From Rhodoblastus sphagnicola (GTDB lineage Bacteria; Pseudomonadota; Alphaproteobacteria; Rhizobiales; Beijerinckiaceae), in assembly GCF_002937075.1 (NCBI RefSeq), contig NZ_NHSJ01000073.1, positions 1 to 64,000 of the forward strand: 64,000 nucleotides of DNA. The letters are read 5' to 3'. Numbering within the stretch: the first letter of the stretch is position 1; every line of letters begins with the position of its first letter. Made by a program: the position numbers and the translations under genes. Of this stretch, positions 1 to 64,000 are shown in pieces. The notes beneath the pieces were generated by a model, which had not been told where the DNA came from, did not search any database, and saw nothing but the letters and a program-made list of their open reading frames with translations.

Positions 1-185
<185 letters not shown>

Positions 186-203
186 CGCCGCGCCGCGCTG
201 GTC

Positions 204-743
204 TCACATGGTGCGAAGCGCGACGACGCGCTGTTGGGACACCAGCGCGGCGGCTTCGTGCGCGGGCTCGCCCGGATCGATCAGTTCGAGCGGCAGGGCG
301 GTGGTGGATTTGATCGACTGCAATTCGAAATGCGAGGAGACATTGCGCAGCGGCATCAGCGCGGTCAGCCTCTTGTAAAAAGCGTCATAGGCGGAAATGT
401 CGGTCGTCACCACCTTCAGGACGTAATCGACCTCGCCGGCGAGCCGGCAGAATTCCACGACCTCCGGCATGAGCGAGACCGCGCGGACGAAATTTTCGAG
501 GCGCTCGGCCCCGTGATCGCCGGTCTGGATCGAAATGTGGACGGTCAGGCCGAGGCCGACCTTGCCGCCGCTGACCAGCCCGACCCGCTTGCGCAACACG
601 CCGGAGGCCTCCAGCTTCTGGATGCGTTTCCAGCACGGGGTGGCCGACAGGGCCACCTTTTCCGCAATCTCGGCCACGGTGACCGTGGCGTCGTTTTGGA
701 GAATTTTGAGTATTTTGAGATCAATCCGGTCCATGATCGGCAC
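204..743 (-). CDS. Lrp/AsnC family transcriptional regulator
   Basis: A 179-residue protein. Residues 5-55 form the Lrp/AsnC winged helix-turn-helix (IDLKILKILQNDATVT..., then LSATPCWKRIQKLEASGVL), and residues 65-150 the RAM/AsnC ligand-binding domain (EVVEFCRLAGEVDYVLKV). Members are octameric DNA-binding proteins that sense amino acids or related metabolites. Length is normal, with a C-terminal extension of about 20 residues. Start at 743 gives MPIMDRIDLK; an ATG three codons later (734) is equally possible. It is a lone regulator, so its effector and targets cannot be read from context. A sigma70-like promoter lies upstream. Confidence 0.93.
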   Translation of the reverse strand: MPIMDRIDLKILKILQNDATVTVAEIAEKVALSATPCWKRIQKLEASGVLRKRVGLVSGGKVGLGLTVHISIQTGDHGAERLENFVRAVSLMPEVVEFCRLAGEVDYVLKVVTTDISAYDAFYKRLTALMPLRNVSSHFELQSIKSTTALPLELIDPGEPAHEAAALVSQQRVVALRTM

Positions 744-773
744 GCCAATTTCGTCAATGTGGAAAGATAATTT

Positions 774-801
774 AGTCTATCAAAATAGTATTCTATGTCA
801 A
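774..801 (-). promoter_or_regulatory. Sigma70-like promoter of the AsnC-family gene
   Basis: Read on the minus strand, a consensus TTGACA (796-801) is followed after 16 bases by TAGACT (774-779). This leaves about 30 bases of leader before the ATG at 743. The region is clearly more A/T-rich than its surroundings. An imperfect ATAG...CTAT symmetry in the spacer could be the autoregulatory site usual for Lrp/AsnC genes. Confidence 0.5.
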
Positions 802-872
802 TGCGGCGTTTGTGCCGTCGCGCTGATTGGCCAAAACGGGCGAAAACCGGACCTTCGCGGGCGCCGCGCGCC

Positions 873-1988
873 TCAGGTTCCGACCCGAGGCGCGATGTCG
901 CGCATCCAGCGCGTCACGGGCGAGGCGCCCGTCGCCGGTTCGCTGAGCAAGGCCGCCGCCCGCGCCGCCTTGGGACTGACGCCATAGGCCGCCTTGAACG
1001 CGCGGCTGAAATTGGCCTCGCTGCCGAGATGCCAGCGCCGCGCCACCTCGCTGACGCGCGGCCCCTTGGACGTCGCCGCCGCCAGATCGAAGAAGGCCCG
1101 GTGCAGGCGGCGGCCGCGAATATATTCGGCCACCCCGCCGAGCGGCGAAAACATGCGGTAAAGCGTGGCGCGCGACAGGCCGAAATGCGCGGCCAGGGAT
1201 TCGGCGGAGAGATCGCCGGCGCCCAGCCGCGCCTCGACATGCTGGCGCAGGCGAATCAGCGACAGATTGCCGGCGTCGCCAGCGGCGGCGTCGCGCCGCT
1301 CCAACTCGCCGCTGAGACAGGCGACAATCAGCGCGATCGTGCCTTCGACCACCGCCTGGCATTCATCGAAGGTCATGCGCGGCGCGCAATCGAACAGCGC
1401 GGCGAAATGGCGCGCCAGCAGCCGCGTCAGCACGCCGTCGGCGGGCAGGACCAGGCCATGCAGCGCATCGGGCTGCGGCAGGCGGCGGTCGATCATCGGC
1501 CGGGGAATCACAAGGTTGAAATTTTCGAAGGCGGTGGCGCGGGTCTCCAGCGTCTGCGCGAGGTCGAGCACGCAGATATCGCCGGGCCGGACGCGAATCG
1601 GCAGCGCGCCGGCGACGCCCTCATAGCCGCCCTTGAGATAGAGCTGGATGAAGATGTGATCGACGCCGCTGCGCGCCACGGTTTCCGCCGTGCGCCGGAA
1701 ACACTGGCCGCTGGCGCGCGACAGGCCGAACAGGACCGGGCCCATGACGTAGGATTGCAGATCGGCGCGGAACGGACCGGGTTCGCCCGCCGCCAGTTCA
1801 TCAACCTCGAACATGGTCGCCACCGCCTCGCGCCAGGCGGCGATATTGGCGTCGGGGTCCATCGTTTCACTGAGGAAACCGAAACTCGGCACCAAGGACG
1901 AGACGTTTTGCATGTTTTGTTCTGCTTTATCCAAGTCCACTCCTTCTTTCCCGATGGCGCTGCGATAAATCACGGCATTGCTTTTCAT
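873..1988 (-). CDS. AraC family transcriptional regulator
   Basis: A 371-residue protein. Residues 60-220 look like an AraC-binding-like sensory domain (FRADLQSYVMGPVLFGLSR; VRPGDICVLDLAQT). The last 110 residues are the double helix-turn-helix of the AraC/XylS family: first HTH at LSAESLAAHFGLSRATLYRMF, second at VSEVARRWHLGSEANFSRAFK, ending in the typical YGVSPKAAR. This layout is shared by regulators of the type with a PF14525 N-terminus (NdfR/FeaR-like). It is divergent from the autotransporter gene, with 178 bases between them, so control of that gene is possible but unproven. The effector is unknown. Two other in-frame starts lie further in (for example the ATG encoding MQNVSS), so the N-terminus is uncertain. 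Confidence 0.88.
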   Translation of the reverse strand: MKSNAVIYRSAIGKEGVDLDKAEQNMQNVSSLVPSFGFLSETMDPDANIAAWREAVATMFEVDELAAGEPGPFRADLQSYVMGPVLFGLSRASGQCFRRTAETVARSGVDHIFIQLYLKGGYEGVAGALPIRVRPGDICVLDLAQTLETRATAFENFNLVIPRPMIDRRLPQPDALHGLVLPADGVLTRLLARHFAALFDCAPRMTFDECQAVVEGTIALIVACLSGELERRDAAAGDAGNLSLIRLRQHVEARLGAGDLSAESLAAHFGLSRATLYRMFSPLGGVAEYIRGRRLHRAFFDLAAATSKGPRVSEVARRWHLGSEANFSRAFKAAYGVSPKAARAAALLSEPATGASPVTRWMRDIAPRVGT

Positions 1989-2097
1989 GGCGTTCTGGAG
2001 TTTGAACTATGATTTATTGCGAGGCAACTCGACACGTCTTATTTTTGGCAAAACGTCTCATTCACTTGTTGCGCTGTCTTATCCGCCTCATGCAATC

Positions 2098-2128
2098 TTG
2101 ACACCATGCCGCAAGGGAGGGCTTATCT
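2098..2128 (+). promoter_or_regulatory. Possible promoter ahead of the autotransporter gene
   Basis: TTGACA (2098-2103) is a perfect -35 hexamer. At 17-19 bases spacing the only candidate -10 is the poor CTTATC/TTATCT at 2122-2128. It lies about 40 bases before the ATG at 2167. The -35 is convincing and the -10 is not, so an activator (for example the divergent AraC protein) might be needed. Confidence 0.3.
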
Positions 2129-2166
2129 GCTGTCAAGGTTAGGGCGACCTTCACTAGGGCGGATTC

Positions 2167-5100
2167 ATGACAAAATGCAGTATCGCGGCGCATCGGCGCC
2201 GAACGATCTCGCGCGCGCTTCTGCTGGCCGGGACGGCCCTGGCCGTCGCGCCTTGCGTCGTGCAAGCGGAGACTCTGGATCTGGCTGGCGGCAATACGAC
2301 AAAGACCAGCCTCGGCGCCTATCCGGCAGGGGTGACCAACACTTCCAGCACCGCCGCCGTGCTGACAATCGATAATTCGGCCGACGAGACCTATTCCGGA
2401 ACGATCGCCAACGGCGTCGGACGGGTCGCCTTGATCAAAACCGGCGCGGGGGCGCTGACGCTGACAGGCGTCAACACGCAAACGGGCGACGCCGGCTACG
2501 CCTATGGCAACGGAACGTCGCTGGGCGCCAGCCTGGCTGTGACCGACGGGAAGCTGATCATCGGCAGGGGCGACGCTCTTGGCGGCGGGATCGTCGCCAT
2601 CGGCAACGCCACGCTCGCTTCGCAGGGCGGCGGTCCGGTCACGATCACCAACACCATTCTGGTCGGCGTGAACGCGGCGGAAGCGGCGACGTTCGACACA
2701 TCGGGCGGCGACATCATCGTCAACCACTTCATGGAGGGCTACCAGATCCCCGGGAACGACGCGGCCTCCGACGCCGGCGTGATCAAAACGGGAAGCGGAA
2801 CGCTCTATCTGTCGGAGGACAATTATTTCAACGGCGGCGTCCAGATCGAACAGGGAACGGTCGCCATCAATTCCGCCAATGGCCTGGGTACGCCGCGTCG
2901 CCAAACCAATGGCTCGCTCAGCGGTCTCCCCGTGGTGACGATCTCGGCAGGCGCCACATTGGAGACGATGGCGGATTACACCCCGGACAGCGTCCATTGG
3001 GGCAATGGGTGGCGCGCCCCCGTCCAGCTCGGGAGCGACCCGACCTGCACGCACGATTGCGGTTTCGCCAATATCGCGCCCGACTCCGGCACGACCGTCG
3101 AGATCAACAGCGACGTCACCGGCGCCGCTGGCCTGAACATGGGCGGGGTGGGAACGCTCTATCTTGCGGGCGCGAAGAGCTATACCGGGGGAACGCGGAT
3201 TTCGTCGGGAACGCTGGAGATCAACGACGCGACGGCGACCAACGCCAGCACTTTGGCGATCGCGAATGGCGGACGCCTGACACTGATGATGGATGGGCTT
3301 TCGCTTTCGCCCACCGCCTTCACGCTGAGCGGCCAGGGAATCGTCGATACCAACGGTTTTGGCGCCGTCATCGCGACCGCGATCAGGGATGGCGCAAGTC
3401 AGGGCTCGTTCGTCAAGGCGGGCGCCGGAGTCCTGACCCTCGCCGCGGCGGCGACCTATACCGGTTCGACGGAAGTGGCGGGGGGAACCTTGTCGCTCGG
3501 CCTCGATGGCGCGCTGTCGACACAGACGCGGGTGACAGTCGATGCAGGCGCCACGCTGGATCTCGGCGGGCATAGCTTGGTCATCGCTGGCGTCAGCGGT
3601 TCGGGAACGATTTCCGGCAGCGCCTCCAGCGGCAATGGCGCGCTGACGGTGGGAGGGGATGGCTCCTCCTCAACCTTTGCCGGCCTGCTCACCGACGGTT
3701 TGGGGCGGTTGGCCCTGACCAAGGCCGGCGCGGGAACGCTGACGCTCACCGGCGACAACCTCTATGCCGGGACCACCACGATCAGCGCCGGCGTATTGCG
3801 GATCGGCGCCGGCGGCGCGAGCGGAACGCTTGGCTCCGGCGCCGTGGTCGATAACGCCAGCCTGGTGTTCGACCGCTCCGACGCCATAACGGTCGCGCAG
3901 GCCATAAGCGGAACCGGCTCCCTCACCCAGGCCGGCGCGGGAAAGCTGACGCTCACGGGCGCCAACGCCTATTCGGGCGGAACCTTTGTCGATGCCGGCG
4001 CGCTGGCGATTTCCAGCGCGCAATCGCTCGGTTCGGGTTCGCTTCACCTCGCCGACGCCACGACGCTCAATCTGCTCTCGTCCATGGTCGTGTCGAACAA
4101 AATCGTGTTCTCCGGCGCGGGCGATCCCACCATCGACACCGGCGCTTCCACCGTCACCCTGAGCGGGGTCATTTCCGGCTCGGGCGCGCTGACAAAGCTG
4201 GGAACGGGAGCCCTCGTCCTCACGGGCGCCGACACCTACACCGGCGCGACCACGGTTGCGCAGGGCATGCTGGAGGTGGATGGCTCGATTGTTTCTTCAA
4301 CGACCGTCCAGAATGGCGCGACGCTGCGCGGCGTCGGCGCGGTCGGCGCCATCGCGGTGTCCTCCGGCGGCGCGCTTGCGCCGGGCAATGCGGCGCAGCC
4401 TTATGGAACGCTGCATTCCACCGGCAATGTCACCTTCGCCTCCGGCTCGACCTATGCCGTCTCGGTCGGGCCGAGCGGTTCGAGCCTTCTGACCACCACG
4501 GGTTCGGCGAGTCTTGCCGGCAAGGTCGCGGCGACCTGGGCGGGCGCGGCGACGACCGCCGGATCGCGCTACACCATCCTGACCGCCAGCGGCGGCGTTT
4601 CCGGGGTTTTCAGCAGCCTGACCGTGACCGGCCTCACCACCAGCCTGCCGGTGCTGGCCTATGATTCCAAGGACGTTTATCTCGTCTTCAACGGCCTCAC
4701 CAGCGGGGCGGTGACGTCGTCGTTCAACAAGCTGGCCGGCGACCGCATCGGCGCGCTCATCACCAACGGGGTGCTCGCCAGCGTGCTCGGCGGCATCAAC
4801 GAACAGATCAATTGCGACAATTGCGTCAGCACGTTCGGGTCGGTGGGATCGCTCAGCGCGGGCATGCATGGCCGTCTGACGCTCAGCGACAATTTCGCTC
4901 TCCTTGGCGGCGCGGCCTACAGCCAGTACCACAGCGGCGGCGTCGAGGTGACGGGCGCACCGATCTTCCTTGGCGCGCTGCGCTACGACAAGACGGAATG
5001 GGGCGCCTCGCGGCCCTTCGGCGAAATCGGCGCTTCCGCCTCGCCGTGGCAGCGCGCCCGCTTCAACCGCGCCTATGATGACGCGGGCGTGGCGCGCGGC

Positions 5101-5589
5101 GGCTCCGGAATCGCCGATGTCGCGACCTATTCCGCCTTCGCTAAGCTCGGATGGATTTATCGCTGGTCGCCCATCGACGAGGCGGCGGCCTGGGCGGGCC
5201 TCTCCCGCAGTTGGCAAATCGTCGGCGGCTATGTCGAGAGCGTCGCGGGCAATCCCTCGCCCGCGACGGTCGCCGGGGGAACGGACAGGTTGAATGTCGT
5301 CCGGGTCGGCGCGCAATGGACCCATCTGTTCGGCGGCGCGCTCGAAACCCAGATCTCGCTCGCCGCCGCGCAATCCTTTGACGCGCAAAGCGGCCTGAGC
5401 GGCGACGTGCTCGGGCTGTCCGGCATCCATTCCACCCTCGGCGATTATCATTGGGCCGAATATGGCCTGCGCGTCGGCTACCGCTTCGCCGACAATGCGG
5501 TGGTGGACGTTTTTGCCGATGGAACGCTTGGCGCCCGCCCGGTTGGCGACACCATCCATGGCGGCGCGGGTCTGCGTTGGGCCTTCTGA
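2167..5589 (+). CDS. Autotransporter with passenger repeats and C-terminal beta-barrel
   Basis: A 1140-residue type V secreted protein. Residues 1-36 are a signal peptide with a basic n-region and hydrophobic core, cut near VQA-ET. The passenger (about 40-830) carries at least seven autotransporter-associated repeats of the form K-x-G-x-G-x-L-x-L-x-G-x-N-x-Y-x-G-x-T ending G-x-L, consistent with a beta-helix. Examples begin near nucleotides 2425, 2785, 3150, 3410, 3720, 3930 and 4190. The last 270 residues or so form the outer-membrane barrel, ending in LRWAF with the C-terminal phenylalanine used for Bam recognition. A CxxC (NCDNC) sits just before the barrel. No catalytic passenger domain is recognisable, so adhesin or surface structure is the likeliest role. 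A FecR-domain gene follows after 31 bases. Confidence 0.9.
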   Translation: MTKCSIAAHRRRTISRALLLAGTALAVAPCVVQAETLDLAGGNTTKTSLGAYPAGVTNTSSTAAVLTIDNSADETYSGTIANGVGRVALIKTGAGALTLTGVNTQTGDAGYAYGNGTSLGASLAVTDGKLIIGRGDALGGGIVAIGNATLASQGGGPVTITNTILVGVNAAEAATFDTSGGDIIVNHFMEGYQIPGNDAASDAGVIKTGSGTLYLSEDNYFNGGVQIEQGTVAINSANGLGTPRRQTNGSLSGLPVVTISAGATLETMADYTPDSVHWGNGWRAPVQLGSDPTCTHDCGFANIAPDSGTTVEINSDVTGAAGLNMGGVGTLYLAGAKSYTGGTRISSGTLEINDATATNASTLAIANGGRLTLMMDGLSLSPTAFTLSGQGIVDTNGFGAVIATAIRDGASQGSFVKAGAGVLTLAAAATYTGSTEVAGGTLSLGLDGALSTQTRVTVDAGATLDLGGHSLVIAGVSGSGTISGSASSGNGALTVGGDGSSSTFAGLLTDGLGRLALTKAGAGTLTLTGDNLYAGTTTISAGVLRIGAGGASGTLGSGAVVDNASLVFDRSDAITVAQAISGTGSLTQAGAGKLTLTGANAYSGGTFVDAGALAISSAQSLGSGSLHLADATTLNLLSSMVVSNKIVFSGAGDPTIDTGASTVTLSGVISGSGALTKLGTGALVLTGADTYTGATTVAQGMLEVDGSIVSSTTVQNGATLRGVGAVGAIAVSSGGALAPGNAAQPYGTLHSTGNVTFASGSTYAVSVGPSGSSLLTTTGSASLAGKVAATWAGAATTAGSRYTILTASGGVSGVFSSLTVTGLTTSLPVLAYDSKDVYLVFNGLTSGAVTSSFNKLAGDRIGALITNGVLASVLGGINEQINCDNCVSTFGSVGSLSAGMHGRLTLSDNFALLGGAAYSQYHSGGVEVTGAPIFLGALRYDKTEWGASRPFGEIGASASPWQRARFNRAYDDAGVARGGSGIADVATYSAFAKLGWIYRWSPIDEAAAWAGLSRSWQIVGGYVESVAGNPSPATVAGGTDRLNVVRVGAQWTHLFGGALETQISLAAAQSFDAQSGLSGDVLGLSGIHSTLGDYHWAEYGLRVGYRFADNAVVDVFADGTLGARPVGDTIHGGAGLRWAF

Positions 5590-5620
5590 GCGGCGTTTGA
5601 CATTGAAGGGCGAGACCGGC

Positions 5621-6349
5621 ATGCGATTTTTGAAAACCCTCCCCGCCGTGGCCATGGCCGGCGCCCTGTTGGCGCCCGCGTGCTCGGCCGAAGACAGGAT
5701 CGGCGCCGCGACCGTCGCCAATAACGAGGTCGTCAGGGTCGAGGGCGGTGGGGGCGCGGCCATTCACCGCGACGACGACGTGTTTCGCGACGAATCCGTG
5801 CGGACGGGGCCGGACAGTTCAGCCAAATTCGTTTTCCGCGACGCCACCAATCTCGCGCTGGGGCCGGTCTCCACGGTGAAGCTCGACCGTTTCGTCTATA
5901 GCGACGACGCCACCTATGCCCATGCGGCGGTCAATTTGGCCAAAGGCGTCTTCCGCTTCAGTTCGGGCGGTTCGCCCAAGGAAGCCTATGAGATCAAGAC
6001 CGGCAACGCCACCATCGGCGTGCGCGGCACCATCCTCGATATCAGCTCCGAACCCGGTCGCACCGTCGTCACGCTGGTCGAGGGCCAGGCGGTGGTCTGC
6101 CCGCGTTCGCGCTACGATGGCGATCCGCGCAAGCTCGACGCCCGCGCCCTTGAAAAATATCATTGCGGCGAGTTGCTCCATCCCGGCGACGCCATCGTGG
6201 TCAGTTCGGGCGCGGCCAAAAGTGGCGCGCGGCCGTTCTCGTTCGCCGACGCCGCCTGCGGGTCCGATCCGGCTTTGTGTTCGCGCGAGGGTTACGCGAG
6301 CCTGAGAGGCTCAGATGTCGCGCCGGACGGCAAGCTCTGCGGCCGCTGA
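5621..6349 (+). CDS. FecR-domain periplasmic protein
   Basis: A 242-residue exported protein. The start chosen is the ATG at 5621, which gives a signal peptide (MRFLKTLPAVAMAGALLAPA, cut near CSA-ED); an upstream in-frame start would run back into the autotransporter gene. Residues 40-160 form a FecR domain: DESVRTGPDSSAKFVFRD, LGPVSTVKLDRFVY and the hallmark GNATIGVRGT. FecR domains in classical systems are the periplasmic part of anti-sigma regulators, but this one has no cytoplasmic anti-sigma domain or membrane helix and is probably soluble. It follows the autotransporter by 31 bases and ends 7 bases from the convergent CHASE2 cyclase gene. The same association of FecR, autotransporter and CHASE2 cyclase occurs in other alphaproteobacteria (recalled, not checked). 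Confidence 0.85.
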   Translation: MRFLKTLPAVAMAGALLAPACSAEDRIGAATVANNEVVRVEGGGGAAIHRDDDVFRDESVRTGPDSSAKFVFRDATNLALGPVSTVKLDRFVYSDDATYAHAAVNLAKGVFRFSSGGSPKEAYEIKTGNATIGVRGTILDISSEPGRTVVTLVEGQAVVCPRSRYDGDPRKLDARALEKYHCGELLHPGDAIVVSSGAAKSGARPFSFADAACGSDPALCSREGYASLRGSDVAPDGKLCGR

Positions 6350-6356
6350 ACCTTGC

Positions 6357-8600
6357 CTATTTGCTGTCGAGCGTCAGCAGGACCGCCGGCTGCTGCGACG
6401 GAGCCGCCGCCGTGAATTGCGCGTGCAAGAAGTCGTAAAGCGCGCGCCACGGCGCCGGGACTTGTTGCGCCAGCGCGCGCGCCTGCGCCGCCGCCTGTTC
6501 GCAATCGCCGGCGCGATAGCTGGCGAGCATTGCGTCATGCGCGGCGCGCCAGTTTGCAAATTCGGACGTTGCCGCGAATTCGGCTCCGCCCGCGGCCGTG
6601 AAGATGCGCACCGGCGCGTTGCGTCCCTTGACCTTGACGACATCGAGATCGAGCCAGGCCGCTTCGGGCGCCGCGACCGCGACCGCCTCGCTCGCGATGA
6701 GATCGACGCCATAATGCTTGCTGGCGCCTTCGAGACGCGAGGCCAGATTGACGGTGTCGCCGAGCACGGAATAATCGAAACGCCGCAACGAGCCCATGTT
6801 GCCGACGCTGCAAGGTCCGAAATTCAGCCCGATTCCCATGCGCAGGGGGTTATGGGCTCGCCCGTCCGCGCGCGCTTGCGCCTCAAGCGACGTGTTGAGC
6901 CGTTCAAGCTCTGCGCGCATCAGCATCGCCGCCTCCACGGCGCGGCGCGCATGGCGGGGCACATCGACCGGCGCGTTCCAGAACGCCATGATGGCGTCGC
7001 CGATATATTTGTCGATGGTTCCCTCGCGCGCGAGAATCGCGTCGGTCATGGGCGTCAGATAGGCGTTGAGCAGCCGGGTCAGATGTTGCGCGTCGAGCCC
7101 CTCGGACAGGCTGGTGAAATTGCGCAGGTCGGCGAACATCACCGTCACTTCGCGCGTCTCGCCCCCCAGCGCCAGCCTGTCGGGGTTTTCGGCGAGGCGC
7201 GCGACCACCAGCGGCGACAGGAACTTGCCAAAGGCGGTCTGAACATAGGCTTTGGCGGCTTGCTCGCCGCGCCACAGCGCCAGAATCCCGGTCAGCGTCT
7301 GCAAGCTCAAGGCCAGCGCGGGGACCACGGGATCGAGCAGCAGCCCCGCTTTGTCGAAAGCCAGCAAGGCGCCGGCGAACAGGGCGGCGGCCGCGACAAT
7401 TGCGATGGCGCCGGCGGCGAGCGGCGACACTCTTGGCAGCAGCGCCGCCATCAGGCAGATCATGACGAGCGCGGCGGCCAGTTCCGCGCCCTGCGCCCAG
7501 TCCGGGCGCGTGAGCAGGGCGTTCGCCAGGATCTGTTCGATGATCTCGGCATGGATTTCGACGCCGGCCATGGCGGGTTCGATCGGCGTCGCCCTGACGT
7601 CGCCCAGGCCCGAGGCGGTCGGGCCGATCAGGACGATGCGGCCCTGGATCTCGCTTGCCGGGACTTGGTCGTTGAGAAGGGAGGCGATGGACAACATGCG
7701 GCGCGGATCGGGCGGCGAGAAATGCGGCCGCACCGCGCCGTGCGCGTCGGTCGCGATCGACAGGTCGCCGACGCGCAAGCCGCTGACGCCGGTTTTCGCC
7801 CCAAAGTCCATTTGCCCGCTGACATTGGAGGCGCGCACGAGCAAGGTGGTGGCGCCCAGCGCGACACGCAGCGCGTCGAGCGCCAGCGACGGCGTGTAAC
7901 GATCGCCCAGCCGCGCCAGCAGCGGAACCCGCCGCACGATCTGGTCGCGGTCGGGCAGCCAGTTGACCGCGCCCAGTCCCGAAGCCGCTTGCGCAAGTTG
8001 CGGCAGCGGCGCGGCGACGCCGGCGAAGGCGGGAATGAACAGGGCCGGGTCGTCGCCGGCCATGGCGACGCCGGCTTTCGGCGCCGGAAGCGCGCCGCCG
8101 GGCGTGTTGAGGAAGCTCAGCCCCAAGACGCTTGGCGCCGTGGCGAGCGCGGCGGCGAAACGCGCGTCGTTGCTGGGCGCGCGCGAAAACTTTTCCGCCA
8201 GTTCCGCCGTCCGCAGCTCCGGCGGCAGGCTGGCGAGAAGGGCTTGCGGGTTGAGGCGGTCGGCTTCGGCGAAGACCACGTCGAAACCAATGGCCGATGC
8301 GCCCATACCCCGCAGTTTCTCCGTCAGTTCGGCGAGGCGGAGGCGCGGCCAGGGCCATTGCCCCAGCGCGGCGAGACTGGCCTCGTCAATGGCCGCGACG
8401 CGGACAGGACCGGTCGGGTTGAACGGGGCGGGATCGAGTTGCTGGAAACGATCGAACACGAGATTGCGCACATCGTCCAGCGCGCGCGGCGCGCCCAGCG
8501 CGCAGGCGATGAACAGGCCGAGGTTCAGCGCGAACGCGCCACGATAAAGCCAGCAGGAGCCGCCTCGAGAACGGCCTCGCTCAAGCGACATGGCGGGCAT
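6357..8600 (-). CDS. CHASE2-domain class III adenylate/guanylate cyclase
   Basis: A 747-residue membrane sensor. A transmembrane helix (about 20-40) is followed by an extracytoplasmic CHASE2 domain (about 45-345; VRVAAIDEASLAALGQWPWPR and IVLIGPTASGLGD are typical). Three closely spaced membrane helices (about 350-440) and a class III cyclase domain (about 470-670) complete it. The catalytic set is intact: metal-binding D491 (MFADLRNFTS) and D535 (DKYIGDAIMAF), base-specifying K531 and D615 (SVLGDTVNLASR), and transition-state N618 and R622. The K/D pair predicts ATP as substrate and cAMP as product. A short helical tail follows. The cyclic-nucleotide-binding membrane protein at 9241 is a nearby candidate effector. 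The start could also be the ATG three codons later. Confidence 0.93.
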   Translation of the reverse strand: MPAMSLERGRSRGGSCWLYRGAFALNLGLFIACALGAPRALDDVRNLVFDRFQQLDPAPFNPTGPVRVAAIDEASLAALGQWPWPRLRLAELTEKLRGMGASAIGFDVVFAEADRLNPQALLASLPPELRTAELAEKFSRAPSNDARFAAALATAPSVLGLSFLNTPGGALPAPKAGVAMAGDDPALFIPAFAGVAAPLPQLAQAASGLGAVNWLPDRDQIVRRVPLLARLGDRYTPSLALDALRVALGATTLLVRASNVSGQMDFGAKTGVSGLRVGDLSIATDAHGAVRPHFSPPDPRRMLSIASLLNDQVPASEIQGRIVLIGPTASGLGDVRATPIEPAMAGVEIHAEIIEQILANALLTRPDWAQGAELAAALVMICLMAALLPRVSPLAAGAIAIVAAAALFAGALLAFDKAGLLLDPVVPALALSLQTLTGILALWRGEQAAKAYVQTAFGKFLSPLVVARLAENPDRLALGGETREVTVMFADLRNFTSLSEGLDAQHLTRLLNAYLTPMTDAILAREGTIDKYIGDAIMAFWNAPVDVPRHARRAVEAAMLMRAELERLNTSLEAQARADGRAHNPLRMGIGLNFGPCSVGNMGSLRRFDYSVLGDTVNLASRLEGASKHYGVDLIASEAVAVAAPEAAWLDLDVVKVKGRNAPVRIFTAAGGAEFAATSEFANWRAAHDAMLASYRAGDCEQAAAQARALAQQVPAPWRALYDFLHAQFTAAAPSQQPAVLLTLDSK

Positions 8601-8792
8601 TCATGAACGGGCTCCATTCCAGGCGGGCGCGAACCATAGCGCGGATCGAGCTGAAGCGCGACAATCTCGGCGCGGCGGACTTGTCAAACGGCGCCAGCGC
8701 CTGCTTAAAATTCCGGGTCAATTCAACATCGAGGGGCGACCATCGGCACTCTTCCCGCACAACTTCCCACGACATGGCTCTGCGTCGCCGTC

Positions 8793-9149
8793 GTGCTTTT
8801 CATCGTCAAGCATCTGGTTGCGGATTTTTATCTGCAATCGAGCTGGATGGCGCTTGGCAAGGAGCGCGTCGAAGGCTGGCGCGCGCCGCTCGCGGCCCAT
8901 GCCGCGATCCACGCGCTCGGCACGCTGCTGCTCTGCGTGGCTCTGGCCCCGGCGCTGTTCTGGCTGGCGGCTTTGGATTTCGTCGTTCACGCCGCTGTCG
9001 ATCGCGGCAAGGGCGTTTTGGCGCGGCGCGCCTCGGCCACGCCCAGCACGGCCGTCTATTGGCGTCTGCTGGGACTCGACCAGAGCCTGCACGCGCTGAC
9101 CCATTTCGTGTTCGCCCTGGCGTTGACCGCGGCGCATGCGGCGGCATGA
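8793..9149 (+). CDS. DUF3307 family membrane protein
   Basis: At least 118 residues with three hydrophobic segments. The N-terminal motif KHLVADFYLQSSWM...GK and the conserved histidines (AAHAAIHALG; FVVHAAVDRGK; LDQSLHALTHFV) match DUF3307, a family of small integral membrane proteins of unknown function. The start is uncertain. GTG at 8793 has no good ribosome site. The frame stays open upstream to 8709 and there encodes a hydrophobic run (TTWLCVAVV) that would lengthen the first helix, with a GAGGGG at 8731-8736 but only an ATC (8742) at the right distance. The gene is divergent from the cyclase gene and followed by a hairpin at 9188. Confidence 0.75.
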   Translation: MLFIVKHLVADFYLQSSWMALGKERVEGWRAPLAAHAAIHALGTLLLCVALAPALFWLAALDFVVHAAVDRGKGVLARRASATPSTAVYWRLLGLDQSLHALTHFVFALALTAAHAAA

Positions 9150-9187
9150 CGGGGCCTGTCATGCAACCGACATATCGCTTGAATATT

Positions 9188-9212
9188 GGCGACAAAGCAG
9201 AGGCTTGTCGCC
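9188..9212. promoter_or_regulatory. Perfect 8-bp inverted repeat between two membrane-protein genes
   Basis: GGCGACAA (9188-9195) and TTGTCGCC (9205-9212) are exact reverse complements around a 9-base loop. There is no T-run, so a Rho-independent terminator is unlikely. It sits 28 bases before the ATG of the cyclic-nucleotide-binding protein and could be an operator or a leader hairpin. Confidence 0.4.
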
Positions 9213-9240
9213 TGTGAACGCCATCGCGTCGGGAGCCTGG

Positions 9241-9921
9241 ATGTCGAGCGAAAACCTCCTTTATCTGCTGATCGCGCTTGCTTGGCTGCAAACCATCGCG
9301 GCGATCGTCTCGACGGTCTCGAAGACGATGATCCGCCTGCGCGTCGCTTCGGTCCTGTCCAACCTGTTCGGGCTGATCGTCAGCGTTTGCAGCGCCAATC
9401 CCGCGACCTTGATCCGCCATATCATCATCCTGCCGATCGACCTGTTGCGGCTGCGCGAAATGCGCAAGCTCGTCGCCAGCGTCAAGATCGCGGCCAACAC
9501 CGATCTCAATGTCGAATGGCTGAAGCCCTTCATGCATCCGGTCCGGTTGAGCCAGGGCGCGTATGTGTTCCGCAAGGGCGATGTGGCCGACAACGCCTTC
9601 ATGCTGATCGAAGGCGCCGTCGAGGCGCCGGAAATCGGCCGCGTCCTCAAGCCGGGCGACCTGTTCGGGGAGATGGCCATGTTCACGGCCGAGGGCCGTC
9701 GCACCGCCTCCGCCTTGTGCCGCACCGACGTGCGGCTGCTCGCCATCACCTATGAGCAATTCGAGCAGCTTTACTTCCAGAATCCCGAATTCGGCCTGTA
9801 TCTGGTCCGTCTGATCGTCAGCCGTTACCAGGCCAACCTCGCGCAACTGGAATCCGTCGAAACCGTTGGCGCCCCGCCGCCGCCGGCGCCGCGCGCTGGC
9901 GGCGGCGCGGAAGCTTCATGA
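9241..9921 (+). CDS. Membrane-anchored cyclic nucleotide-binding protein
   Basis: A 226-residue protein from the ATG at 9241 (GGGAGC just upstream; a GTG at 9214 is an in-frame alternative). Residues 3-65 hold two hydrophobic segments (LLYLLIALAWLQTIAAIVS; SNLFGLIVSV). Residues 95-200 form a Crp-like cyclic-nucleotide-binding fold: LSQGAYVFRKGDVADNAFML, then LKPGDLFGEMAMFTAEGRRTASA, where GE...RRTASA corresponds to the phosphate-binding cassette. There is no DNA-binding HTH, so it is not a Crp-type regulator; the tail is Pro/Ala-rich. It may sense cAMP at the membrane. The CHASE2 cyclase 640 bases away is an obvious but unproven source. Confidence 0.8.
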   Translation: MSSENLLYLLIALAWLQTIAAIVSTVSKTMIRLRVASVLSNLFGLIVSVCSANPATLIRHIIILPIDLLRLREMRKLVASVKIAANTDLNVEWLKPFMHPVRLSQGAYVFRKGDVADNAFMLIEGAVEAPEIGRVLKPGDLFGEMAMFTAEGRRTASALCRTDVRLLAITYEQFEQLYFQNPEFGLYLVRLIVSRYQANLAQLESVETVGAPPPPAPRAGGGAEAS

Positions 9922-9979
9922 CGCGCCACGGACATCGCCGCGCTCGGCGCGAACGCAATGCCTGAGCATCAAGAATAGG

Positions 9980-10849
9980 TCATTCGGGGTTCGATTCCGG
10001 GGCGGCGCCGGTCAAGCCAAGCCGGCGGCGCAGATCGGCGCAAATCGGGCCGAGGTCCGGCAGCCAGGGCGCGGCGCTGTCGTCGGGCTCGTCGTTCAGG
10101 TCGTGGTGCGCGAACAGATCCTGGGTATATTTGTCGTATTTCGCGGGGTCGTCGGCGCCGCGATGCACGTCGCCGCGCGCGCGCTTGACCTGATATTCTT
10201 CAAGACTCTTGCAGAAATAGTGATTCACCTGCGCCACCGACCAGTCAACATGGGTCGCGAGTCCGTGCGGCTCCATCTCCAGCGGCGCGCCATTGGCCAG
10301 CACCGCCCGGCCGCTGGCGAGCGTCGGCGCGTGCATGTGAACCTCGGCGACCGCGCGCGGGCGAAACAGGCTCTTGACGTGGCGATTGATGGGAGACTGC
10401 GCGCTGGCGGCGCGCGAAAAACGCTCCATCACCGGGCGTGGCGAAAAAACCGTTTCGCCCGAAGACCCGAACAGCCGCCAGTTCACGCCGATGCAGGCGA
10501 CGTCGGCCGGGAAAGACGCGATGAAGTCGTTCACCCGCCTGGTCGTCTTGAGCATGAGGAATTCGTCGGCGTCGAGGAACATCAGCCAGTCGGTCGGACA
10601 GCCGCGCACGGCGTCGCCATAGGCCAGCAATTGCGGCGAGGCCGCAACGCTCGGCCAGGGGATGTGGGCGTCGATGAGGCCGATGCGGCGCATGCGGGCG
10701 AGCAGGTCGGGCGTCTGGTCGGTGGAGTCGTTGTCGTAGATCGCGATCAGGTCGAAGCCGACCATGCGATGCCAGGCGACCCATTCGACCAGATAGGGCG
10801 CTTCATTCTTGACGATGGCGCAAAGCATGCTGGACATGGGCGGCCTCAT
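9980..10849 (-). CDS. Glycosyltransferase family 2-like protein
   Basis: A 289-residue cytosolic protein. The N-terminus has the GT-A signature of the Glyco_tranf_2_4 group: MLCAIVKNEAPYLVEWVAWH, then IYDNDSTDQTPDLL, and the DxD-type metal site WLMFLDADEFL. A conserved late histidine region (VNHYFCKSLEEY) is also present. Relatives transfer sugars to surface glycans. The start used is 10849 (MRPPMSSMLCAIVKNE); ATGs at codons 5 and 8 are alternatives. There is no glycan cluster around it, so the acceptor is unknown. The gene converges on the cyclic-nucleotide-binding protein gene. Confidence 0.85.
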   Translation of the reverse strand: MRPPMSSMLCAIVKNEAPYLVEWVAWHRMVGFDLIAIYDNDSTDQTPDLLARMRRIGLIDAHIPWPSVAASPQLLAYGDAVRGCPTDWLMFLDADEFLMLKTTRRVNDFIASFPADVACIGVNWRLFGSSGETVFSPRPVMERFSRAASAQSPINRHVKSLFRPRAVAEVHMHAPTLASGRAVLANGAPLEMEPHGLATHVDWSVAQVNHYFCKSLEEYQVKRARGDVHRGADDPAKYDKYTQDLFAHHDLNDEPDDSAAPWLPDLGPICADLRRRLGLTGAAPESNPE

Positions 10850-10945
10850 GTCGCGGGGACGAGGCCTGATTAGCCCGCGCGCGGGCGGCTGTCGACGTTC
10901 AACTTGCCTGGCGAGGACGGGCGTCGGCGGACGCCCTTTCGCGGG

Positions 10946-11293
10946 TCACTTCAGCAGCATCAGCCAGCGCTGCTCGCCGTTGGGCTGCATGGCCTCCAGC
11001 CGACTCAAGCCGATGTAGCGGACGATGCGCAGCTTGTCGCCCTTGTAGAAACGCATGCATTGGCCGGCCTCTTCCTGCTCGGTGATATAGGCCTCCGCCT
11101 TTTCCGGGGTTGCGTCGACATAAAGCTCCACCCATCGGCGCAGGGGGACTTCATCCTTGCAGCCGAACAGGGGAAAGGTGAGTTCGCAGATGTCGCCGAC
11201 GGCGCAGCGCGGTTTGGGGTCCGCATGCGCCGGCGCGGTGAATATCGCGCCGCAGAGGAGCGCGGCGGAGAGGAGGAGATGCGTCTTAATCAT
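10946..11293 (-). CDS. Small secreted protein of unknown function
   Basis: A 115-residue protein from the ATG at 11293, with a clear signal peptide (MIKTHLLLSAALLCGAIFTA, cut near AHA-DP). The mature part has four cysteines (RCAVGDICEL, FGCKDE, GQCMRFYKGD) that could form two disulfides in the periplasm. I do not recognise a named family. A longer reading frame starts further upstream, but it would bury the signal peptide. It precedes the glycosyltransferase gene on the same strand, 97 bases away, and follows the PilZ gene. Confidence 0.65.
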   Translation of the reverse strand: MIKTHLLLSAALLCGAIFTAPAHADPKPRCAVGDICELTFPLFGCKDEVPLRRWVELYVDATPEKAEAYITEQEEAGQCMRFYKGDKLRIVRYIGLSRLEAMQPNGEQRWLMLLK

Positions 11294-11347
11294 GAGGTCG
11301 ATCCGAATTGCTCGGGGATCATGCGCCACGAGGCTCGCGCGAAGCTG

Positions 11348-11674
11348 TCAGCTCGCGATCTTTTTCATCAGCGCCTTGCGCCGGAGGCTGCTCACGCCGT
11401 CAAAATAGCGCAGGCCGAGCTCGCCCCCCTCGCCGATCCGCCGCACTTCGCATTCGATGACGCGGTCGTCCGCCTTGACCGCCAACTCGATATGGCTGCC
11501 GACTTTTAGCGAATGGGGCAGGGGATGAGTCGCGCTGTCATTGACCACGACGCGCAGACCGTCGTCGGAAATGTCGGCGATCCGCGCGCGAATCTGCAAC
11601 TCGCCGTAGAAGATCACGGCTTCGACATTATCGAAAATCTTGTGGCGCGTCGACGCGCGGCGCTCATAATACAT
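11348..11674 (-). CDS. Single-domain PilZ protein
   Basis: A 108-residue protein that is essentially one PilZ domain. The c-di-GMP motifs are both visible: RRASTR near the N-terminus (RxxxR) and DISDDGLRV (D/N-x-S-x-x-G), followed by beta strands (SHIELAVKADDRVIECEVRRI; GLRYFD). PilZ proteins bind c-di-GMP and act as adaptors for motility, polysaccharide or sensory complexes. No partner gene is adjacent. A second PilZ domain occurs in this window at the end of the MCP at 12937. Confidence 0.85.
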   Translation of the reverse strand: MYYERRASTRHKIFDNVEAVIFYGELQIRARIADISDDGLRVVVNDSATHPLPHSLKVGSHIELAVKADDRVIECEVRRIGEGGELGLRYFDGVSSLRRKALMKKIAS

Positions 11675-11844
11675 CCGGTCATCCTTGGCGCCACCGCGCG
11701 GATGCGCGGCCTTTACCCAGTCCCGCCCAGTGTCGGCTGACTGGCTTGCGCGGAGCCTTCGGAACAGGAGAGGCCATTTGAGCGCGCTCCCGCGAACACG
11801 CTCAAACCTTTCGTCAATCCGAAACGAGTCTTTTTGAAGCCGCG

Positions 11845-12384
11845 TTAATGCCCCTCGAAGGTGACCAGCGCGCGCGCGGGCACGTCGAGCGCGCGGATCT
11901 TGTCGGCGCCGCCGAGTTCGGGCAGGTCGATCACGAAACAGGCCGCGACCACCACGGCCTCCATCTGGCGCAGCAGCTTGACCGCGCCGGTCGCGGTGCC
12001 GCCGGTGGCGATCAGGTCGTCAATCAGGAGCACCTTCTCGCCCGGCTTGACCGCGTCCTGGTGCATTTCCATCTCGTCGAGGCCGTATTCGAGGCTATAG
12101 GCCACGGAAACCGTGGTGTGCGGCAGCTTGCCCTTCTTGCGGATCGGAATGAAGCCGGCGGAGAGCTGGTGCGCCACGGCGCCGCCGAGGATGAAGCCGC
12201 GCGCCTCCATGCCTGCGACAGAGTCGATCTTTTGGCCGGCGAAGGGCTGCACCAACTCGTCCACGGCGCGGCGGAAGGCGCGGGCGTCGCCCAGCAGCGT
12301 GGTGATGTCGCGGAACATGATGCCCGGCTTGGGATAATCGGGAATCGTGCGGATGATGGATTTGAGGTCGTTTTCGAAGGTCAT
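11845..12384 (-). CDS. apt: Adenine phosphoribosyltransferase
   Basis: 179 residues from the ATG at 12384 ([20 protein letters not shown]). A start 12 codons upstream (12420) is possible but exceeds the family's usual 170-182 residues. The PRPP-binding loop [14 protein letters not shown] and the [11 protein letters not shown] and [10 protein letters not shown] motifs are all present. The enzyme converts adenine plus PRPP to AMP and pyrophosphate in purine salvage and acts in the cytosol as a dimer. It stands alone on the minus strand. prs, which makes its substrate PRPP, lies 2.6 kb away on the same strand. Confidence 0.95.
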
Positions 12385-12548
12385 TTCAAACTCACGGAAC
12401 GGAACGGCGAGCTTAGCCATATCGCGGCATTCCCGGCGAATGCAACAGCTTCATGGTCGCGCCTGGGCTGGACTTGCGCTGGCGCAATAGGTGGGGGGTG
12501 GAAGAACAGGCGCCAGGGTGGATTTGGACAACACCGCTTGCCGATCCG

Positions 12549-12773
12549 ATGGCGATCGACACATCGGCGCTGGTCGCGATCCTGTTCGATGAACCCGAGG
12601 CCGAGGTCTTCGCGCGGCGCATCGCCGCCGATGGCGTGCGGTTGATCTCGGCCGCGACCCTGGTTGAAGCCGCGATGGGGGTGGAAGATTTGTCGGGCGC
12701 CGTGGGGCGGCGGCAAATCATGCCATTGGCGTCATCTTCCCCAAATCGGTTAACAGAGACGTCGAAATTTTAA
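12549..12773 (+). pseudogene. VapC toxin remnant (N-terminal PIN-domain fragment)
   Basis: From the ATG at 12549 the frame reads MAIDTSALVAILFDEPEA, then an alanine-rich stretch ending LVEAAMGVED. This matches the start of rhizobial VapC PIN ribonucleases up to the second acidic residue. After about 50 residues the similarity stops, and the frame closes at 12773 with none of the later catalytic aspartates. No VapB-like frame precedes it. It is most likely a 3'-deleted toxin gene. Codon 1 has no ribosome site, so it may not be translated. Confidence 0.5.
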
Positions 12774-12936
12774 CAGCTTGTAAAGGGTTGCGGTAACATG
12801 GTTCAGCAACCACAGATTGTACATCGTGCGTCAGCGCGCCTTTGCGATCATTGGATCTCGGAAGACTCGCCGCAACACAAGTTGCCGCGACCATTGGCCT
12901 TCGGCTCGAAACGAGCTTGAAAGATTGGGATATCCA

Positions 12937-14880
12937 ATGTTCCAGAAGATGAGGATTGCCGCACGCCTGCTGGTCGGGTTCGGCGCGTTGATGTTGTTGC
13001 TCGCCAGCGTCGTCGGATTTTCGGCCTATTCGGGGCGATCGACCCAGGTCGCCGTGGCCGATATGATGCATTTCAAGGGCGCTGAATTGCTGAATCAGGA
13101 AGTCGAGCGGCAGATCTATCAGGCCCGCTTCCGGTTCTGGCGGTTGTTGGCCCGCGGCGATGCTGCGGACTACGACAAGGCGCAAGAGGCGTTCAGTCGC
13201 GCCCAGGAAACATTCTCGGAACTGAGCACGATAACATACGATCCCCGTCGCCATGCGAAAGTTGAAGAGCTGAGCCGCGAGATCGCTTCCTATAAGGCGG
13301 AGGCGGATCGGTTCAAGGAAATCAAAGGCCACAACCCGAACATAGACACCCCTGAGGCGAAGGCGATCCTCGCCGCCGCCGACGGCCCCGGCGCCAAGAT
13401 CGAAGTCATTTCGAAGGACCTGTCCGCTGACTACGCGAAGGCCGCCAAGGACGCTGAAGGCGCGACCAATGCGGAAATCTCGACAGTCATTGTTGTTTCG
13501 TTGATCATCGGCTTCATCAGCGTCTTGCTGGGCGGCGCCCTGGCGCTGGTCATCGCGCGCAGCATCGCCAATCCGATCAAGGCGATGACCGCGTCCATGA
13601 CGGCCATGGCCGCAGGAAATCTCTCCGTCGAAATGAAAGGCTTCGAAGACGACAAGGAATTCGGCGCCATGGCGCACGCCATCGCCGTGTTCCGGGAGAA
13701 CGCCATTGAGCGCGCGCGTCTCCAGGAAGCGGCGCGATCCGAGCGTCAGGTCGAGCTTCACCGCCAGTCGGTGATGCAAGGTTTGATCGGCCGTTTCCGC
13801 ATCTTGATCGGTGAAGTCGTCGCCGCCGTGGGGTCCGAGACCGGCAAGATGAAAGGGACGGCGCTGACCTTGACGGATGTCGCCTTTCGCGCCGACAAGA
13901 CGGCCGGTTCGGCGCGGGACGCGGCTTCCGACTCCTCGGTCAATATCCAGACCGTTTCCGTCGCCGCGGAACAACTCACCGCCTCCATCAACGAAATCTC
14001 GACGCAAATCCAGGGCGCCAGCAAGAAGGCGAACCAGGCGACAGACATCGCCCGCCAGACGGACCTCAACATTTCCGGCCTCGTCGAAGTCTCGAACAAG
14101 GTCGGCGCGATCGTCGAAATGATCCGCACGATCGCCCAACAGACCAATCTGCTGGCGCTGAACGCCACCATCGAGGCGGCGCGCGCGGGCGACGCCGGCA
14201 AGGGCTTTGCGGTGGTGGCTTCGGAGGTGAAGGCGCTGGCCGGGCAAACCGCCCAGGCGACCGATGAAATCGCGGCGCAGATCGCGGCGATCCAGGGCGC
14301 GACGCAGCAAGCCGTCACGGATATCAGGGCGATCACGGCCGCCGTAACCGAAATTGATTCGATGACAAACGCCGTCGCCGCGTCGGTCGATCAGCAAAGC
14401 GAGGCGACGGGAGAAATCGCGCGCGCCATATCGCAGGCGTCGGATAGCTCTAAGAACGCCTCGAAGAATGTGGAGAGTGTCGCGTCGGTCATCGGCGAGA
14501 CCAATACAGAAGCGGGTCGCGTGACCGATGCGACCGGCCTGCTCGCCGATTCGACCAAAAGGCTGGCCGACGCGGTCGAGGACTTTTTGACCGAATTGAG
14601 CCAAGATGTGAAAAACCGGCGCGAAGCCACGCGGCGACTTTCAACCGAGGCGGTCGTGATTCAGACGAACGGCGTCCGCGTCAAGACGAAATTGGTCGAT
14701 ATTTCGGACACAGGCGCCAAGGTCGTCGCCTCGCCTGACCTTGGCAGCGGTGAACGCATCATCCTCGAGTTTGAAGACCAATCCAAAGCGCCGGCGAAAC
14801 TCGTTTGGGTCAAGGATGGATTCGCGGGCGTGCAATTCGATCACCCGCTCAGCTCCCATGCCGAAGCTCGGGCTGCGTGA
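12937..14880 (+). CDS. Methyl-accepting chemotaxis protein with C-terminal PilZ domain
   Basis: 647 residues from the ATG at 12937 ([16 protein letters not shown]). Two membrane helices (about 9-31 and 185-207) bracket a helical periplasmic sensor of about 150 residues (four-helix-bundle type). HAMP is at about 208-260, and the signalling domain (about 320-550) has the canonical hairpin tip [20 protein letters not shown]. Residues 557-640 are a PilZ domain: RREATRR (RxxxR) and [10 protein letters not shown]. The fusion implies c-di-GMP input to, or output from, a chemoreceptor array. No che genes are adjacent. The 163 bases upstream hold no recognisable gene or strong promoter. Confidence 0.92.
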
Positions 14881-14907
14881 GACACGGCGCGTTACGGGAG
14901 TCGCGTT

Positions 14908-14942
14908 ATACGAAACCCGAACGATCCATTCGGGTTTCGTAT
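14908..14942. terminator. Hairpin between convergent MCP and prs genes
   Basis: A perfect 14-bp stem, ATACGAAACCCGAA (14908-14921) with TTCGGGTTTCGTAT (14929-14942), encloses a 7-base loop. It sits 28 bases after the MCP stop and 48 bases beyond the prs stop. There is no long U-run on either strand, so it is an atypical but probable bidirectional terminator or 3'-end stabiliser. Confidence 0.6.
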
Positions 14943-14989
14943 CCGAACGACCAGGGCCGGGCGCGCAAGGCGTTCTGGCCCCGGCGCGC

Positions 14990-15934
14990 TCAGTTGAACA
15001 GGCTGGAAACGCTCTCTTCCTTCGCCGTCCGGTCAATGGCCTCGCCGATCAGAGGCGCGATCGAAACCACGCGCATGTTCTTGGTCACGCGCACGGCTTC
15101 CGTCGACTGGATCGAATCGGTGATCACCAGTTCCTTGAGTTTCGACGCGGAAATGCGCGCCACCGCGCCGCCCGACAGCACGCCATGGGTGATATAGGCG
15201 CGCACGTCCGCCGCGCCCTGCTTGAGCAGCGCTTCCGCCGCGTTGCACAGGGTGCCGCCGGAATCGACGATGTCGTCGACGAGGATGCAGCTCTTGCCCT
15301 TCACTTCGCCGATGATGTTCATCACTTCCGATTCGCCGGCGCGCTCGCGGCGCTTGTCCACGATGGCGAGCGGCGCGTTGATGCGCTTGGCGAGCGCGCG
15401 GGCGCGCACCACGCCGCCGACGTCGGGCGACACCACCATCACATTGGAGAGGTCGAGCTTGTCCTGGATGTCGCGCACCAGCACCGGCGCGGCGAACAGA
15501 TTGTCGGTGGGAATGTCGAAAAAGCCCTGAATCTGGCCGGCGTGGAGATCGACGGTGAGCACGCGGTCGGCGCCGGCGCGGGTGATCAGATTGGCCACCA
15601 GCTTGGCCGAAATCGGGGTGCGCGGGCCGGGCTTGCGATCTTGCCGCGCGTAACCGAAATAGGGCATGACCGCCGTGATGCGGCGCGCCGAGGCGCGGCG
15701 CAAGGCGTCGATCATGATCAACGCCTCCATCAGATGGTCATTGGTGGGGAAGGAGGTGGACTGGACGACGAACGTGTCCTCTCCGCGGACATTTTCTTGA
15801 ATCTCTACGAAGACTTCCATATCGGCGAAGCGCCGCACCACGCATTTGGTGAGAGGCACGCCCAAATAGGCGGCGATCGCCTCGCTGAGGGGCCGATTGG
15901 AGTTGCCCGCAAGAATTTTCATGACGCCAGACAT
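14990..15934 (-). CDS. prs: Ribose-phosphate pyrophosphokinase
   Basis: A 314-residue full-length class I PRPP synthetase. It makes PRPP from ribose 5-phosphate and ATP for purine, pyrimidine, histidine and NAD synthesis. The visible hallmarks are [21 protein letters not shown], the ATP loop [20 protein letters not shown], the metal/ATP signature [11 protein letters not shown] and the PRPP loop [17 protein letters not shown]. The listed start gives [11 protein letters not shown]; the second ATG (15922, MKILAGN) matches the usual family start and may be used instead. It is monocistronic, and a hairpin lies beyond its stop. Confidence 0.97.
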
Positions 15935-16063
15935 TCCATGTCATTTCGTTGACCAGGATGGCGGCGTCTTAGCAGCGCGTTCGACGATGAACAATGAAAA
16001 TGGCCAGCCCTGTCGTGATTTCGTCAAAAACAAGCGTGGTTTGGCGTGGCGCCCGCCCGCGCT

Positions 16064-16642
16064 TTATCGCACTGGCGCGTAGGACAGCGCCGGACTGGAG
16101 GCGGTTGCGTCGGCCGGTTGCGCCGCCGCCATCGCCTCGGGCGTGTTGGAGAGATAGGCGGCGAGTTCCCCGGCGCTGCGCTGCGCCAGCGTGGTGAGCG
16201 CCGAGGCGTCCACCAGCCCCCAAGGGTCGGTCGCGGTCCCCTGCAACGCGATTTCGTCGTTGAGTCGCTGGGCGCGATGGGCGGTGCGGTCGTAAATATC
16301 CCAGACATAGGTGAGTCGGGCGCCGCCTTCGACCGGATAGGCGGAAATATAGCCGCGCGCGAGATAGCGGGCGTCGGCGCTGTCGGTGAGGGCCACGTCC
16401 TGCCGGGCGACATCGGCGTTGAACAGGGCCATGAATTGCGTTTTCTGCGGCTCGGGCGCGTCCATCTGGGTCACCGCCAGGGCGGCGGGGCGGGGACTGA
16501 GGCCCGAGGGAAGAATGGAGGTTCGCGCCTGGGGCGGGAGGCTCGCGGTCGCCGTCGGGTCCACGCCGCCCGAACAAGCCGAAAGAAAAACGGGGAGAAC
16601 GCAAGTTGCGACAAAGCTAAAGCCGGCTCGTTGCGCGACCAT
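16064..16642 (-). CDS. Putative lipoprotein of unknown function
   Basis: 192 residues from the ATG at 16642, which gives a lipoprotein signal (MVAQRAGFSFVATCVLPVFL then lipobox LSAC-SGG). The mature protein has a Pro/Ser/Thr-rich linker and then an alpha/beta region (ARYLARGYISAYPVEGG; LTYVWDIYDRTAHRAQRL) that may be a periplasmic domain tethered to the outer membrane. I do not recognise a named family, although the second half resembles proteobacterial lipoproteins with a SPOR- or DUF-type fold in length only. Longer in-frame starts would hide the signal peptide. It is divergent from uvrC. Confidence 0.65.
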   Translation of the reverse strand: MVAQRAGFSFVATCVLPVFLSACSGGVDPTATASLPPQARTSILPSGLSPRPAALAVTQMDAPEPQKTQFMALFNADVARQDVALTDSADARYLARGYISAYPVEGGARLTYVWDIYDRTAHRAQRLNDEIALQGTATDPWGLVDASALTTLAQRSAGELAAYLSNTPEAMAAAQPADATASSPALSYAPVR

Positions 16643-16786
16643 GTTAACTCTCCGGGCGCCTCGTTGACGATTTGTTAACCGCATTGCTAGCGGTAAAATC
16701 GCGCGAGGTCTAGAGCGTGTCATTCTAGGAGGGTTTCGCCCGCGCCGTTGACGCTCCACATCAGGATCGAACCACGACAGGAGGAC

Positions 16787-18769
16787 ATGATTTCAGACCC
16801 GAACACCGACGATCCTCCGGAAATTCCCGATCTGGAGGACGAAGACGAGGCTGAACTTGCGCCCGATACGGGCGTCGAGGTGGATTTTGACGCGGCCGAG
16901 GGGGCGGAGTCGCTCAAACGCGGGGCGCGCGCCATCCGCGCCCACTGGAAACACGCGCCCGCCGGCCCCGGCGTCTATCGCATGCTCGCCGAGGACGGCG
17001 CCGTGCTTTATGTCGGCAAGGCCAAGAGCATCCGGAAGCGCATCGCCTCTTACGTAAGGGCGGGCGGCCACACCAATCGCATCGCGCGCATGATCGCGCT
17101 GACGGCGACCATGGTGTTCGCCTCGACCGAAACCGAAGTCGAGGCGCTGCTGCTCGAAGCCAATCTGATCAAGCAGTTGAAACCGCGCTTCAACGTGCTG
17201 CTGCGCGACGACAAGAGTTTTCCCTATATTTTGCTGACCAAGGACGAGCGCGGCGCGCAGATCGCCAAGCATCGCGGCGCGCGCGGGCGAAAAGGCGATT
17301 ATTTCGGGCCGTTCGCGGGGGTGTGGGCGGTCAATCGCACGTTAAATGTGCTGCAAAAGGCGTTTTTGCTGCGCTCGTGCGAAAACTCCTTCTTCGACAA
17401 TCGCACCCGGCCCTGCCTGCTGTTCCAGATCAAGCGCTGCGCCGGGCCTTGCACCGGCGAAATCTCGGGCCAGGATTACGACGAACTGGTCGGAGAGGCG
17501 CGGGATTTTCTGTGCGGAAAATCGCGGGCGGTGCGGGAGCGGTTGGCGGCGGAAATGAACGCCGCCGCCGAGCGCCTGGAATTTGAGCGCGCCGGCCAGT
17601 TGCGCGACCGCATTTCGGCGCTCGCGGCCATCCAGGGCCAGCAGGGGGTCAACCCGCGCAACACGCCGGAGGCCGACGTGTTCGGGCTGCATGAGGAGGC
17701 TGGCCAGTTCTGCGTGGAGGCGGTGTTCATCCGCGCCGGCCAGAACTGGGGCAATCGCGCCTATTTTCCGCGCGCCGACAAGGCGCTTGCGCCGGGCGAG
17801 GTGTTGGGGCCATTCGTCGCGCAATTCTACGCCGACCGCCCGGCGCCGCGCTGCATCCTGTTGTCGCACGAGATCGAGGAGGCCGGCTTGCTGGCCGAGG
17901 CGCTGGCCGCGCGCGCCGGCCACAAGGTCGAAATCCTCGTTCCCCGGCGCGGCGAAAAGGCCGAACTGCTCGTCAGCGCGCAACGAAACGCCCGCGAGGC
18001 GCTGGGCCGCAAGCTGGCCGAGGTCGCCAGCCAACAACGTCTGCTCGAAGTTCTGGGCGCGGCGTTCGGTACGGAAAAACCGCCGCGCCGTGTCGAAATT
18101 TATGACAATTCACACATCATGGGGACAGCCGCCATCGGCGCCATGGTGGTCGCGGGTCCGCAAGGTTTCGTCAAAAACCAGTACCGCACCTTCAACATCA
18201 AGACGGACATCGCGCCCGGCGACGATTACGCCATGATGCGCGAGGTTTTGGGGCGCCGTTTCACCCGCATCCTCAAGGAGGGCGAGCCGGAAACCAGCGA
18301 TCCCGAGGCCTTCCCGCAAAAACCGGACCTGATCCTGATCGACGGCGGGCGCGGCCAGTTTTCCGCGACGCTGCAAGTAATGAAGGATCTGGGCGTCGAG
18401 GGGATCACGCTCGCCTCGATCGCCAAGGGCGTGGATCGCGACGCCGGGCGCGAAACCTTTTTCGTGGAGGGGCGGGAGCCGTTCCGGCTGCCGCCGCGCG
18501 ATCCCGCGCTCTATTTCGTGCAGCGCCTGCGCGACGAGGCGCATCGATTCGCCATCGGAACCCATCGCGCCAAGCGCAAGAAGGAATTTGTGAAGAATCC
18601 GCTGGACGAAATCGCCGGCATCGGCCCCGCGCGAAAAAGAGCTTTGCTTCAGGCTTTTGGCACGGCCAAGGCCGTGGCGGGCGCGGCGCTCGCCGATCTG
18701 GAGAAGACGCCGGGTTTTTCCGCCGCGACGGCGAAGCTGGTGTACGATCACTTTCACGAGAAGGGGTGA
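16787..18769 (+). CDS. uvrC: UvrABC system protein C
   Basis: 660 residues. The ATG at 16787 is preceded by a strong Shine-Dalgarno ACAGGAGG at 16777-16784, which decides the start against an upstream TTG. After an acidic N-terminal extension of about 45 residues comes the GIY-YIG nuclease domain (GVYRML...[14 protein letters not shown]), which makes the 3' incision. Next is the four-cysteine region ([20 protein letters not shown]), the UVR domain binding UvrB ([16 protein letters not shown]), the RNase H-like endonuclease domain ([11 protein letters not shown]-like; [10 protein letters not shown]) that makes the 5' incision, and a C-terminal helix-hairpin-helix ([17 protein letters not shown]). 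It starts a rightward run uvrC-pgsA-moaD. Confidence 0.97.
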
Positions 18770-18844
18770 CGCGCGGGGGCGTCAACGCGTCTGCGACGGT
18801 TTTCGGCCTTGACGCGACGCGCCAAAAAAGTGTTCCTCAAGTTC

Positions 18845-19438
18845 ATGACCGTAAACGCCGCACGCCCGCGCGCCCGCGCCTTCAATCTGCCGAACATGCT
18901 CACCTTCGGCCGGGTGCTGATCGTGCCGGCGGTGGTGGCCTGTCTGTTCTGGCCCGACGAATATTCCCTGCGCTGGACGGCGCTCGGCCTGTTCACCGTG
19001 GCCGCGATCACCGATTTCCTCGACGGCTATCTCGCCCGCATCTGGGACCAGCAATCGGCGCTCGGGCGGATGCTCGATCCCATCGCCGACAAATTACTGG
19101 TTTCGGCGGTGCTGATGATTCTGGTGGCCGATGGCACCATCAAGAGCTGGTCGGTGTGGGCGGCCATCGTGATTCTCTGCCGCGAAATCCTGGTCTCCGG
19201 CCTGCGCGAGTTTCTGGCGGACCTGAAAGTGCCGGTGCCGGTCTCGGCGGTCGCCAAGTGGAAGACCACGGTGCAACTGATCGCGCTCGGCTTTCTGATC
19301 GCGGGTCGGGCGGGAGAACTGGTGCTGCCCGGCACAGTCAAGATCGGCCTGGTGCTGCTGTGGCTGTCGGCGCTGCTCACGCTCTACACCGGCTTCGATT
19401 ATTTCAAGGCCGGCATCAAACACGTGGTGGAGGAGTGA
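18845..19438 (+). CDS. pgsA: CDP-diacylglycerol-glycerol-3-phosphate 3-phosphatidyltransferase
   Basis: 197 residues from the ATG at 18845; an in-frame TTG at 18809 would add 12. It is a polytopic membrane enzyme with about five hydrophobic segments. The CDP-alcohol phosphotransferase signature D-x2-DG-x2-AR-x8-G-x3-D-x3-D is complete (DFLDGYLARIW... LGRMLDPIADK). It makes phosphatidylglycerophosphate from CDP-diacylglycerol, the committed step to phosphatidylglycerol and cardiolipin, at the inner membrane. It lies 75 bases after uvrC and overlaps moaD by 4 bases, an order common in alphaproteobacteria. Confidence 0.93.
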   Translation: MTVNAARPRARAFNLPNMLTFGRVLIVPAVVACLFWPDEYSLRWTALGLFTVAAITDFLDGYLARIWDQQSALGRMLDPIADKLLVSAVLMILVADGTIKSWSVWAAIVILCREILVSGLREFLADLKVPVPVSAVAKWKTTVQLIALGFLIAGRAGELVLPGTVKIGLVLLWLSALLTLYTGFDYFKAGIKHVVEE

Positions 19439-19683
19439 AAATCGTCTATTTCGCCAGCTTGCGCGAAAGGTTGGGTCTGAGCGAGGAAGAGGTCTTGCTG
19501 CCGCCCGAGGCGCGCACTGTGGCTGACGTGATCGCCTTTTTGGGCAAACGCGACGAGATTTACGAGGCTGTGTTTTGCGGTGGCGTTTTTCGCGCCGCGC
19601 TGGACAAGAGGCACGCCAAGGCGGAGGCCTCGATTGAAGGCGTCCGCGAAATCGCGTTTTTCCCGCCGATGACGGGGGGGTAA
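19435..19683 (+). CDS. moaD: Molybdopterin synthase sulfur carrier subunit
   Basis: An 82-residue ubiquitin-fold protein starting at a GTG that overlaps the pgsA stop (GTGA). It begins VKIVYFASLRERLG and ends FFPPMTGG. The terminal Gly-Gly is the residue pair that is adenylated and thiocarboxylated so that the protein can donate sulfur to precursor Z in molybdenum cofactor synthesis. Its partner moaE is not in this window and usually follows directly; here the vapBC module comes next instead. Confidence 0.88.
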   Translation: MKIVYFASLRERLGLSEEEVLLPPEARTVADVIAFLGKRDEIYEAVFCGGVFRAALDKRHAKAEASIEGVREIAFFPPMTGG

Positions 19684-19691
19684 GTCGCGAT

Positions 19692-19720
19692 TTGAGCATA
19701 TGCCTGACATATGCTATGAT
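19692..19720 (+). promoter_or_regulatory. vapBC promoter with palindromic operator in the spacer
   Basis: TTGAGC (19692-19697), a 17-base spacer and TATGAT (19715-19720) form a strong sigma70-type promoter. A perfect inverted repeat, AGCATATG (19695-19702) and CATATGCT (19708-19715) around CCTGA, starts inside the -35 and ends at the -10. A dimeric VapB or a VapBC complex bound there would block RNA polymerase, fitting the conditional autorepression known for vapBC operons. GGAGAGCAGG follows as the ribosome site of vapB. Confidence 0.7.
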
Positions 19721-19741
19721 ACCTGCAACTGGAGAGCAGGT

Positions 19742-19987
19742 ATGAGAAAGGTTTCGATCTTCCGCAACAATCGCAACCAGGCCGTGCGCCTGCCGAAGGA
19801 TTTCGAGTTCGTCGGCGTCAGCGAATTATCCATAGAAAAGCAGGGCGAAGCGATCATTTTGCGACCGCTGCGACCCAACTGGACGTCGCTGGGCGACGAA
19901 TCCGCCGCAGACGCCGATTTCCTGCGCGAACGTCAGGATATCATTGAGCCCGGTCGTTTCTCGCTCTATGACGAGCCTGAGGCATGA
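19742..19987 (+). CDS. vapB: VapB antitoxin (SpoVT/AbrB-type)
   Basis: 81 residues from the ATG at 19742, next to a GGAGAGCAGG ribosome site. An earlier ATG at 19700 lies inside the operator and is rejected. Residues 1-47 form a swapped-hairpin AbrB/MazE DNA-binding domain (MRKVSIFRNNRNQAVRLPKD; SIEKQGEAIILRPL). The remainder (WTSLGDESAADADFL..., ending RFSLYDEPEA) is the acidic, flexible toxin-binding tail. It neutralises VapC and represses its own promoter. It overlaps vapC by 4 bases (ATGA), so the two are translationally coupled. Confidence 0.8.
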   Translation: MRKVSIFRNNRNQAVRLPKDFEFVGVSELSIEKQGEAIILRPLRPNWTSLGDESAADADFLRERQDIIEPGRFSLYDEPEA

Positions 19988-20406
19988 GCGCCGTCTATAT
20001 GCTCGACACCAACATTTGCTCCTACATCATGCGCGAGCGGCCGGTCGCGGTGCTCGAACGCTTGCAGGCGGCGGTCGAGGCGCAGCACGGCATTGTGGTT
20101 TCCGTGGTCACCTATTACGAAATGCTGATGGGGACCGTCGGCCGCAAGGCCTCCCCCCGCCACGCGGCGCTGGTCGAGGCCTTTGTCGCCCGCCTGTCCG
20201 CCATTCTGCCCTGGGATCGCGCCGCCGCCGAACAGGCGACGCTGATCCGGCAGAGACTCGCGGCCAAGAGAACGCCAATCGGCGGCAACGATACGATGAT
20301 CGCCGGTCATGCGCTCGCGGCGAATTGCGTGCTGGTGACCAATAATCTGCGCGAATTTATGCGGGTCGCGGGCCTGTCCGTCGAGGATTGGACAGGCCCG
20401 GCCTGA
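19984..20406 (+). CDS. vapC: VapC toxin, PIN-domain ribonuclease
   Basis: A 140-residue single PIN domain of normal length. The catalytic acids are visible: D8 (MLDTNICSYIM), E46 (VVTYYEMLMG) and D103 (GGNDTMIAGHAL), with the final TNNLREF motif carrying E124 where many members have aspartate. VapC enzymes are Mg2+-dependent endoribonucleases that cut tRNA or rRNA when VapB is degraded. The pair is complete and intact, unlike the vapC remnant at 12549. It is inserted between moaD and a convergent gene, with one base separating the two stop codons. Confidence 0.9.
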   Translation: MSAVYMLDTNICSYIMRERPVAVLERLQAAVEAQHGIVVSVVTYYEMLMGTVGRKASPRHAALVEAFVARLSAILPWDRAAAEQATLIRQRLAAKRTPIGGNDTMIAGHALAANCVLVTNNLREFMRVAGLSVEDWTGPA

Positions 20407-20407
20407 C

Positions 20408-23400
20408 TCACACCCCTCTTGGCCGTCGCAAATCCAGCGTGGTCGGGAAATCCCCGGTCACTTCGTCATGCGGCAGGCAGATCGACCCCGGCGTATGGCC
20501 GTGGTCCTGGAAGCGGGCGAGGCGGCGGGCTTCGGCTTCGTAGGAATTGACCGGGAAAGTCTCGTAATTGCGCCCGCCCGGATGGGCCGAATAATAGACG
20601 CAGCCGCCGAGCGACCTTTTGCTCCATTTGTCGATGATGTCGAAAGTCAGCGGCACATGCGGCCAGATGGTCGGGTGCAGGCCGGAATAGGGCTGCCACG
20701 CCTTGAAACGCACGCCCGCCACCGACTCGCCGCGCACGCCGGTCGATCCCAGGGGCAGTTTGCGGCCGTTGCAGGTCACGACGTGCCGCGCCTCGTTGAA
20801 ACCCTCGACGCGCACTTGCAGGCGCTCGACCGAGGAATCGACAAAGCGCACCGTGCCGCCAATCGCGCCCTCTTCGCCCATCACGTGCCAGGGCTCCAGC
20901 GCCTGGCGGATTTCCAGTCTTACGCCGGAATGTTCGATCTGCCCGTAGAAGGGGAAGCGGAATTCGAATTGCGCGCGATACCATTCGGGGTCGAAGGCGT
21001 AGCCGGCGCGTTTCAGATCGCCGAGCACGTCCATAAAATCGCGCCAGACGTAGTGCGGCAACATGAAGCGGTCGTGCAGGCTGGTGCCCCAGCGCGCGAG
21101 ATTGCCGTCTTGCGGCTCGCGCCAGAACCACGCCACCAGCGCGCGCAGCAACAATTGCTGGGCCAGCGACATGCGCGCGTCCGGCGGCATTTCGAAGGCG
21201 CGGAATTCCACCAGCCCCAGGCGCCCGGTCGGGCCTGCCGGCGAGTAGAGCTTGTCGATGCAGATTTCCGAGCGGTGGGTGTTGCCGGTGACATCTGTCA
21301 GCAGGTTGCGATAGAGCCGGTCCACCAGCCAGGGCGGCGCGTCGGCGCCGGGGGGCGGGGTCATGGCCAGCGCGATTTCCAGCTCGTAGAGCGCGTCGTG
21401 GCGCGCCTCGTCGATGCGCGGGGATTGCGAGGTCGGGCCGATGAACAGGCCGGAGAACAGGTACGACAGCGAGGGCCGGCGCTGCCAGTACAGCACGAGG
21501 CTTTTCAGCAGGTCGGGCCGGCGCAGGAACGGCGAATCCATCGGCGTCGCGCCGCCGATCACCACATGGTTGCCGCCCCCTGTCCCGACATGGCGGCCGT
21601 CGATCATGAATTTCTCGGTGCCGAGCCGCGTCTCGCGGGCGAGATCGTAAAGCTTGCGATAAATGTGGGCCAGTTCGTCCCAATTGTCGGCGGGATGGAC
21701 GTTGACCTCGATCACGCCGGGGTCCGGCGCGACGCGAATTACCTGCAAACGCGGGTCGAGCGGCGGCGCATAGCCCTCGATATGCACGGGCAGGTTCAGT
21801 TCGGCGGCGGCGTGCTCGACCGCCGCCAGCAATTCCAGATAATCCTCCAGCGCGCTGACCGGCGGCATGAACACATGCAGGCGGCCATCGCGCGGCTCGA
21901 TGGCGAGGGCGGTGCGCACATCGCTGGTGTCGCCGATGGTCTGCTCGGTCTGCTCGGCGCGCTCGGACTCGTCGCGGGGGCCGCGCTTGAATTTTTGCGC
22001 GATTTCCGCGGCGCCGGGAAGCGGCGGCAGCGGCGCGGTCGTGTCCTGCTCGACGATGAACGGATAGAGGCTGGGCGCGACATAGGGCAGCGAGGCCAGC
22101 GGCAGGCGATAGCCCACCGGCGAATCGCCCGGCTTCAGGAACAGCGCGCCCCGGCGCAGCGGCCATTTCTGGCTGATCCAGCTATGCTTGTTCGGCTGGC
22201 TGTTCCAGCGCTGCACCGGCAGGACATAGCCGGTGGGGACGTTGAGGCCGTGGTCGAACACGCGGGCGAAGCGGGCGCGCTCTTCCGGTTCGGCCAGCTT
22301 GCTGTCGCCGGGCGTCACATTGACCGGCAGATCCGCCTCTTTCAGCACCCATTCCGCCGGGTCTTCATAGGCGGGAACGACGTGGTCGGGCGTGATTTCC
22401 AGAATTTCGGCGATGGCCGTACAGATCGCCTGGGCCTGTTCCGGCGTGGCCTTTTCCGTCGGGTTTTCGCGGGCGATCAGATCGATGTTGCGCCAGATCG
22501 GCTCGCCGTCCTTGCGCCAGTACAGCGAGAAGGTCCAGCGCGGCAGGCTTTCGCCGGGATACCACTTGCCCTGGCCGTAATGCAGGAAACCGTTGGGCGC
22601 GAAGGCGTCGCGCAATTTGCGGATCAATTCGTCGGAGATCGTGCGCTTGGTCGGGCCGACGGCTTCGGTGTTCCATTCCGGCGCCTGATAATCGTCGATG
22701 GAGACGAAAGTCGGCTCGCCGCCCATGGTCAGGCGCACATCCTGCGCGCGAAGATCCTGATCGACCTTTTTGCCGAGCGCGTCGAGCGCGGTCCAGGCCT
22801 CATCCGAGAAGGGCGCGGTGACGCGGGGTTTTTCGTCCACCCGGTCCACGCGCATTTCAAAGGCGAAATCGGCGCGGGCTTCGCCGGCATAGGAGCCGTC
22901 GATCGGCGCGGCGGAAGCGTAATGCGGCGTGGCCGCGAGCGGCAGATGGCCTTCGCCCGCGAACAGGCCGGAGGTCGGGTCGAGGCCGATCCAGCCGGCG
23001 CCGGGAATATAGACTTCGGCCCAGGCGTGGAGGTCGGTGAAGTCGTGATCCGTGCCGGAGGGACCGTCGAGCGCTGCGAGGTCGGGCTTGAGCTGGATCA
23101 GATAGCCGGAGACGAACCGCGCGGCGAAGCCGAGATGCCGCAGAATCTGCACCAGCAGCCAGCCGGTGTCGCGGCAGGAGCCGGAGCCGAGTTCAAGCGT
23201 CTGCTCGGGCGCCTGCACGCCCGCCTCCATGCGCACCACATATTTGATCTTCTGCTGAAGATTGTGATTGAGCGCCACCAAAAAATCTACCGTCGGCGTT
23301 TCCGCGCGGGGAATCGTGTCGAGATAGGCTTGCAGCAGCGGTCCGGCCGGCTCCGGGCCGATATAGGCGGAAATGTCCTTGGCGAGGCTGTCCGCATAGG

Positions 23401-23713
23401 TGAACGGGACTTTCTGGGCGTAATCCTCGATGAAGAAGTCGAACGGATTATAAACAGCCAGTTCCGCCAGCAGATCGACCGTGATGGCGAATTCGGTGGT
23501 CGGCTCGGGAAAGACGAGACGGGCGAGATAATTGCCGTGCGGGTCCTGTTGCCAGTTGATGAAATGATTGGCCGGCTCGATTGTCAGCGAATAGGCGTGG
23601 ACGGGAGTGCGGCAATGCGGCGCGGGGCGCAGCCGCACCACCTGCGGTCCCAGCATCACCGGGCGATTGTAGATGTATCGCGTTGAATGATGCAGCTTGG
23701 CGAGAATGGCCAT
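20408..23713 (-). CDS. Transglutaminase-like protein fused to DUF2126
   Basis: An 1101-residue cytosolic protein. Residues 1-285 are a bacterial transglutaminase N-domain plus core: [15 protein letters not shown] has the nucleophilic cysteine, [23 protein letters not shown] has the histidine and aspartate. Residues 290-1090 match DUF2126, with motifs such as [20 protein letters not shown] and [15 protein letters not shown], the latter suggesting a nucleotide- or substrate-binding loop. The family usually travels with circularly permuted ATP-grasp and Alpha-E proteins and a second transglutaminase in a predicted peptide-amidation system; none of those is adjacent here. The cysteine protease or transglutaminase activity itself is unproven. 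The gene is divergent from the large histidine kinase. Confidence 0.9.
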
Positions 23714-23902
23714 GATCGCCCCGTGTTTCCAGTGTGCCCGGAAGCTATATGGGGGGGCGGGCGGAGGCTGTCACGTCCTAAATCTGGCCAGATCGACAAA
23801 GGGGCGGCGCGGGCGCCCAAGACTTGTGCATGGACCGGACATTCTCTTGCGAACATGCGACCCTTTGTCAGGCCTCAATCGTCGGTTGTGGCGTCTTGCG
23901 TA

Positions 23903-23932
23903 TTGATTCGTCGCCGGCGCCCTCGCTATCCT
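23903..23932 (+). promoter_or_regulatory. Possible promoter of the CheB-CheR-kinase gene
   Basis: TTGATT (23903-23908) and TATCCT (23927-23932) are separated by 18 bases, about 45 bases before the first ATG. Four or five of six bases match consensus in each hexamer. The rest of the 264-base divergent gap shows no other gene or repeat. Confidence 0.3.
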
Positions 23933-23977
23933 GCTTAAGCTAAGAATCGACCAGGCCTCATCTGGCGGGAGACGGCG

Positions 23978-26900
23978 ATGGGGAATGGAGCGGGACAGCC
24001 TATGTCGAAACGGGCGAGGGCGGCGAGCAAGCCGCGCAGGCCCGCCGGGAGCGCCGGCGCCGGGAAGGCGGACCAATCCTTCGTCGCGCCGGCGGCCGTG
24101 ATCGCGATAGGCGCGAGCGCCGGCGGACTCGACGCGCTGGAAAAATTCTTCGACTTCGTCCCCGACGACACCGGGGCCGCCTATGTCGTGATCCAGCATC
24201 TCGATCCGAATTTCCGCAGCATGATGGACGAGTTGCTCTCGCGTCATTCCGGCCTGCCCATCCGCAAGGCCGAAACCGGCATGCTGATCGAGGCGAATGT
24301 CATTTACCTCAATCCCGCGCGCCAGGACATGACGGTCGATCAAGGCCGGTTCCGGCTGCTCGCATCGGAAAGGACCGGCGGCCTGAGCCTGCCGATCAAT
24401 TGTTTCTTCGCTTCGGTCGCCACGGAATTCGCCGAGCGCGCGGTCGGCGTCATCCTGTCCGGCACGGGATCGGACGGCGCCAAGGGTTGCGAGGCCATCA
24501 GAAGGGCGGGCGGCGGCGTCTTCGTGCAGGAGCCGTCGAGCGCCAAATTCGATTCCATGCCGGCCTCGGTGCTGGCCAAGGGCCTCGCCGACGGCGTCGC
24601 GTCGCCGGAAAAGCTGCCGGCGCTGATCGCGCAACGCCTGGCGGGCGACCTGCGGCAAGTCCGCCGCGACCTCATCCTCGAAACCGATCCCTATTCGACC
24701 ATATTCTCCATCATCAAGGCGCGCTACGACCTCGATTTCAGCGTCTACAAGCACACGACGATGGAGCGCCGCATCAGCCGGCGCATGGGGCTGGTCGGCA
24801 GCGCCAGCGTGGTCGATTACGCCGACCTGCTGGCGATCGATCGCGACGAGGTCGCCAATCTGTTCGACGACCTGCTGCTCGACGTCACCGCCTTCTTTCG
24901 CGATCCCGAGGCGTTTCAGGCGCTGGCCACACAGGTCGTGGCGCCGCTGGTGGAGTTGATGAGCGCGGAGCGCGAGATTCGCGTCTGGATCGCCGGATGT
25001 TCGTCCGGCGAGGAGGCCTATTCGCTCGCGATCAGCTTCGCCGAAACCGCCGAGGCGGCTGGAAAGCGGTTGAACCTCAAGATTCTCGCGACCGACATTC
25101 ACGTCGAAACGCTCGGCGTGGCCTCCGCCGGAGTCTATCCGGCCTCGGCGGTCGCCGCGCTTCCGGCAGAAAAGGTCGATCGTTATTTCGAGAGCGAAGG
25201 CGACAATGTCCGCATCCGCAAGGCGATTCGCCGCCTGATCGTCTTCAGCCAGCACAACATCCTGAAAGACCCGCCGTTTGCGCGCATCGACCTGCTTTCC
25301 TGCCGCAACGTTCTGATCTATTTTGACGAAGGCGCGCAGAAATTCGCGCTCAACCTGTTCCATTTCTGCCTGGTCAAGGGCGGTGTGGCTTTCCTCGGCC
25401 CGAGCGAATCGCTCGGCGACCTCGCCAGCGAATTCAAGACCGTCAATCAGAAATGGCGCATTTTCGCCAAGACGCGCGACGCCCGGTTGCTGCCCGCCGG
25501 CGTGCTCTCTCCGCACAGCCTGAACTCCGGTCACGGCGCCGGGCGCGGGGTCGGCTCCCATGGTCGCGGCGGCCTCGCGCCCGGCCGCGACATATCGCGC
25601 GCCACGTTCGAAGCGCTGAAGGAGATGCTCGCGCGCTTCGCGCCGCCCGGCTTCCTGCTCACGCGCGAGGGCGCGCTGCTGCACATTTTCGGCGACGCCT
25701 CGAAATATATCGAATTGCGGCCAGGCATTTTCAGCCAGAAGATCACCGACATGCTGCCGCGCGAACTGGCGCTGGTCGCCGCCAATGGGCTTGGCGTGCA
25801 GTCGCGCATGCCGTTCCCGAAATTTCGCCGCAGCATCAAGCGCCAGACCGATCAGGGCGAGCGGGTCGAAATCGTGTCGATCGAGCCGGTGTCCGACGCC
25901 GACGGGATGAGCGACTTTCTGCTCCTGACGATCGAGACCATGCAATTGGCGCCGCAATCCCAGGATCCGACGCCGGCGCTCGACTCGACGCCGACGGCGG
26001 ATGAAGTGCTCGAATTGCGCCGTCGCAACGAGAGTATCCTCAATGAATTGCAGTCGACCGAGGAAAATCTCCAGTCGGCGATCGAGGAACTCGCCACGAG
26101 CAATGAGGAGTTGCAATCCACCAACGAAGAACTGATGGCTTCGAACGAGGAATTGCAGAGCACCAACGAGGAACTGCATTCGGTCAACGAGGAGCTTTAT
26201 TCCGTCACCTCGGAGCACCAGCGCAAGATCGACGAATTGATCCAGGTGACGCTGGATATGGAGCACCTGCTGAAGGCGACCGAGATCGGAACGATCTTCC
26301 TCGACGACAAACAGCATGTGCGGCGCTACACGCCGGCGGCGGCGCAGGCGTTCAACCTCATTCCCCACGATGTCGGCCGGCCGATTTCGCACATCACCGT
26401 GCGCTTCGACGGCGAGAATTTTCAGGCGCTGCTCGATCACGTCGGCGAGACGCGCGAAATGTGCGAGAAGGAAGTGAGCGTCAGCGGACGCGTCTATCTG
26501 CTGCGCATCCTGCCCTACAAGGTCGATGGCGAGGACATGCACGGCTCGGTCGTCACGCTGGTCGATATCGACAAGCTGAAGCGGGCGCAGGCCCAGGTGC
26601 GCGAACTCGACCGGCGCCAGCGCACCATCCTCGGCTCGATCCAGGATTCGATCGTGAGCTGGGATGCGCGCTCGAACCGGATCACCTTCTGCAACCACGT
26701 GTTCGCGTCGGTTTACGACACCACGCCCCCGGACCTCGTCGGCCGCGACATTTTCGCGGTGCTGGCCGGCAGCGCGCCCGAAGCGATTTCCCACGTCAAC
26801 GAGGCGGTCGACACCCTGAAAACCGAACGCAAGTTCGAGACTCTCGTCCGCACGGGGCGCGCCGATGGCGGCGAAATCTGGCGCACCATCATCTATACGC

Positions 26901-29035
26901 CCGTCCAGGACGACGACGGAACCACGCTCGGCTATGTCGCCTGCGGACGCGACGTGTCCGAGCAGGTGCGTCATGTCGCGGCGCTGAAAGAGCTGTCGGC
27001 GATCGAGGGCGACCTCAATCGGCCGGTTCAGGAGGCGGTTCAGCCCGCTCTGGATATCGGCCTGCGCCTGCTCGGGCTGGAGCGGGCGCTCGCGACGGAG
27101 GTCGTGGAAGATCGTCATCGCCTGATCGCCGCAGCGGGCGCGCAAGACATGGATCTGCAGCCGGGCGAAATGATCTGGCTTCCCCAGGACTTGTGCGATC
27201 GGACTTGCGGGACGCCGCAGGCGGGAGCCTGCCGCTTCGGCGAGACCGGCGTGCTGTGCTGGCCGGGAATAACGGCGGGCGCCGAGGCCCGCTCAATCGT
27301 TTCCGACGACGGGGATCTCTGCGAATTCGCGCTCGTGGGCGCGCAATGGCCGGGTCCGGCGACCTATATCGGCATGCCCGCGCACGCGCACGGCAAGGTC
27401 TATGCCGTCAGCTTCTTTTCCGACAAGGGTCCGAAGTTCGGGCCGCTCACCAGCATCCAGCGCGGCTTCGTCAAACAGCTCGCGCAATGGATCGGGCTCA
27501 AGGTCGAGGCGCACAACGCGCATAACGCGCTGCTGCGCAGCGAGGGCAAGCTGCGCCTGTTGTTCGACAGCGTTCCGCAAGCCATCTGGCTGATCGATTC
27601 GGAGCATCGCGTGCTGCGCGCCAACCGGGCGGCCGCGGCGACCGTGGGCCGGACGCCCGACGAGGTGGTCGGCGCGGTCATCGACAGCATGTCGGCGCTG
27701 TCCGATCCGGCATGGCGCGCCGCCAATGACAAGGCGCTGCAATCGGGCCGCGGACTCTACAATGTCGTCACCCACGCCACCGAAGCCAACGGGACGACGC
27801 GCTGGACCTCGACCGATCGCATTCCCCACCGCGACCCGACGACCGGCGAAAGCTCGATGCTGATCGTCACCACCGACATCACCCAGTTGAAGGCGCGCGA
27901 GACCGCCCTGACCGCCGCCAATGCGGCGCTGGACGCCAGCCAGATCCGGTTCGAGCAGCTCTACCGTCACACGCCCGTCATGATGTGTTCGTTCGTCGGG
28001 GATCGCAGCATCGTCGTGGCGAGCGACGCCCTGCTCGCCAAGACCGGCCGCGCGCGCGAGGACGTCATCGGCCGCGATATCTGCGATTTGCTCGACACGG
28101 CCTCGCGCGCCACGCTGGCCGACGAAATCCTGCCTTCGCTGTCGCGGGCGGGATATTGCCACGCCATCCCGCTGCGCCTGGTCGCCACCGACGAGTCGGC
28201 GCTCGATGTCGAGTTTTCCGCCTTCGCGGAAGCCGAAGCGGACGGCGAGCCATCCTACCTCTGCGTTCTCGCCGACGTGACCGCGCGCAATCGCGCGCAG
28301 GACGAATTGCAGCGCGCCAACCAGCGACTGGCGAACGCCAACGAGGGATTGGAGAAATTCGCCCATGTCGCTTCGCATGATTTGCAGGAGCCGTTGCGCA
28401 AGATCAGCGTGTTCGGGAAAATCCTGCTCGACGAACACAGCGCGACGCTCAACGACGACGGGCGGCATTGCCTGAATGTGATGACGGACGCCGCCGTGCG
28501 CATGCGCGAACTCGTGCATGATATTCTGGCCTTTTCCTACGTCAACAACGCCAAGGCCGATGTCGAGGACGTGCCCCTGGCCGCGGTCGTCGTCGAGGTG
28601 GTGAACGAGCTGGAGGCCTCGATCAAGGCCGCCAGCGCCAGCGTCGATCATGCGGATTTGCCGGTCGTGCGCGGCGACCCCACGGGAATCCAGCAATTGT
28701 TTCGCAATCTTGTCTCCAACGCGCTGAAATATCGGCGGCCGGAAGTCGATCCGCGCGTGACGATTGCGGCGGCGCGCAACCCGGACGGCGATTGCGTCGT
28801 TTCCGTTCGCGACAACGGGCGGGGGATCGACGCTTCGCAACAGGCGGTGGTGTTCCAACCGTTCACGCGGCTTCAGCCCAGAAGCAAGATCGCGGGGTCC
28901 GGCCTCGGCCTCGCCATCTGCAAGTCCGTCTGCGACCGCCATGGCTGGACCATATCGGTCGAGAGCGAGCCTGGCGTCGGAACCGCGTTCTCGGTCATCA
29001 TGCCGGCGCGCGATGTGGGGAGCGCCGCGCAATAG
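23978..29035 (+). CDS. CheB-CheR-PAS-GAF hybrid sensor histidine kinase
   Basis: A 1685-residue cytosolic protein. The CheB methylesterase domain (about 40-220) keeps its triad: S47 (GASAGG), H74 (IQHLD) and D166 (GTGSDGAKG). The CheR methyltransferase domain (about 235-505) has the AdoMet site WIAGCSSGEEAYSLA and RNVLIYF. A long coiled coil (about 685-755, repeated SNEELQSTNEEL) leads to PAS domains near 765, 880, 1180 and 1320, with a GAF-like domain at about 1005-1175. HisKA follows with H1467 (FAHVASHDLQEPLRK), then HATPase (NLVSNALKYR; VRDNGRGI; SGLGLAICKSV). There is no receiver domain, so phosphate must leave in trans, perhaps to the response regulator at 29727. No membrane segment is visible. 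A second ATG at 24002, behind a GGAGCGGG, may be the true start. Confidence 0.93.
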   Translation: MGNGAGQPMSKRARAASKPRRPAGSAGAGKADQSFVAPAAVIAIGASAGGLDALEKFFDFVPDDTGAAYVVIQHLDPNFRSMMDELLSRHSGLPIRKAETGMLIEANVIYLNPARQDMTVDQGRFRLLASERTGGLSLPINCFFASVATEFAERAVGVILSGTGSDGAKGCEAIRRAGGGVFVQEPSSAKFDSMPASVLAKGLADGVASPEKLPALIAQRLAGDLRQVRRDLILETDPYSTIFSIIKARYDLDFSVYKHTTMERRISRRMGLVGSASVVDYADLLAIDRDEVANLFDDLLLDVTAFFRDPEAFQALATQVVAPLVELMSAEREIRVWIAGCSSGEEAYSLAISFAETAEAAGKRLNLKILATDIHVETLGVASAGVYPASAVAALPAEKVDRYFESEGDNVRIRKAIRRLIVFSQHNILKDPPFARIDLLSCRNVLIYFDEGAQKFALNLFHFCLVKGGVAFLGPSESLGDLASEFKTVNQKWRIFAKTRDARLLPAGVLSPHSLNSGHGAGRGVGSHGRGGLAPGRDISRATFEALKEMLARFAPPGFLLTREGALLHIFGDASKYIELRPGIFSQKITDMLPRELALVAANGLGVQSRMPFPKFRRSIKRQTDQGERVEIVSIEPVSDADGMSDFLLLTIETMQLAPQSQDPTPALDSTPTADEVLELRRRNESILNELQSTEENLQSAIEELATSNEELQSTNEELMASNEELQSTNEELHSVNEELYSVTSEHQRKIDELIQVTLDMEHLLKATEIGTIFLDDKQHVRRYTPAAAQAFNLIPHDVGRPISHITVRFDGENFQALLDHVGETREMCEKEVSVSGRVYLLRILPYKVDGEDMHGSVVTLVDIDKLKRAQAQVRELDRRQRTILGSIQDSIVSWDARSNRITFCNHVFASVYDTTPPDLVGRDIFAVLAGSAPEAISHVNEAVDTLKTERKFETLVRTGRADGGEIWRTIIYTPVQDDDGTTLGYVACGRDVSEQVRHVAALKELSAIEGDLNRPVQEAVQPALDIGLRLLGLERALATEVVEDRHRLIAAAGAQDMDLQPGEMIWLPQDLCDRTCGTPQAGACRFGETGVLCWPGITAGAEARSIVSDDGDLCEFALVGAQWPGPATYIGMPAHAHGKVYAVSFFSDKGPKFGPLTSIQRGFVKQLAQWIGLKVEAHNAHNALLRSEGKLRLLFDSVPQAIWLIDSEHRVLRANRAAAATVGRTPDEVVGAVIDSMSALSDPAWRAANDKALQSGRGLYNVVTHATEANGTTRWTSTDRIPHRDPTTGESSMLIVTTDITQLKARETALTAANAALDASQIRFEQLYRHTPVMMCSFVGDRSIVVASDALLAKTGRAREDVIGRDICDLLDTASRATLADEILPSLSRAGYCHAIPLRLVATDESALDVEFSAFAEAEADGEPSYLCVLADVTARNRAQDELQRANQRLANANEGLEKFAHVASHDLQEPLRKISVFGKILLDEHSATLNDDGRHCLNVMTDAAVRMRELVHDILAFSYVNNAKADVEDVPLAAVVVEVVNELEASIKAASASVDHADLPVVRGDPTGIQQLFRNLVSNALKYRRPEVDPRVTIAAARNPDGDCVVSVRDNGRGIDASQQAVVFQPFTRLQPRSKIAGSGLGLAICKSVCDRHGWTISVESEPGVGTAFSVIMPARDVGSAAQ

Positions 29036-29198
29036 CGACAGCGAAAGGGCGGGCGCGCAATCGTTAAGAGCGCGGAAACAACCCTTGCTTGTGTTAACTT
29101 TTCATCTACTATTTTTGACGGAAGCTGGCATGTAGAGTGATTCGCTTTCGTGTAGCTTGCGTGAGCGATGGTGTTGTTCCAATGGAGGCAACCGCGCA

Positions 29199-29453
29199 AT
29201 GTTCAGCGTCGCCGGACCAACGGAGCGTCGCTACATTCCGATCGTGGACTCAGACGACGTCTTCCTGATCAAGAACGCCTTGAAGGATTGTTTGGAGCGC
29301 CGGCGGCTGTTTCGACAAAAGCTTGGCGTTGCTGTCGCGGACGGATCTGCGCGCGCATTTGCTCGCTGCGGCGATTCGCGACATCAACGGGCCGAGGCGC
29401 GACGGGATTGGCGTCCTCAAGGCTCTGGGATCCTTGGGGCTTGCGCGAACTGA
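29199..29453 (+). CDS. Small ORF, possibly a frameshifted remnant
   Basis: The ATG at 29199 has a good ribosome site (GGAGG at 29184-29188). The frame encodes 84 residues starting MFSVAGPTERRYIPIVDSDD, then VFLIKNALKDCLERRRLF, which recalls the first helix of Rcp1-type receiver domains (...DDVFLIRRALK...). From about 29300 the frame turns arginine-rich, whereas another frame from 29323 reads more naturally (LSRTDLRAHLLAAAIRD, GVLKALGSLGLA). A one-base slip joining the two would give a protein of about 85 residues. I do not recognise a family. The flanks (29036-29198 and 29454-29726) show no other gene, only a short tandem repeat. Confidence 0.3.
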   Translation: MFSVAGPTERRYIPIVDSDDVFLIKNALKDCLERRRLFRQKLGVAVADGSARAFARCGDSRHQRAEARRDWRPQGSGILGACAN

Positions 29454-29656
29454 CCGGCGTTGCCCGTGCGTTTGTTGGTTTGGTGTATTGGCGCGGATGA
29501 GGAAGCGCAAGGACTGGAGGCCTGACGCTTGAGCATATTCCGCGAGAGTGGCCGCCGGTCTTGCAAAAAAAAGATTGCGATTTCAAAGCCTCACTCGGGA
29601 CGATGCGTGGTCGCGAGGGCTTGCGGACTCGGATGGAACTATTGATCCGACGTCCG

Positions 29657-29677
29657 GGATTTTGGATTTTGGATTTT
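29657..29677. repeat. Three tandem GGATTTT units
   Basis: GGATTTT occurs three times head to tail in non-coding DNA, 50 bases before the response regulator start. A 7-base period is not a multiple of three, so slippage here would not be selected against as in a gene. It may simply be local A/T-rich drift. Confidence 0.5.
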
Positions 29678-29726
29678 GCCGCTTTATTCGATTTGCCGAC
29701 ATGCGACTTTGGGAAAGGGATTTGCA

Positions 29727-30191
29727 ATGATGGCAATCCAGGACATCGACATGGACGTCGGCTCCGACTTCCAATATCTGGCGCCGTCGGCGCGTGAAAC
29801 CGTGCGGGTGCTTTTGGTCGACGACGATCCGACCGACAGGGAGATCATCGTGCGCGCGTCCAGGGGCGGCGAGCAACTCGACATCTGCTTTACTCAATGC
29901 GGGACGATGAGGGAAGCCAGGGCGTCGGTGGATCGCGACCGGTTCGATCTCGCGCTCGTCGATTACTGGCTCGGCGAGGAGACCTCGATCCCCCTCATCC
30001 AGGAATTTCATTACAAATACAATCTGCCGGTCGTCCTGTTGACGGGGCTTGACACGCCGGAGGTGCGCCGGTGCGCGTTCAGGGCTGGCATTGCCGGCTA
30101 TCTGTCCAAGGATGGGCTGATCGTCCAGGCGATCGAAAGCGCCGCGCTCGGCGTGCTGTATTCGGCGGCCGGCGGCGTCGCCGCCCGATGA
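29727..30191 (+). CDS. Single-domain response regulator
   Basis: 154 residues from the first of two adjacent ATGs (29727, 29730), eight bases after GGGAAAGGG. After a lead of about 25 residues comes one receiver domain: acidic pocket LLVDDDPTD, phospho-acceptor aspartate in LALVDYWLGE, threonine in VVLLTGLD and lysine in YLSKDG. There is no output domain, as in CheY- or Rcp1-like carriers. It lies between a histidine kinase without a receiver and a Cache chemoreceptor, so it is a plausible phosphate acceptor for the former. Confidence 0.9.
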   Translation: MMAIQDIDMDVGSDFQYLAPSARETVRVLLVDDDPTDREIIVRASRGGEQLDICFTQCGTMREARASVDRDRFDLALVDYWLGEETSIPLIQEFHYKYNLPVVLLTGLDTPEVRRCAFRAGIAGYLSKDGLIVQAIESAALGVLYSAAGGVAAR

Positions 30192-30350
30192 GGACGCCTG
30201 CTCCCGCTTTCATGCCGGGAAGAGCATAGGCAAGCCTCGCTCAAGTCTGGGCTGCTAAATCGGATCATGAGAGGTTTACGCCTTGCCGGTCTCCTGAAGA
30301 CGGGATCGATGCGTGACCTTCGTTGTCCCGTCACGGATTTCGGACCGACC

Positions 30351-32546
30351 ATGAACATTCATTCGATCAAGTTCCGTATTGTCGCCCTGTCCGGTCTTTG
30401 CGTGGCCCTGGCCACCGGGGCGCTGGTTGGCTACGGCGTTTACTCGGCCGAGCAAACCGCCGCCTATGTTGGCGAAAACGTCGACGGGCTGCTCGACCGG
30501 CTGAGCCAGGACTCCCTGTCCCGATTGGCTTCGACGCAGGCGGGCGTGATCCGCGCCGAGGTGGATTCCGCCTTTTACGCCGCCCGCGCGATGGCGCGCG
30601 GGCTTGAAACCTTGGCCCGGCCGGAAAAGCAGGGCGGCTCGCCCGCGTCGTCGCGTCGCGGCCAGCTCAACGACATTCTGCTGCGCGTGCTCAAGGACAA
30701 TCCGCGCTTCAACGGAACCTACAGCGCCTGGCTGCCTGACGAACTCGACGGCCATGACGCGGAATTCGTCAACCGCAAGGATCTCGGCTCCGACGAAACC
30801 GGGCGGGCCTTGCCCTATTGGACCCGCGACGCGCAAGGCAAGATCGCGTTGCAGCCGCTGGTCGAATACAGCAGCCGCGAGCTGCATCCCAATGGCGTGA
30901 TGAAGGGCGGCTGGTTCCTGGGGCCGCAGGCCGACGGAAAGGAAAGCATTCTCGCGCCGCTGCCTTACATCGTCCAGGGCAAGGCCGTCCACCTCGCCAC
31001 CATGTCCGTCCCGATCGTGGTGGACGGCGCCTTCGTCGGCGTGGCCGGCGCCGATTTCAACCTGGAATTCATCCAGACGCTTGCCGAGAAGGTCAATGCT
31101 TCGATTTACGAGGGCAAGGGGTCGGTCGCCATCATCACCAACGCGGGCCTCGTGGTCGCCGCGAGCGGCAAGGCTTCGGCGATCGGCGGCGCCTTCGAAG
31201 CGATCGATGACAAGGCGAAACAGGATCGCGATGTGCTGCGGGCGGGCAGCGCCGAGGTCCGGGTCGACTCGGAGCACGACTTGCTAAAGGTGTTTTCGCC
31301 GGTGCCGCTGGGACGCACGGGGGCTGCGTGGTCGGTGATCATCAGCGAGCCGCGTTCCGTGGTGCTCGCGGGAGCGCGTCAGCTCGCGGCGGCGCTGGCC
31401 GATCGCGAGAAAAACGACGTGACCTTGAAGATCTTCGCGGCTCTGCTGGTCGCCGCCGTGGCCGTCGCGATGATGGCGCTGGTCGCAACAGGCATATCCT
31501 CGCCGATCGCCCAATTGTCGGAGGCGCTGCGTCGTCTCGCGCGCGGCGAAAAACTCGACAAGATCGCCGGCGCCGAACGCAAGGATGAAATCGGCGAGAT
31601 TTCCAGGGCCGTAGACCAGATTCGGGTCGGCGCGGAAGAGGAAACGGCGCGCAAGACGGCGGCCGCGGAATCGGATCGCCAGCGGCAGGAGAAAGAGCGG
31701 CAGGCGACCATGCTGCGCCTCGCCGACGAATTCGAGCGCGCGATGGGCGATGTCGTGCAGGGCGTCGTCGCCGCCTCGACCCAGTTGCAATCGGCCTCCA
31801 CCTCCATGTCCACCGCGACCGGCCGCGTGGCCGGGCAGGCGCAATCGGCGGCGCAGGCGGCCGAGGAAGCCTCGCACAATGTGCGCACCGTCGCCGCCGC
31901 CGCCGAACAGCTGACGGCCTCCATCGCCGAGATCAAGCGCCAGGTGGACGAGTCCGCCAGTGTGACGGCGCAGGCGGCTTCCGAGGCGGAATCGACCTCC
32001 AGCAAGGTCAAGGAGCTGTCGGAATCCGCCCAGACCATTGGCCAGATCGTCGATCTCATCAACAATATCGCCGGCCAGACCAATCTGCTCGCGCTCAACG
32101 CCACCATAGAGGCGGCGCGCGCCGGCGAAAGCGGACGGGGCTTTGCCGTGGTCGCCAACGAGGTCAAGGATCTCGCGACCCAGACCGGCCGCGCCACCTC
32201 GGACATCGGCGCGCAGATCAACGAAATCCAGCGCTCGACGGAAGCCTCGGCGGCGGCCATCGTCAACATCGCCAGCGTGATGGAGCGGACCAAGTCGATC
32301 TCTGCGACCATCGCGTTTTCCGTCGATCAGCAGGGCACGGCGACCGAGGAAATCGCGCAAAGCGTCGCCGAGGCCTCTCGCGGCACCAGCCAGGTGTCGG
32401 CCGATCTCGTCGGCATTAACACGGCGGCCCAGGATTCGGCCGACGCGGCCAACCAGGTCCAGACGGCCGCCGCCGCGCTGGCGCGTCAGGCCGAAACCCT
32501 GCGCGGGGTGATGGGGCAATTCCTTCAGACAGTCCGCGCCGCCTGA
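30351..32546 (+). CDS. Methyl-accepting chemotaxis protein with Cache sensor
   Basis: 731 residues from the ATG at 30351 ([15 protein letters not shown]); longer in-frame starts would place 28 polar residues before the first helix. Helix 1 is at about 8-30, and a double-Cache periplasmic sensor at about 35-345 ([37 protein letters not shown]). Helix 2 is at about 359-381, followed by HAMP and the signalling domain with the tip [20 protein letters not shown]. The Cache motif near WLP...E and the second subdomain's GVAGADF are typical of amine or carboxylate sensors, but no ligand can be named. It belongs with the CheB-CheR kinase and response regulator upstream. Confidence 0.92.
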
Positions 32547-32549
32547 GCG

Positions 32550-33173
32550 TCAGGGGGCTTCGGCGGGGTCTGGCGGCAGCGGCGCCCGGGCGTGTTCCCG
32601 GGCGTCCGCGCGCGGGACGCCGAGCGCGACCAGGACCCGCTCGGCGGCGTCCATGCCGGCCTCGGCGCTCAGCTCGGGCCGCTCCAGCGTGTGGGCGATC
32701 GCGCCGATGGCCGCGCCCGAGATGAAGGCGACGACGGCGTCCAACTGGTCATCGGTGAAATCGTAAGATCCTTGCGCGCGTCCAGCGATCAGGTCGGCCA
32801 GCGGCTGTCCGGTCCACAATTGGCGAAGGGCCGCGGCGCTCAGGCCGAAACGGATCAGGAAGCGGCCAATTTCGGGATCGCGCGTCGCGCTCAGGATATA
32901 CAGTCTTATGCCCGCGGCGAGACGTCCGACAGGCTCGTCCCCTGTCGCGATGGACCGAACCACGCGCGCGCTGATCGCGAGGGCGAGTTCGAGCGCGACA
33001 AGATCGAACAGGCCGGCGAGATCGTCCAGATTGTTGTAGATCGTTCCGCGCGCCACGCCCGCCGCCTGGGCGAGGTCGGTGACGCTGATCTGCGTGGCGC
33101 CGCGCTCGCCGAACAGTTTCAGCGCGGCGCGGTGAATGTGACTCTGGGCGGTGGCGCTCATTGACGCAGCCAT
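32550..33173 (-). CDS. TetR family repressor of the adjacent efflux operon
   Basis: 207 residues from the ATG at 33173 (MAASMSATAQSHIHRAAL). An earlier frame start at 33212 lies inside the operator and is rejected; an ATG at 33161 is also possible. Residues 8-55 are the TetR HTH (ALKLFGERGATQISVTDLAQ, AGVARGTIYNNLDDL). The rest is an all-helical ligand-binding domain with a proline-rich tail. It is divergent from the HlyD-ABC operon and separated from it by a perfect palindrome that overlaps its own promoter, so it almost certainly represses both itself and the operon until a drug-like ligand binds. Confidence 0.85.
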   Translation of the reverse strand: MAASMSATAQSHIHRAALKLFGERGATQISVTDLAQAAGVARGTIYNNLDDLAGLFDLVALELALAISARVVRSIATGDEPVGRLAAGIRLYILSATRDPEIGRFLIRFGLSAAALRQLWTGQPLADLIAGRAQGSYDFTDDQLDAVVAFISGAAIGAIAHTLERPELSAEAGMDAAERVLVALGVPRADAREHARAPLPPDPAEAP

Positions 33174-33194
33174 GGTGGCGAAGACTCTCTTATC

Positions 33195-33226
33195 ATTATA
33201 GCATTTGAACACTTGTGTTCAAATGC
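33195..33226. promoter_or_regulatory. TetR operator overlapping divergent promoters
   Basis: A perfect 12-bp inverted repeat, GCATTTGAACAC (33201-33212) and GTGTTCAAATGC (33215-33226), surrounds a central TT. On the minus strand, TTGAAC (33217-33222), a 16-base spacer and a consensus TATAAT (33195-33200) form the tetR promoter, with the operator filling the spacer. On the plus strand, TTGTGT (33213-33218) and TATCTT (33236-33241), 17 bases apart, could drive the efflux operon, with its -35 inside the same operator. One repressor dimer pair could therefore shut both promoters. Confidence 0.75.
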
Positions 33227-33283
33227 CGCCCTGCCTATCTTTGTGTTGCCGCGATCCAGTCGCTCCGCAAGGGATTTTTTGTC

Positions 33284-34324
33284 ATGCTTGACGCCTTGAG
33301 CAAGCTTTCCGCCTCTCCCAGCCTGCGATGGCGGACCTTGGCCCTCGCGCTTGCTTTCGGCCTCGCCCTTCCAGGCGTTGCGCCGGCGAATGACAAGCTC
33401 GACGCGCTGATCGCGCAATTCCGCCCGAAAGCGCTGCCGGAGGGGTTCAGTTCGGCCAATGGCCGGCTGGAATCCGAACAGGTCGAAATCGCGACCAAGC
33501 TGCCTGGCCGGATCGCCGAAGTTCTCGTCAAGGAGGGCGACGCCGTCGATCAGGGGCAGGTGCTCGCGCGCATGGATGTCGCCGACATTCGCGCGCAATT
33601 GAGCGCCGCCGAGGCGCAGGAGCGCCGCGCCCAGCAGGCGCGGGTGCTGGCCGAAGCGGTGATCGCCCAGCGCGAGAGCGAGTTGACGCTGGCGGAGCAG
33701 GAGCTCGGGCGGGTCGAGGCTTTGTTGGCCAAGGGTTTCGCCACCGACCAAACGCGCGACCAGCGCCGCGCGGCGAAAAATGTCGCCGACGCCGGGCTCA
33801 ATGCGGCGAAAGCCAGTCAGAGCGACGCCGTCGCCGCCATCGACGCCGCGCGGGCGGAGATCGTCCGCATCCACACCATTCTCGACGACAGCGAGTTGAA
33901 GGCGCCCCGCCGCGGCCGCATCGAATACAGACTGGCGCAATCGGGCGAAGTTTTGGGCGCGGGATCCCGGGTGCTGACGCTGATCGACCTGACCGACGTC
34001 TACATGACCGTGTTCGTCCCCTCGCATGTCGCTGCGCGCCTCGGCTATGACGACGACGCCCGGCTGATCATCGACGCCATTCCGCAATATGTCGTGCCCT
34101 CAAAGGTCTCCTTCGTCGCCAGCGAGGCGCAGTTCACGCCCAAGGCGGTGGAGACGCAGGAGGAGCGGGAAAAGCTGATGTTCCGCGTCAAACTGACCCT
34201 GCCGCCCGACCTGCTGCGCAAATATGAGAACGAAGTGAAGACCGGCGTGCGCGGCATGGCCTATTTGCGGGTCGATCACGCCAAGGACTGGCCTGAAGCC
34301 CTCAAGGTGAAGCTGCCGCAATGA
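33284..34324 (+). CDS. HlyD-family periplasmic adaptor protein
   Basis: 346 residues from the ATG at 33284, preceded by AAGGGA. A signal or anchor helix (about 15-36, LALALAFGLALPGVAPA) is followed by a lipoyl-like half (ATKLPGRIAEVLVKEGDAVD), a coiled-coil hairpin (about 100-210), the second lipoyl half (LKAPRRGRIEYRLAQSGEVLG) and a beta-barrel domain. This is the order of YbhG/HlyD-type membrane fusion proteins that couple an ABC exporter to an outer-membrane channel. It overlaps the next gene by 4 bases and is the first gene of the TetR-controlled operon. No outer-membrane TolC gene is present here. Confidence 0.9.
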   Translation: MLDALSKLSASPSLRWRTLALALAFGLALPGVAPANDKLDALIAQFRPKALPEGFSSANGRLESEQVEIATKLPGRIAEVLVKEGDAVDQGQVLARMDVADIRAQLSAAEAQERRAQQARVLAEAVIAQRESELTLAEQELGRVEALLAKGFATDQTRDQRRAAKNVADAGLNAAKASQSDAVAAIDAARAEIVRIHTILDDSELKAPRRGRIEYRLAQSGEVLGAGSRVLTLIDLTDVYMTVFVPSHVAARLGYDDDARLIIDAIPQYVVPSKVSFVASEAQFTPKAVETQEEREKLMFRVKLTLPPDLLRKYENEVKTGVRGMAYLRVDHAKDWPEALKVKLPQ

Positions 34325-37029
34325 GCGACGTCGCCGCCCTCGCAAACGTCACCCAGCTCTATGGGACGACGCGGGCGCTCGACGATGTGACCATCGCCTT
34401 GCCAGAAGGGAAGATGATCGGCCTGATCGGCCCGGATGGCGTCGGCAAGTCGACGCTGCTGGCGCTGGTCGCGGGCGTCAGGCGCATCCAGAGCGGCGGC
34501 GTGACGGCGCTCGGCGGCGACATGGCCGACTCCGGCCACCGCGCCGCCTGCGCCGCGCGCATCGCCTACATGCCGCAGGGATTGGGCCGCAACCTCTATC
34601 CCACCCTGTCCGTGTTCGAAAATCTCGATTTCTTCGGCCGGCTGTTCGGCCAGGGCGCGGCGGAGCGCGAGGCCCGGATCAAGGAATTGCTGGCGTCCAC
34701 CGGCCTCGATCCCTTTCCGGACCGCCCGGCCGGGCAATTGTCCGGCGGCATGAAGCAGAAGCTGTCTTTGTGCTGCGCGCTGATCCACGACCCCGATTTG
34801 TTGATCCTCGACGAACCCACCACCGGCGTCGATCCGCTGTCGCGCCGGCAATTCTGGGATTTGATCGACCGCATCCGCGCGCGGCGGCCGGGCATGAGCG
34901 TGGCGGTCGCCACCGCCTATATGGAGGAGGCCGAGCGGTTCGACTGGCTCGCGGCGCTGGACGGCGGCAAGATCATCGGCTCCGGCGCGCCGGCCGATTT
35001 GCGCGCCCTGACCAGGGAAAAATCGCTCGACGCCGCCTTTATCGCGCTGCTGCCGCCGGAGGCCCGCGCCGACCATAGCGCGGTCGTGCTGCCGCCGCTG
35101 GTCGAGGGCGAGGGTTACGCCATCGAGGCGGAAAACCTCACCTGCCGGTTTGGCAAGTTCACCGCCGTGGATCATGTAAATTTTCGCATAAGGCGCGGCG
35201 AGATTTTCGGTTTCCTCGGCTCCAACGGCTGCGGCAAATCCACCACGATGAAAATGCTGACCGGCCTGCTCGCGCCAACCGAGGGCGAAGCGCTTCTGTT
35301 CGGCCAAAGGCTCGATGCGGGCGACATGGCCACCCGCCGCCGCGTCGGCTACATGTCGCAGGGCTTTTCGCTCTATTCCGAACTGACGGTGCGGCAGAAT
35401 CTGGTGCTGCACGCGCAATTGTTCGAATTGCCGGAGCCCGGCGCCACCGCGCGGGTGAAGGAGATGCTGGCGCGGTTCGACCTCGACGGGGTCGCCGACC
35501 AGAAGCCGGAAAGCCTGCCGCTCGGCATCCGCCAGCGCCTGCAACTGGCGGTCGCGGTGCTGCACAAGCCGGAGGTGCTGATTCTCGACGAGCCGACCTC
35601 GGGCGTCGATCCGATTGCGCGGGATTCGTTCTGGCGCCTGCTGATCGCCCTGTCGCGCGAGGACGGGGTGACGATCTTCATCTCGACCCATTTCATGAAC
35701 GAAGCCGAGCGTTGCGATCGTATCTCGCTGATGCACGCGGGCAAAGTTCTGGCGGTCGACGCGCCCGCCGCTCTGGTGGCGGCGCGCGGCAAGGCCGATC
35801 TGGAGCAGACGTTCATCTCCTACCTCGAAGGAGCCGGCGAAGGCGCGGAGCCGGCCGAAGCGGTCGGCTTTTCCGCGCCGCGCGCCGCCGCCAGCGCCGT
35901 CCGGCGGTTCGATCCCGCGCGGCTGTGGGCCTATGCCCGGCGCGAGGCCATGGAAATCTTGCGTGATCGGCTGCGGCTGATCTTCGCCTTTGTCGGGCCG
36001 CTGACGCTGCTGCTCACCTTCGGCTATGGCATTTCCTTCGACGTCGAAAATTTGGCCTATGCGGTCAATGACCAGGACAATTCGCTGGAAAGCCGCGAAT
36101 TGCTGGAAAATTTCGCGGGGTCGCGCTATTTCAGCCAGAAGTCCGACGTCACATCGGCGAGCGAGATCGACCGCCGCCTGTCCACCGGCGAATTGAAGCT
36201 GGTGGTGGAGATTCCCGCCGGCTTCGGCCGCGATCTCGTCGCCGGCAAGGGGCCGCGGGTGGCGGTCTGGATCGACGGCGCCATGCCGTTCCGCGGCGAG
36301 ACCATCCGCTCGTACATAACCGGCATTTCGCAAACCTGGCTCGCCGAGCAGCATCGCCGGCGCGGCCTGACCGTCGCGGCGTCGCCGATCAACGTCGAGA
36401 CGCGGTTCCGCTACAATCAGGCGTTCAAGAGCATCTATTCGATCATTCCCGGCGTGATCATGCTCATCCTCATGCTGGTGCCCTCCATGCTGACGGCGCT
36501 CGGCGTGGTCAGGGAAAAGGAAGTCGGCTCCATCGCCAATTTCCGCTCGACGCCGGTGACGCGGGTGGAGTTCCTGCTCGGCAAGCAGGCGCCTTATATC
36601 GTCCTGTCCTTTGTCAGCTTCGGCATATTGATGGCGACGGCGCTGCTGCTGTTTGGCTTGCCGGTGCGCGGTTCCGCGCTGGCGCTGGTTCTTGGCGCGG
36701 CGTTTTACATTTACGCCACGACGTCGCTCGGCATTTTGTTCTCCGCATTCCTGCGCACGCAGGTGGCGGCCCTGTTCGCTACGGCGGTGGTTTCGATCAT
36801 TCCGGCGGTGAATTTCTCAGGTTTGCTGGTGTCGGTCGCCTCGCTGTCCACGGGCGGACGTCTGGTGGGGTTGGCTTTTCCCTGCGGCTGGTTCCAGGAG
36901 ATCAGCATCGGCGCCTTCACCAAGGGCATGGATTTCATGCATCTCGCGCCCAACCTTTTGGTCCTGCTGGCGTTCGGCCTGTTCTACCAGCTCTGCGCCG
37001 TCCTGGCGCTGCGCAAGCAGGAGGCTTGA
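34321..37029 (+). CDS. Fused ABC transporter: two ATPase domains plus ABC-2 permease
   Basis: A 902-residue protein of the RbbA/YhiH type. The first ATPase (about 5-235) has Walker A GPDGVGKST, signature LSGGMKQKL and Walker B LLILDEPTTGVDP. The second (about 265-490) has Walker A GSNGCGKST and Walker B VLILDEPTSGVDP, but its signature reads LPLGIRQRL instead of LSGGQ. The C-terminal 370 residues are an ABC-2 permease with one helix, a large periplasmic loop and five further helices. It pairs with the permease gene that follows directly and with the HlyD adaptor upstream. The likely role is drug or lipophilic-compound export; the substrate is unknown. Confidence 0.93.
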   Translation: MSDVAALANVTQLYGTTRALDDVTIALPEGKMIGLIGPDGVGKSTLLALVAGVRRIQSGGVTALGGDMADSGHRAACAARIAYMPQGLGRNLYPTLSVFENLDFFGRLFGQGAAEREARIKELLASTGLDPFPDRPAGQLSGGMKQKLSLCCALIHDPDLLILDEPTTGVDPLSRRQFWDLIDRIRARRPGMSVAVATAYMEEAERFDWLAALDGGKIIGSGAPADLRALTREKSLDAAFIALLPPEARADHSAVVLPPLVEGEGYAIEAENLTCRFGKFTAVDHVNFRIRRGEIFGFLGSNGCGKSTTMKMLTGLLAPTEGEALLFGQRLDAGDMATRRRVGYMSQGFSLYSELTVRQNLVLHAQLFELPEPGATARVKEMLARFDLDGVADQKPESLPLGIRQRLQLAVAVLHKPEVLILDEPTSGVDPIARDSFWRLLIALSREDGVTIFISTHFMNEAERCDRISLMHAGKVLAVDAPAALVAARGKADLEQTFISYLEGAGEGAEPAEAVGFSAPRAAASAVRRFDPARLWAYARREAMEILRDRLRLIFAFVGPLTLLLTFGYGISFDVENLAYAVNDQDNSLESRELLENFAGSRYFSQKSDVTSASEIDRRLSTGELKLVVEIPAGFGRDLVAGKGPRVAVWIDGAMPFRGETIRSYITGISQTWLAEQHRRRGLTVAASPINVETRFRYNQAFKSIYSIIPGVIMLILMLVPSMLTALGVVREKEVGSIANFRSTPVTRVEFLLGKQAPYIVLSFVSFGILMATALLLFGLPVRGSALALVLGAAFYIYATTSLGILFSAFLRTQVAALFATAVVSIIPAVNFSGLLVSVASLSTGGRLVGLAFPCGWFQEISIGAFTKGMDFMHLAPNLLVLLAFGLFYQLCAVLALRKQEA

Positions 37030-38157
37030 ATGGTCTCGTCGCTCTGGCGTATTTTCAGGCTCAGCGTCAAGGAGTTCCGCAGTCTCCTGGCCGATCCGGT
37101 CCTGCTCGGCATCATGTTCTACGTTTTCACCGTGGCGGTGGTGCAGGTGGCGACGGGGCTGAAATTCGAGGTCGAATCCGCCCAGGCGGCGATCGTGGAC
37201 GAGGATCATTCGGAACTGTCGCGCCGCATCACGTCGGCGCTGTTGCCGCCGCTGTTCAAGACGGCGGATGTGATCGCGCCGTCGGAGATCGATTCGGGCA
37301 TGGACAGCGGCCGTTATGTCTTTGTCGTCGAGATTCCGCCCAAATTTGAATCCGACGCGCTCGCCGGCAAGACGCCGTCGATCCAGATCAATGTGGACGC
37401 CACGGCCATGGCCTTGGCCGGCAACGGGGCTGTTTACATTCAGGAAATCGTCTTGCGCGAAACGGCCTCCTTCCTGCGCCGCGCCGATGGCGACAGCGCC
37501 GCGCCGGTCGATCTGGTGGTGCGCTCGAAATTCAACCCGAACCTCAATTCCATGTGGTTCACCGCCGTGATGGAGGTGATCAACAATGTGGCGATCCTCT
37601 CGGTCATCCTGACGGGCTCCGCGCTGATTCGCGAGCGCGAGCACGGCACCATCGAGCATTTGCTGGTGATGCCGGTGACGCCGCTGGAGATCATGCTGGC
37701 GAAGATTTTCGCCAATGGCGCGGTGATCGTCGCCGCCTCGATGCTGTCGCTCCAGGTGGTGGTGCGCTGGGGCTTGGGCATTCCCATCGTCGGATCGGTG
37801 CCGCTGTTCATCGTCGGCTCGATCCTGTTCATGATTTCGGTCACGGCGCTCGGCCTGCTGCTGGCCACTTTCGCCCGCACCATGCCGCAATTCGGCTTGC
37901 TGTCGCTGCCGGTGATCATCATCCTCTATCTGCTGTCGGGCAGCACCACGCCGCTGGAAACCATGCCGTCCTGGCTGCAATTCGTGATGGCGTTCACGCC
38001 GAACACGCATTTCGTCGCCTTCGCGCAGGCCGTGCTCTATCGTGGCGCGGGCGTGGACATGGTCTGGCGGGAGATGCTCATCCTGGCCGTGATCGGCGTG
38101 GCGATCCTCGCCCTATGCCGGACCCGGTTCGCCAAGACGATCAGCGCGCAGGACTGA
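37030..38157 (+). CDS. ABC-2 type permease
   Basis: A 375-residue inner-membrane protein beginning directly after the stop of the fused transporter (TGA ATG). One N-terminal helix (LLGIMFYVFTVAVVQVATG) precedes a periplasmic domain of about 140 residues. Five to six helices follow in the second half, including the conserved EHGTIEHLLVMPVTPLEIMLAKI loop and LLSGSTTPLETMPSWLQ. This matches YhhJ/YbhR partners of RbbA-like ATPases. It should form the second half of the exporter channel with the permease part of the upstream protein. It is the last gene of the operon; no clear terminator follows within the 62-base gap. Confidence 0.92.
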   Translation: MVSSLWRIFRLSVKEFRSLLADPVLLGIMFYVFTVAVVQVATGLKFEVESAQAAIVDEDHSELSRRITSALLPPLFKTADVIAPSEIDSGMDSGRYVFVVEIPPKFESDALAGKTPSIQINVDATAMALAGNGAVYIQEIVLRETASFLRRADGDSAAPVDLVVRSKFNPNLNSMWFTAVMEVINNVAILSVILTGSALIREREHGTIEHLLVMPVTPLEIMLAKIFANGAVIVAASMLSLQVVVRWGLGIPIVGSVPLFIVGSILFMISVTALGLLLATFARTMPQFGLLSLPVIIILYLLSGSTTPLETMPSWLQFVMAFTPNTHFVAFAQAVLYRGAGVDMVWREMLILAVIGVAILALCRTRFAKTISAQD

Positions 38158-38219
38158 GAACAAGCTGAAGTGCGACGATTTGTCGCGCGCGGCGGGGGCG
38201 CGCAGAGCTTTGTCAGAAC

Positions 38220-38525
38220 TCAGAGTTGCTGGATGGCGCCGGGAGCGACGCGCATGAGGGCGTCCAGGATACGAATTCTAGGCGCGGAGCCGTAGAATTC
38301 CGCGATCATCTTGCGGTAATCCGGCCCATGCCAGCGTTGCGCCGCCGCACGGTCGGGCCAAAGGTAGACGCCGCCGCCTTCGCCTGTTTCAGGATCGAAA
38401 TAGTAATATCTCGCGATCAGGTCTGGATTATCCGCCCAGCGCGCCGCCGTCTTTTCATAAAGCGCCATGGCGGTTTCGCGGGTCGCGCCATTGGGCAAAT
38501 TGAAGAGCACAATTTCAACGATCAT
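38220..38525 (-). CDS. YdhR/ABM-like small protein
   Basis: A 101-residue protein with the length and pattern of the dimeric alpha-beta barrel fold (MIVEIVLFNLP; YEKTAARWADNPDLIARYYY; GEGGGVYLWPDRAAAQRWH). The GG-x-YLW segment resembles YdhR, a putative monooxygenase of the antibiotic-biosynthesis-monooxygenase superfamily. No cofactor is needed by the family and no substrate is known. It lies between the convergent efflux operon and a receiver-domain gene on its own strand, 15 bases away. The fold call is moderate and the function unknown. Confidence 0.5.
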   Translation of the reverse strand: MIVEIVLFNLPNGATRETAMALYEKTAARWADNPDLIARYYYFDPETGEGGGVYLWPDRAAAQRWHGPDYRKMIAEFYGSAPRIRILDALMRVAPGAIQQL

Positions 38526-38540
38526 CGCTCTTTTCGCGCG

Positions 38541-38894
38541 TCAGGCGCGCAAGCGGTAGGCGAGGCGGCGCTGGGACAGGGCGAGATGCGCAAGCGCGTC
38601 GGCATCCACGGATTTGTCGACGAAAATATAGTGCAGATCGGCTAATTCCGCGGGATCGGGCTGCTTGTGCGAATAGAGGATGACCTCGGCGCCGCGCTCG
38701 GACAGGGAGCGCACGAGATGTTGGCCCACGGCCGCGAAATCGACCACTGCGACGGAGATTTGATGCAGATCGAGCAGGCGGGAGGCCGTTTCAGCGCTGT
38801 CGGCGATCTGGATGTCCGCCACGCCTCGACTGCGCAGGGCTTTGGCGACGGACCTAGACACTTCGAGATCACTCTCGCACAGCAACATGCACAT
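38541..38894 (-). CDS. Receiver-domain protein
   Basis: A 117-residue single receiver-like domain. Acidic residues follow strand 1 (MLLCESDLEVSRSVAKAL), an aspartate ends strand 3 (VAVVDFAAVGQHLV), a serine lies at VILYSHKQPD and a lysine at IFVDKSVDADAL. These match the phosphorylation quintet in position, although the phosphate loop is unusual: FAAVG replaces the normal x-M-P-x-x-DG. The helix at the C-terminus (LSQRRLAYRLRA) is short. It may be an orphan CheY-like protein. It is divergent from malQ across a 229-base gap that holds a 10-bp inverted repeat. Confidence 0.65.
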   Translation of the reverse strand: MCMLLCESDLEVSRSVAKALRSRGVADIQIADSAETASRLLDLHQISVAVVDFAAVGQHLVRSLSERGAEVILYSHKQPDPAELADLHYIFVDKSVDADALAHLALSQRRLAYRLRA

Positions 38895-38960
38895 GATCTG
38901 GCTCGCTCTAACCGGCTATGTGTTCTTGTGACCCAACTGTGAACATTTAGAAGTCGTTAC

Positions 38961-39037
38961 TTTTGATTGTCGCATAAGGGTCATCGTAGCACAGCCCCGC
39001 AAAAGCGAGAGTCATTTTTCGCGGCGCACAATCAAAA
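38961..39037. repeat. Distant inverted repeat in the receiver/malQ divergent gap
   Basis: TTTTGATTGT (38961-38970) and ACAATCAAAA (39028-39037) are perfect 10-bp reverse complements 57 bases apart, in otherwise G+C-rich DNA. A pair of regulator half-sites acting by looping, or a long-loop RNA structure, would both fit. I see no other motif in this 229-base gap. Confidence 0.35.
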
Positions 39038-39123
39038 ACGTACTCAATCTGGTTTGTTGGGGTCTTGCAATGCGTCGTATCGTCGCGCATCAATCGCGAC
39101 TTCAACGTGACGGGACAGAAGCC

Positions 39124-41154
39124 ATGTCGGACGAAATGCTGGAAAACCTCGCGGCGCGCGCCGGAATCGCCACCTCCTGGCGCGATCAGACCGGCGCCGA
39201 CCGCCGCGTTTCCGCCGACAGCCTGCGCGCCATCCTGGCCGCGCTCGGGCTTCCCGCCGGCCGAGATGACGAATTGCGGGATTCACTGAGGCTGCTCGAC
39301 GCCGACACGGCGCGCGCGCGATTTGTGGCTGTGCGGGTCAATCAGCCGATCGACCTGGCGTTCTCCGGCCGCTTGCCGAATGGGATCGAAGCCACGCTCG
39401 AAGACGGAACGCAATGCCGGATCCGCCCGATCGAAGGGGCGGCGGGCCGCCTGACCCTGCCGGGTTTCGCGACGCCGGGCTATCACAGTCTGCATCTTCG
39501 CGGCGGCGACTGTGTGGTGGCGGTCGCGCCGGAACGCTGCGTGACCTTCGCGGACCTCAACGACGGCGCGCCCGGCTGGGGCTTGGCCGCTCAAGTCTAT
39601 TCGCTGCGCTCGGCGCATGATTGCGGCGTCGGCGATTTCGGCGGCGTCGCCGCGCTCGGGAGTTCAGCGGCGCGACTCGGCGCCGATTTCCTCGCGATTT
39701 CGCCTGTTCATGCGCTGTTCGGCTCCACCCCGGACCACTACAGCCCCTATTCGCCCTCGACGCGGCTGTTCTTCAATCCGCTCGCGGCCGATCCCGCCCT
39801 GGTCTTCCCGGAGGATTTTGTTCGGCGCGCCGTCGCGGCGGCGGATTTGGGCGAACGCATCGAAACCCTTTCCGGCGCGCCGCTGATTGACTGGCCCGCC
39901 GCGCATGCGGCCAAGCATGCGCTGTTTCGCGCCCTGTTCGACCTGCTGCCGCAGGCCGAACAGTATGGCGACTTCAAGCGTTTTCGCGACGACGCGTCGG
40001 ACCTGTTAAAAGATTTCGCGCTGTTCGAAACTCTGCACGGCGCCCATTGCGCCGATCCCGCGCGGTGGGACTGGCGTCATTGGCCCAAGAGTCTTCGCCG
40101 ACCGGGCGCCGCGGCGCGAAAATTCGCAGGCGCCCATGCGGCCGAACTGGAGTTCCAGATTTTCCTGCAATGGCTCGTCGAGCGCAGCTATGGCGCCGCG
40201 CAGCGCGCCTGCCGCGACGCCGGCATGCGGGCCGGGCTGATCGCGGATTTGGCCATTGGCATCGATCCCGCCGGCGCGCACGCCTGGGCGCGGCCGGACG
40301 AGGTGTTGCAAGGCCTGAGCATCGGCGCCCCGCCCGATTATTATTCCGCCGAGGGCCAGAACTGGGGCCTCACCGGTTTTTCGCCGCGCGGCCTGGCGGC
40401 GAAGAGCTTCTCCCCGTTCATCGACACCCTGCGCGCCAATCTGCGCCATTCCGGCGGCTTGCGTATCGACCATGTGATGGGCCTGAGCCGGCTCTGGCTG
40501 ATTCCGGAAGGCGCCGGCGCGCTCGACGGCGCCTATGTGACCTATCCCGCCGAAACCCTGTTCCGGTTGACCGCGTTGGAATCCTGGCGCCATCGCGCGC
40601 TGATCATCGGCGAGGATCTGGGCACGCTGCCGATGGATTTCGCCGACGCTCTTGCCGCGCAAGGGATCGCGGGAATGCGGGTGCTGCGATTCGAGCGCGA
40701 CGCGCAAGGGTTTCGGTCGCCCTGGGGCTGGTCGCCGCAGGCGGCGGCGATGACCTCCACCCATGACATGATTTCGACCGCCGGATGGTGGAAGGGCGCC
40801 GATCTCGAGTTGGAAACGGACCGCCAGCAGGCCGAGGACATTCGCGCCTGGGATCGCGGCCTGCTCTGGGCGGCGTTCCAGCAGGCCGGAGTCGCCTCCG
40901 GCGAGCGCCCCGCGCCGGCCGATGCGGCGCCGGTGGTGGACGCCGCGTTGGATTTCATCGCGCGCAGCCCCTGCGCGATGAAGCTTGTCGCGCTGGAAGA
41001 CGCGATTGCGAGCGATGTGCAGCCCAATGTTCCCGGCACGACCGTGGAAAAGCCGAACTGGCGGCATCGTTTCGCCACGCCGGCGAGCGCCTTGCTCGAC
41101 GATTCCGCGACGCGCGCCCGACTTGGGCGTCTGGGGCCGCCGCGCCAAGCCTGA
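39124..41154 (+). CDS. malQ: 4-alpha-glucanotransferase (amylomaltase)
   Basis: 676 residues from the ATG at 39124 (MSDEMLENLAARAG); an ATG at 39070 would add 18 residues. An N-terminal domain of about 140 residues precedes the GH77 barrel: WGLAAQVYSLRSAHDCGVGD, SPVHALFGSTPDHYSPYSPS, then the nucleophile aspartate in GLRIDHVMGLSRLW, the acid/base glutamate in IIGEDLGTLP and the third acid in TSTHDMISTAGWW. The enzyme moves alpha-1,4-glucan segments between oligosaccharides in glycogen and maltodextrin metabolism. No other glycogen genes are adjacent, which is unusual since malQ often sits with glg genes. Confidence 0.9.
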   Translation: MSDEMLENLAARAGIATSWRDQTGADRRVSADSLRAILAALGLPAGRDDELRDSLRLLDADTARARFVAVRVNQPIDLAFSGRLPNGIEATLEDGTQCRIRPIEGAAGRLTLPGFATPGYHSLHLRGGDCVVAVAPERCVTFADLNDGAPGWGLAAQVYSLRSAHDCGVGDFGGVAALGSSAARLGADFLAISPVHALFGSTPDHYSPYSPSTRLFFNPLAADPALVFPEDFVRRAVAAADLGERIETLSGAPLIDWPAAHAAKHALFRALFDLLPQAEQYGDFKRFRDDASDLLKDFALFETLHGAHCADPARWDWRHWPKSLRRPGAAARKFAGAHAAELEFQIFLQWLVERSYGAAQRACRDAGMRAGLIADLAIGIDPAGAHAWARPDEVLQGLSIGAPPDYYSAEGQNWGLTGFSPRGLAAKSFSPFIDTLRANLRHSGGLRIDHVMGLSRLWLIPEGAGALDGAYVTYPAETLFRLTALESWRHRALIIGEDLGTLPMDFADALAAQGIAGMRVLRFERDAQGFRSPWGWSPQAAAMTSTHDMISTAGWWKGADLELETDRQQAEDIRAWDRGLLWAAFQQAGVASGERPAPADAAPVVDAALDFIARSPCAMKLVALEDAIASDVQPNVPGTTVEKPNWRHRFATPASALLDDSATRARLGRLGPPRQA

Positions 41155-41366
41155 TTCGGCGGCTGCGCACGGCCGCCGGACGCAACCTTTAGCGGCGTCG
41201 GGCAGGTGGCGCCCAACCTTGTGACATTTGCGCAACGTCGCTTGGACAAGTCATTATTCATGGCGTTATTTGCATAATAAATGAGCAAACGCCTAAGTCT
41301 TGAGCTTGAGGGATTGGTTGCGCCGAGCGCATGTTTGCATCACTGATTTCGTCCTGGAGAATACCT

Positions 41367-42317
41367 ATGAACAAGCTCTCCCTCGCCGCCGTTGTGCTGG
41401 CGGCTTCGGCAGGGACCGCCTTCGCTGGCGACCTGCCGAGCACCAAGGCCGCCCCTGTCGCCCCGATCGTCACCAGCCCCTGGGATTACGACATCGGCGC
41501 CGGTCTCACCTCGGACTACCTCTTCCGCGGCATCACCCAGTCGAACCATCAGCCGAGCGTCTCGGCCCATGGCGAAATCCGCTACAACTGGACCGCTGAT
41601 TACCAGTTCTATGTCGGCGTCTCCGGCGAATCGATCAAGTTCACCAACAACATCTTCCCGGTCGGCTCGCCGGCGCTCGAGCTCGATGGCTTCGGCGGCA
41701 TCCGCGGCACGCACGGCGCGTTCTCCTTCGACCTCGGCGCCATCGGCTACGGCTATCCGGACTCGCCGACCAACCGCGTTCAGAACGCGGCCTATACCTC
41801 GTCCAACGGCATCATCGGCTTGGCTCCGCGCAATCCGACCTTTTTCGAAATCTACTTCAAGCCGAGCTATGCGATTAACGACGCGCTCTCGCTCGGTCTG
41901 AACGTCTTCTATACCCCGAGCTACCTCAACACCGGCGCGGACGGCGAATATCTGTCCGGCACCGTCAAGTACACCCTGCCGGGTCAGCTTTCGGCTTTTG
42001 CTCTGTCGGGTGAATTCGGTCACCAGTGGCTTGGCAAGCTGGACAGTGTTTACAGGGGTGCCAATTCGGATAACTACGTCTATCTCGGCGACGCCAGCGG
42101 CAAGCTGCCGGACTATAACTACTGGAATGCTGGCGTGTCCTACACCTGGAAGTTCCTGACTCTCGATCTGCGCTACTACGGCACCGATCTGAGCCGCGCG
42201 GCTGCTTACCAGTTGGTCGGCATCCCGACTGTGGTTAATGGCACGAACTGCAATTACGCCGACGACCGCTTCGTCGCGACGCTTTCCTTCGACCTGACCT
42301 CGAAGGACCTGAAGTAA
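41367..42317 (+). CDS. TorF-family outer-membrane porin
   Basis: 316 residues from the ATG at 41367; the earlier in-frame start is a TTG that would spoil the signal peptide. The signal peptide (MNKLSLAAVVLAASAGTAFA) is cut before GDLPSTKAAP. The mature part is amphipathic beta strand throughout, starting WDYDIGAGLTSDYLFRGITQ, which is diagnostic of the TorF-type (TIGR02001) barrel family, and ending LSFDLTSKDLK. It probably forms a solute channel or structural barrel in the outer membrane. Its stop is followed within 50 bases by a strong terminator, so it is a single-gene unit. The 212 bases upstream hold no other gene. Confidence 0.85.
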   Translation: MNKLSLAAVVLAASAGTAFAGDLPSTKAAPVAPIVTSPWDYDIGAGLTSDYLFRGITQSNHQPSVSAHGEIRYNWTADYQFYVGVSGESIKFTNNIFPVGSPALELDGFGGIRGTHGAFSFDLGAIGYGYPDSPTNRVQNAAYTSSNGIIGLAPRNPTFFEIYFKPSYAINDALSLGLNVFYTPSYLNTGADGEYLSGTVKYTLPGQLSAFALSGEFGHQWLGKLDSVYRGANSDNYVYLGDASGKLPDYNYWNAGVSYTWKFLTLDLRYYGTDLSRAAAYQLVGIPTVVNGTNCNYADDRFVATLSFDLTSKDLK

Positions 42318-42364
42318 TCGGAATCCCGTCGGCGCCAAGAAGCCGGCGGGTCTCCCACGACTTC

Positions 42365-42397
42365 AACGCCCGGTCGCAAGACCGGGCGTTTCTTTTT
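42365..42397 (+). terminator. Rho-independent terminator of the porin gene
   Basis: A perfect 10-bp stem, AACGCCCGGT (42365-42374) with ACCGGGCGTT (42381-42390), encloses CGCAAG and is followed by TTTCTTTTT. It lies 48 bases after the porin stop and 30 bases before the convergent HNH gene ends. Confidence 0.92.
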
Positions 42398-42426
42398 GCG
42401 CGGCTTTCTGGCGGTTCGCGACCATC

Positions 42427-42993
42427 TCAGCCTTCCAGTTCGGAATCCCAGTAGAGAAAATCGTTCCAGGTCTTGTGCAATTCGCTGTTCGCCTGCGGCA
42501 GGCGGCGGGCGATCATGTCGAGTTGGAACGGGGTCGGCTCGAACGGCGCGCGGCGCAATTTCAGACCGGCCTGGCGCGGGGTCATGTCGGCTTTCAGAAG
42601 ATTGTCGCGCTGGCAGCAGGTGACAATGTTCTTCCAACTGGTCTGGCCGCCTTTCGCGCGCGGCGTGACGTGGTCAAACGTCAGATCCTTCGCTAGCCCC
42701 TTCTGGCCGCAATACTGGCAGGTGAATTCGTCGCGCAAAAAAACATGATAGCGCGTGAAGGCGATGTTTTTTCGCCGGTGATAGCTTTTGAGCGCCACCA
42801 CCGAAGGCACTTCATAGGTTTGGTTGGCGGAATGCACCCTGATGTCGTCGTAATTGGCAACGGGATAAACGCGCCCCTTGAGCAAAGCGACCAGAGCGTC
42901 CTGCCAGCTCCAGATCGAGAGGGGCGCCCAGCTCACGGGCTGCATGTCGGCGTTGAGCACGAGAGTTCGAAGATTGGCGACGGAAGCGTTCAC
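42427..42993 (-). CDS. HNH endonuclease
   Basis: 188 residues from a GTG at 42993, chosen because GGAGG lies five bases before it (itself inside the ATGGAGGGCGGAGTG run); the ATG at 43005 has no ribosome site. The HNH core is RDEFTCQYCGQ, then LTFDHVTPRAKGGQTSWKNIVTCC. It has two CxxC-type zinc pairs and the DH catalytic histidine. The N-terminus (TLVLNADMQPVSWAPLSIW) is conserved in this small chromosomal family found throughout alphaproteobacteria. The family's biological role is unknown. It is not next to any mobile element or restriction gene. Confidence 0.85.
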   Translation of the reverse strand: MNASVANLRTLVLNADMQPVSWAPLSIWSWQDALVALLKGRVYPVANYDDIRVHSANQTYEVPSVVALKSYHRRKNIAFTRYHVFLRDEFTCQYCGQKGLAKDLTFDHVTPRAKGGQTSWKNIVTCCQRDNLLKADMTPRQAGLKLRRAPFEPTPFQLDMIARRLPQANSELHKTWNDFLYWDSELEG

Positions 42994-43005
42994 TCCGCCC
43001 TCCAT

Positions 43006-43390
43006 GTCGTGAAAATTTCAGGAATTTTCCCACACGCGCACACGCCCGGCGTCGCGGCCAGGCAGAGGGGAGGCGAAATCAGGGATGCGTAGAGCGGCGG
43101 CGGCGTTTCCGCATCGCTTCCGGGGGAAGAATGCAGAAACGTGGCGCTCATCCCGCCCTCCGAGTCCTGGGATGGAGGGGGATCGGTCTTACGGGCGCAA
43201 AAGCCCTGACCCTGGCGCGGGCCGGATCGCAGATATCGGAACTGGGCCAGTCATGAAGGATCATGCGCCGTCTCCGTAAACCGGTCGGGCGAATGAGTCC
43301 ACCACCGATTCCCTGTCGGCGATAATCTATAGGCTTGATGACGCCTTTGTGAAGACTCTGGTAAGGGTTTCTTGACTCAGCGCAGCCGCC
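43006..43390. other. Gene-free interval between HNH and hbd genes
   Basis: Short frames here (for example 43085-43279) are arginine-rich and have no ribosome sites. The only structure I see is a perfect 7-bp inverted repeat, GAAAATT (43011-43017) and AATTTTC (43023-43029), just upstream of the HNH gene. It may overlap that gene's promoter. No tRNA, riboswitch or repeat was recognised in the remaining 360 bases. Confidence 0.5.
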
Positions 43391-44272
43391 TCAACGGGTG
43401 GGAATGGGCGCCCCGCTGCGATAATCGTAGAACCCGCGCTGCGTCTTGCGGCCGAGCCAGCCGGCCTCGACATATTTCACCAGCAGCGGGCAGGGGCGGT
43501 ATTTGGAATCCGCCAGCCCCTCGTGCAGCACCTGCATCACCGACAGACACGTGTCCAAGCCAATGAAATCAGCGAGTTGCAGCGGCCCCATCGGGTGATT
43601 GGCGCCGAGCCGCATGGCCGTGTCGATGGCGTCCACCGAGCCGACGCCTTCGTAGAGGGTATAAATCGCCTCGTTGATCATCGGCAGCAGGATGCGGTTG
43701 ACGATGAAGGCGGGGAAATCCTCGGAGACTGTTACGGTCTTGTGCAGCTTCTCGATATAGACCCTGGAGGCGGCGAAGGTGTCGTCATCGGTCGCAATGC
43801 CCCGGATCAACTCGACGAGTTGCATGCGCGGCACCGGATTCATGAAGTGAATGCCGATGAAGCGGCCGGGACGGTTGGTGACCGAGGCAAGCCGGGTGAT
43901 CGAGATCGACGAGGTGTTGGTGGCGAGGATCGCCTCGGGCTTGAGGTGATTGCACAAAGATGTGAAAACGGCGCGTTTCACCTCCTCGTTTTCCGAGGCG
44001 GCCTCCATCACCAGATCGGCGTCGGCCAAGGCGGCGAAATCGGCGGCCGGTCTGATGCGGGCGAGCGTTTCGTCCTTGTCCGCCGGGGCCATGCCGCCGC
44101 GCTCGACGAGGCGGCCGAGATTGGCGGCGATCCGCGCGATGCCCGCCTCGATCCGCTCGGGGGAAACATCATTGAGCAGAACTTCGAAACCCGCGGCCGC
44201 GCTGACCTGGGCGATGCCACAACCCATCTGTCCCGCGCCGACGACGCCAATCTTGCGAATTTCGAAACTCAT
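43391..44272 (-). CDS. hbd: 3-hydroxybutyryl-CoA dehydrogenase
   Basis: A 293-residue protein of normal length. The NAD-binding Rossmann motif is IGVVGAGQMGCGIAQVSAAAG. The catalytic region IGIHFMNPVPRMQLVELIRG contains the conserved histidine, and GFIVNRIL-like AFIVNRILLPMINEAIYTL and MGPLQLADFIGLDTCLSVM follow in the C-terminal dimer domain. It interconverts 3-hydroxyacyl-CoA and acetoacetyl-CoA in fatty-acid breakdown, butyrate or polyhydroxybutyrate-linked metabolism. It follows etfB-etfA on the same strand after a 124-base gap with a stem-loop; this order is widespread in rhizobia and relatives. Confidence 0.92.
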   Translation of the reverse strand: MSFEIRKIGVVGAGQMGCGIAQVSAAAGFEVLLNDVSPERIEAGIARIAANLGRLVERGGMAPADKDETLARIRPAADFAALADADLVMEAASENEEVKRAVFTSLCNHLKPEAILATNTSSISITRLASVTNRPGRFIGIHFMNPVPRMQLVELIRGIATDDDTFAASRVYIEKLHKTVTVSEDFPAFIVNRILLPMINEAIYTLYEGVGSVDAIDTAMRLGANHPMGPLQLADFIGLDTCLSVMQVLHEGLADSKYRPCPLLVKYVEAGWLGRKTQRGFYDYRSGAPIPTR

Positions 44273-44340
44273 GATTCATTCCCGGAGGGTGGAACCGGCG
44301 GCGATCATAGGGCTTAATCGTCGGCAGTCCATAGGTCTAG

Positions 44341-44373
44341 AGTCGATGGCGTTTCTTGGCGGCGCCATCGACT
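44341..44373. other. Stem-loop between etfA and hbd
   Basis: AGTCGATGGCG (44341-44351) and CGCCATCGACT (44363-44373) pair perfectly over 11 bp around an 11-base loop, 24 bases after the etfA stop. No T-run follows. It may attenuate or process the etfBA-hbd transcript. Confidence 0.4.
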
Positions 44374-44396
44374 TCGAAAGTTTTCAGATCGCCCGC

Positions 44397-45338
44397 TCAG
44401 CGGCCGATCTTGCCCAGCTCTTCCTTGAGTTCCGGCAGGGCCTGATAGAGGTCGGCGACCAGGCCGTAATCGGCGACCTGGAAGATCGGCGCCTCCTCGT
44501 CCTTGTTGATCGCCACGATCACCTTGGAATCCTTCATGCCCGCCAGATGCTGGATCGCGCCGGAAATGCCGACGGCGATGTAAAGCTCCGGCGCCACCAC
44601 CTTGCCGGTCTGGCCAACCTGCCAGTCGTTCGGCGCATAGCCGGCGTCCACGGCGGCGCGCGACGCCCCCATGGCCGCGCCGAGCTTGTCGGCCACCGGC
44701 TCGATGTAGGTCTTGAAGTTTTCCGCGTTCTGCATCGCGCGCCCGCCGGAAATGATGATCTTCGCGGACGTCAGCTCCGGGCGGTCCGAAACCGCCAGCG
44801 CCTCGCTCTTGAAGCGCGACAGCCCGGAATCCGCAGGCGCCGAAACCGCCTCGATCGGCGCCGAACCGCCTTCGCCGGCCGCAGCGAAGGTTGACGTGCG
44901 CACCGTGATCACCTTCTTGGAATCGGTCGCCTGCACGGTCTGGATGGCGTTGCCGGCGTAGATCGGGCGCTCGAACGTGTCGGGCGACACCACTTTCGAG
45001 ATTTCCGACACTTGCGCCACGTCGAGCAGGGCGGCGACGCGCGGCAGCACGTTCTTGCCGTTGGAGCTGGCCGGCGCGACGATGGCGTCATAGCCGCCGG
45101 CCAGCGACACGATCAGATCGGCGGTGGCTTCGGCGAGTTGGTGCTTGTAGACGTCGCCGGAGGCGGTCAGCACCTTTTCGACGCCCGCCAGCTTGGCGGC
45201 GGCTTGCGCGGCTGCATCCGAGCCGCAGGCGACGAGAATATGCACCGGGCCGCCCAGCGCGCTCGCGGCGGTGAGCGCCTTGGCGGTGGCGTCGTTCAGC
45301 TTGCCGCCATGAACTTCAGCGAGAAGAAGGGTCGTCAT
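44397..45338 (-). CDS. etfA: Electron transfer flavoprotein alpha subunit
   Basis: A 313-residue protein of normal length. The C-terminal FAD-binding domain is complete: [70 protein letters not shown] and [20 protein letters not shown]. With EtfB it carries electrons from acyl-CoA and related dehydrogenases to ETF-ubiquinone oxidoreductase. Its start overlaps the etfB stop by one base, so they are co-translated. Confidence 0.95.
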
Positions 45339-46087
45339 CAGATCACTCCGGCCTCATCCTTGAGTTTCGCCACCAGTTCGGCGACCGAACCGACTTTCAC
45401 ACCCGCCTTGCGCGCCGCCGGCTCGGTGGTCTTCAGCACTTTTAGACGCGGCGTCACGTCAACGCCGTAGTCGGCGGGGGTCTTGTCGAGAATAGGCTTC
45501 TTCTTCGCCTTCATGATGTTGGGCAGCGAGGCGTAGCGCGGCTCGTTGAGGCGCAGATCGGTGGTCACCACCGCCGGCGTCTTCAGCGTCACCGTTTGCA
45601 AGCCGCCATCGACTTCGCGGGTCACATCGACCGTTCCGTCGGCGACCTCGATTTTCGACGCGAACGTGCCCTGGCCCCAGCCGAGCAGCGCGGCGAGCAT
45701 CTGGCCGGTCTGGTTGGAATCGTCGTCGATCGCCTGCTTGCCGAGGATGATCAGGCCGGGCTGTTCTTCCAGCGCCACGGCCTTGAGAATCTTGGCGACG
45801 GCCAGCGGCTCGACGGTTTCGTCGGTCTTCACCAGAATGCCGCGATCCGCGCCCATGGCGAGGCCGGTGCGCAGGGTTTCCGTCGCCTGCTGCGGGCCGA
45901 TGGAGACGACGATCACTTCCGTCGCCTTGCCGGCTTCCTTCAGGCGCAGGGCCTCTTCCACCGCGATTTCGTCGAACGGATTCATCGACATTTTGACATT
46001 GGCGAGTTCGACGCCCGACCCATCCGTCTTGACGCGAATCTTCACATTGTAATCGACCACCCGCTTTACGGGCACCAGAAGTTTCAT
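45338..46087 (-). CDS. etfB: Electron transfer flavoprotein beta subunit
   Basis: A 249-residue protein of normal length. It starts [20 protein letters not shown] and has the AMP-binding fold: [66 protein letters not shown], and the recognition-loop region [19 protein letters not shown]. It partners EtfA and docks onto acyl-CoA dehydrogenases. A strong GGAGG lies 12 bases upstream of the ATG. It is the first gene of the etfB-etfA unit. Confidence 0.95.
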
Positions 46088-46146
46088 CGGCTTGAACCTC
46101 CAAACGCGGGAATAGTTTAGGTATGATCTATTGGGATCCGTTAGGT

Positions 46147-46175
46147 TTGTTAGTCGGGGCCGATCGCTTAGTCAA
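46147..46175 (-). promoter_or_regulatory. Possible promoter of etfB-etfA
   Basis: On the minus strand, TTGACT (46170-46175), a 17-base spacer and TAACAA (46147-46152) lie about 60 bases before the etfB ATG, in a locally A/T-rich gap. The -35 is good and the -10 is weak. Confidence 0.35.
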
Positions 46176-46208
46176 TCGCGGCGCCGCTCGGAAAAAAGTC
46201 CTTCCCGC

Positions 46209-46784
46209 TTATCTGTTGGCGCCGGGGCGCCACAGCACGTCGGTCGCGCCATCGGCATTGGCGATCCGCGCCGCCACGAACAGGAAATCGGACAGGCGGT
46301 TGACATAGGCCATGGCGGGATGGCCGATCTCCTCGCCCTTGCGCTGCGCCTCGACCATGCGGCGCTCGGCGCGCCGCGACACGGCGCGGGCGAGATGCAG
46401 ACCGGCGGCGGCGGGCGAGCCGCCCGGCAGCACGAAAGAGTGCAGCGGCGCCAGGCGGGCGTTGAGCGCGTCGATTTCGCGCTCCAGCCACTCCACCTGC
46501 GCTTCGATCACCCGCAGCGGTTCGTGCTCCGGCGGTTTTTCGGCGGGGGGCGTCGCCAGATCGGCGCCGAGGTCGAACAGGTCGTTCTGAATGCGCTCCA
46601 GCATGGCGTCGAGATCGGGCAGATCGCGGGTCGAGAGTCGCGCGAGGCCGATCACCGAATTGGTCTCGTCGATCGCGCCATAGGCCTCGACGCGCGCGTC
46701 GCATTTCGGCCGCCGCGCGCCATCGGAGAGGCCGGTCGTGCCGTCGTCGCCGGTGCGGGTATAGATTCTGTTGAGCTTGACCAT
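46209..46784 (-). CDS. Cob(I)alamin adenosyltransferase (PduO type)
   Basis: 191 residues from the ATG at 46784 (MVKLNRIYTRTGDDGTTGLS); a start 10 codons upstream is less likely. Motifs of the PduO-type family are present: TRTGDDGTTGLSDGARRPK (ATP loop), the VEAYGAIDETNSVIGLAR segment, RAVSRRAERRMV and YVNRLSDFLFVAAR. The enzyme transfers the adenosyl group of ATP to cob(I)alamin, making coenzyme B12 for mutases such as methylmalonyl-CoA mutase. It is preceded by the DUF4175 gene (64 bases away) and followed by etfB. No cobalamin riboswitch was recognised upstream. Confidence 0.9.
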   Translation of the reverse strand: MVKLNRIYTRTGDDGTTGLSDGARRPKCDARVEAYGAIDETNSVIGLARLSTRDLPDLDAMLERIQNDLFDLGADLATPPAEKPPEHEPLRVIEAQVEWLEREIDALNARLAPLHSFVLPGGSPAAAGLHLARAVSRRAERRMVEAQRKGEEIGHPAMAYVNRLSDFLFVAARIANADGATDVLWRPGANR

Positions 46785-46848
46785 GGAGCCTGCATCGTGT
46801 TGGGCGCGCAACATGACGCGGAAACGCGAGGAGTGAAAGTGATAAAAA

Positions 46849-49275
46849 CTAATTGGGACGGATCAACCTTTCCAGATAGTCCAGTTCCTCTTGCGCGCGG
46901 CTGGGGTCGGCGAGCCGTTTGCGGACTTCGTCGAGGATTTTTCGCGCCTTTTGCGCGGCGGTGGCTTTGACGGCGTCGCTACGCTGGGCGTTGTCGAACG
47001 GGCCTTCGCCGTTCTTGTCGCGCCCGCCGCGCTGCTGGCCGCCGGCTTCCTGCGAGTCCCCGTCCTTTTCGCCCTTGGCCATTTCGCCCGCGCTCTTGCC
47101 CATCTGGTCGAGCGCGCGCTGCTGGTCGGCCATGGCGTCGTCCTCATCGCCGTGCTTCAGCGCGTTCTGCGCGTCCTTCATGGCCTCTTCGGCCTGTTTC
47201 AGCCCGTCGGCCGCCTTGCCGTCCATGCCCGGCGCGCCGCGCCTGAGCGCATCGAGTTTTTCGCGTAACTGGCCCTGGCGCTGCTCCAGCGCGCCGCCGG
47301 GGGCCGGTTTTTCGCCCTTTTGGGCTTTGCCGCCGGGCTTTTGGCCTTCCTTTTGGCCTTCGCCCGGCTGAGGGTCCTGTCCTGGCGACCCCGGGGGGCC
47401 TTTGGCGCGCTCCTGCTCGGCGGTTTCGTCGCGCAATTGTTGCTGCTCGCGCATCATTTTGTCGAGATCGCGCCGGGTCTGGCGGCTGCGCGATTTTTGC
47501 GACGGGCCGCCTTCGGCGTTCTGAAGGTTTTCCAGCATGGATTGCATCTGGTCGAGCAGGGCCTGGGCGGTCTCCATGTCGCCGTCTGCAAGAGCCTTCT
47601 TCATCTGCTCCAGCATTTTCTGGAAATCTTCCGGCGAGACCGAGCGGCCCTCGCCGGTCTGGTTTTCGCCGCTTCTGTGCGGCGCCTTTTTCGTCATTTC
47701 CGCCAGAAAATTCTCCATCGCCTTTTGCAGGTCGCGGGTGAGGCGGTCGATTTCCTCCTTGGGCGCGCCGGCCTTCATGGCGTCGCGCAGCGCCTTTTCC
47801 GCCGCGCGCAACGCGCGCTCGGCCTGGGACATCTCGCCCTCCTCGATCTGCAACGCCATGGCCCAGAGATGGTCGGCGACCTCGCGCAAATCGTCGTCAT
47901 TGCGGGCATGGCGCAGGGCGGTGACGCCATAGCGCAGGCCGAGATGGACGGAAAATTTCGGCGTGAACAGATCGGGCGCGAAATCCAGCGCCTCCAGCGC
48001 AAACTGGGTTTGCGCCCTGCGGTCGGCGTCCAGCGCGAGGATTCGCCTCTGTTCGGCCAGCGCCAGCGCCAGCGGGTTCTTCAACGGCTTGCGCGGCAGT
48101 ACGAAATCGCCGACCAAGACCTCGCCTTCCTGTCCGGCTTCGTCACGAACGCTCAGGCGCAGATCGACCTTGCGTCCGGCATAGGGACTGTCGCTCCAGT
48201 CCAGCGTGCTCCGGGCTTCGCCAAGCCCGCCCGGCTCCGCCGGCAGCTCCAGCGGCGCCTCGGGCGGGTCGTAAAGCGCGCGTCCCCGGTCCTCGACGGG
48301 ACGGGCGGTGATTCTGGCGTCGCGCGCGCCATAATCGTCCTCGATGCGATAGGACAGCGAGAACGTGCCGCGCGCGTTAACCTTTATGTCGCCGACAACA
48401 GAAATTTTCGGCGGCAGGTCGGGTTCGGAGTGAACGGCGAAAACCCCGGAGGCCGCGCCGGAGAGGGTCAGTCGGCTGTCGCCGCGCAGCACAAAACGCC
48501 TTTCGTCACCTTTTTCGGGCGCCGGCTCCAGGCCGTCCGACGCCGCGATGTCGAGGGCGCCGGGATTGCCGGCCCGCGCCACCACCAGGGAGCCGACCGG
48601 CGCGGACACGGCTTGCTCGCCGGCCCGGTTGAGCGTCAGCACGATGGGCGGCTTGCCGGTGTAGCGCGGCGGGTCGATCCAGAGATCGACGCGCGTCGAT
48701 GCGCCGGGCGCGGCGGCGCGCCAGTCGAAGGCGGCGGCGAGGCGGATGTGTTTCTCCGAGCCGGCGACGAAAGCCGTGGCGCAAAGCGCGAGAACCGCGA
48801 GCGCGCCAAGGCCGAGGGGATCGTGCGCGGCGAGGCGTGGCGCGGGCGGGGGCGCGCGCAGTTTTTCCACGCTTTTCCGCACGCGTAGAAGATGCGCGGT
48901 CCATAGCAGGCTTGTCGGGCCTTCGGCCGGCCCTTCATTGGCGAGCGCGTCGGCAAGGGCGGCGGCGGGGGCGTCCTCGCGGTCGCGGTCGAGTTTTTCG
49001 CGCGCTTGCCGCCGGTCGCTCCAGCGCAGATGGCGCAGGCGGGCGAGCGTCGCGACCAGCAGCGCGCCAAGGCCAAGGCCGCCGGCGATCCGCCCGGCCG
49101 GCGGCGCGTTCAGCCACAGCCCGGTCCAGGACAGGGCGACAAAAGCCAGCAGCAGAGCGACGGCGGGGGCGAGCAGGACGATCAGGGTTTCGAGAAACAG
49201 GGCAAGCTGCGTCAGGAGGGTGAGCCGGTTCAGCCGCGCTTTTGCCGCGCGCAGGTCGTCCCGCTCATCCTTCAT
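46849..49275 (-). CDS. DUF4175 (TIGR02302) family membrane protein
   Basis: 808 residues from the ATG at 49275 (MKDERDDLRAAKARLNR), with GGAGCGGAGA upstream. Two hydrophobic segments (about 25-50 and 60-80) and a third near 150 anchor a large, probably periplasmic, region with beta-rich (180-420) and helical parts (450-600). The last 200 residues are rich in Gln, Lys, Gly, Asp and Glu, with coiled-coil character (GEGQKEGQKPGGKAQKGEKP). Its position next to lysA is conserved in Hyphomicrobiales. No function is established for the family. It ends 64 bases before the adenosyltransferase gene. Confidence 0.85.
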   Translation of the reverse strand: MKDERDDLRAAKARLNRLTLLTQLALFLETLIVLLAPAVALLLAFVALSWTGLWLNAPPAGRIAGGLGLGALLVATLARLRHLRWSDRRQAREKLDRDREDAPAAALADALANEGPAEGPTSLLWTAHLLRVRKSVEKLRAPPPAPRLAAHDPLGLGALAVLALCATAFVAGSEKHIRLAAAFDWRAAAPGASTRVDLWIDPPRYTGKPPIVLTLNRAGEQAVSAPVGSLVVARAGNPGALDIAASDGLEPAPEKGDERRFVLRGDSRLTLSGAASGVFAVHSEPDLPPKISVVGDIKVNARGTFSLSYRIEDDYGARDARITARPVEDRGRALYDPPEAPLELPAEPGGLGEARSTLDWSDSPYAGRKVDLRLSVRDEAGQEGEVLVGDFVLPRKPLKNPLALALAEQRRILALDADRRAQTQFALEALDFAPDLFTPKFSVHLGLRYGVTALRHARNDDDLREVADHLWAMALQIEEGEMSQAERALRAAEKALRDAMKAGAPKEEIDRLTRDLQKAMENFLAEMTKKAPHRSGENQTGEGRSVSPEDFQKMLEQMKKALADGDMETAQALLDQMQSMLENLQNAEGGPSQKSRSRQTRRDLDKMMREQQQLRDETAEQERAKGPPGSPGQDPQPGEGQKEGQKPGGKAQKGEKPAPGGALEQRQGQLREKLDALRRGAPGMDGKAADGLKQAEEAMKDAQNALKHGDEDDAMADQQRALDQMGKSAGEMAKGEKDGDSQEAGGQQRGGRDKNGEGPFDNAQRSDAVKATAAQKARKILDEVRKRLADPSRAQEELDYLERLIRPN

Positions 49276-49310
49276 GCTGTCTCCGCTCCCGGCCTGGCAG
49301 GGATTATGCT

Positions 49311-49352
49311 CCAGATCCTGAGCCGTTTCCACGGAAACGCCTCAGGATCTGG
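49311..49352. repeat. Long hairpin repeat upstream of lysA 3' end
   Basis: CCAGATCCTGAG (49311-49322) pairs with CTCAGGATCTGG (49341-49352). Inside, after one C-C mismatch, CGTTTC pairs with GAAACG around CACG. It forms a 42-base near-perfect cruciform/hairpin between lysA and the DUF4175 gene. Sequences of this sort are dispersed in rhizobial genomes. Confidence 0.7.
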
Positions 49353-49370
49353 AGTCTTTCACGCGAGCCT

Positions 49371-49412
49371 GATCTTTTCCAAAAACCGGCCTCCACTTTT
49401 TGGGATCATGCT
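49371..49412. repeat. Rhizobial-type extragenic palindromic element
   Basis: The stretch GATCTTTTCCAAAAACCGGC (49371-49390), continuing CTCCACTTTTTGGGATCATGC (49391-49411; broken here at its join with the former), closely resembles the very abundant extragenic repeat of Hyphomicrobiales in which GATCTTTTC and a CTTTTCGGGATCATG half flank ACCGG. The palindrome is imperfect. It ends at the lysA stop codon. Confidence 0.5.
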
Positions 49413-50684
49413 TTAATCCAGCCAGTTGGGAACGCGGTCGAGTCCGATCAAGTCCTGATAGCTCAGGCGGGGACGGATCACGGCCGTCCTGTCGCCATCC
49501 ACGAGCACTTCCGGGACCAGCAGTCGGCTGTTGTAGGTGCAGGCCTGGGCCGCGCCATAGGCGCCCGCCGACATCACCGCCAGCAGGTCTCCGGGTTGCG
49601 GCACGGGCAGGGTGCGGGCCTTGGCGAGGTAATCGCCGGTCTCGCAGACCGGGCCGACCAGATCCGCCTTGATTGTCGCCGCGCCCTCCGGCGCCTGCGC
49701 CACCGGAAAAATGTCGTGGTGGGCTTCGTAGAGCGTGGGGCGCACCAGATCGTTCATGGCGGCGTCAACGATGATGAAATTTTTCCCGGCGCCGCGCTTC
49801 ACATAAATGACCTTGGTGACGAGGACGCCAGCGTTGCCGACGATCAGCCGCCCCGGCTCGAACACTGTTTTCACGCCCAGCGGTTTTATATGGCGGCGCA
49901 CGACCTCCGCATAAAGCGCGGGATGATAGCTTTGCGGATTGTCCTGTTCGGAATAGGGGATGCCCAGGCCGCCGCCGAGATCGACATGGCCGAGGGCGTG
50001 GCCGCGTCGGCGCAATTCGCCGACGAATTTGGCCAGAATGGCGAAAGCGTTGTCGAACGGCGCGAGATCGGTGATTTGCGAGCCGATATGCATGTCGACG
50101 CCGGCGATCTTCACCCCCGGCAGTTTGCCCGCGCGGTCGTAAACGTCGGCCGCGACCGAAATCGGAACGCCGAACTTGTTTTCCGACTTGCCGGTGGAAA
50201 TTTTCGCGTGGGTCTTGGCGTCCACGTCGGGATTGACGCGGATCGAAATCGGCGCAACCGCGCCGCGCGCAAAAGCGATTTGCGAAATGCGCTCAAGCTC
50301 CGGCTCGGATTCGACGTTGAAGCAGAAAATGCCGAGATCAAGCGCCAGCGCGATTTCGCGCTCGGTCTTGCCGACGCCGGAAAACGTGATCTTCTTTCCC
50401 TCGACGCCGGCCGCCTTCGCGCGCAAAAGTTCGCCTTCCGACACCACGTCCATGCCCGCGCCCATGCCCGCCAGCAGTTTTAACACCGCCTGGTTGGAAT
50501 TGGCCTTCATCGCATAGCAGACCAAAGCGTCGAGATCGGCGACGGCCTGCGAGAACACGTTGAAATGGCGGCGGATGGTGGCGGCGCTGTAAAGATAGAA
50601 CGGGGTCTCGACCTCCCGCGCCAAATCCGGCAACGCGTGACCTTCGGCGTGAAGCACGCCGTGTTCATAAGCAAAATGACGCAT
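49413..50684 (-). CDS. lysA: Diaminopimelate decarboxylase
   Basis: A 423-residue protein of normal length. It is a PLP-dependent fold-type III decarboxylase: the PLP lysine lies in VCYAMKANSNQAVL, and the other family motifs are DMHIGSQITDLAPF, VDLGGGLGIPYSE, FEPGRLIVGNAGVLV and the active-site cysteine in GPVCETGDYL. It catalyses the last step of lysine synthesis, meso-diaminopimelate to L-lysine. Its start lies three bases after the lptM stop in the order argH-lptM-lysA, conserved across proteobacteria. Confidence 0.96.
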   Translation of the reverse strand: MRHFAYEHGVLHAEGHALPDLAREVETPFYLYSAATIRRHFNVFSQAVADLDALVCYAMKANSNQAVLKLLAGMGAGMDVVSEGELLRAKAAGVEGKKITFSGVGKTEREIALALDLGIFCFNVESEPELERISQIAFARGAVAPISIRVNPDVDAKTHAKISTGKSENKFGVPISVAADVYDRAGKLPGVKIAGVDMHIGSQITDLAPFDNAFAILAKFVGELRRRGHALGHVDLGGGLGIPYSEQDNPQSYHPALYAEVVRRHIKPLGVKTVFEPGRLIVGNAGVLVTKVIYVKRGAGKNFIIVDAAMNDLVRPTLYEAHHDIFPVAQAPEGAATIKADLVGPVCETGDYLAKARTLPVPQPGDLLAVMSAGAYGAAQACTYNSRLLVPEVLVDGDRTAVIRPRLSYQDLIGLDRVPNWLD

Positions 50685-50687
50685 GGG

Positions 50688-50906
50688 TTACAGCAGGATG
50701 TCGAAGGGCGTGGGCTGCTTGGTCGCGCCGGCTTTCAGCGCGGGATCGTTTACGCCGCGCGGCAGCCTTTGCGGCGAATTGGCCGGCAGTTCGGCGGTCG
50801 AGGCCGCCTCGGGAACACCCTTGCGACCGCAGCCTTCGAGCGCGAGCGCGGCGGCGAGCAGGGAAGCGGCCGTGAGGACGCGAAGGATTTTTCCAGCCAA
50901 GGTCAA
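50688..50906 (-). CDS. lptM: LptM-like small lipoprotein
   Basis: A 72-residue lipoprotein. The signal peptide (MTLAGKILRVLTAASLLAAA) leads to the lipobox LEGC-GRKG, and the mature part is short and proline-rich (QRLPRGVNDPALKAGAT). Size, GC-GxKGPLxxP-type start and position between argH and lysA match YifL/LptM, which assists LptD disulfide maturation in enterobacteria. Functional equivalence in alphaproteobacteria is inferred. Confidence 0.8.
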   Translation of the reverse strand: MTLAGKILRVLTAASLLAAALALEGCGRKGVPEAASTAELPANSPQRLPRGVNDPALKAGATKQPTPFDILL

Positions 50907-50965
50907 GACCTCTCCGTTTGCGCGGACTATAGCTTAAAGCGCGCGAAAAAGTCGCGCCCCCAAAA

Positions 50966-52351
50966 TTATTTCTGCGCGAGTTTCTGCTTCCAGCCGCGCG
51001 CCTGCACCAGCACGTTGCTTGGCGCCGTGCCGCCATAGGAGAGACGGCTGCGCACAGATTTCTCCACGCCGAGCACGTCGAACACCTCCGCCGTGATGGC
51101 CGGCTCGACGCCTTGCATCTCATCAAGCGTCAACTGTTCCAGCTCCTTGCCGCTGTCGGCCGCCAGCGCCACGATGCGGCCGGTGACATGATGGGCCTGA
51201 CGGAACGGCAGATTAAGCGCGCGCACCAGCCAGTCCGCGAGATCGGTGGCGGTGGAATAGCCCGACCCCGCCGCCGCCTTCATCTTTTCCAGCTTGGGCG
51301 TCATGTCCCTGATCATGCCGGCCATGGCGGCGATGCACAAAGACAGGCTTTGCAGCGAGTCGAAACAGCCTTCCTTGTCTTCCTGCATGTCCTTGGAATA
51401 GGCCAAAGGCAGGCCCTTCATCACGATCAGCAGGCCGGCGAGATCGCCGATGACGCGGCCCGACTTGCCGCGCACCAGTTCGGCGGCGTCGGGATTGCGC
51501 TTTTGCGGCATGATCGACGAGCCCGTGGTGAACTTGTCGGACAGGCTGATGAAACCAAATTGCGGCGTGGTCCATAGCACGATTTCTTCAGCGAAACGTG
51601 ACAGATGCGTGGCGGCGATGGCGGCGGCGGCCAGGGTTTCCAGCACGAAATCGCGGTCGGACACGCTGTCGAGCGAGTTGGCGGTGGGGCGGTCGAAGCC
51701 GAGCGCCTGCGCCGTGGCGAAACGGTCGATCGGGAAAGACGTGCCGGCCAGCGCCGCCGCGCCGAGCGGGCATTCATTCAGCCTCGCGCGGGCGTCGCGG
51801 AACCGGCCCCGGTCGCGCGAGATCATCTCGACATAGGCGAGCAGGTGGTGGCCGAACGTCACCGGCTGGGCCGATTGCAGATGGGTGAAGCCGGGCATGA
51901 CCGCTTCGGCATAGGTTTCGGCCTTGTCGACCAACGCCGCTTGCAGGTCGGCGAGTTGGGCGTCGAGGTCGTCAATGGTGTCGCGCACCCACAGCTTGAA
52001 ATCGACGGCGACCTGATCGTTGCGCGAGCGGGCGGTGTGCAGGCGGCCCGCCGTGGGGCCGATTTTTTCCGCCAGAGCGGATTCGACATTCATGTGAATG
52101 TCTTCGAGCGCGCGCGAGAAGGTGAAGGCGCCGGACTCGATTTCGGCGCCGACCTCGTCTAGACCCTTGGCGATCGTTTCCGCGTCTGCGGCGCTGACGA
52201 TGCCCTGCTTGGCCAGCATGGCGACATGGGCCTTGGAGCCGGCGATGTCCTGTCTGGCGAGGCGATAGTCGAAACCGATGGAGGCGTTGATCTCTTCCAT
52301 GATGGCGTCGGGGGCGCTGGCGAACCGGCCGCCCCACATCTGATTGCTCAT
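50966..52351 (-). CDS. argH: Argininosuccinate lyase
   Basis: 461 residues from the ATG at 52351 ([12 protein letters not shown]); the frame opens four codons earlier. Family motifs are [41 protein letters not shown] and the fumarase/ASL signature [20 protein letters not shown] with the mobile catalytic serine. It cleaves argininosuccinate to arginine and fumarate. It heads the argH-lptM-lysA run and is divergent from the TlpA-type gene with 38 bases between starts. Confidence 0.97.
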
Positions 52352-52389
52352 GACTTGCTCCAAGCGACCGCTGCAAAGCCGAGGCCGAA

Positions 52390-53070
52390 ATGACTGAACA
52401 AGAACCGCAAGACGCGCCGCAAGCCACTCCCGAGCAGATGCGCCGCATCGCGCGAAAACTGATCCTGCCGCATGCGATCTTTGTTCCCGCGGCCATGGCC
52501 GCGTGCGTGGCGTTCGTCCTATACGGGTTGAACGGGGGAGGCAAGAAAGCCGCCGCTTTGACCCAGTGCGAGGCGTCGCGGGCGGTCGCCGCCCGTGTGG
52601 CGCCGCTGGCCAAGGGCGAGTTTTCCGCGCTGGCCGTGCGGCCCGACCCGAAACCCATGCCGGAGTTGGTTTTTGGCGGGCCGCAGGGCGCGACCACGCT
52701 GGCGAGCTTCAAGGGCAAGACGATTGTGCTCAACGCCTGGGCGACGTGGTGCGTCCCCTGCCGCGAGGAAATGCCGGCGCTTGATCGCTTGCAAGGGATG
52801 AGCGAAAGCGTGATCGTGGTGGCGCTCAATGTCGATACGACGAAGAAGGAACGCGCGAAGGCGTTTTTCGGCGAGATCGGGGTGAAGAACCTCGGCTTTT
52901 ACGAGGATTCCGAAGGGAAAAGTTTTGAGGCCCTGCGCAGGGCGGGCAAGGTGTTGGGCCTGCCGACGACATTTCTGATCGGCCCGGACGGCTGCGAAAT
53001 CGCGGCGCTGGCCGGGCCGGCGAAATGGGACGGGGATGAGGCCAAGGCGCTGGTGAAGGCGGTGGAGTAG
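52390..53070 (+). CDS. tlpA: TlpA-type thiol:disulfide oxidoreductase
   Basis: A 226-residue membrane-anchored thioredoxin-fold protein. A cytosolic tail of about 27 residues is followed by one helix ([20 protein letters not shown]) and a periplasmic domain. The active site is [26 protein letters not shown] has the cis-proline. TlpA proteins reduce periplasmic partners such as Sco and CoxB in copper-site assembly of cytochrome oxidase, or cytochrome c. The gene is divergent from argH with 38 bases between start codons, an arrangement seen in Bradyrhizobium and relatives (recalled). A hairpin-rich repeat follows. Confidence 0.85.
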
Positions 53071-53080
53071 ATCGGGAGCG

Positions 53081-53236
53081 TCTCCTTCTCCCCTTGCGGG
53101 AGAAGGTGGCTCGCCGCCATCAGGCGGCGAGACGGATGAGGGGTAGATCCCTCAAGTACAAACATATGAGCGGCGGCCAAGCCCCCTCATCCGGCGCCAT
53201 AGCCCGTCGAAAGACGGACGCCCTATGGAGAGAAGG
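53081..53236. repeat. Mosaic of REP-like hairpins between tlpA and grxD
   Basis: Three nested palindromes lie between convergent genes. CCTTCTCCC (53084-53092) pairs with GGGAGAAGG (53098-53106). TCGCCGCC pairs with GGCGGCGA around ATCA (53111-53130). CCATAG/CTATGG plus CCGTC/GACGG surround GAAA (53197-53228). In addition CGGATGAGGGG (53133-53143) and CCCCTCATCCG (53183-53193) are inverted copies. The first module recurs at 60363-60387. It is a typical bidirectional extragenic repeat and may serve as terminator for both genes. Confidence 0.7.
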
Positions 53237-53258
53237 GAAGCGGCGGAGAGATTGCGGC

Positions 53259-53612
53259 TTACGCCTGCGCCGGGTCCTTCACCGCCACGCCGGCGGTCTT
53301 GAACGCGGTGACCAACTCGCCCGAGGCAAACATTTCGCGCACGATGTCGCAACCGCCGACGAATTCGCCCTTGATGTAGAGCTGCGGGATGGTCGGCCAG
53401 TTCGAGAACGCCTTCACGCCCTCGCGGATTTCCGCGTCCTCAAGCACGTTCACGCCTTTATACGGCACTTCGAGATGGCCCAGAATCTTCGCGACCTGGC
53501 CGGAAAAGCCGCATTGCGGGAAATTGGGCGTGCCCTTCATGAACAGCACGACATCATTGGCTTCGACGTCCTGCTTGATGCGATCGAGAGCCTGTTGCAA
53601 CGGATCCGACAT
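53259..53612 (-). CDS. grxD: Monothiol glutaredoxin (Grx4 family)
   Basis: A 117-residue protein of normal length. The monothiol active site CGFS lies in [16 protein letters not shown] after [25 protein letters not shown] carries the glutathione-binding TIP and GGCD motifs. Such proteins hold a glutathione-ligated [2Fe-2S] cluster, pass it to apo-proteins, and form complexes with BolA. The bolA gene lies 67 bases upstream on the same strand. An FNR/FixK-like site (53669) sits in its upstream region. Confidence 0.95.
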
Positions 53613-53626
53613 GTCTGTTTCCTTTC

Positions 53627-53647
53627 AACGGAGGTCAAGGCTCCGTT
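53627..53647. promoter_or_regulatory. Inverted repeat in the grxD leader
   Basis: AACGGAG (53627-53633) and CTCCGTT (53641-53647) are perfect 7-bp complements around GTCAAGG, just upstream of the grxD ribosome site (AAGGAAA on the minus strand). It could be an operator or an mRNA hairpin. Confidence 0.4.
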
Positions 53648-53668
53648 GTGACCGAAAATAGTGTGCTT

Positions 53669-53682
53669 TTGATCTGAATCAA
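53669..53682 (-). promoter_or_regulatory. FNR/FixK-type site upstream of grxD
   Basis: TTGAT-CTGA-ATCAA matches the FNR/FixK consensus at all ten specified bases. It spans the bolA stop codon and lies 57 bases before the grxD ATG. On the minus strand, TTGATT (53677-53682) and TATTTT (53655-53660) are 16 bases apart, so the site overlaps a possible -35; repression is as likely as activation. Confidence 0.6.
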
Positions 53683-53918
53683 GCCGTTTCCGGCGGCGCG
53701 GTTTCCAGCGCCAGCGCGTGCAGCGCGCCGCCGACATTGCCCTTGAGCGCCGCATAGACCAACTGGTGCTGCTTGACGCGGCTCAGGCCGCGAAAAGCTT
53801 CCGAAACGACCTGGGCGCGGTAATGGTCGCCGTCATTAACCAGCGCCGTCAGGTAAACCTCGGCGTCGGGCAGGGCGTCCTTGATCATCTTTTCGATGTC
53901 TTGGGGTTCCATCGGCAT
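53679..53918 (-). CDS. bolA: BolA family protein
   Basis: 79 residues from the ATG at 53918, eight bases after GAGGAA; another ATG two codons in is also possible. The class II KH-like BolA fold is evident: [20 protein letters not shown], then [29 protein letters not shown] with the conserved histidine used in cluster binding. BolA2-like proteins form [2Fe-2S]-bridged heterodimers with monothiol glutaredoxins; grxD is the next gene. The gene lies 10 bases after purL, suggesting a purL-bolA-grxD unit with an internal promoter. Confidence 0.9.
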
Positions 53919-53928
53919 GGGCTTTTCC

Positions 53929-56148
<2,220 letters not shown>

Positions 56149-56322
56149 GGGATCGGCCTTCGAGTGGGGCGCGGCTTTAGCAGGCGACAGGCGCGCGAAA
56201 AGAGAAAAGCTTGCGCGTTTCGATAGAGCTTCACGTCCGCCTTGGCAAGAATCGACCCGTATTCCGCGGTCGTGTCTTTTTTGCAACGGGCTGGAAAAGT
56301 CTTGCGGTGGACCAGCGGTTAA

Positions 56323-56336
56323 TTGATCTCAATCAA
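56323..56336 (+). promoter_or_regulatory. FNR/FixK-type site upstream of ompW
   Basis: TTGAT-CTCA-ATCAA matches the consensus at all ten specified bases, 100 bases before the ompW start. If it acts at -41.5, transcription would begin near 56371 with a 66-base leader. Oxygen control of ompW by FNR is known in Escherichia coli, which supports the assignment. The divergent purL start lies 175 bases to the other side. Confidence 0.65.
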
Positions 56337-56436
56337 GTAATTCAACGGTAGCGCGGGCCAGTGTGAATTCGGGCCTGGAGCGCGTTCGCGACGTTCTTCG
56401 CTGGAATTCGCAAACCGCATCAATGGAATATCCCCC

Positions 56437-57135
56437 ATGAAGACCCTCGTTTCCTGCGCTTTCGCCGCCGCTCTCCTCTCCTGCGTCGCGGTTCCGGCCT
56501 TCGCCGCCGACCTGCCCTCGACCAAGGCCGCTCCGGCCCTTCCGGCGATCGACACGTTCGACCCCTTCCTCATCCGCGTGCGCGGCCTCGCCGTCCTGCC
56601 GGACGCTTCGGGAACCAAACTGGCCGACAAGACGCTTTCCGGCGCCAAGCTGTCCGACAACGGCATTCCGGAAGTCGACTTCACCTATTTCTTCACCAAG
56701 AATATCGCGGCTGAGTTGATCGCGGGCGTGACACATCATCGCCTGACTGCTGGCGGTTCGAATGTGGCGCTGGCCAATACCACCCTGCTGCCGCCGACCC
56801 TGACCCTGCAATATCACTTCGCGCTGGGCCAGCTCGACCCCTATGTCGGCGTCGGCGTCAACTACACCTGGTTCCTCGGCACGAAGTCGCCGGCCCTCAA
56901 CGGCGTGGTCAACATCCACTCCGCCGTCGCCCCCGCCTTCCAGTTCGGCGCGGATTATTACCTGACCAAGAACTGGCTGATCAACGTCGACGCCAAATAC
57001 ATCATGCTGGAAACCGACGCCAACGTCGGCGCGCGCAACAACCTGCAGCTGAAGGTCAACCCCTGGATTGTCGGCGCCGGCATCGGCTACCGCTTCGGCG
57101 TTTCGGACGTGGCCGCGCTCGTCGCCAAGTACTGA
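56437..57135 (+). CDS. ompW: OmpW family outer-membrane protein
   Basis: 232 residues: signal peptide MKTLVSCAFAAALLSCVAVP (cut after AFA-A, before DLPSTKAAP) and an eight-stranded barrel. Diagnostic OmpW segments are FLIRVRGLAVLPD, IPEVDFTYFFTKNIAAELIAG, LGQLDPYVGVGVNYTWF and VNPWIVGAGIGYRF; here it ends in VAALVAKY. OmpW proteins form narrow channels for hydrophobic molecules and are often induced by low oxygen. Promoter with an FNR/FixK-like box upstream and a strong terminator downstream mark it as a single-gene unit. Confidence 0.88.
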   Translation: MKTLVSCAFAAALLSCVAVPAFAADLPSTKAAPALPAIDTFDPFLIRVRGLAVLPDASGTKLADKTLSGAKLSDNGIPEVDFTYFFTKNIAAELIAGVTHHRLTAGGSNVALANTTLLPPTLTLQYHFALGQLDPYVGVGVNYTWFLGTKSPALNGVVNIHSAVAPAFQFGADYYLTKNWLINVDAKYIMLETDANVGARNNLQLKVNPWIVGAGIGYRFGVSDVAALVAKY

Positions 57136-57160
57136 TCAAATTCGCTTCGCGGCGAATCGA

Positions 57161-57188
57161 AAGCCCGGCCTGCAGGCCGGGCTTTTTT
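57161..57188 (+). terminator. Rho-independent terminator of ompW
   Basis: AAGCCCGGCC (57161-57170), loop TGCA, GGCCGGGCTT (57175-57184) followed by TTTT. The stem is a perfect 10 bp and the site is 26 bases after the ompW stop. Confidence 0.92.
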
Positions 57189-57292
57189 CGTCGTCGCCCG
57201 GAAAATTTAAAAATACCTTGAACCGTTTTCCCGTTCGCCGCGACCCATGGGCGTAAAGGCCGCAAGGGGCCTTGATCTCAGGGAGCAGAACG

Positions 57293-57556
57293 ATGACCAC
57301 CACCCTTCGCAACAGCCTGACCGCCCTCGCCGTCGCCGCCGCGCTCGTCACCGCCGTCCCGGCCGCGCAAGCCAAGCCGATGTTCTTCCCCCATCCCCAC
57401 CATCACTGGGGTCCCGGCATCGGCATTGGTCTGGGTTTGGGCCTGATCGGCGCCGCCGCCGCTTCCGCCGCCTACGCCGACGATGGTTATTGCCACACCG
57501 AGCGCCGCTATGACGAATATGGCGACTATATCGGCCGCGTCCGGGTCTGCGAATGA
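57293..57556 (+). CDS. Small secreted His/Gly-rich protein
   Basis: 87 residues from the ATG at 57293, preceded by AGGGAG. The signal peptide (TTTLRNSLTALAVAAALVTA, cut after AQA) leads to a mature protein with FFPHPHHHWGPG, a hydrophobic glycine zipper (GIGIGLGLGLIGAAAASAA) and two cysteines (GYCHTER; VRVCE). The His cluster might bind metal and the glycine zipper might associate with membranes. No named family is recognised. It ends 78 bases before the ECF sigma gene on the same strand, so it could be co-transcribed with that operon or be one of its targets. Confidence 0.7.
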   Translation: MTTTLRNSLTALAVAAALVTAVPAAQAKPMFFPHPHHHWGPGIGIGLGLGLIGAAAASAAYADDGYCHTERRYDEYGDYIGRVRVCE

Positions 57557-57633
57557 CTTCAACAGGCGGCGGGGCCTTGACCTTTGGTCTCCGCCGCCCG
57601 ATCCTCCCGAAGGCTCATTTTCTTCAGGGGGTC

Positions 57634-58209
57634 ATGCGCAAACAGGCGACGGAGACCGGCGACGATGCGGCGCTGCTGGCGCGGATCGCCCGAGGCGACA
57701 GGCTGGCGATGCAGGTTCTGTTCGCGCGCCACCGCCTGCGTGTGTTCCGGTTCATCCTGCGTTTCCTGCGCGACGAGGCCCGGGCCGAGGACGCCCTGTC
57801 CGAAACCTTTGTCGATGTTTGGCGCCAGGCTGGCGCCTTCGAGGGCCGGTCCAGCGTTTCCACCTGGATCCTGTCCATCGCCCGGTTTAAGGCGCTTTCC
57901 ATCGCGCGGACGCGGCGAGAGGCGGCGCTCGACGAGGATTACGCCGCCGGCCTTGTCGATGAGGCCGACGACCCCGAAATGGAAATGGCCAAGAGCGACA
58001 AGGCGGCGGTTTTACGCGCCTGCCTGCAAAAACTCTCGCCGGAGCACCGCGAGATCGTCGATCTGGTTTACTACCACGAGCAATCCGTGGAGGAGGCCGC
58101 CGCAATCATCGGCATTCCCCCCGCCACGGTGAAGACAAGACTCTTTTATGCGCGGCAAAAGCTCTCGGAGATTTGCAAGCGCGCGGGCGTCGATCGAGGT
58201 TGGCCATGA
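57634..58209 (+). CDS. ECF RNA polymerase sigma factor
   Basis: 191 residues from the ATG at 57634 (MRKQATETGDDAALLARIAR, after CAGGGGGTC); an upstream frame start would add 27 poorly conserved residues. Region 2 is RVFRFILRFLRDEARAEDAL...FVDVWRQAGAFEGRSSVSTWI and region 4 is LSPEHREIVDLVYYHEQSVEEAAAIIGIPPATVKTRLFYAR. It is a group IV factor with no extra C-terminal domain. Its stop overlaps the anti-sigma start (ATGA). The ECF group cannot be assigned by eye. Confidence 0.92.
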   Translation: MRKQATETGDDAALLARIARGDRLAMQVLFARHRLRVFRFILRFLRDEARAEDALSETFVDVWRQAGAFEGRSSVSTWILSIARFKALSIARTRREAALDEDYAAGLVDEADDPEMEMAKSDKAAVLRACLQKLSPEHREIVDLVYYHEQSVEEAAAIIGIPPATVKTRLFYARQKLSEICKRAGVDRGWP

Positions 58210-58853
58210 ACGCGCAAGACAGGCAGAAGCTCGCGGAACTGGCGCCCTTCTATGTCGCCGGAACCCTTGCAAACGATGAGCGGGCGGGTTTTGAACGCGC
58301 CCTGGCTGAAGATCCCGACCTCGCGCGCAACGTCGAGGCGGCGCGGGCGGAACGCGACGAGGTGATCGCCCTCAACGAAGCGCTGCCGGCGCCCGGCGCG
58401 CGCGCATCCGAAAAATTATTCGCCTTGCTCGACGCCGAACCGGCGAGGGCGCCGGGTTTTTGGCGTCGGCTTGATCTTGGCGCGCGGCTTGCCGAATGGT
58501 TCAGCCCCCGCGCGCTGGGCTGGGTCGCCATGACCGCCTGCCTGCTGGTCGCGGTGGAGGCGGGGTTTCTGGCCAAACCGTCGCCGGTCGGAAGCTATGC
58601 GACGGCTTCGCGCGACGAGGTCGCGCCCGTGGGTCGCCTCGCCCTGGTCGCCTTCAACCCCGACGCCAGGGCGGACCAGATCGCGGATTTGCTCGCGCAA
58701 AATGGAGCCCAGATCGTTGGCGGACCCCGCGCGGGGTTCTTCCAGGTCAGGCTTGGCGACAAGGACATGAGCGAGGCGCAAGCCGCCTCAAAGCTGGACA
58801 GTTTGAAGGCCTCCGGGCTCGTGCGTTCCGCGCTGAAAAAAGGTGAGTCATGA
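58206..58853 (+). CDS. Membrane anti-sigma factor with propeptide-like periplasmic domain
   Basis: 215 residues. Residues 1-60 resemble the ASD/RskA-type anti-sigma start (LAPFYVAGTLANDERAGFERALAEDPDLA) but lack the zinc HxxxCxxC. A single helix lies near 98-120 (LGWVAMTACLLVAVEAGFLA). The periplasmic part (about 140-215: RLALVAFNPDARADQIADLL, GFFQVRLGDKDM, SLKASGLVRSAL) has the beta-alpha-beta-beta-alpha-beta pattern of subtilase propeptides, and even shares LVAF with the propeptide of the next gene. It overlaps both neighbours by 4 bases. Role as anti-sigma is inferred from context. Confidence 0.8.
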   Translation: MNAQDRQKLAELAPFYVAGTLANDERAGFERALAEDPDLARNVEAARAERDEVIALNEALPAPGARASEKLFALLDAEPARAPGFWRRLDLGARLAEWFSPRALGWVAMTACLLVAVEAGFLAKPSPVGSYATASRDEVAPVGRLALVAFNPDARADQIADLLAQNGAQIVGGPRAGFFQVRLGDKDMSEAQAASKLDSLKASGLVRSALKKGES

Positions 58854-60400
58854 AAGCCTGGCGCTGGCTTCTCGTCCTGCCGCTGATTGCGGCGCTCGCC
58901 TCGCCCGCGTTGGGGCAGGAGCGCAATTTTTCGCGCGGCGGCGCGGGCAACTATCGCCCCGGCGCCGGTCATCACGGCGATTTTTACGGCGGCGGGTTCT
59001 TGCCGGGCCTGCTGCTGGGCGGGGCTGCGGCTGCCGCGCATGCGCGCGACCAGGAGTTTTACGATCCCCCGCCGCGCCCGCGCCATATCCGCCGGCCGCC
59101 GCCGGACTGGATGGAATCGGACGAAGCTCCGCCGCCGCGCCATCGCCCGCATCGCGCCCGGCCGGTCGTCATGGAATCAGAGGCGCCGCCGCGTCGTAAA
59201 AAACCGCCGCCGATTTTCGCGCCGGCGCGCGCCCGGCTGCCGGCGCTGGCGGAACAAAGGCTCGCGCCCGACGAAATCCTGGTCGCGTTCCAGGCGGAAA
59301 AGGTGGGGCAGGCCCAGGATTTCGCCCGCGGGCAAAAACTCGACCTCGTCGAGGCGCGGGGCTTAAAACTGATCGGGGTCACGGTCTATCGGCTCAAGCT
59401 GCCTCGGGGCGGCGACCTGCGCAAAACCCTGCGCCGGGCCGGGCGCGACGCGCGCCTCGCCTGGGCGCAGCCGAACTATTATTATCAGCTGCAGGAGCCG
59501 GACGCGCCGGCGTCAAGCCCGCCGCCGCAACCAGAGACCAAGGACTCGCCTGCCGTCGCGCCCGCGCCGGAGGGCTATGCCGGCGCCGCGCTCAATTTGG
59601 CCGAGGCCCACAAACGCGCGCGCGGGCAGGGGGTGGCGGTGGCGGTGATCGATTCTCAGGTTGACGCCGCCCATCCCGAACTCGCCGGCGTGGCCGTCGA
59701 AAATTTTGACGCGATCGGGACGCCCGGCGCGGCCCATACCCATGGCACGGCCATGGCCGGGGCGATTTCCGGTCACGTCAAGCTGGCCGGGGCCGCGCCC
59801 GCCGCGCGTTTGCTGGCGGTGCGCGCCTTCGATCCGGGCGGGGGCGGCGCGCGCGGCGCCACGCTGAACATTTTGGCGGGGCTCGACTGGGCGGCGGACA
59901 AGGGGGCCAAGGTCGTCAGCATGAGTTTCGCCGGCCCGCCCGATCCGCTGATGGAAAAAATGGTTTTGGCCGCGACCGGCAAGGGCATGGTTGTCATCGC
60001 CGCCGCCGGCAATGAGGGGCCGGGGGCGCCGCCGCAATATCCCGGCGCCTATGCGCCGGTGATCGCGGTCGGTGCCGTGGACGAGAACGCCAAAATCTAC
60101 AGCCGGGGCAATCGGGGCGCCTACATCAAACTGGCGGCGCCCGGCGTGGACGTGCTGGCGGCGGCGCCGAACGGCGGCTACGATCTCTCCACCGGCACGT
60201 CGATCGCCTGCGCCGAAATCAGCGGCGTGGCCGCGCTGGTGCTGGAAAAAAATCCGAGCCTCGATCTCGCGGCGCTGCGCAAAATTTTACGCGACAGCGC
60301 CCGAAAAATCGTTGGCGAGGCCGATCTGGGCGAGGCCGACGCGGCGGCGGCGCTCGCAAGGTCTCCTTCTCCCCTTTCGGGAGAAGGCGTCTCGCGCTGA
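58850..60400 (+). CDS. S8 (subtilisin-like) serine peptidase
   Basis: 516 residues. The signal peptide (MKAWRWLLVLPLIAALASPA, cut near LG-QE) is followed by a Gly/Pro/Arg-rich stretch of about 110 residues (unusually basic: PPRPRHIRRPPPDW). Then comes a propeptide-like domain (about 140-215: EILVAFQAEKVGQAQDF, LIGVTVYRLKLPRGG, LAWAQPNYYYQL) and the catalytic domain with D268 (AVIDSQVDAAHPEL), H298 (THGTAMAGAISG) and S451 (STGTSIACAEISG). It is exported to the periplasm or beyond. It is third in a coupled operon after an ECF sigma and an anti-sigma factor. The last codons are made of a dispersed hairpin repeat. Confidence 0.93.
   Translation: MKAWRWLLVLPLIAALASPALGQERNFSRGGAGNYRPGAGHHGDFYGGGFLPGLLLGGAAAAAHARDQEFYDPPPRPRHIRRPPPDWMESDEAPPPRHRPHRARPVVMESEAPPRRKKPPPIFAPARARLPALAEQRLAPDEILVAFQAEKVGQAQDFARGQKLDLVEARGLKLIGVTVYRLKLPRGGDLRKTLRRAGRDARLAWAQPNYYYQLQEPDAPASSPPPQPETKDSPAVAPAPEGYAGAALNLAEAHKRARGQGVAVAVIDSQVDAAHPELAGVAVENFDAIGTPGAAHTHGTAMAGAISGHVKLAGAAPAARLLAVRAFDPGGGGARGATLNILAGLDWAADKGAKVVSMSFAGPPDPLMEKMVLAATGKGMVVIAAAGNEGPGAPPQYPGAYAPVIAVGAVDENAKIYSRGNRGAYIKLAAPGVDVLAAAPNGGYDLSTGTSIACAEISGVAALVLEKNPSLDLAALRKILRDSARKIVGEADLGEADAAAALARSPSPLSGEGVSR
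60363..60387. repeat. REP-like hairpin inside the end of the S8 peptidase gene
   Basis: CCTTCTCCC (60365-60373) pairs with GGGAGAAGG (60379-60387) around CTTTC. It shares TCTCCTTCTCCCC with the copy at 53081. Here it encodes the last residues of the peptidase (SPSPLSGEGVSR), so the element has replaced the gene's original 3' end or the gene has extended into it. Confidence 0.6.
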
Positions 60401-60426
60401 CAGCATGAGACGGCAGGGGTCGCCGG

Positions 60427-61332
60427 TCACTCCGTAAAGACGATGGTTTTCCGTCCGTTGATCACCACGCGGTTTTCGACATGATAGCGCACGGCGCGGG
60501 CGAGCACCCGGCGCTCGATGTCGCGGCCCTTGCTCACCAGATCGTCCGGGCGGTGGTGGTGGGAGATGCGCTCGACATCCTGCTCGATGATCGGGCCCTC
60601 GTCGAGTTCGGCGGTGACGTAATGCGCGCTGGCGCCGATCACCTTCACGCCCCGCGCGTGGGCCTGATGGTAGGGCCTCGCGCCCTTGAAGCCGGGCAGG
60701 AAGCTGTGGTGGATGTTGATGCAGCGCCCTACGAGCTTGGCGGCCAGTCCGTCGGACAGAATTTGCATGTAGCGGGCGAGCACCAGCAGGTCGGCGTGGG
60801 ATTGCTGCACAAGCGCCCAGATCTGCGCTTCCTGCTCCATCTTGGTCTCGCGCGTCACCGGCAGGTAATGGAAGGGAATGCCGTCGAAATCGAGATGTGG
60901 AAAAGTTTCGCGCGGATAATTGCTGGCGACGCCGACGATCTCCATCGGCAATTCGCCGATGCGCCAGCGATAGAGCAGGTCGGCCAGGCAATGGTCGAAT
61001 TTGGAGACGAGGATCAGCACCTTGGACAGTTGCGACTGGGCGCGCACCCGCCAGGTCATGTCATATTCGTCGGCCAGAACCGAAAAACTCGCCTTCCACG
61101 CCTCTATATCGGCGCCCTCGCGCACCGGATTGAATTCGACGCGCATGAAGAACCTGTCGGTGTCTTCTTCGTCAAACTGACGGGTATCCGCGATGTTGAA
61201 GCCGCACTCGAAAATATGGCTGGCCACGCGGGCGATGATGCCCGGCCGGTTGGGGCAGGTCAGCAGCAGGTAGTAGATTTCGACGGGCGGCGCGGCGGGA
61301 GCGGATTTGTTCGCAGGCTTGTGTTTGGACAT
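60427..61332 (-). CDS. purU: Formyltetrahydrofolate deformylase
   Basis: 301 residues. An N-terminal extension of about 18 residues (MSKHKPANKSAPAAPP) precedes an ACT domain (YLLLTCPNRPGIIARVASHIF) and a formyltransferase-like domain with VLILVSKFDHCLADLLYRW, the catalytic HHSFLPGFKGARPYHQAHARGV, and HYVTAELDEGPIIEQD. It releases formate from 10-formyl-THF, balancing one-carbon units and supplying formate. In methylotrophs it links tetrahydrofolate to formate use. It converges on the S8 peptidase gene. Confidence 0.96.
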   Translation of the reverse strand: MSKHKPANKSAPAAPPVEIYYLLLTCPNRPGIIARVASHIFECGFNIADTRQFDEEDTDRFFMRVEFNPVREGADIEAWKASFSVLADEYDMTWRVRAQSQLSKVLILVSKFDHCLADLLYRWRIGELPMEIVGVASNYPRETFPHLDFDGIPFHYLPVTRETKMEQEAQIWALVQQSHADLLVLARYMQILSDGLAAKLVGRCINIHHSFLPGFKGARPYHQAHARGVKVIGASAHYVTAELDEGPIIEQDVERISHHHRPDDLVSKGRDIERRVLARAVRYHVENRVVINGRKTIVFTE

Positions 61333-61408
61333 GATCCAGCACGGGCGATAGAGGGAAGCGTGAAGCTCAAGGGGTCTCTAACGCCTGAAGGCTGAAAAGT
61401 CGAGAAAT

Positions 61409-61735
61409 TCACATCCGAGGGTTTCGGATTTTGGCGAAGGCGTAGGCAGGCAGCAGCACCGGCGCGCGCCTTCCGCCGCCGCGTCCCTCGTTCTCGTCGG
61501 TGGGCAGCAACATGATGGCGGTGGCCGCGACAACGCCGCCGAAGGTCATGCCGAAACTGCCGAACATCAGCGCCAGAAACTGCCACATGGCGTCGGATCT
61601 GAACATCAAGTCGCGGATGTTGCCGAGATTGGAGACCAGCACGCCAGCGGCGCAGGCGAACCCCACCGCCCAGCCGAACGCCCAGTTGAAGATCATCATG
61701 CGAACCAGACGGTTAGGCTTGCGGGACTGCTGCAT
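61409..61735 (-). CDS. Small membrane protein of unknown function
   Basis: 108 residues with two hydrophobic segments (WAFGWAVGFACAAGVLVSNL; FLALMFGSFGMTFGGVVAAT). The first positive-inside stretch is RKPNRLVR, and the C-terminal tail is basic (EGRGGGRRAPVLLPAYAFAK). The ATG at 61735 is supported by GGAGG eight bases upstream. An exact FNR/FixK-like palindrome lies 16 bases before the start, so the protein may be oxygen-controlled. No named family is recognised. Confidence 0.6.
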   Translation of the reverse strand: MQQSRKPNRLVRMMIFNWAFGWAVGFACAAGVLVSNLGNIRDLMFRSDAMWQFLALMFGSFGMTFGGVVAATAIMLLPTDENEGRGGGRRAPVLLPAYAFAKIRNPRM

Positions 61736-61750
61736 GGCGCGGCCTCCAAA

Positions 61751-61770
61751 AGTTTGATCTAGATCAAACT
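61751..61770. promoter_or_regulatory. Perfect 20-bp palindrome with FNR/FixK core
   Basis: AGTTTGATCTAGATCAAACT is self-complementary over all 20 bases and contains TTGAT-CTAG-ATCAA (61754-61767). It overlaps the stop codon of the YhaN-like gene and lies just upstream of the ribosome site of the small membrane protein. This is too close to the start for class II activation of an ordinary leader, so roadblock or repression, or a leaderless start, should be considered. Confidence 0.65.
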
Positions 61771-64000
61771 AGGTGGAAATCGCGCGCCGCGCCAGCATTT
61801 TGTTGCGGGAGGTCGAGGCGAAGCACCTGGACCTGGTCGCCGAGGGCGCGCGCCGCGATTTCGACGACGTGGTCGTGATGGGTGAACAGGATCGGCTGGA
61901 GGGCCGGGCTCAAGGCCGCAAGGGTTTTCAGGCCGGCGGCGACGCGCGCGTCGTCGAAACTGGCGAAGAGATCGTCGCCGATGAACGGCGGCGCCTCGGA
62001 TTTTTGCGCGTAATCTTCGAGGAAGGCGAGGCGCAGGGCGAGATAGAGCTGGTCGCGCGCGCCTTCGCTCAGCGCGGTCAGGGGCAGGGCGGCGCCGTCG
62101 CGCCGCAGCGCCAGCAGATGCAGCTTGTCGTCCTCGGCGAAATCCTGCTTGAGGCCCTCGTAGCGGCCGGAGGTCAGGGTGGCGTAAATGGCGCCGGCGC
62201 GGGCGAGCAAGGGGTCCTGCCGGCGCTGGCGATGGCGTTCGAGCCCGGCGCCGACCATGAGCGAGGCGATTTTCAGCACCGCCCAGCGCCGCGCCTCCCG
62301 CGCCATCTCCGCCTTGGCGGCCTCGCGGTCGAATCCCGCCTGTTCCGCGCCGGTGCTGTCGTCATGGGCCTGCAATTGCTTGCTGGCGTCGTGTTGCGCC
62401 AGCAAAGCCGCGTCGCGCAATTTGTCGCGGTCTTCGCGCGCGCGCGAAATTTCGGACAGGCGCAGCCGCGCCGCATCGGCGTCGAAATCGCGCGCTTGCG
62501 CCGCGAGATCGGCCTCGTCCATCCCCTCCGCGACCGGCGCCAACCGCGCCAGTTCGGCTTCGATGGCGTCCGTCTGGGCGCGGCGCAGCAGCAGGCGCTC
62601 GCAAAGCGCGGCGGGATCGCCATCAAAACCCGCCGCCGCGCAGAAATCGGCGAGACCCGCATCGGCGTCGGCGTTCGCCTGCGCGGCGGCGGCGAGGGCT
62701 CTTTCCGCCTTGACCAGCAGTTCTTGCGCATGGTTGCGCGCGCTTGCCCGCTCACGCTCCGCGACAAGGCGCTTGTGCAGGACGCGCGCCACCTCGACCG
62801 CCGGGCGCGCCGGCAGGCCGCGCCCGCAAAGAGCGAGCAGCGCGTCAAGTTTCTGCTCGAATGCGCCGAGGTTTTCGTTGATCGTCGCCACGCGGCGGGA
62901 TTCGATCTCTTCTTTCTTCAATGTGCCGGGCAGGTCGCGCCACAGCGCGATCCGCGCCTGCGCCTCGTCGAGCGTGGCGTCGGCGTCGAGCCGCAATTGC
63001 GCCAGCGCCGCCACAAAATCGGCGCGCCACAGCGAATCCTTGTCCGCCAGCTCCGCAAGCGTGGCCTTCAGGGGGGCGATGCGTTCGGGCGCGCTGGCGA
63101 TTTTGGCGGAAAGCTCGCGCGCGTCGGCTTCCGCGCGCGCCAGTTCTTTCAAGCGCGCGGCGATGCGGCGCGCGAGCGCCCCGGCGTCGAGTTGCAGCGG
63201 GGCGAGGCCCGTTTCCGCCGCCAATTGCTCCAGACCCGGCGCGACCGCGCCCAAGCGGCCTTCGACGGAGGACAGCAGCGCCTGCCTCTGCTTGAGCGCT
63301 TCGCGCGCCGCCAAAAGGTTGTCGGCCTCGGCGCGCCATCGCGCCATCGCGCGCGGCGCCGCCGGGACCACGCCGCTGGCGCTCCAACTCTGCGTCCAGC
63401 GCGCATCGAAGCGCGCCGCCTGTTCCGCGAGGTTTTTCGCGGAGTCTTCCGCCTCGGCCAGGTCCACGCGGGCGGCCTCGCGGGTTTCGCGCGCGGCCTC
63501 CATCTCCACCACCCGGGTGGCGTTGTCGAACAGGGCGTCGGCGGCGGAATCCGCCTGGGCCTGCGCCGCGACGAATTGTTCCGACGCCGCCGCCCAGAAA
63601 GTCTGGTCGCTTCGCGCGGAAAGCAAGTCGGCCCAAAGCGCATCGCGCCGCGCCCGCAGCTCCGCGAGTTGCGCCCGGCTCACCAGAGGACCGGCCGTTT
63701 CGAGCGCCTTCGCGGAAACCTCCGCCGCCTTCAGTCGCGCGCGCGCCTCGTCCCGCCGGCGGCGGGCCTCGCTTTGTTGCGTGGCCAAGGCGTCGAATTC
63801 CTGCCCCGCCAGTTCGATGGCGGAAGCGTCGGGGCTCGGTGCGGCGGCGAAACGGTCGAGGTCGGGCAGGGCGGGGCTGAGCCGGGCGCGGCGCTCGTCA
63901 AGCTTGCGCGCCTCGTCGGCGCAGGCGAGGGAAAGTTCGGCGCGGCTTTCCTCGTCCTTTTCGACATTGCCGAACGCGGCGAGTTTTTCCGCCAGCGCCC
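61764..64000 (-). CDS. YhaN-like SMC/AAA-type ATPase, C-terminal part
   Basis: The reading frame is open from its stop at 61764 to the end of the window, so at least 745 residues are present and the start lies outside. Most of it is alanine/glutamate/arginine-rich coiled coil with the YhaN layout. The last 200 residues carry the ABC-type ATPase C-half: signature LSEGARDQLYLALRLAFLED, Walker B-like PPFIGDDLFASFDD and the H-loop ILFTHHDHVV. The N-terminal Walker A half is outside the window. YhaN proteins pair with a YhaO/SbcD-type nuclease whose gene is normally immediately upstream and so would also be beyond the window. Confidence 0.85.
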   Translation of the reverse strand, partial: ALAEKLAAFGNVEKDEESRAELSLACADEARKLDERRARLSPALPDLDRFAAAPSPDASAIELAGQEFDALATQQSEARRRRDEARARLKAAEVSAKALETAGPLVSRAQLAELRARRDALWADLLSARSDQTFWAAASEQFVAAQAQADSAADALFDNATRVVEMEAARETREAARVDLAEAEDSAKNLAEQAARFDARWTQSWSASGVVPAAPRAMARWRAEADNLLAAREALKQRQALLSSVEGRLGAVAPGLEQLAAETGLAPLQLDAGALARRIAARLKELARAEADARELSAKIASAPERIAPLKATLAELADKDSLWRADFVAALAQLRLDADATLDEAQARIALWRDLPGTLKKEEIESRRVATINENLGAFEQKLDALLALCGRGLPARPAVEVARVLHKRLVAERERASARNHAQELLVKAERALAAAAQANADADAGLADFCAAAGFDGDPAALCERLLLRRAQTDAIEAELARLAPVAEGMDEADLAAQARDFDADAARLRLSEISRAREDRDKLRDAALLAQHDASKQLQAHDDSTGAEQAGFDREAAKAEMAREARRWAVLKIASLMVGAGLERHRQRRQDPLLARAGAIYATLTSGRYEGLKQDFAEDDKLHLLALRRDGAALPLTALSEGARDQLYLALRLAFLEDYAQKSEAPPFIGDDLFASFDDARVAAGLKTLAALSPALQPILFTHHDHVVEIAARALGDQVQVLRLDLPQQNAGAARDFHLV

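Follow-up and report, generated by a model that had tools for sequence, protein, structure and literature searches.

For many ECF anti-sigma factors, little is known of what the outer domain senses. Proteolysis near the membrane, as proposed here, is a property of the RsgI-type autoproteolytic anti-sigma factors, for which we know of no S8 partner. DegP is a sigma-E target, and to our knowledge RsiV has not been described as a propeptide fold.

In Bacillus subtilis, the anti-sigma factor RsiV binds lysozyme and then becomes cleavable, its AXA motif being cut by signal peptidase upon lysozyme binding (PMC4183432, in part). The RsiV/sigma-V/lysozyme system resembles the locus described here in having a transmembrane segment in the anti-sigma factor, followed just after the membrane by a conserved small-residue motif, which is the site-1 site in RsiV and a candidate one here; it differs in that the outer domain of RsiV binds its enzyme, whereas binding of the S8 protease is here a proposal, and in that the enzyme is a host weapon, whereas S8 is probably the sigma factor's own product (PMC4183432, in part). 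The RpoE/RseA/DegS system of Escherichia coli also combines an ECF sigma factor, a membrane anti-sigma factor and a periplasmic serine protease, although that protease is of the HtrA type with a PDZ domain, and the outer domain of the anti-sigma factor is another one (PMC8103513, in part). Propeptide-like folds outside a protease are represented by the I9 inhibitors and by SUB1-ProM, the gene of which adjoins subtilase genes; both inhibit, and SUB1-ProM retains the capping residues and the tail (PMC6993865, in part), whereas the domain studied here is mostly without them and is fused to an anti-sigma factor. Finally, subtilase and CHAT-domain genes lie in the ECF sigma context of the ECF54 group, which is, however, proposed to work without an anti-sigma factor (PMC8999054, in part).

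Among the open-licence PMC papers listed (main texts), we found no anti-sigma factor with a subtilase-propeptide domain, and the open-licence PMC matches listed contained no protease-state feedback loop via a pseudo-propeptide anti-sigma factor. The initial annotation of this DNA knew of no described mechanism of this type; RsiV is a partial precedent.

Organization of the locus

The window, that is, the whole stretch of 64,000 nucleotides analysed here, contains a three-gene operon on the + strand, made up of an ECF sigma factor (57634-58209), an anti-sigma factor (58206-58853) and an S8 protease (58850-60400), with an ATGA overlap at both junctions. Its features are the following:

57577..57605, + strand: TTGACCTT-N14-CGATCCT, a weak candidate for a diverged version of the ECF promoter seen in the module (score -2.6 on the relatives' matrix); function not claimed
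57634..58209, + strand: RNA polymerase sigma factor of the ECF type (Pfam Sigma70_r2 and r4_2; PRK12515 of NCBIfam with 289.6 bits against a cut-off of 236)
58206..58853, + strand: anti-sigma factor of 215 aa, located in the membrane (its gene and the sigma gene share an ATGA; N-terminal similarity to anti-sigma models)
58515..58574, + strand: predicted single transmembrane segment, residues 104-123 of the anti-sigma factor (sequence reading; hydropathy placement in relatives)
58596..58610, + strand: motif Y-A-T-A-S next to the membrane, a candidate region for site-1 cleavage (conserved in relatives)
58635..58838 (approximate), + strand: periplasmic CTD, the last ~70 residues of the anti-sigma factor, with a subtilase-propeptide-like fold (family profiles, Pfam, AlphaFold, structure comparison)
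58850..60400, + strand: S8 (subtilisin-like) protease precursor, 516 aa (Pfam Peptidase_S8, 5.8e-40; ATGA overlap with the anti-sigma gene)
58850..58918, + strand: putative S8 signal peptide, then a Pro/Gly-rich stretch (sequence reading)
59234..59476, + strand: S8 prodomain (PF22148, 21.0 bits, exactly the cut-off, and 24.2 bits as a cut-out; strands and helices between residues 7 and 83 of the modelled S8)
59624..60307, + strand: S8 catalytic domain, with the triad Asp 59651-59653, His 59741-59743 and Ser 60200-60202

The N-terminus of the anti-sigma factor resembles NCBIfam models NF052375 (3.2e-8) and PRK13920 (1.1e-4), both under the cut-off, and its relatives adjoin relatives of the same ECF sigma factor. 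The window thus holds what characterizes an ECF sigma/anti-sigma pair, an ECF sigma factor with an adjacent anti-sigma factor crossing the membrane once. The S8 protein is the only match to PF00082 (Peptidase_S8) in the whole genome assembly. Its catalytic columns D137, H167 and S320 are invariant in a 39-row S8 alignment, and its model superposes on pro-subtilisin E (3whi_B) with a Z of 43.9 and an rmsd of 2.4 over 333 residues; having both the Asp-His-Ser triad and the fold of an active subtilase, it is predicted to be active. The S8 frame ends in SPSPLSGEG (60363-60388); by eye, its coding letters form a palindrome, CCTTCTCCC...GGGAGAAGG, and may be an intergenic repeat that has become part of the gene end.

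Relationship between the CTD and the S8 prodomain

According to the initial annotation, the C-terminus of the anti-sigma factor resembles the propeptide of its S8 neighbour, with the same elements in the same order, and the strings quoted for both do lie where it placed them. BLASTP between the two proteins of the window found no similarity (best E 5.1), so these sequences alone could not prove a resemblance and their families were needed. Relatives were collected by whole-genome search, a contig scan (75 loci) and iterated HMMs, and non-redundant alignments were made of 68 CTDs (out of 98) and 48 prodomains (out of 63). With hhalign, the two profiles matched collinearly over 67 columns at 93% probability and a score of 37.4 (E 3e-7, a single-pair value and not a database E-value). 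This match, together with a CTD topology that is that of propeptides, bears out the resemblance. None of 300 column shuffles reached the same score, the best giving 19.5, and the reversed profile gave 11.0. Moreover, a shorter CTD profile scored 25 with the prodomain and 9-15 with other domains of the same operon, and a second aligner, applied to 44 CTDs and 38 prodomains, returned 92.4%.

Among 24736 Pfam models, the family with most CTD matches was PF22148, Fervidolysin_NPro-like (15/44 at E <=0.1, best 2.9e-6), which also matched 25 of the 38 prodomains of relatives at E <=0.1. The runner-up was SPOR (6/44), a domain that is also ferredoxin-like; the window's own CTD matched SPOR alone in Pfam (0.015), with no PF22148 match.

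The AlphaFold model of the CTD (pLDDT 87) has the order beta-alpha-beta-beta-alpha-beta, which is the topology of MEROPS I9 propeptides and recurs in the prodomain of the S8 model (pLDDT 92.7). Compared with PDB chains by VIA-align, the CTD came closest to the subtilisin propeptides 1scj_B and 1spb_P (Z 7.6, rmsd 2.5, 64 residues), with ACT, S6, NapD and other ferredoxin-like folds within 1 Z of them; a Z below 8 may reflect merely a common arrangement. Foldseek gave the top rank to ribosomal S6, and none of its matches was better than 0.001. As structure does not discriminate among ferredoxin-like folds, it supports the fold only, and ancestry rests on the profiles. Against PDB sequences, no significant propeptide match was obtained by phmmer with the anti-sigma factor or with the CTD and prodomain profiles, the prodomain profile reaching Prohormone Convertase 1 at 0.85. 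Taken at the level of family profiles, the homology of the CTD to the prodomain is well supported, and the data support descent of the CTD either from a subtilase prodomain or from an ancestor common to both. Long Pro/Ala-rich linkers between the membrane and the CTD were seen in Bradyrhizobium-type anti-sigma factors (L045, L052, L059, L062 and L090).

Co-occurrence and linkage

In 397 genomes of the host's order, the CTD and the S8 subfamily occurred together in 116, the CTD only in 10, the S8 only in 4 and neither in 267 (Fisher test, 2e-82, ignoring relatedness). CTD matches fell at 128 places in 126 genomes, and 114 of these places had an S8 gene within 6 kb. S8 matches better than 1e-98, a line set where the list showed a gap (next match 6.5e-76), fell at 131 places in 120 genomes; 16 of them had no adjoining CTD, some of these being second copies in other genomes where both occur. 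Two doubtful CTD matches, in G849 (719 aa frame) and G795 (1399 aa frame), were kept in the order-wide count.

Among the genomes with the CTD only, a weaker S8 adjoins the CTD gene in G680 and G722, and a split S8 was found in G514. The CTD match of G665, G710, G756 and G636 lies less than 1.5 kb from a contig start and points off the contig, and for G636 a fragment of S8 was found on a different contig (3.7e-71); G600 had no S8 within the 10 kb fetched. Neither a sigma nor an anti-sigma factor of the module's kind was present in the stretches fetched from the four S8-only genomes, two of which were whole short contigs.

The pattern was similar at other ranks. The full anti-sigma factor (E <=1e-60) and a strong S8 (E <=1e-40), by lines drawn after the lists had been seen, were found in the same 21 of 99 genomes of the host's family; any match, weaker ones included, was found in 26 genomes for the anti-sigma factor and 36 for S8. 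The two genes were on different contigs in G041 and on two contig pieces in G075. With the CTD profile alone, 385 genomes of the host's class gave 18 places, and S8 was nearby in 16 of 17 (the window counted, a likely false positive left out). The match left out, L217, was set aside as sitting in a different enzyme, which we take to be a class II glutamine amidotransferase. Gene order varies, with S8 after the pair, divergent, convergent or first, and the proximity of S8 to the CTD gene persists; the module was also found in two Oxalobacteraceae (L094, L100) and one gammaproteobacterium (L093). The sigma factor, the CTD-bearing anti-sigma factor and S8 form a conserved, widespread module, and the pairing of CTD and S8 is old.

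Promoter motif and regulon

The motif TGAACCTT-N14-CGACCAA is common upstream of the sigma gene in relatives. It scored at least 15 within 260 bp of the sigma gene at 57 of 74 loci, and 56 occurrences were observed in 85 upstream stretches against a mean of 0.04 after shuffling, the matrix having been trained on these same sequences in both cases. Separately transcribed S8 genes are a fairer test of the promoter, the matrix being trained on the sigma upstreams. The motif (scores 16.0-22.7) was found before five of the 12 S8 genes that do not follow sigma on its own strand (L044/L104, L060, L116, L117 and L118), 60-405 bp upstream of the S8 open frame as counted from the preceding stop, against an expectation of ~0.13, computed for 11 genes at score 16. 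It was not found before L048/L114, L087, L092, L095, L109, L110 and L115, and the S8 of L103, cut at a contig edge, was excluded. A GGAAY-type promoter was not enriched (3/109 versus 5.5 when shuffled). Judged by these motifs, S8 likely belongs to the sigma factor's own regulon.

A secreted Gly/His-rich protein with a C-terminal CTD is encoded at L218:6030-6809 (G009) and also at L157:1471-2214. The G009 protein, of 247 aa as annotated by open frame and 233 aa from the likelier start, has the ECF motif (score 18.0) ~50 bp before that start and is apparently a free-standing member of the same regulon. The motif was also seen between the anti-sigma gene and a gene that, by eye, is like the TIGR03809 gene of L029 (L036 6963, L066 6954, L076 6963), which makes this gene a possible further member.

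A model for the circuit

The shared fold and profile match, the near-strict co-occurrence and linkage and the probable presence of S8 in the regulon place the protease and the anti-sigma factor in one circuit. That the three proteins form one functional circuit is well supported, and this part of the initial annotation's interpretation stands; its other part, a protease held by the anti-sigma factor as inhibitor, is not supported, as discussed below. The decoy-substrate role that it also offered is, like docking, a possible reading. Linkage, co-occurrence and the shared promoter motif support an autoregulated envelope circuit, in which the membrane anti-sigma factor would hold the ECF sigma factor and the sigma factor would express the exported S8. 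S8, or its maturation state, would engage the CTD, the engagement would expose or cut the conserved juxtamembrane [YF]xTAS motif, and site-2 proteolysis would then release sigma.

Our best model, to which we give a probability of roughly 40%, is that the CTD is a worn-down prodomain serving as receptor or docking site for the sigma factor's own S8; direct contact between the two is inferred. Because the features by which propeptides grip their protease are mostly lost from the CTD, its binding would be transient and substrate- or sensor-like, and not that of a tight inhibitor. A more explicit version, which we offer tentatively, is that the exported subtilase docks on the anti-sigma factor as on a prodomain, with free mature periplasmic S8 opening or closing site-1 cleavage.

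The motif [YF]x[TVL][AS][ST] is found just outside the membrane in 73 of 105 anti-sigma factors versus 0 of 105 control windows, and in 20/20 rows of the first alignment. Of what would mark an anti-sigma factor under RIP control (site-1 followed by site-2 cleavage), this motif is the feature observed. An association with S8 was noticed after the fact: the motif occurs in 63 of 76 anti-sigma factors with an adjoining S8 versus 4 of 18 in genomes without an S8 match better than 1e-30, and in the Rhodopseudomonas clade FETAS is retained by L055, the one locus with S8, and the seven relatives lacking S8 show no match. On 8 independent pairs, ~3.2 agreed and 0.1 disagreed (median p 0.25, not significant). 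As a site linked to S8, YxTAS was therefore given up, its strong raw counts being lost on independent pairs.

Alternative explanations

An almost equally probable competitor, likewise short of even odds, is that S8 is output only: the CTD would have come from the neighbouring prodomain but would today respond to some other signal of the envelope, without any encounter with S8, and another protease or signal peptidase would perform the site-1 cleavage. In its favour are loci where the CTD lives without S8. A whole-genome search of 24 cases without S8 at the CTD locus (two cut by contig ends) gave a strong S8 elsewhere in 5 (better than 1e-80), a moderate one in 2 (1.5e-32 and 4.2e-20), a weak one in 9 and none in 8. 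The seven Rhodopseudomonas with the CTD had only weak matches, and Bradyrhizobium L029 and L036 had none. In a tree of 73 loci built from sigma plus ASD, 10 changes are needed to account for the absence of S8, 9 of them forced by well-supported branches, and S8 presence changed, by losses or gains, on at least 8 independent paths with the CTD retained. No relaxed conservation was seen in the CTD without S8, its identity at a given sigma identity being about the same with and without the protease (the S8-less set of 34 also held loci with cut flanks).

Comparisons of individual pairs gave no sign of coevolution. A CTD resembled the prodomain of its own locus no more closely than it did in mixed pairs (p 0.50; 56/68 loci after near-copy removal), and the mirror-tree approach (47/53 loci) revealed no pair-specific CTD-S8 coevolution. 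Partial distance correlations given sigma were 0.17 for CTD-catalytic versus 0.29 for ASD-catalytic, and 0.23 for CTD-prodomain versus 0.21 for ASD-prodomain.

S8 proteases of a neighbouring subfamily adjoin ECF/anti-sigma pairs in 10 of 20 regions (L219, L220, L221, L223, L224, L228, L230, L232, L236 and L237), the 20 being 17 from the best S8 places without CTD, two from the family-wide S8 search and one at a contig edge. The CTD model had no match in the anti-sigma factors of those 10 regions. Domain searches with three CTD-less anti-sigma factors gave 17kDa_Anti_2 in one (8e-10), weakly DUF5061 in another (0.004) and nothing in the outer part of the third. The outer domain of the L220 anti-sigma factor is of the 17 kDa surface antigen type, in what looks like a wider S8-ECF association. 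At the S8-less locus L083:1898-3817, the gene after the CTD anti-sigma factor encodes a protein that begins like a signal peptide and contains TPR repeats together with a caspase domain (Peptidase_C14), so that another protease occupies the place of S8.

The output-only explanation thus gains from a CTD that is retained and about equally conserved without S8, from the other outer domains found beside related S8s and from the absence of the capping pair described below. Against it stand the near-strict CTD-S8 co-occurrence despite varied gene order and the promoter motif shared by the secreted CTD protein.

The proposal of the initial annotation, that the anti-sigma factor holds the protease as its inhibitor, can be phrased as an inhibitor of the I9 type, tethered to the membrane, that would keep mature S8 there and link its release to that of sigma; we consider it unlikely. 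At the positions that we equate, by our alignment, with Glu69 and Asp71 of BPN', S8 prodomains mostly have Gln and Asn, with D/E/N/Q at both in 40 of 48, against a capping pair at both positions in 1 of 68 CTDs, which as a group do not show the capping of MEROPS I9. In subtilisin propeptides, these residues cap two protease helices, and a tail enters the active site (PMC6993865, in part). Exactly 2 residues follow the aligned proline in 46 of 68 CTDs and at most 4 in 56, the window's CTD having 4; another 12 have 5-7, the maximum of 7 being reached by two. With tails of 5-7 residues in those 12, a few CTDs may be long enough to extend into the active site. In some subtilases the tail is dispensable (PMC10580911, in part), which leaves room for weak CTD-S8 binding, and stand-alone propeptide-like inhibitors exist (PMC6993865, PMC10580911, both in part); along with the shared fold order and the 12 longer tails, these are the points in the inhibitor's favour. 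They are outweighed by the near-absence of the capping pair, by the 46 CTDs that end exactly 2 residues after the proline and by the prodomain that S8 itself carries (HMM-detected in 63 open frames, visible by eye in 10 sequences). With the tail short or missing in most CTDs and the CTD persisting without S8, tight holding by the anti-sigma factor is not supported. A CTD acting in trans in place of an absent S8 prodomain was rejected, since prodomain-like sequence can be seen by eye in S8s that the HMM misses.

A likeness that arose by convergence, both domains having the common ferredoxin-like fold but no common ancestor, would fit the structural tie with ACT, S6, NapD and others, the SPOR matches of 6/44 CTDs and the lack of a PF22148 match in the window's own CTD, but it is very improbable given that PF22148 gathers most CTD matches of all Pfam families and that the CTD-prodomain profile score lies far above shuffles.

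Significance

A fold, a likely regulon and a genetic partner can now be assigned to a widespread family of anti-sigma factors, and with these in hand the signal sensed by the CTD becomes directly testable. If S8 does contact the CTD, propeptides would have acquired a second role in transcriptional control, that of sensing their own protease.
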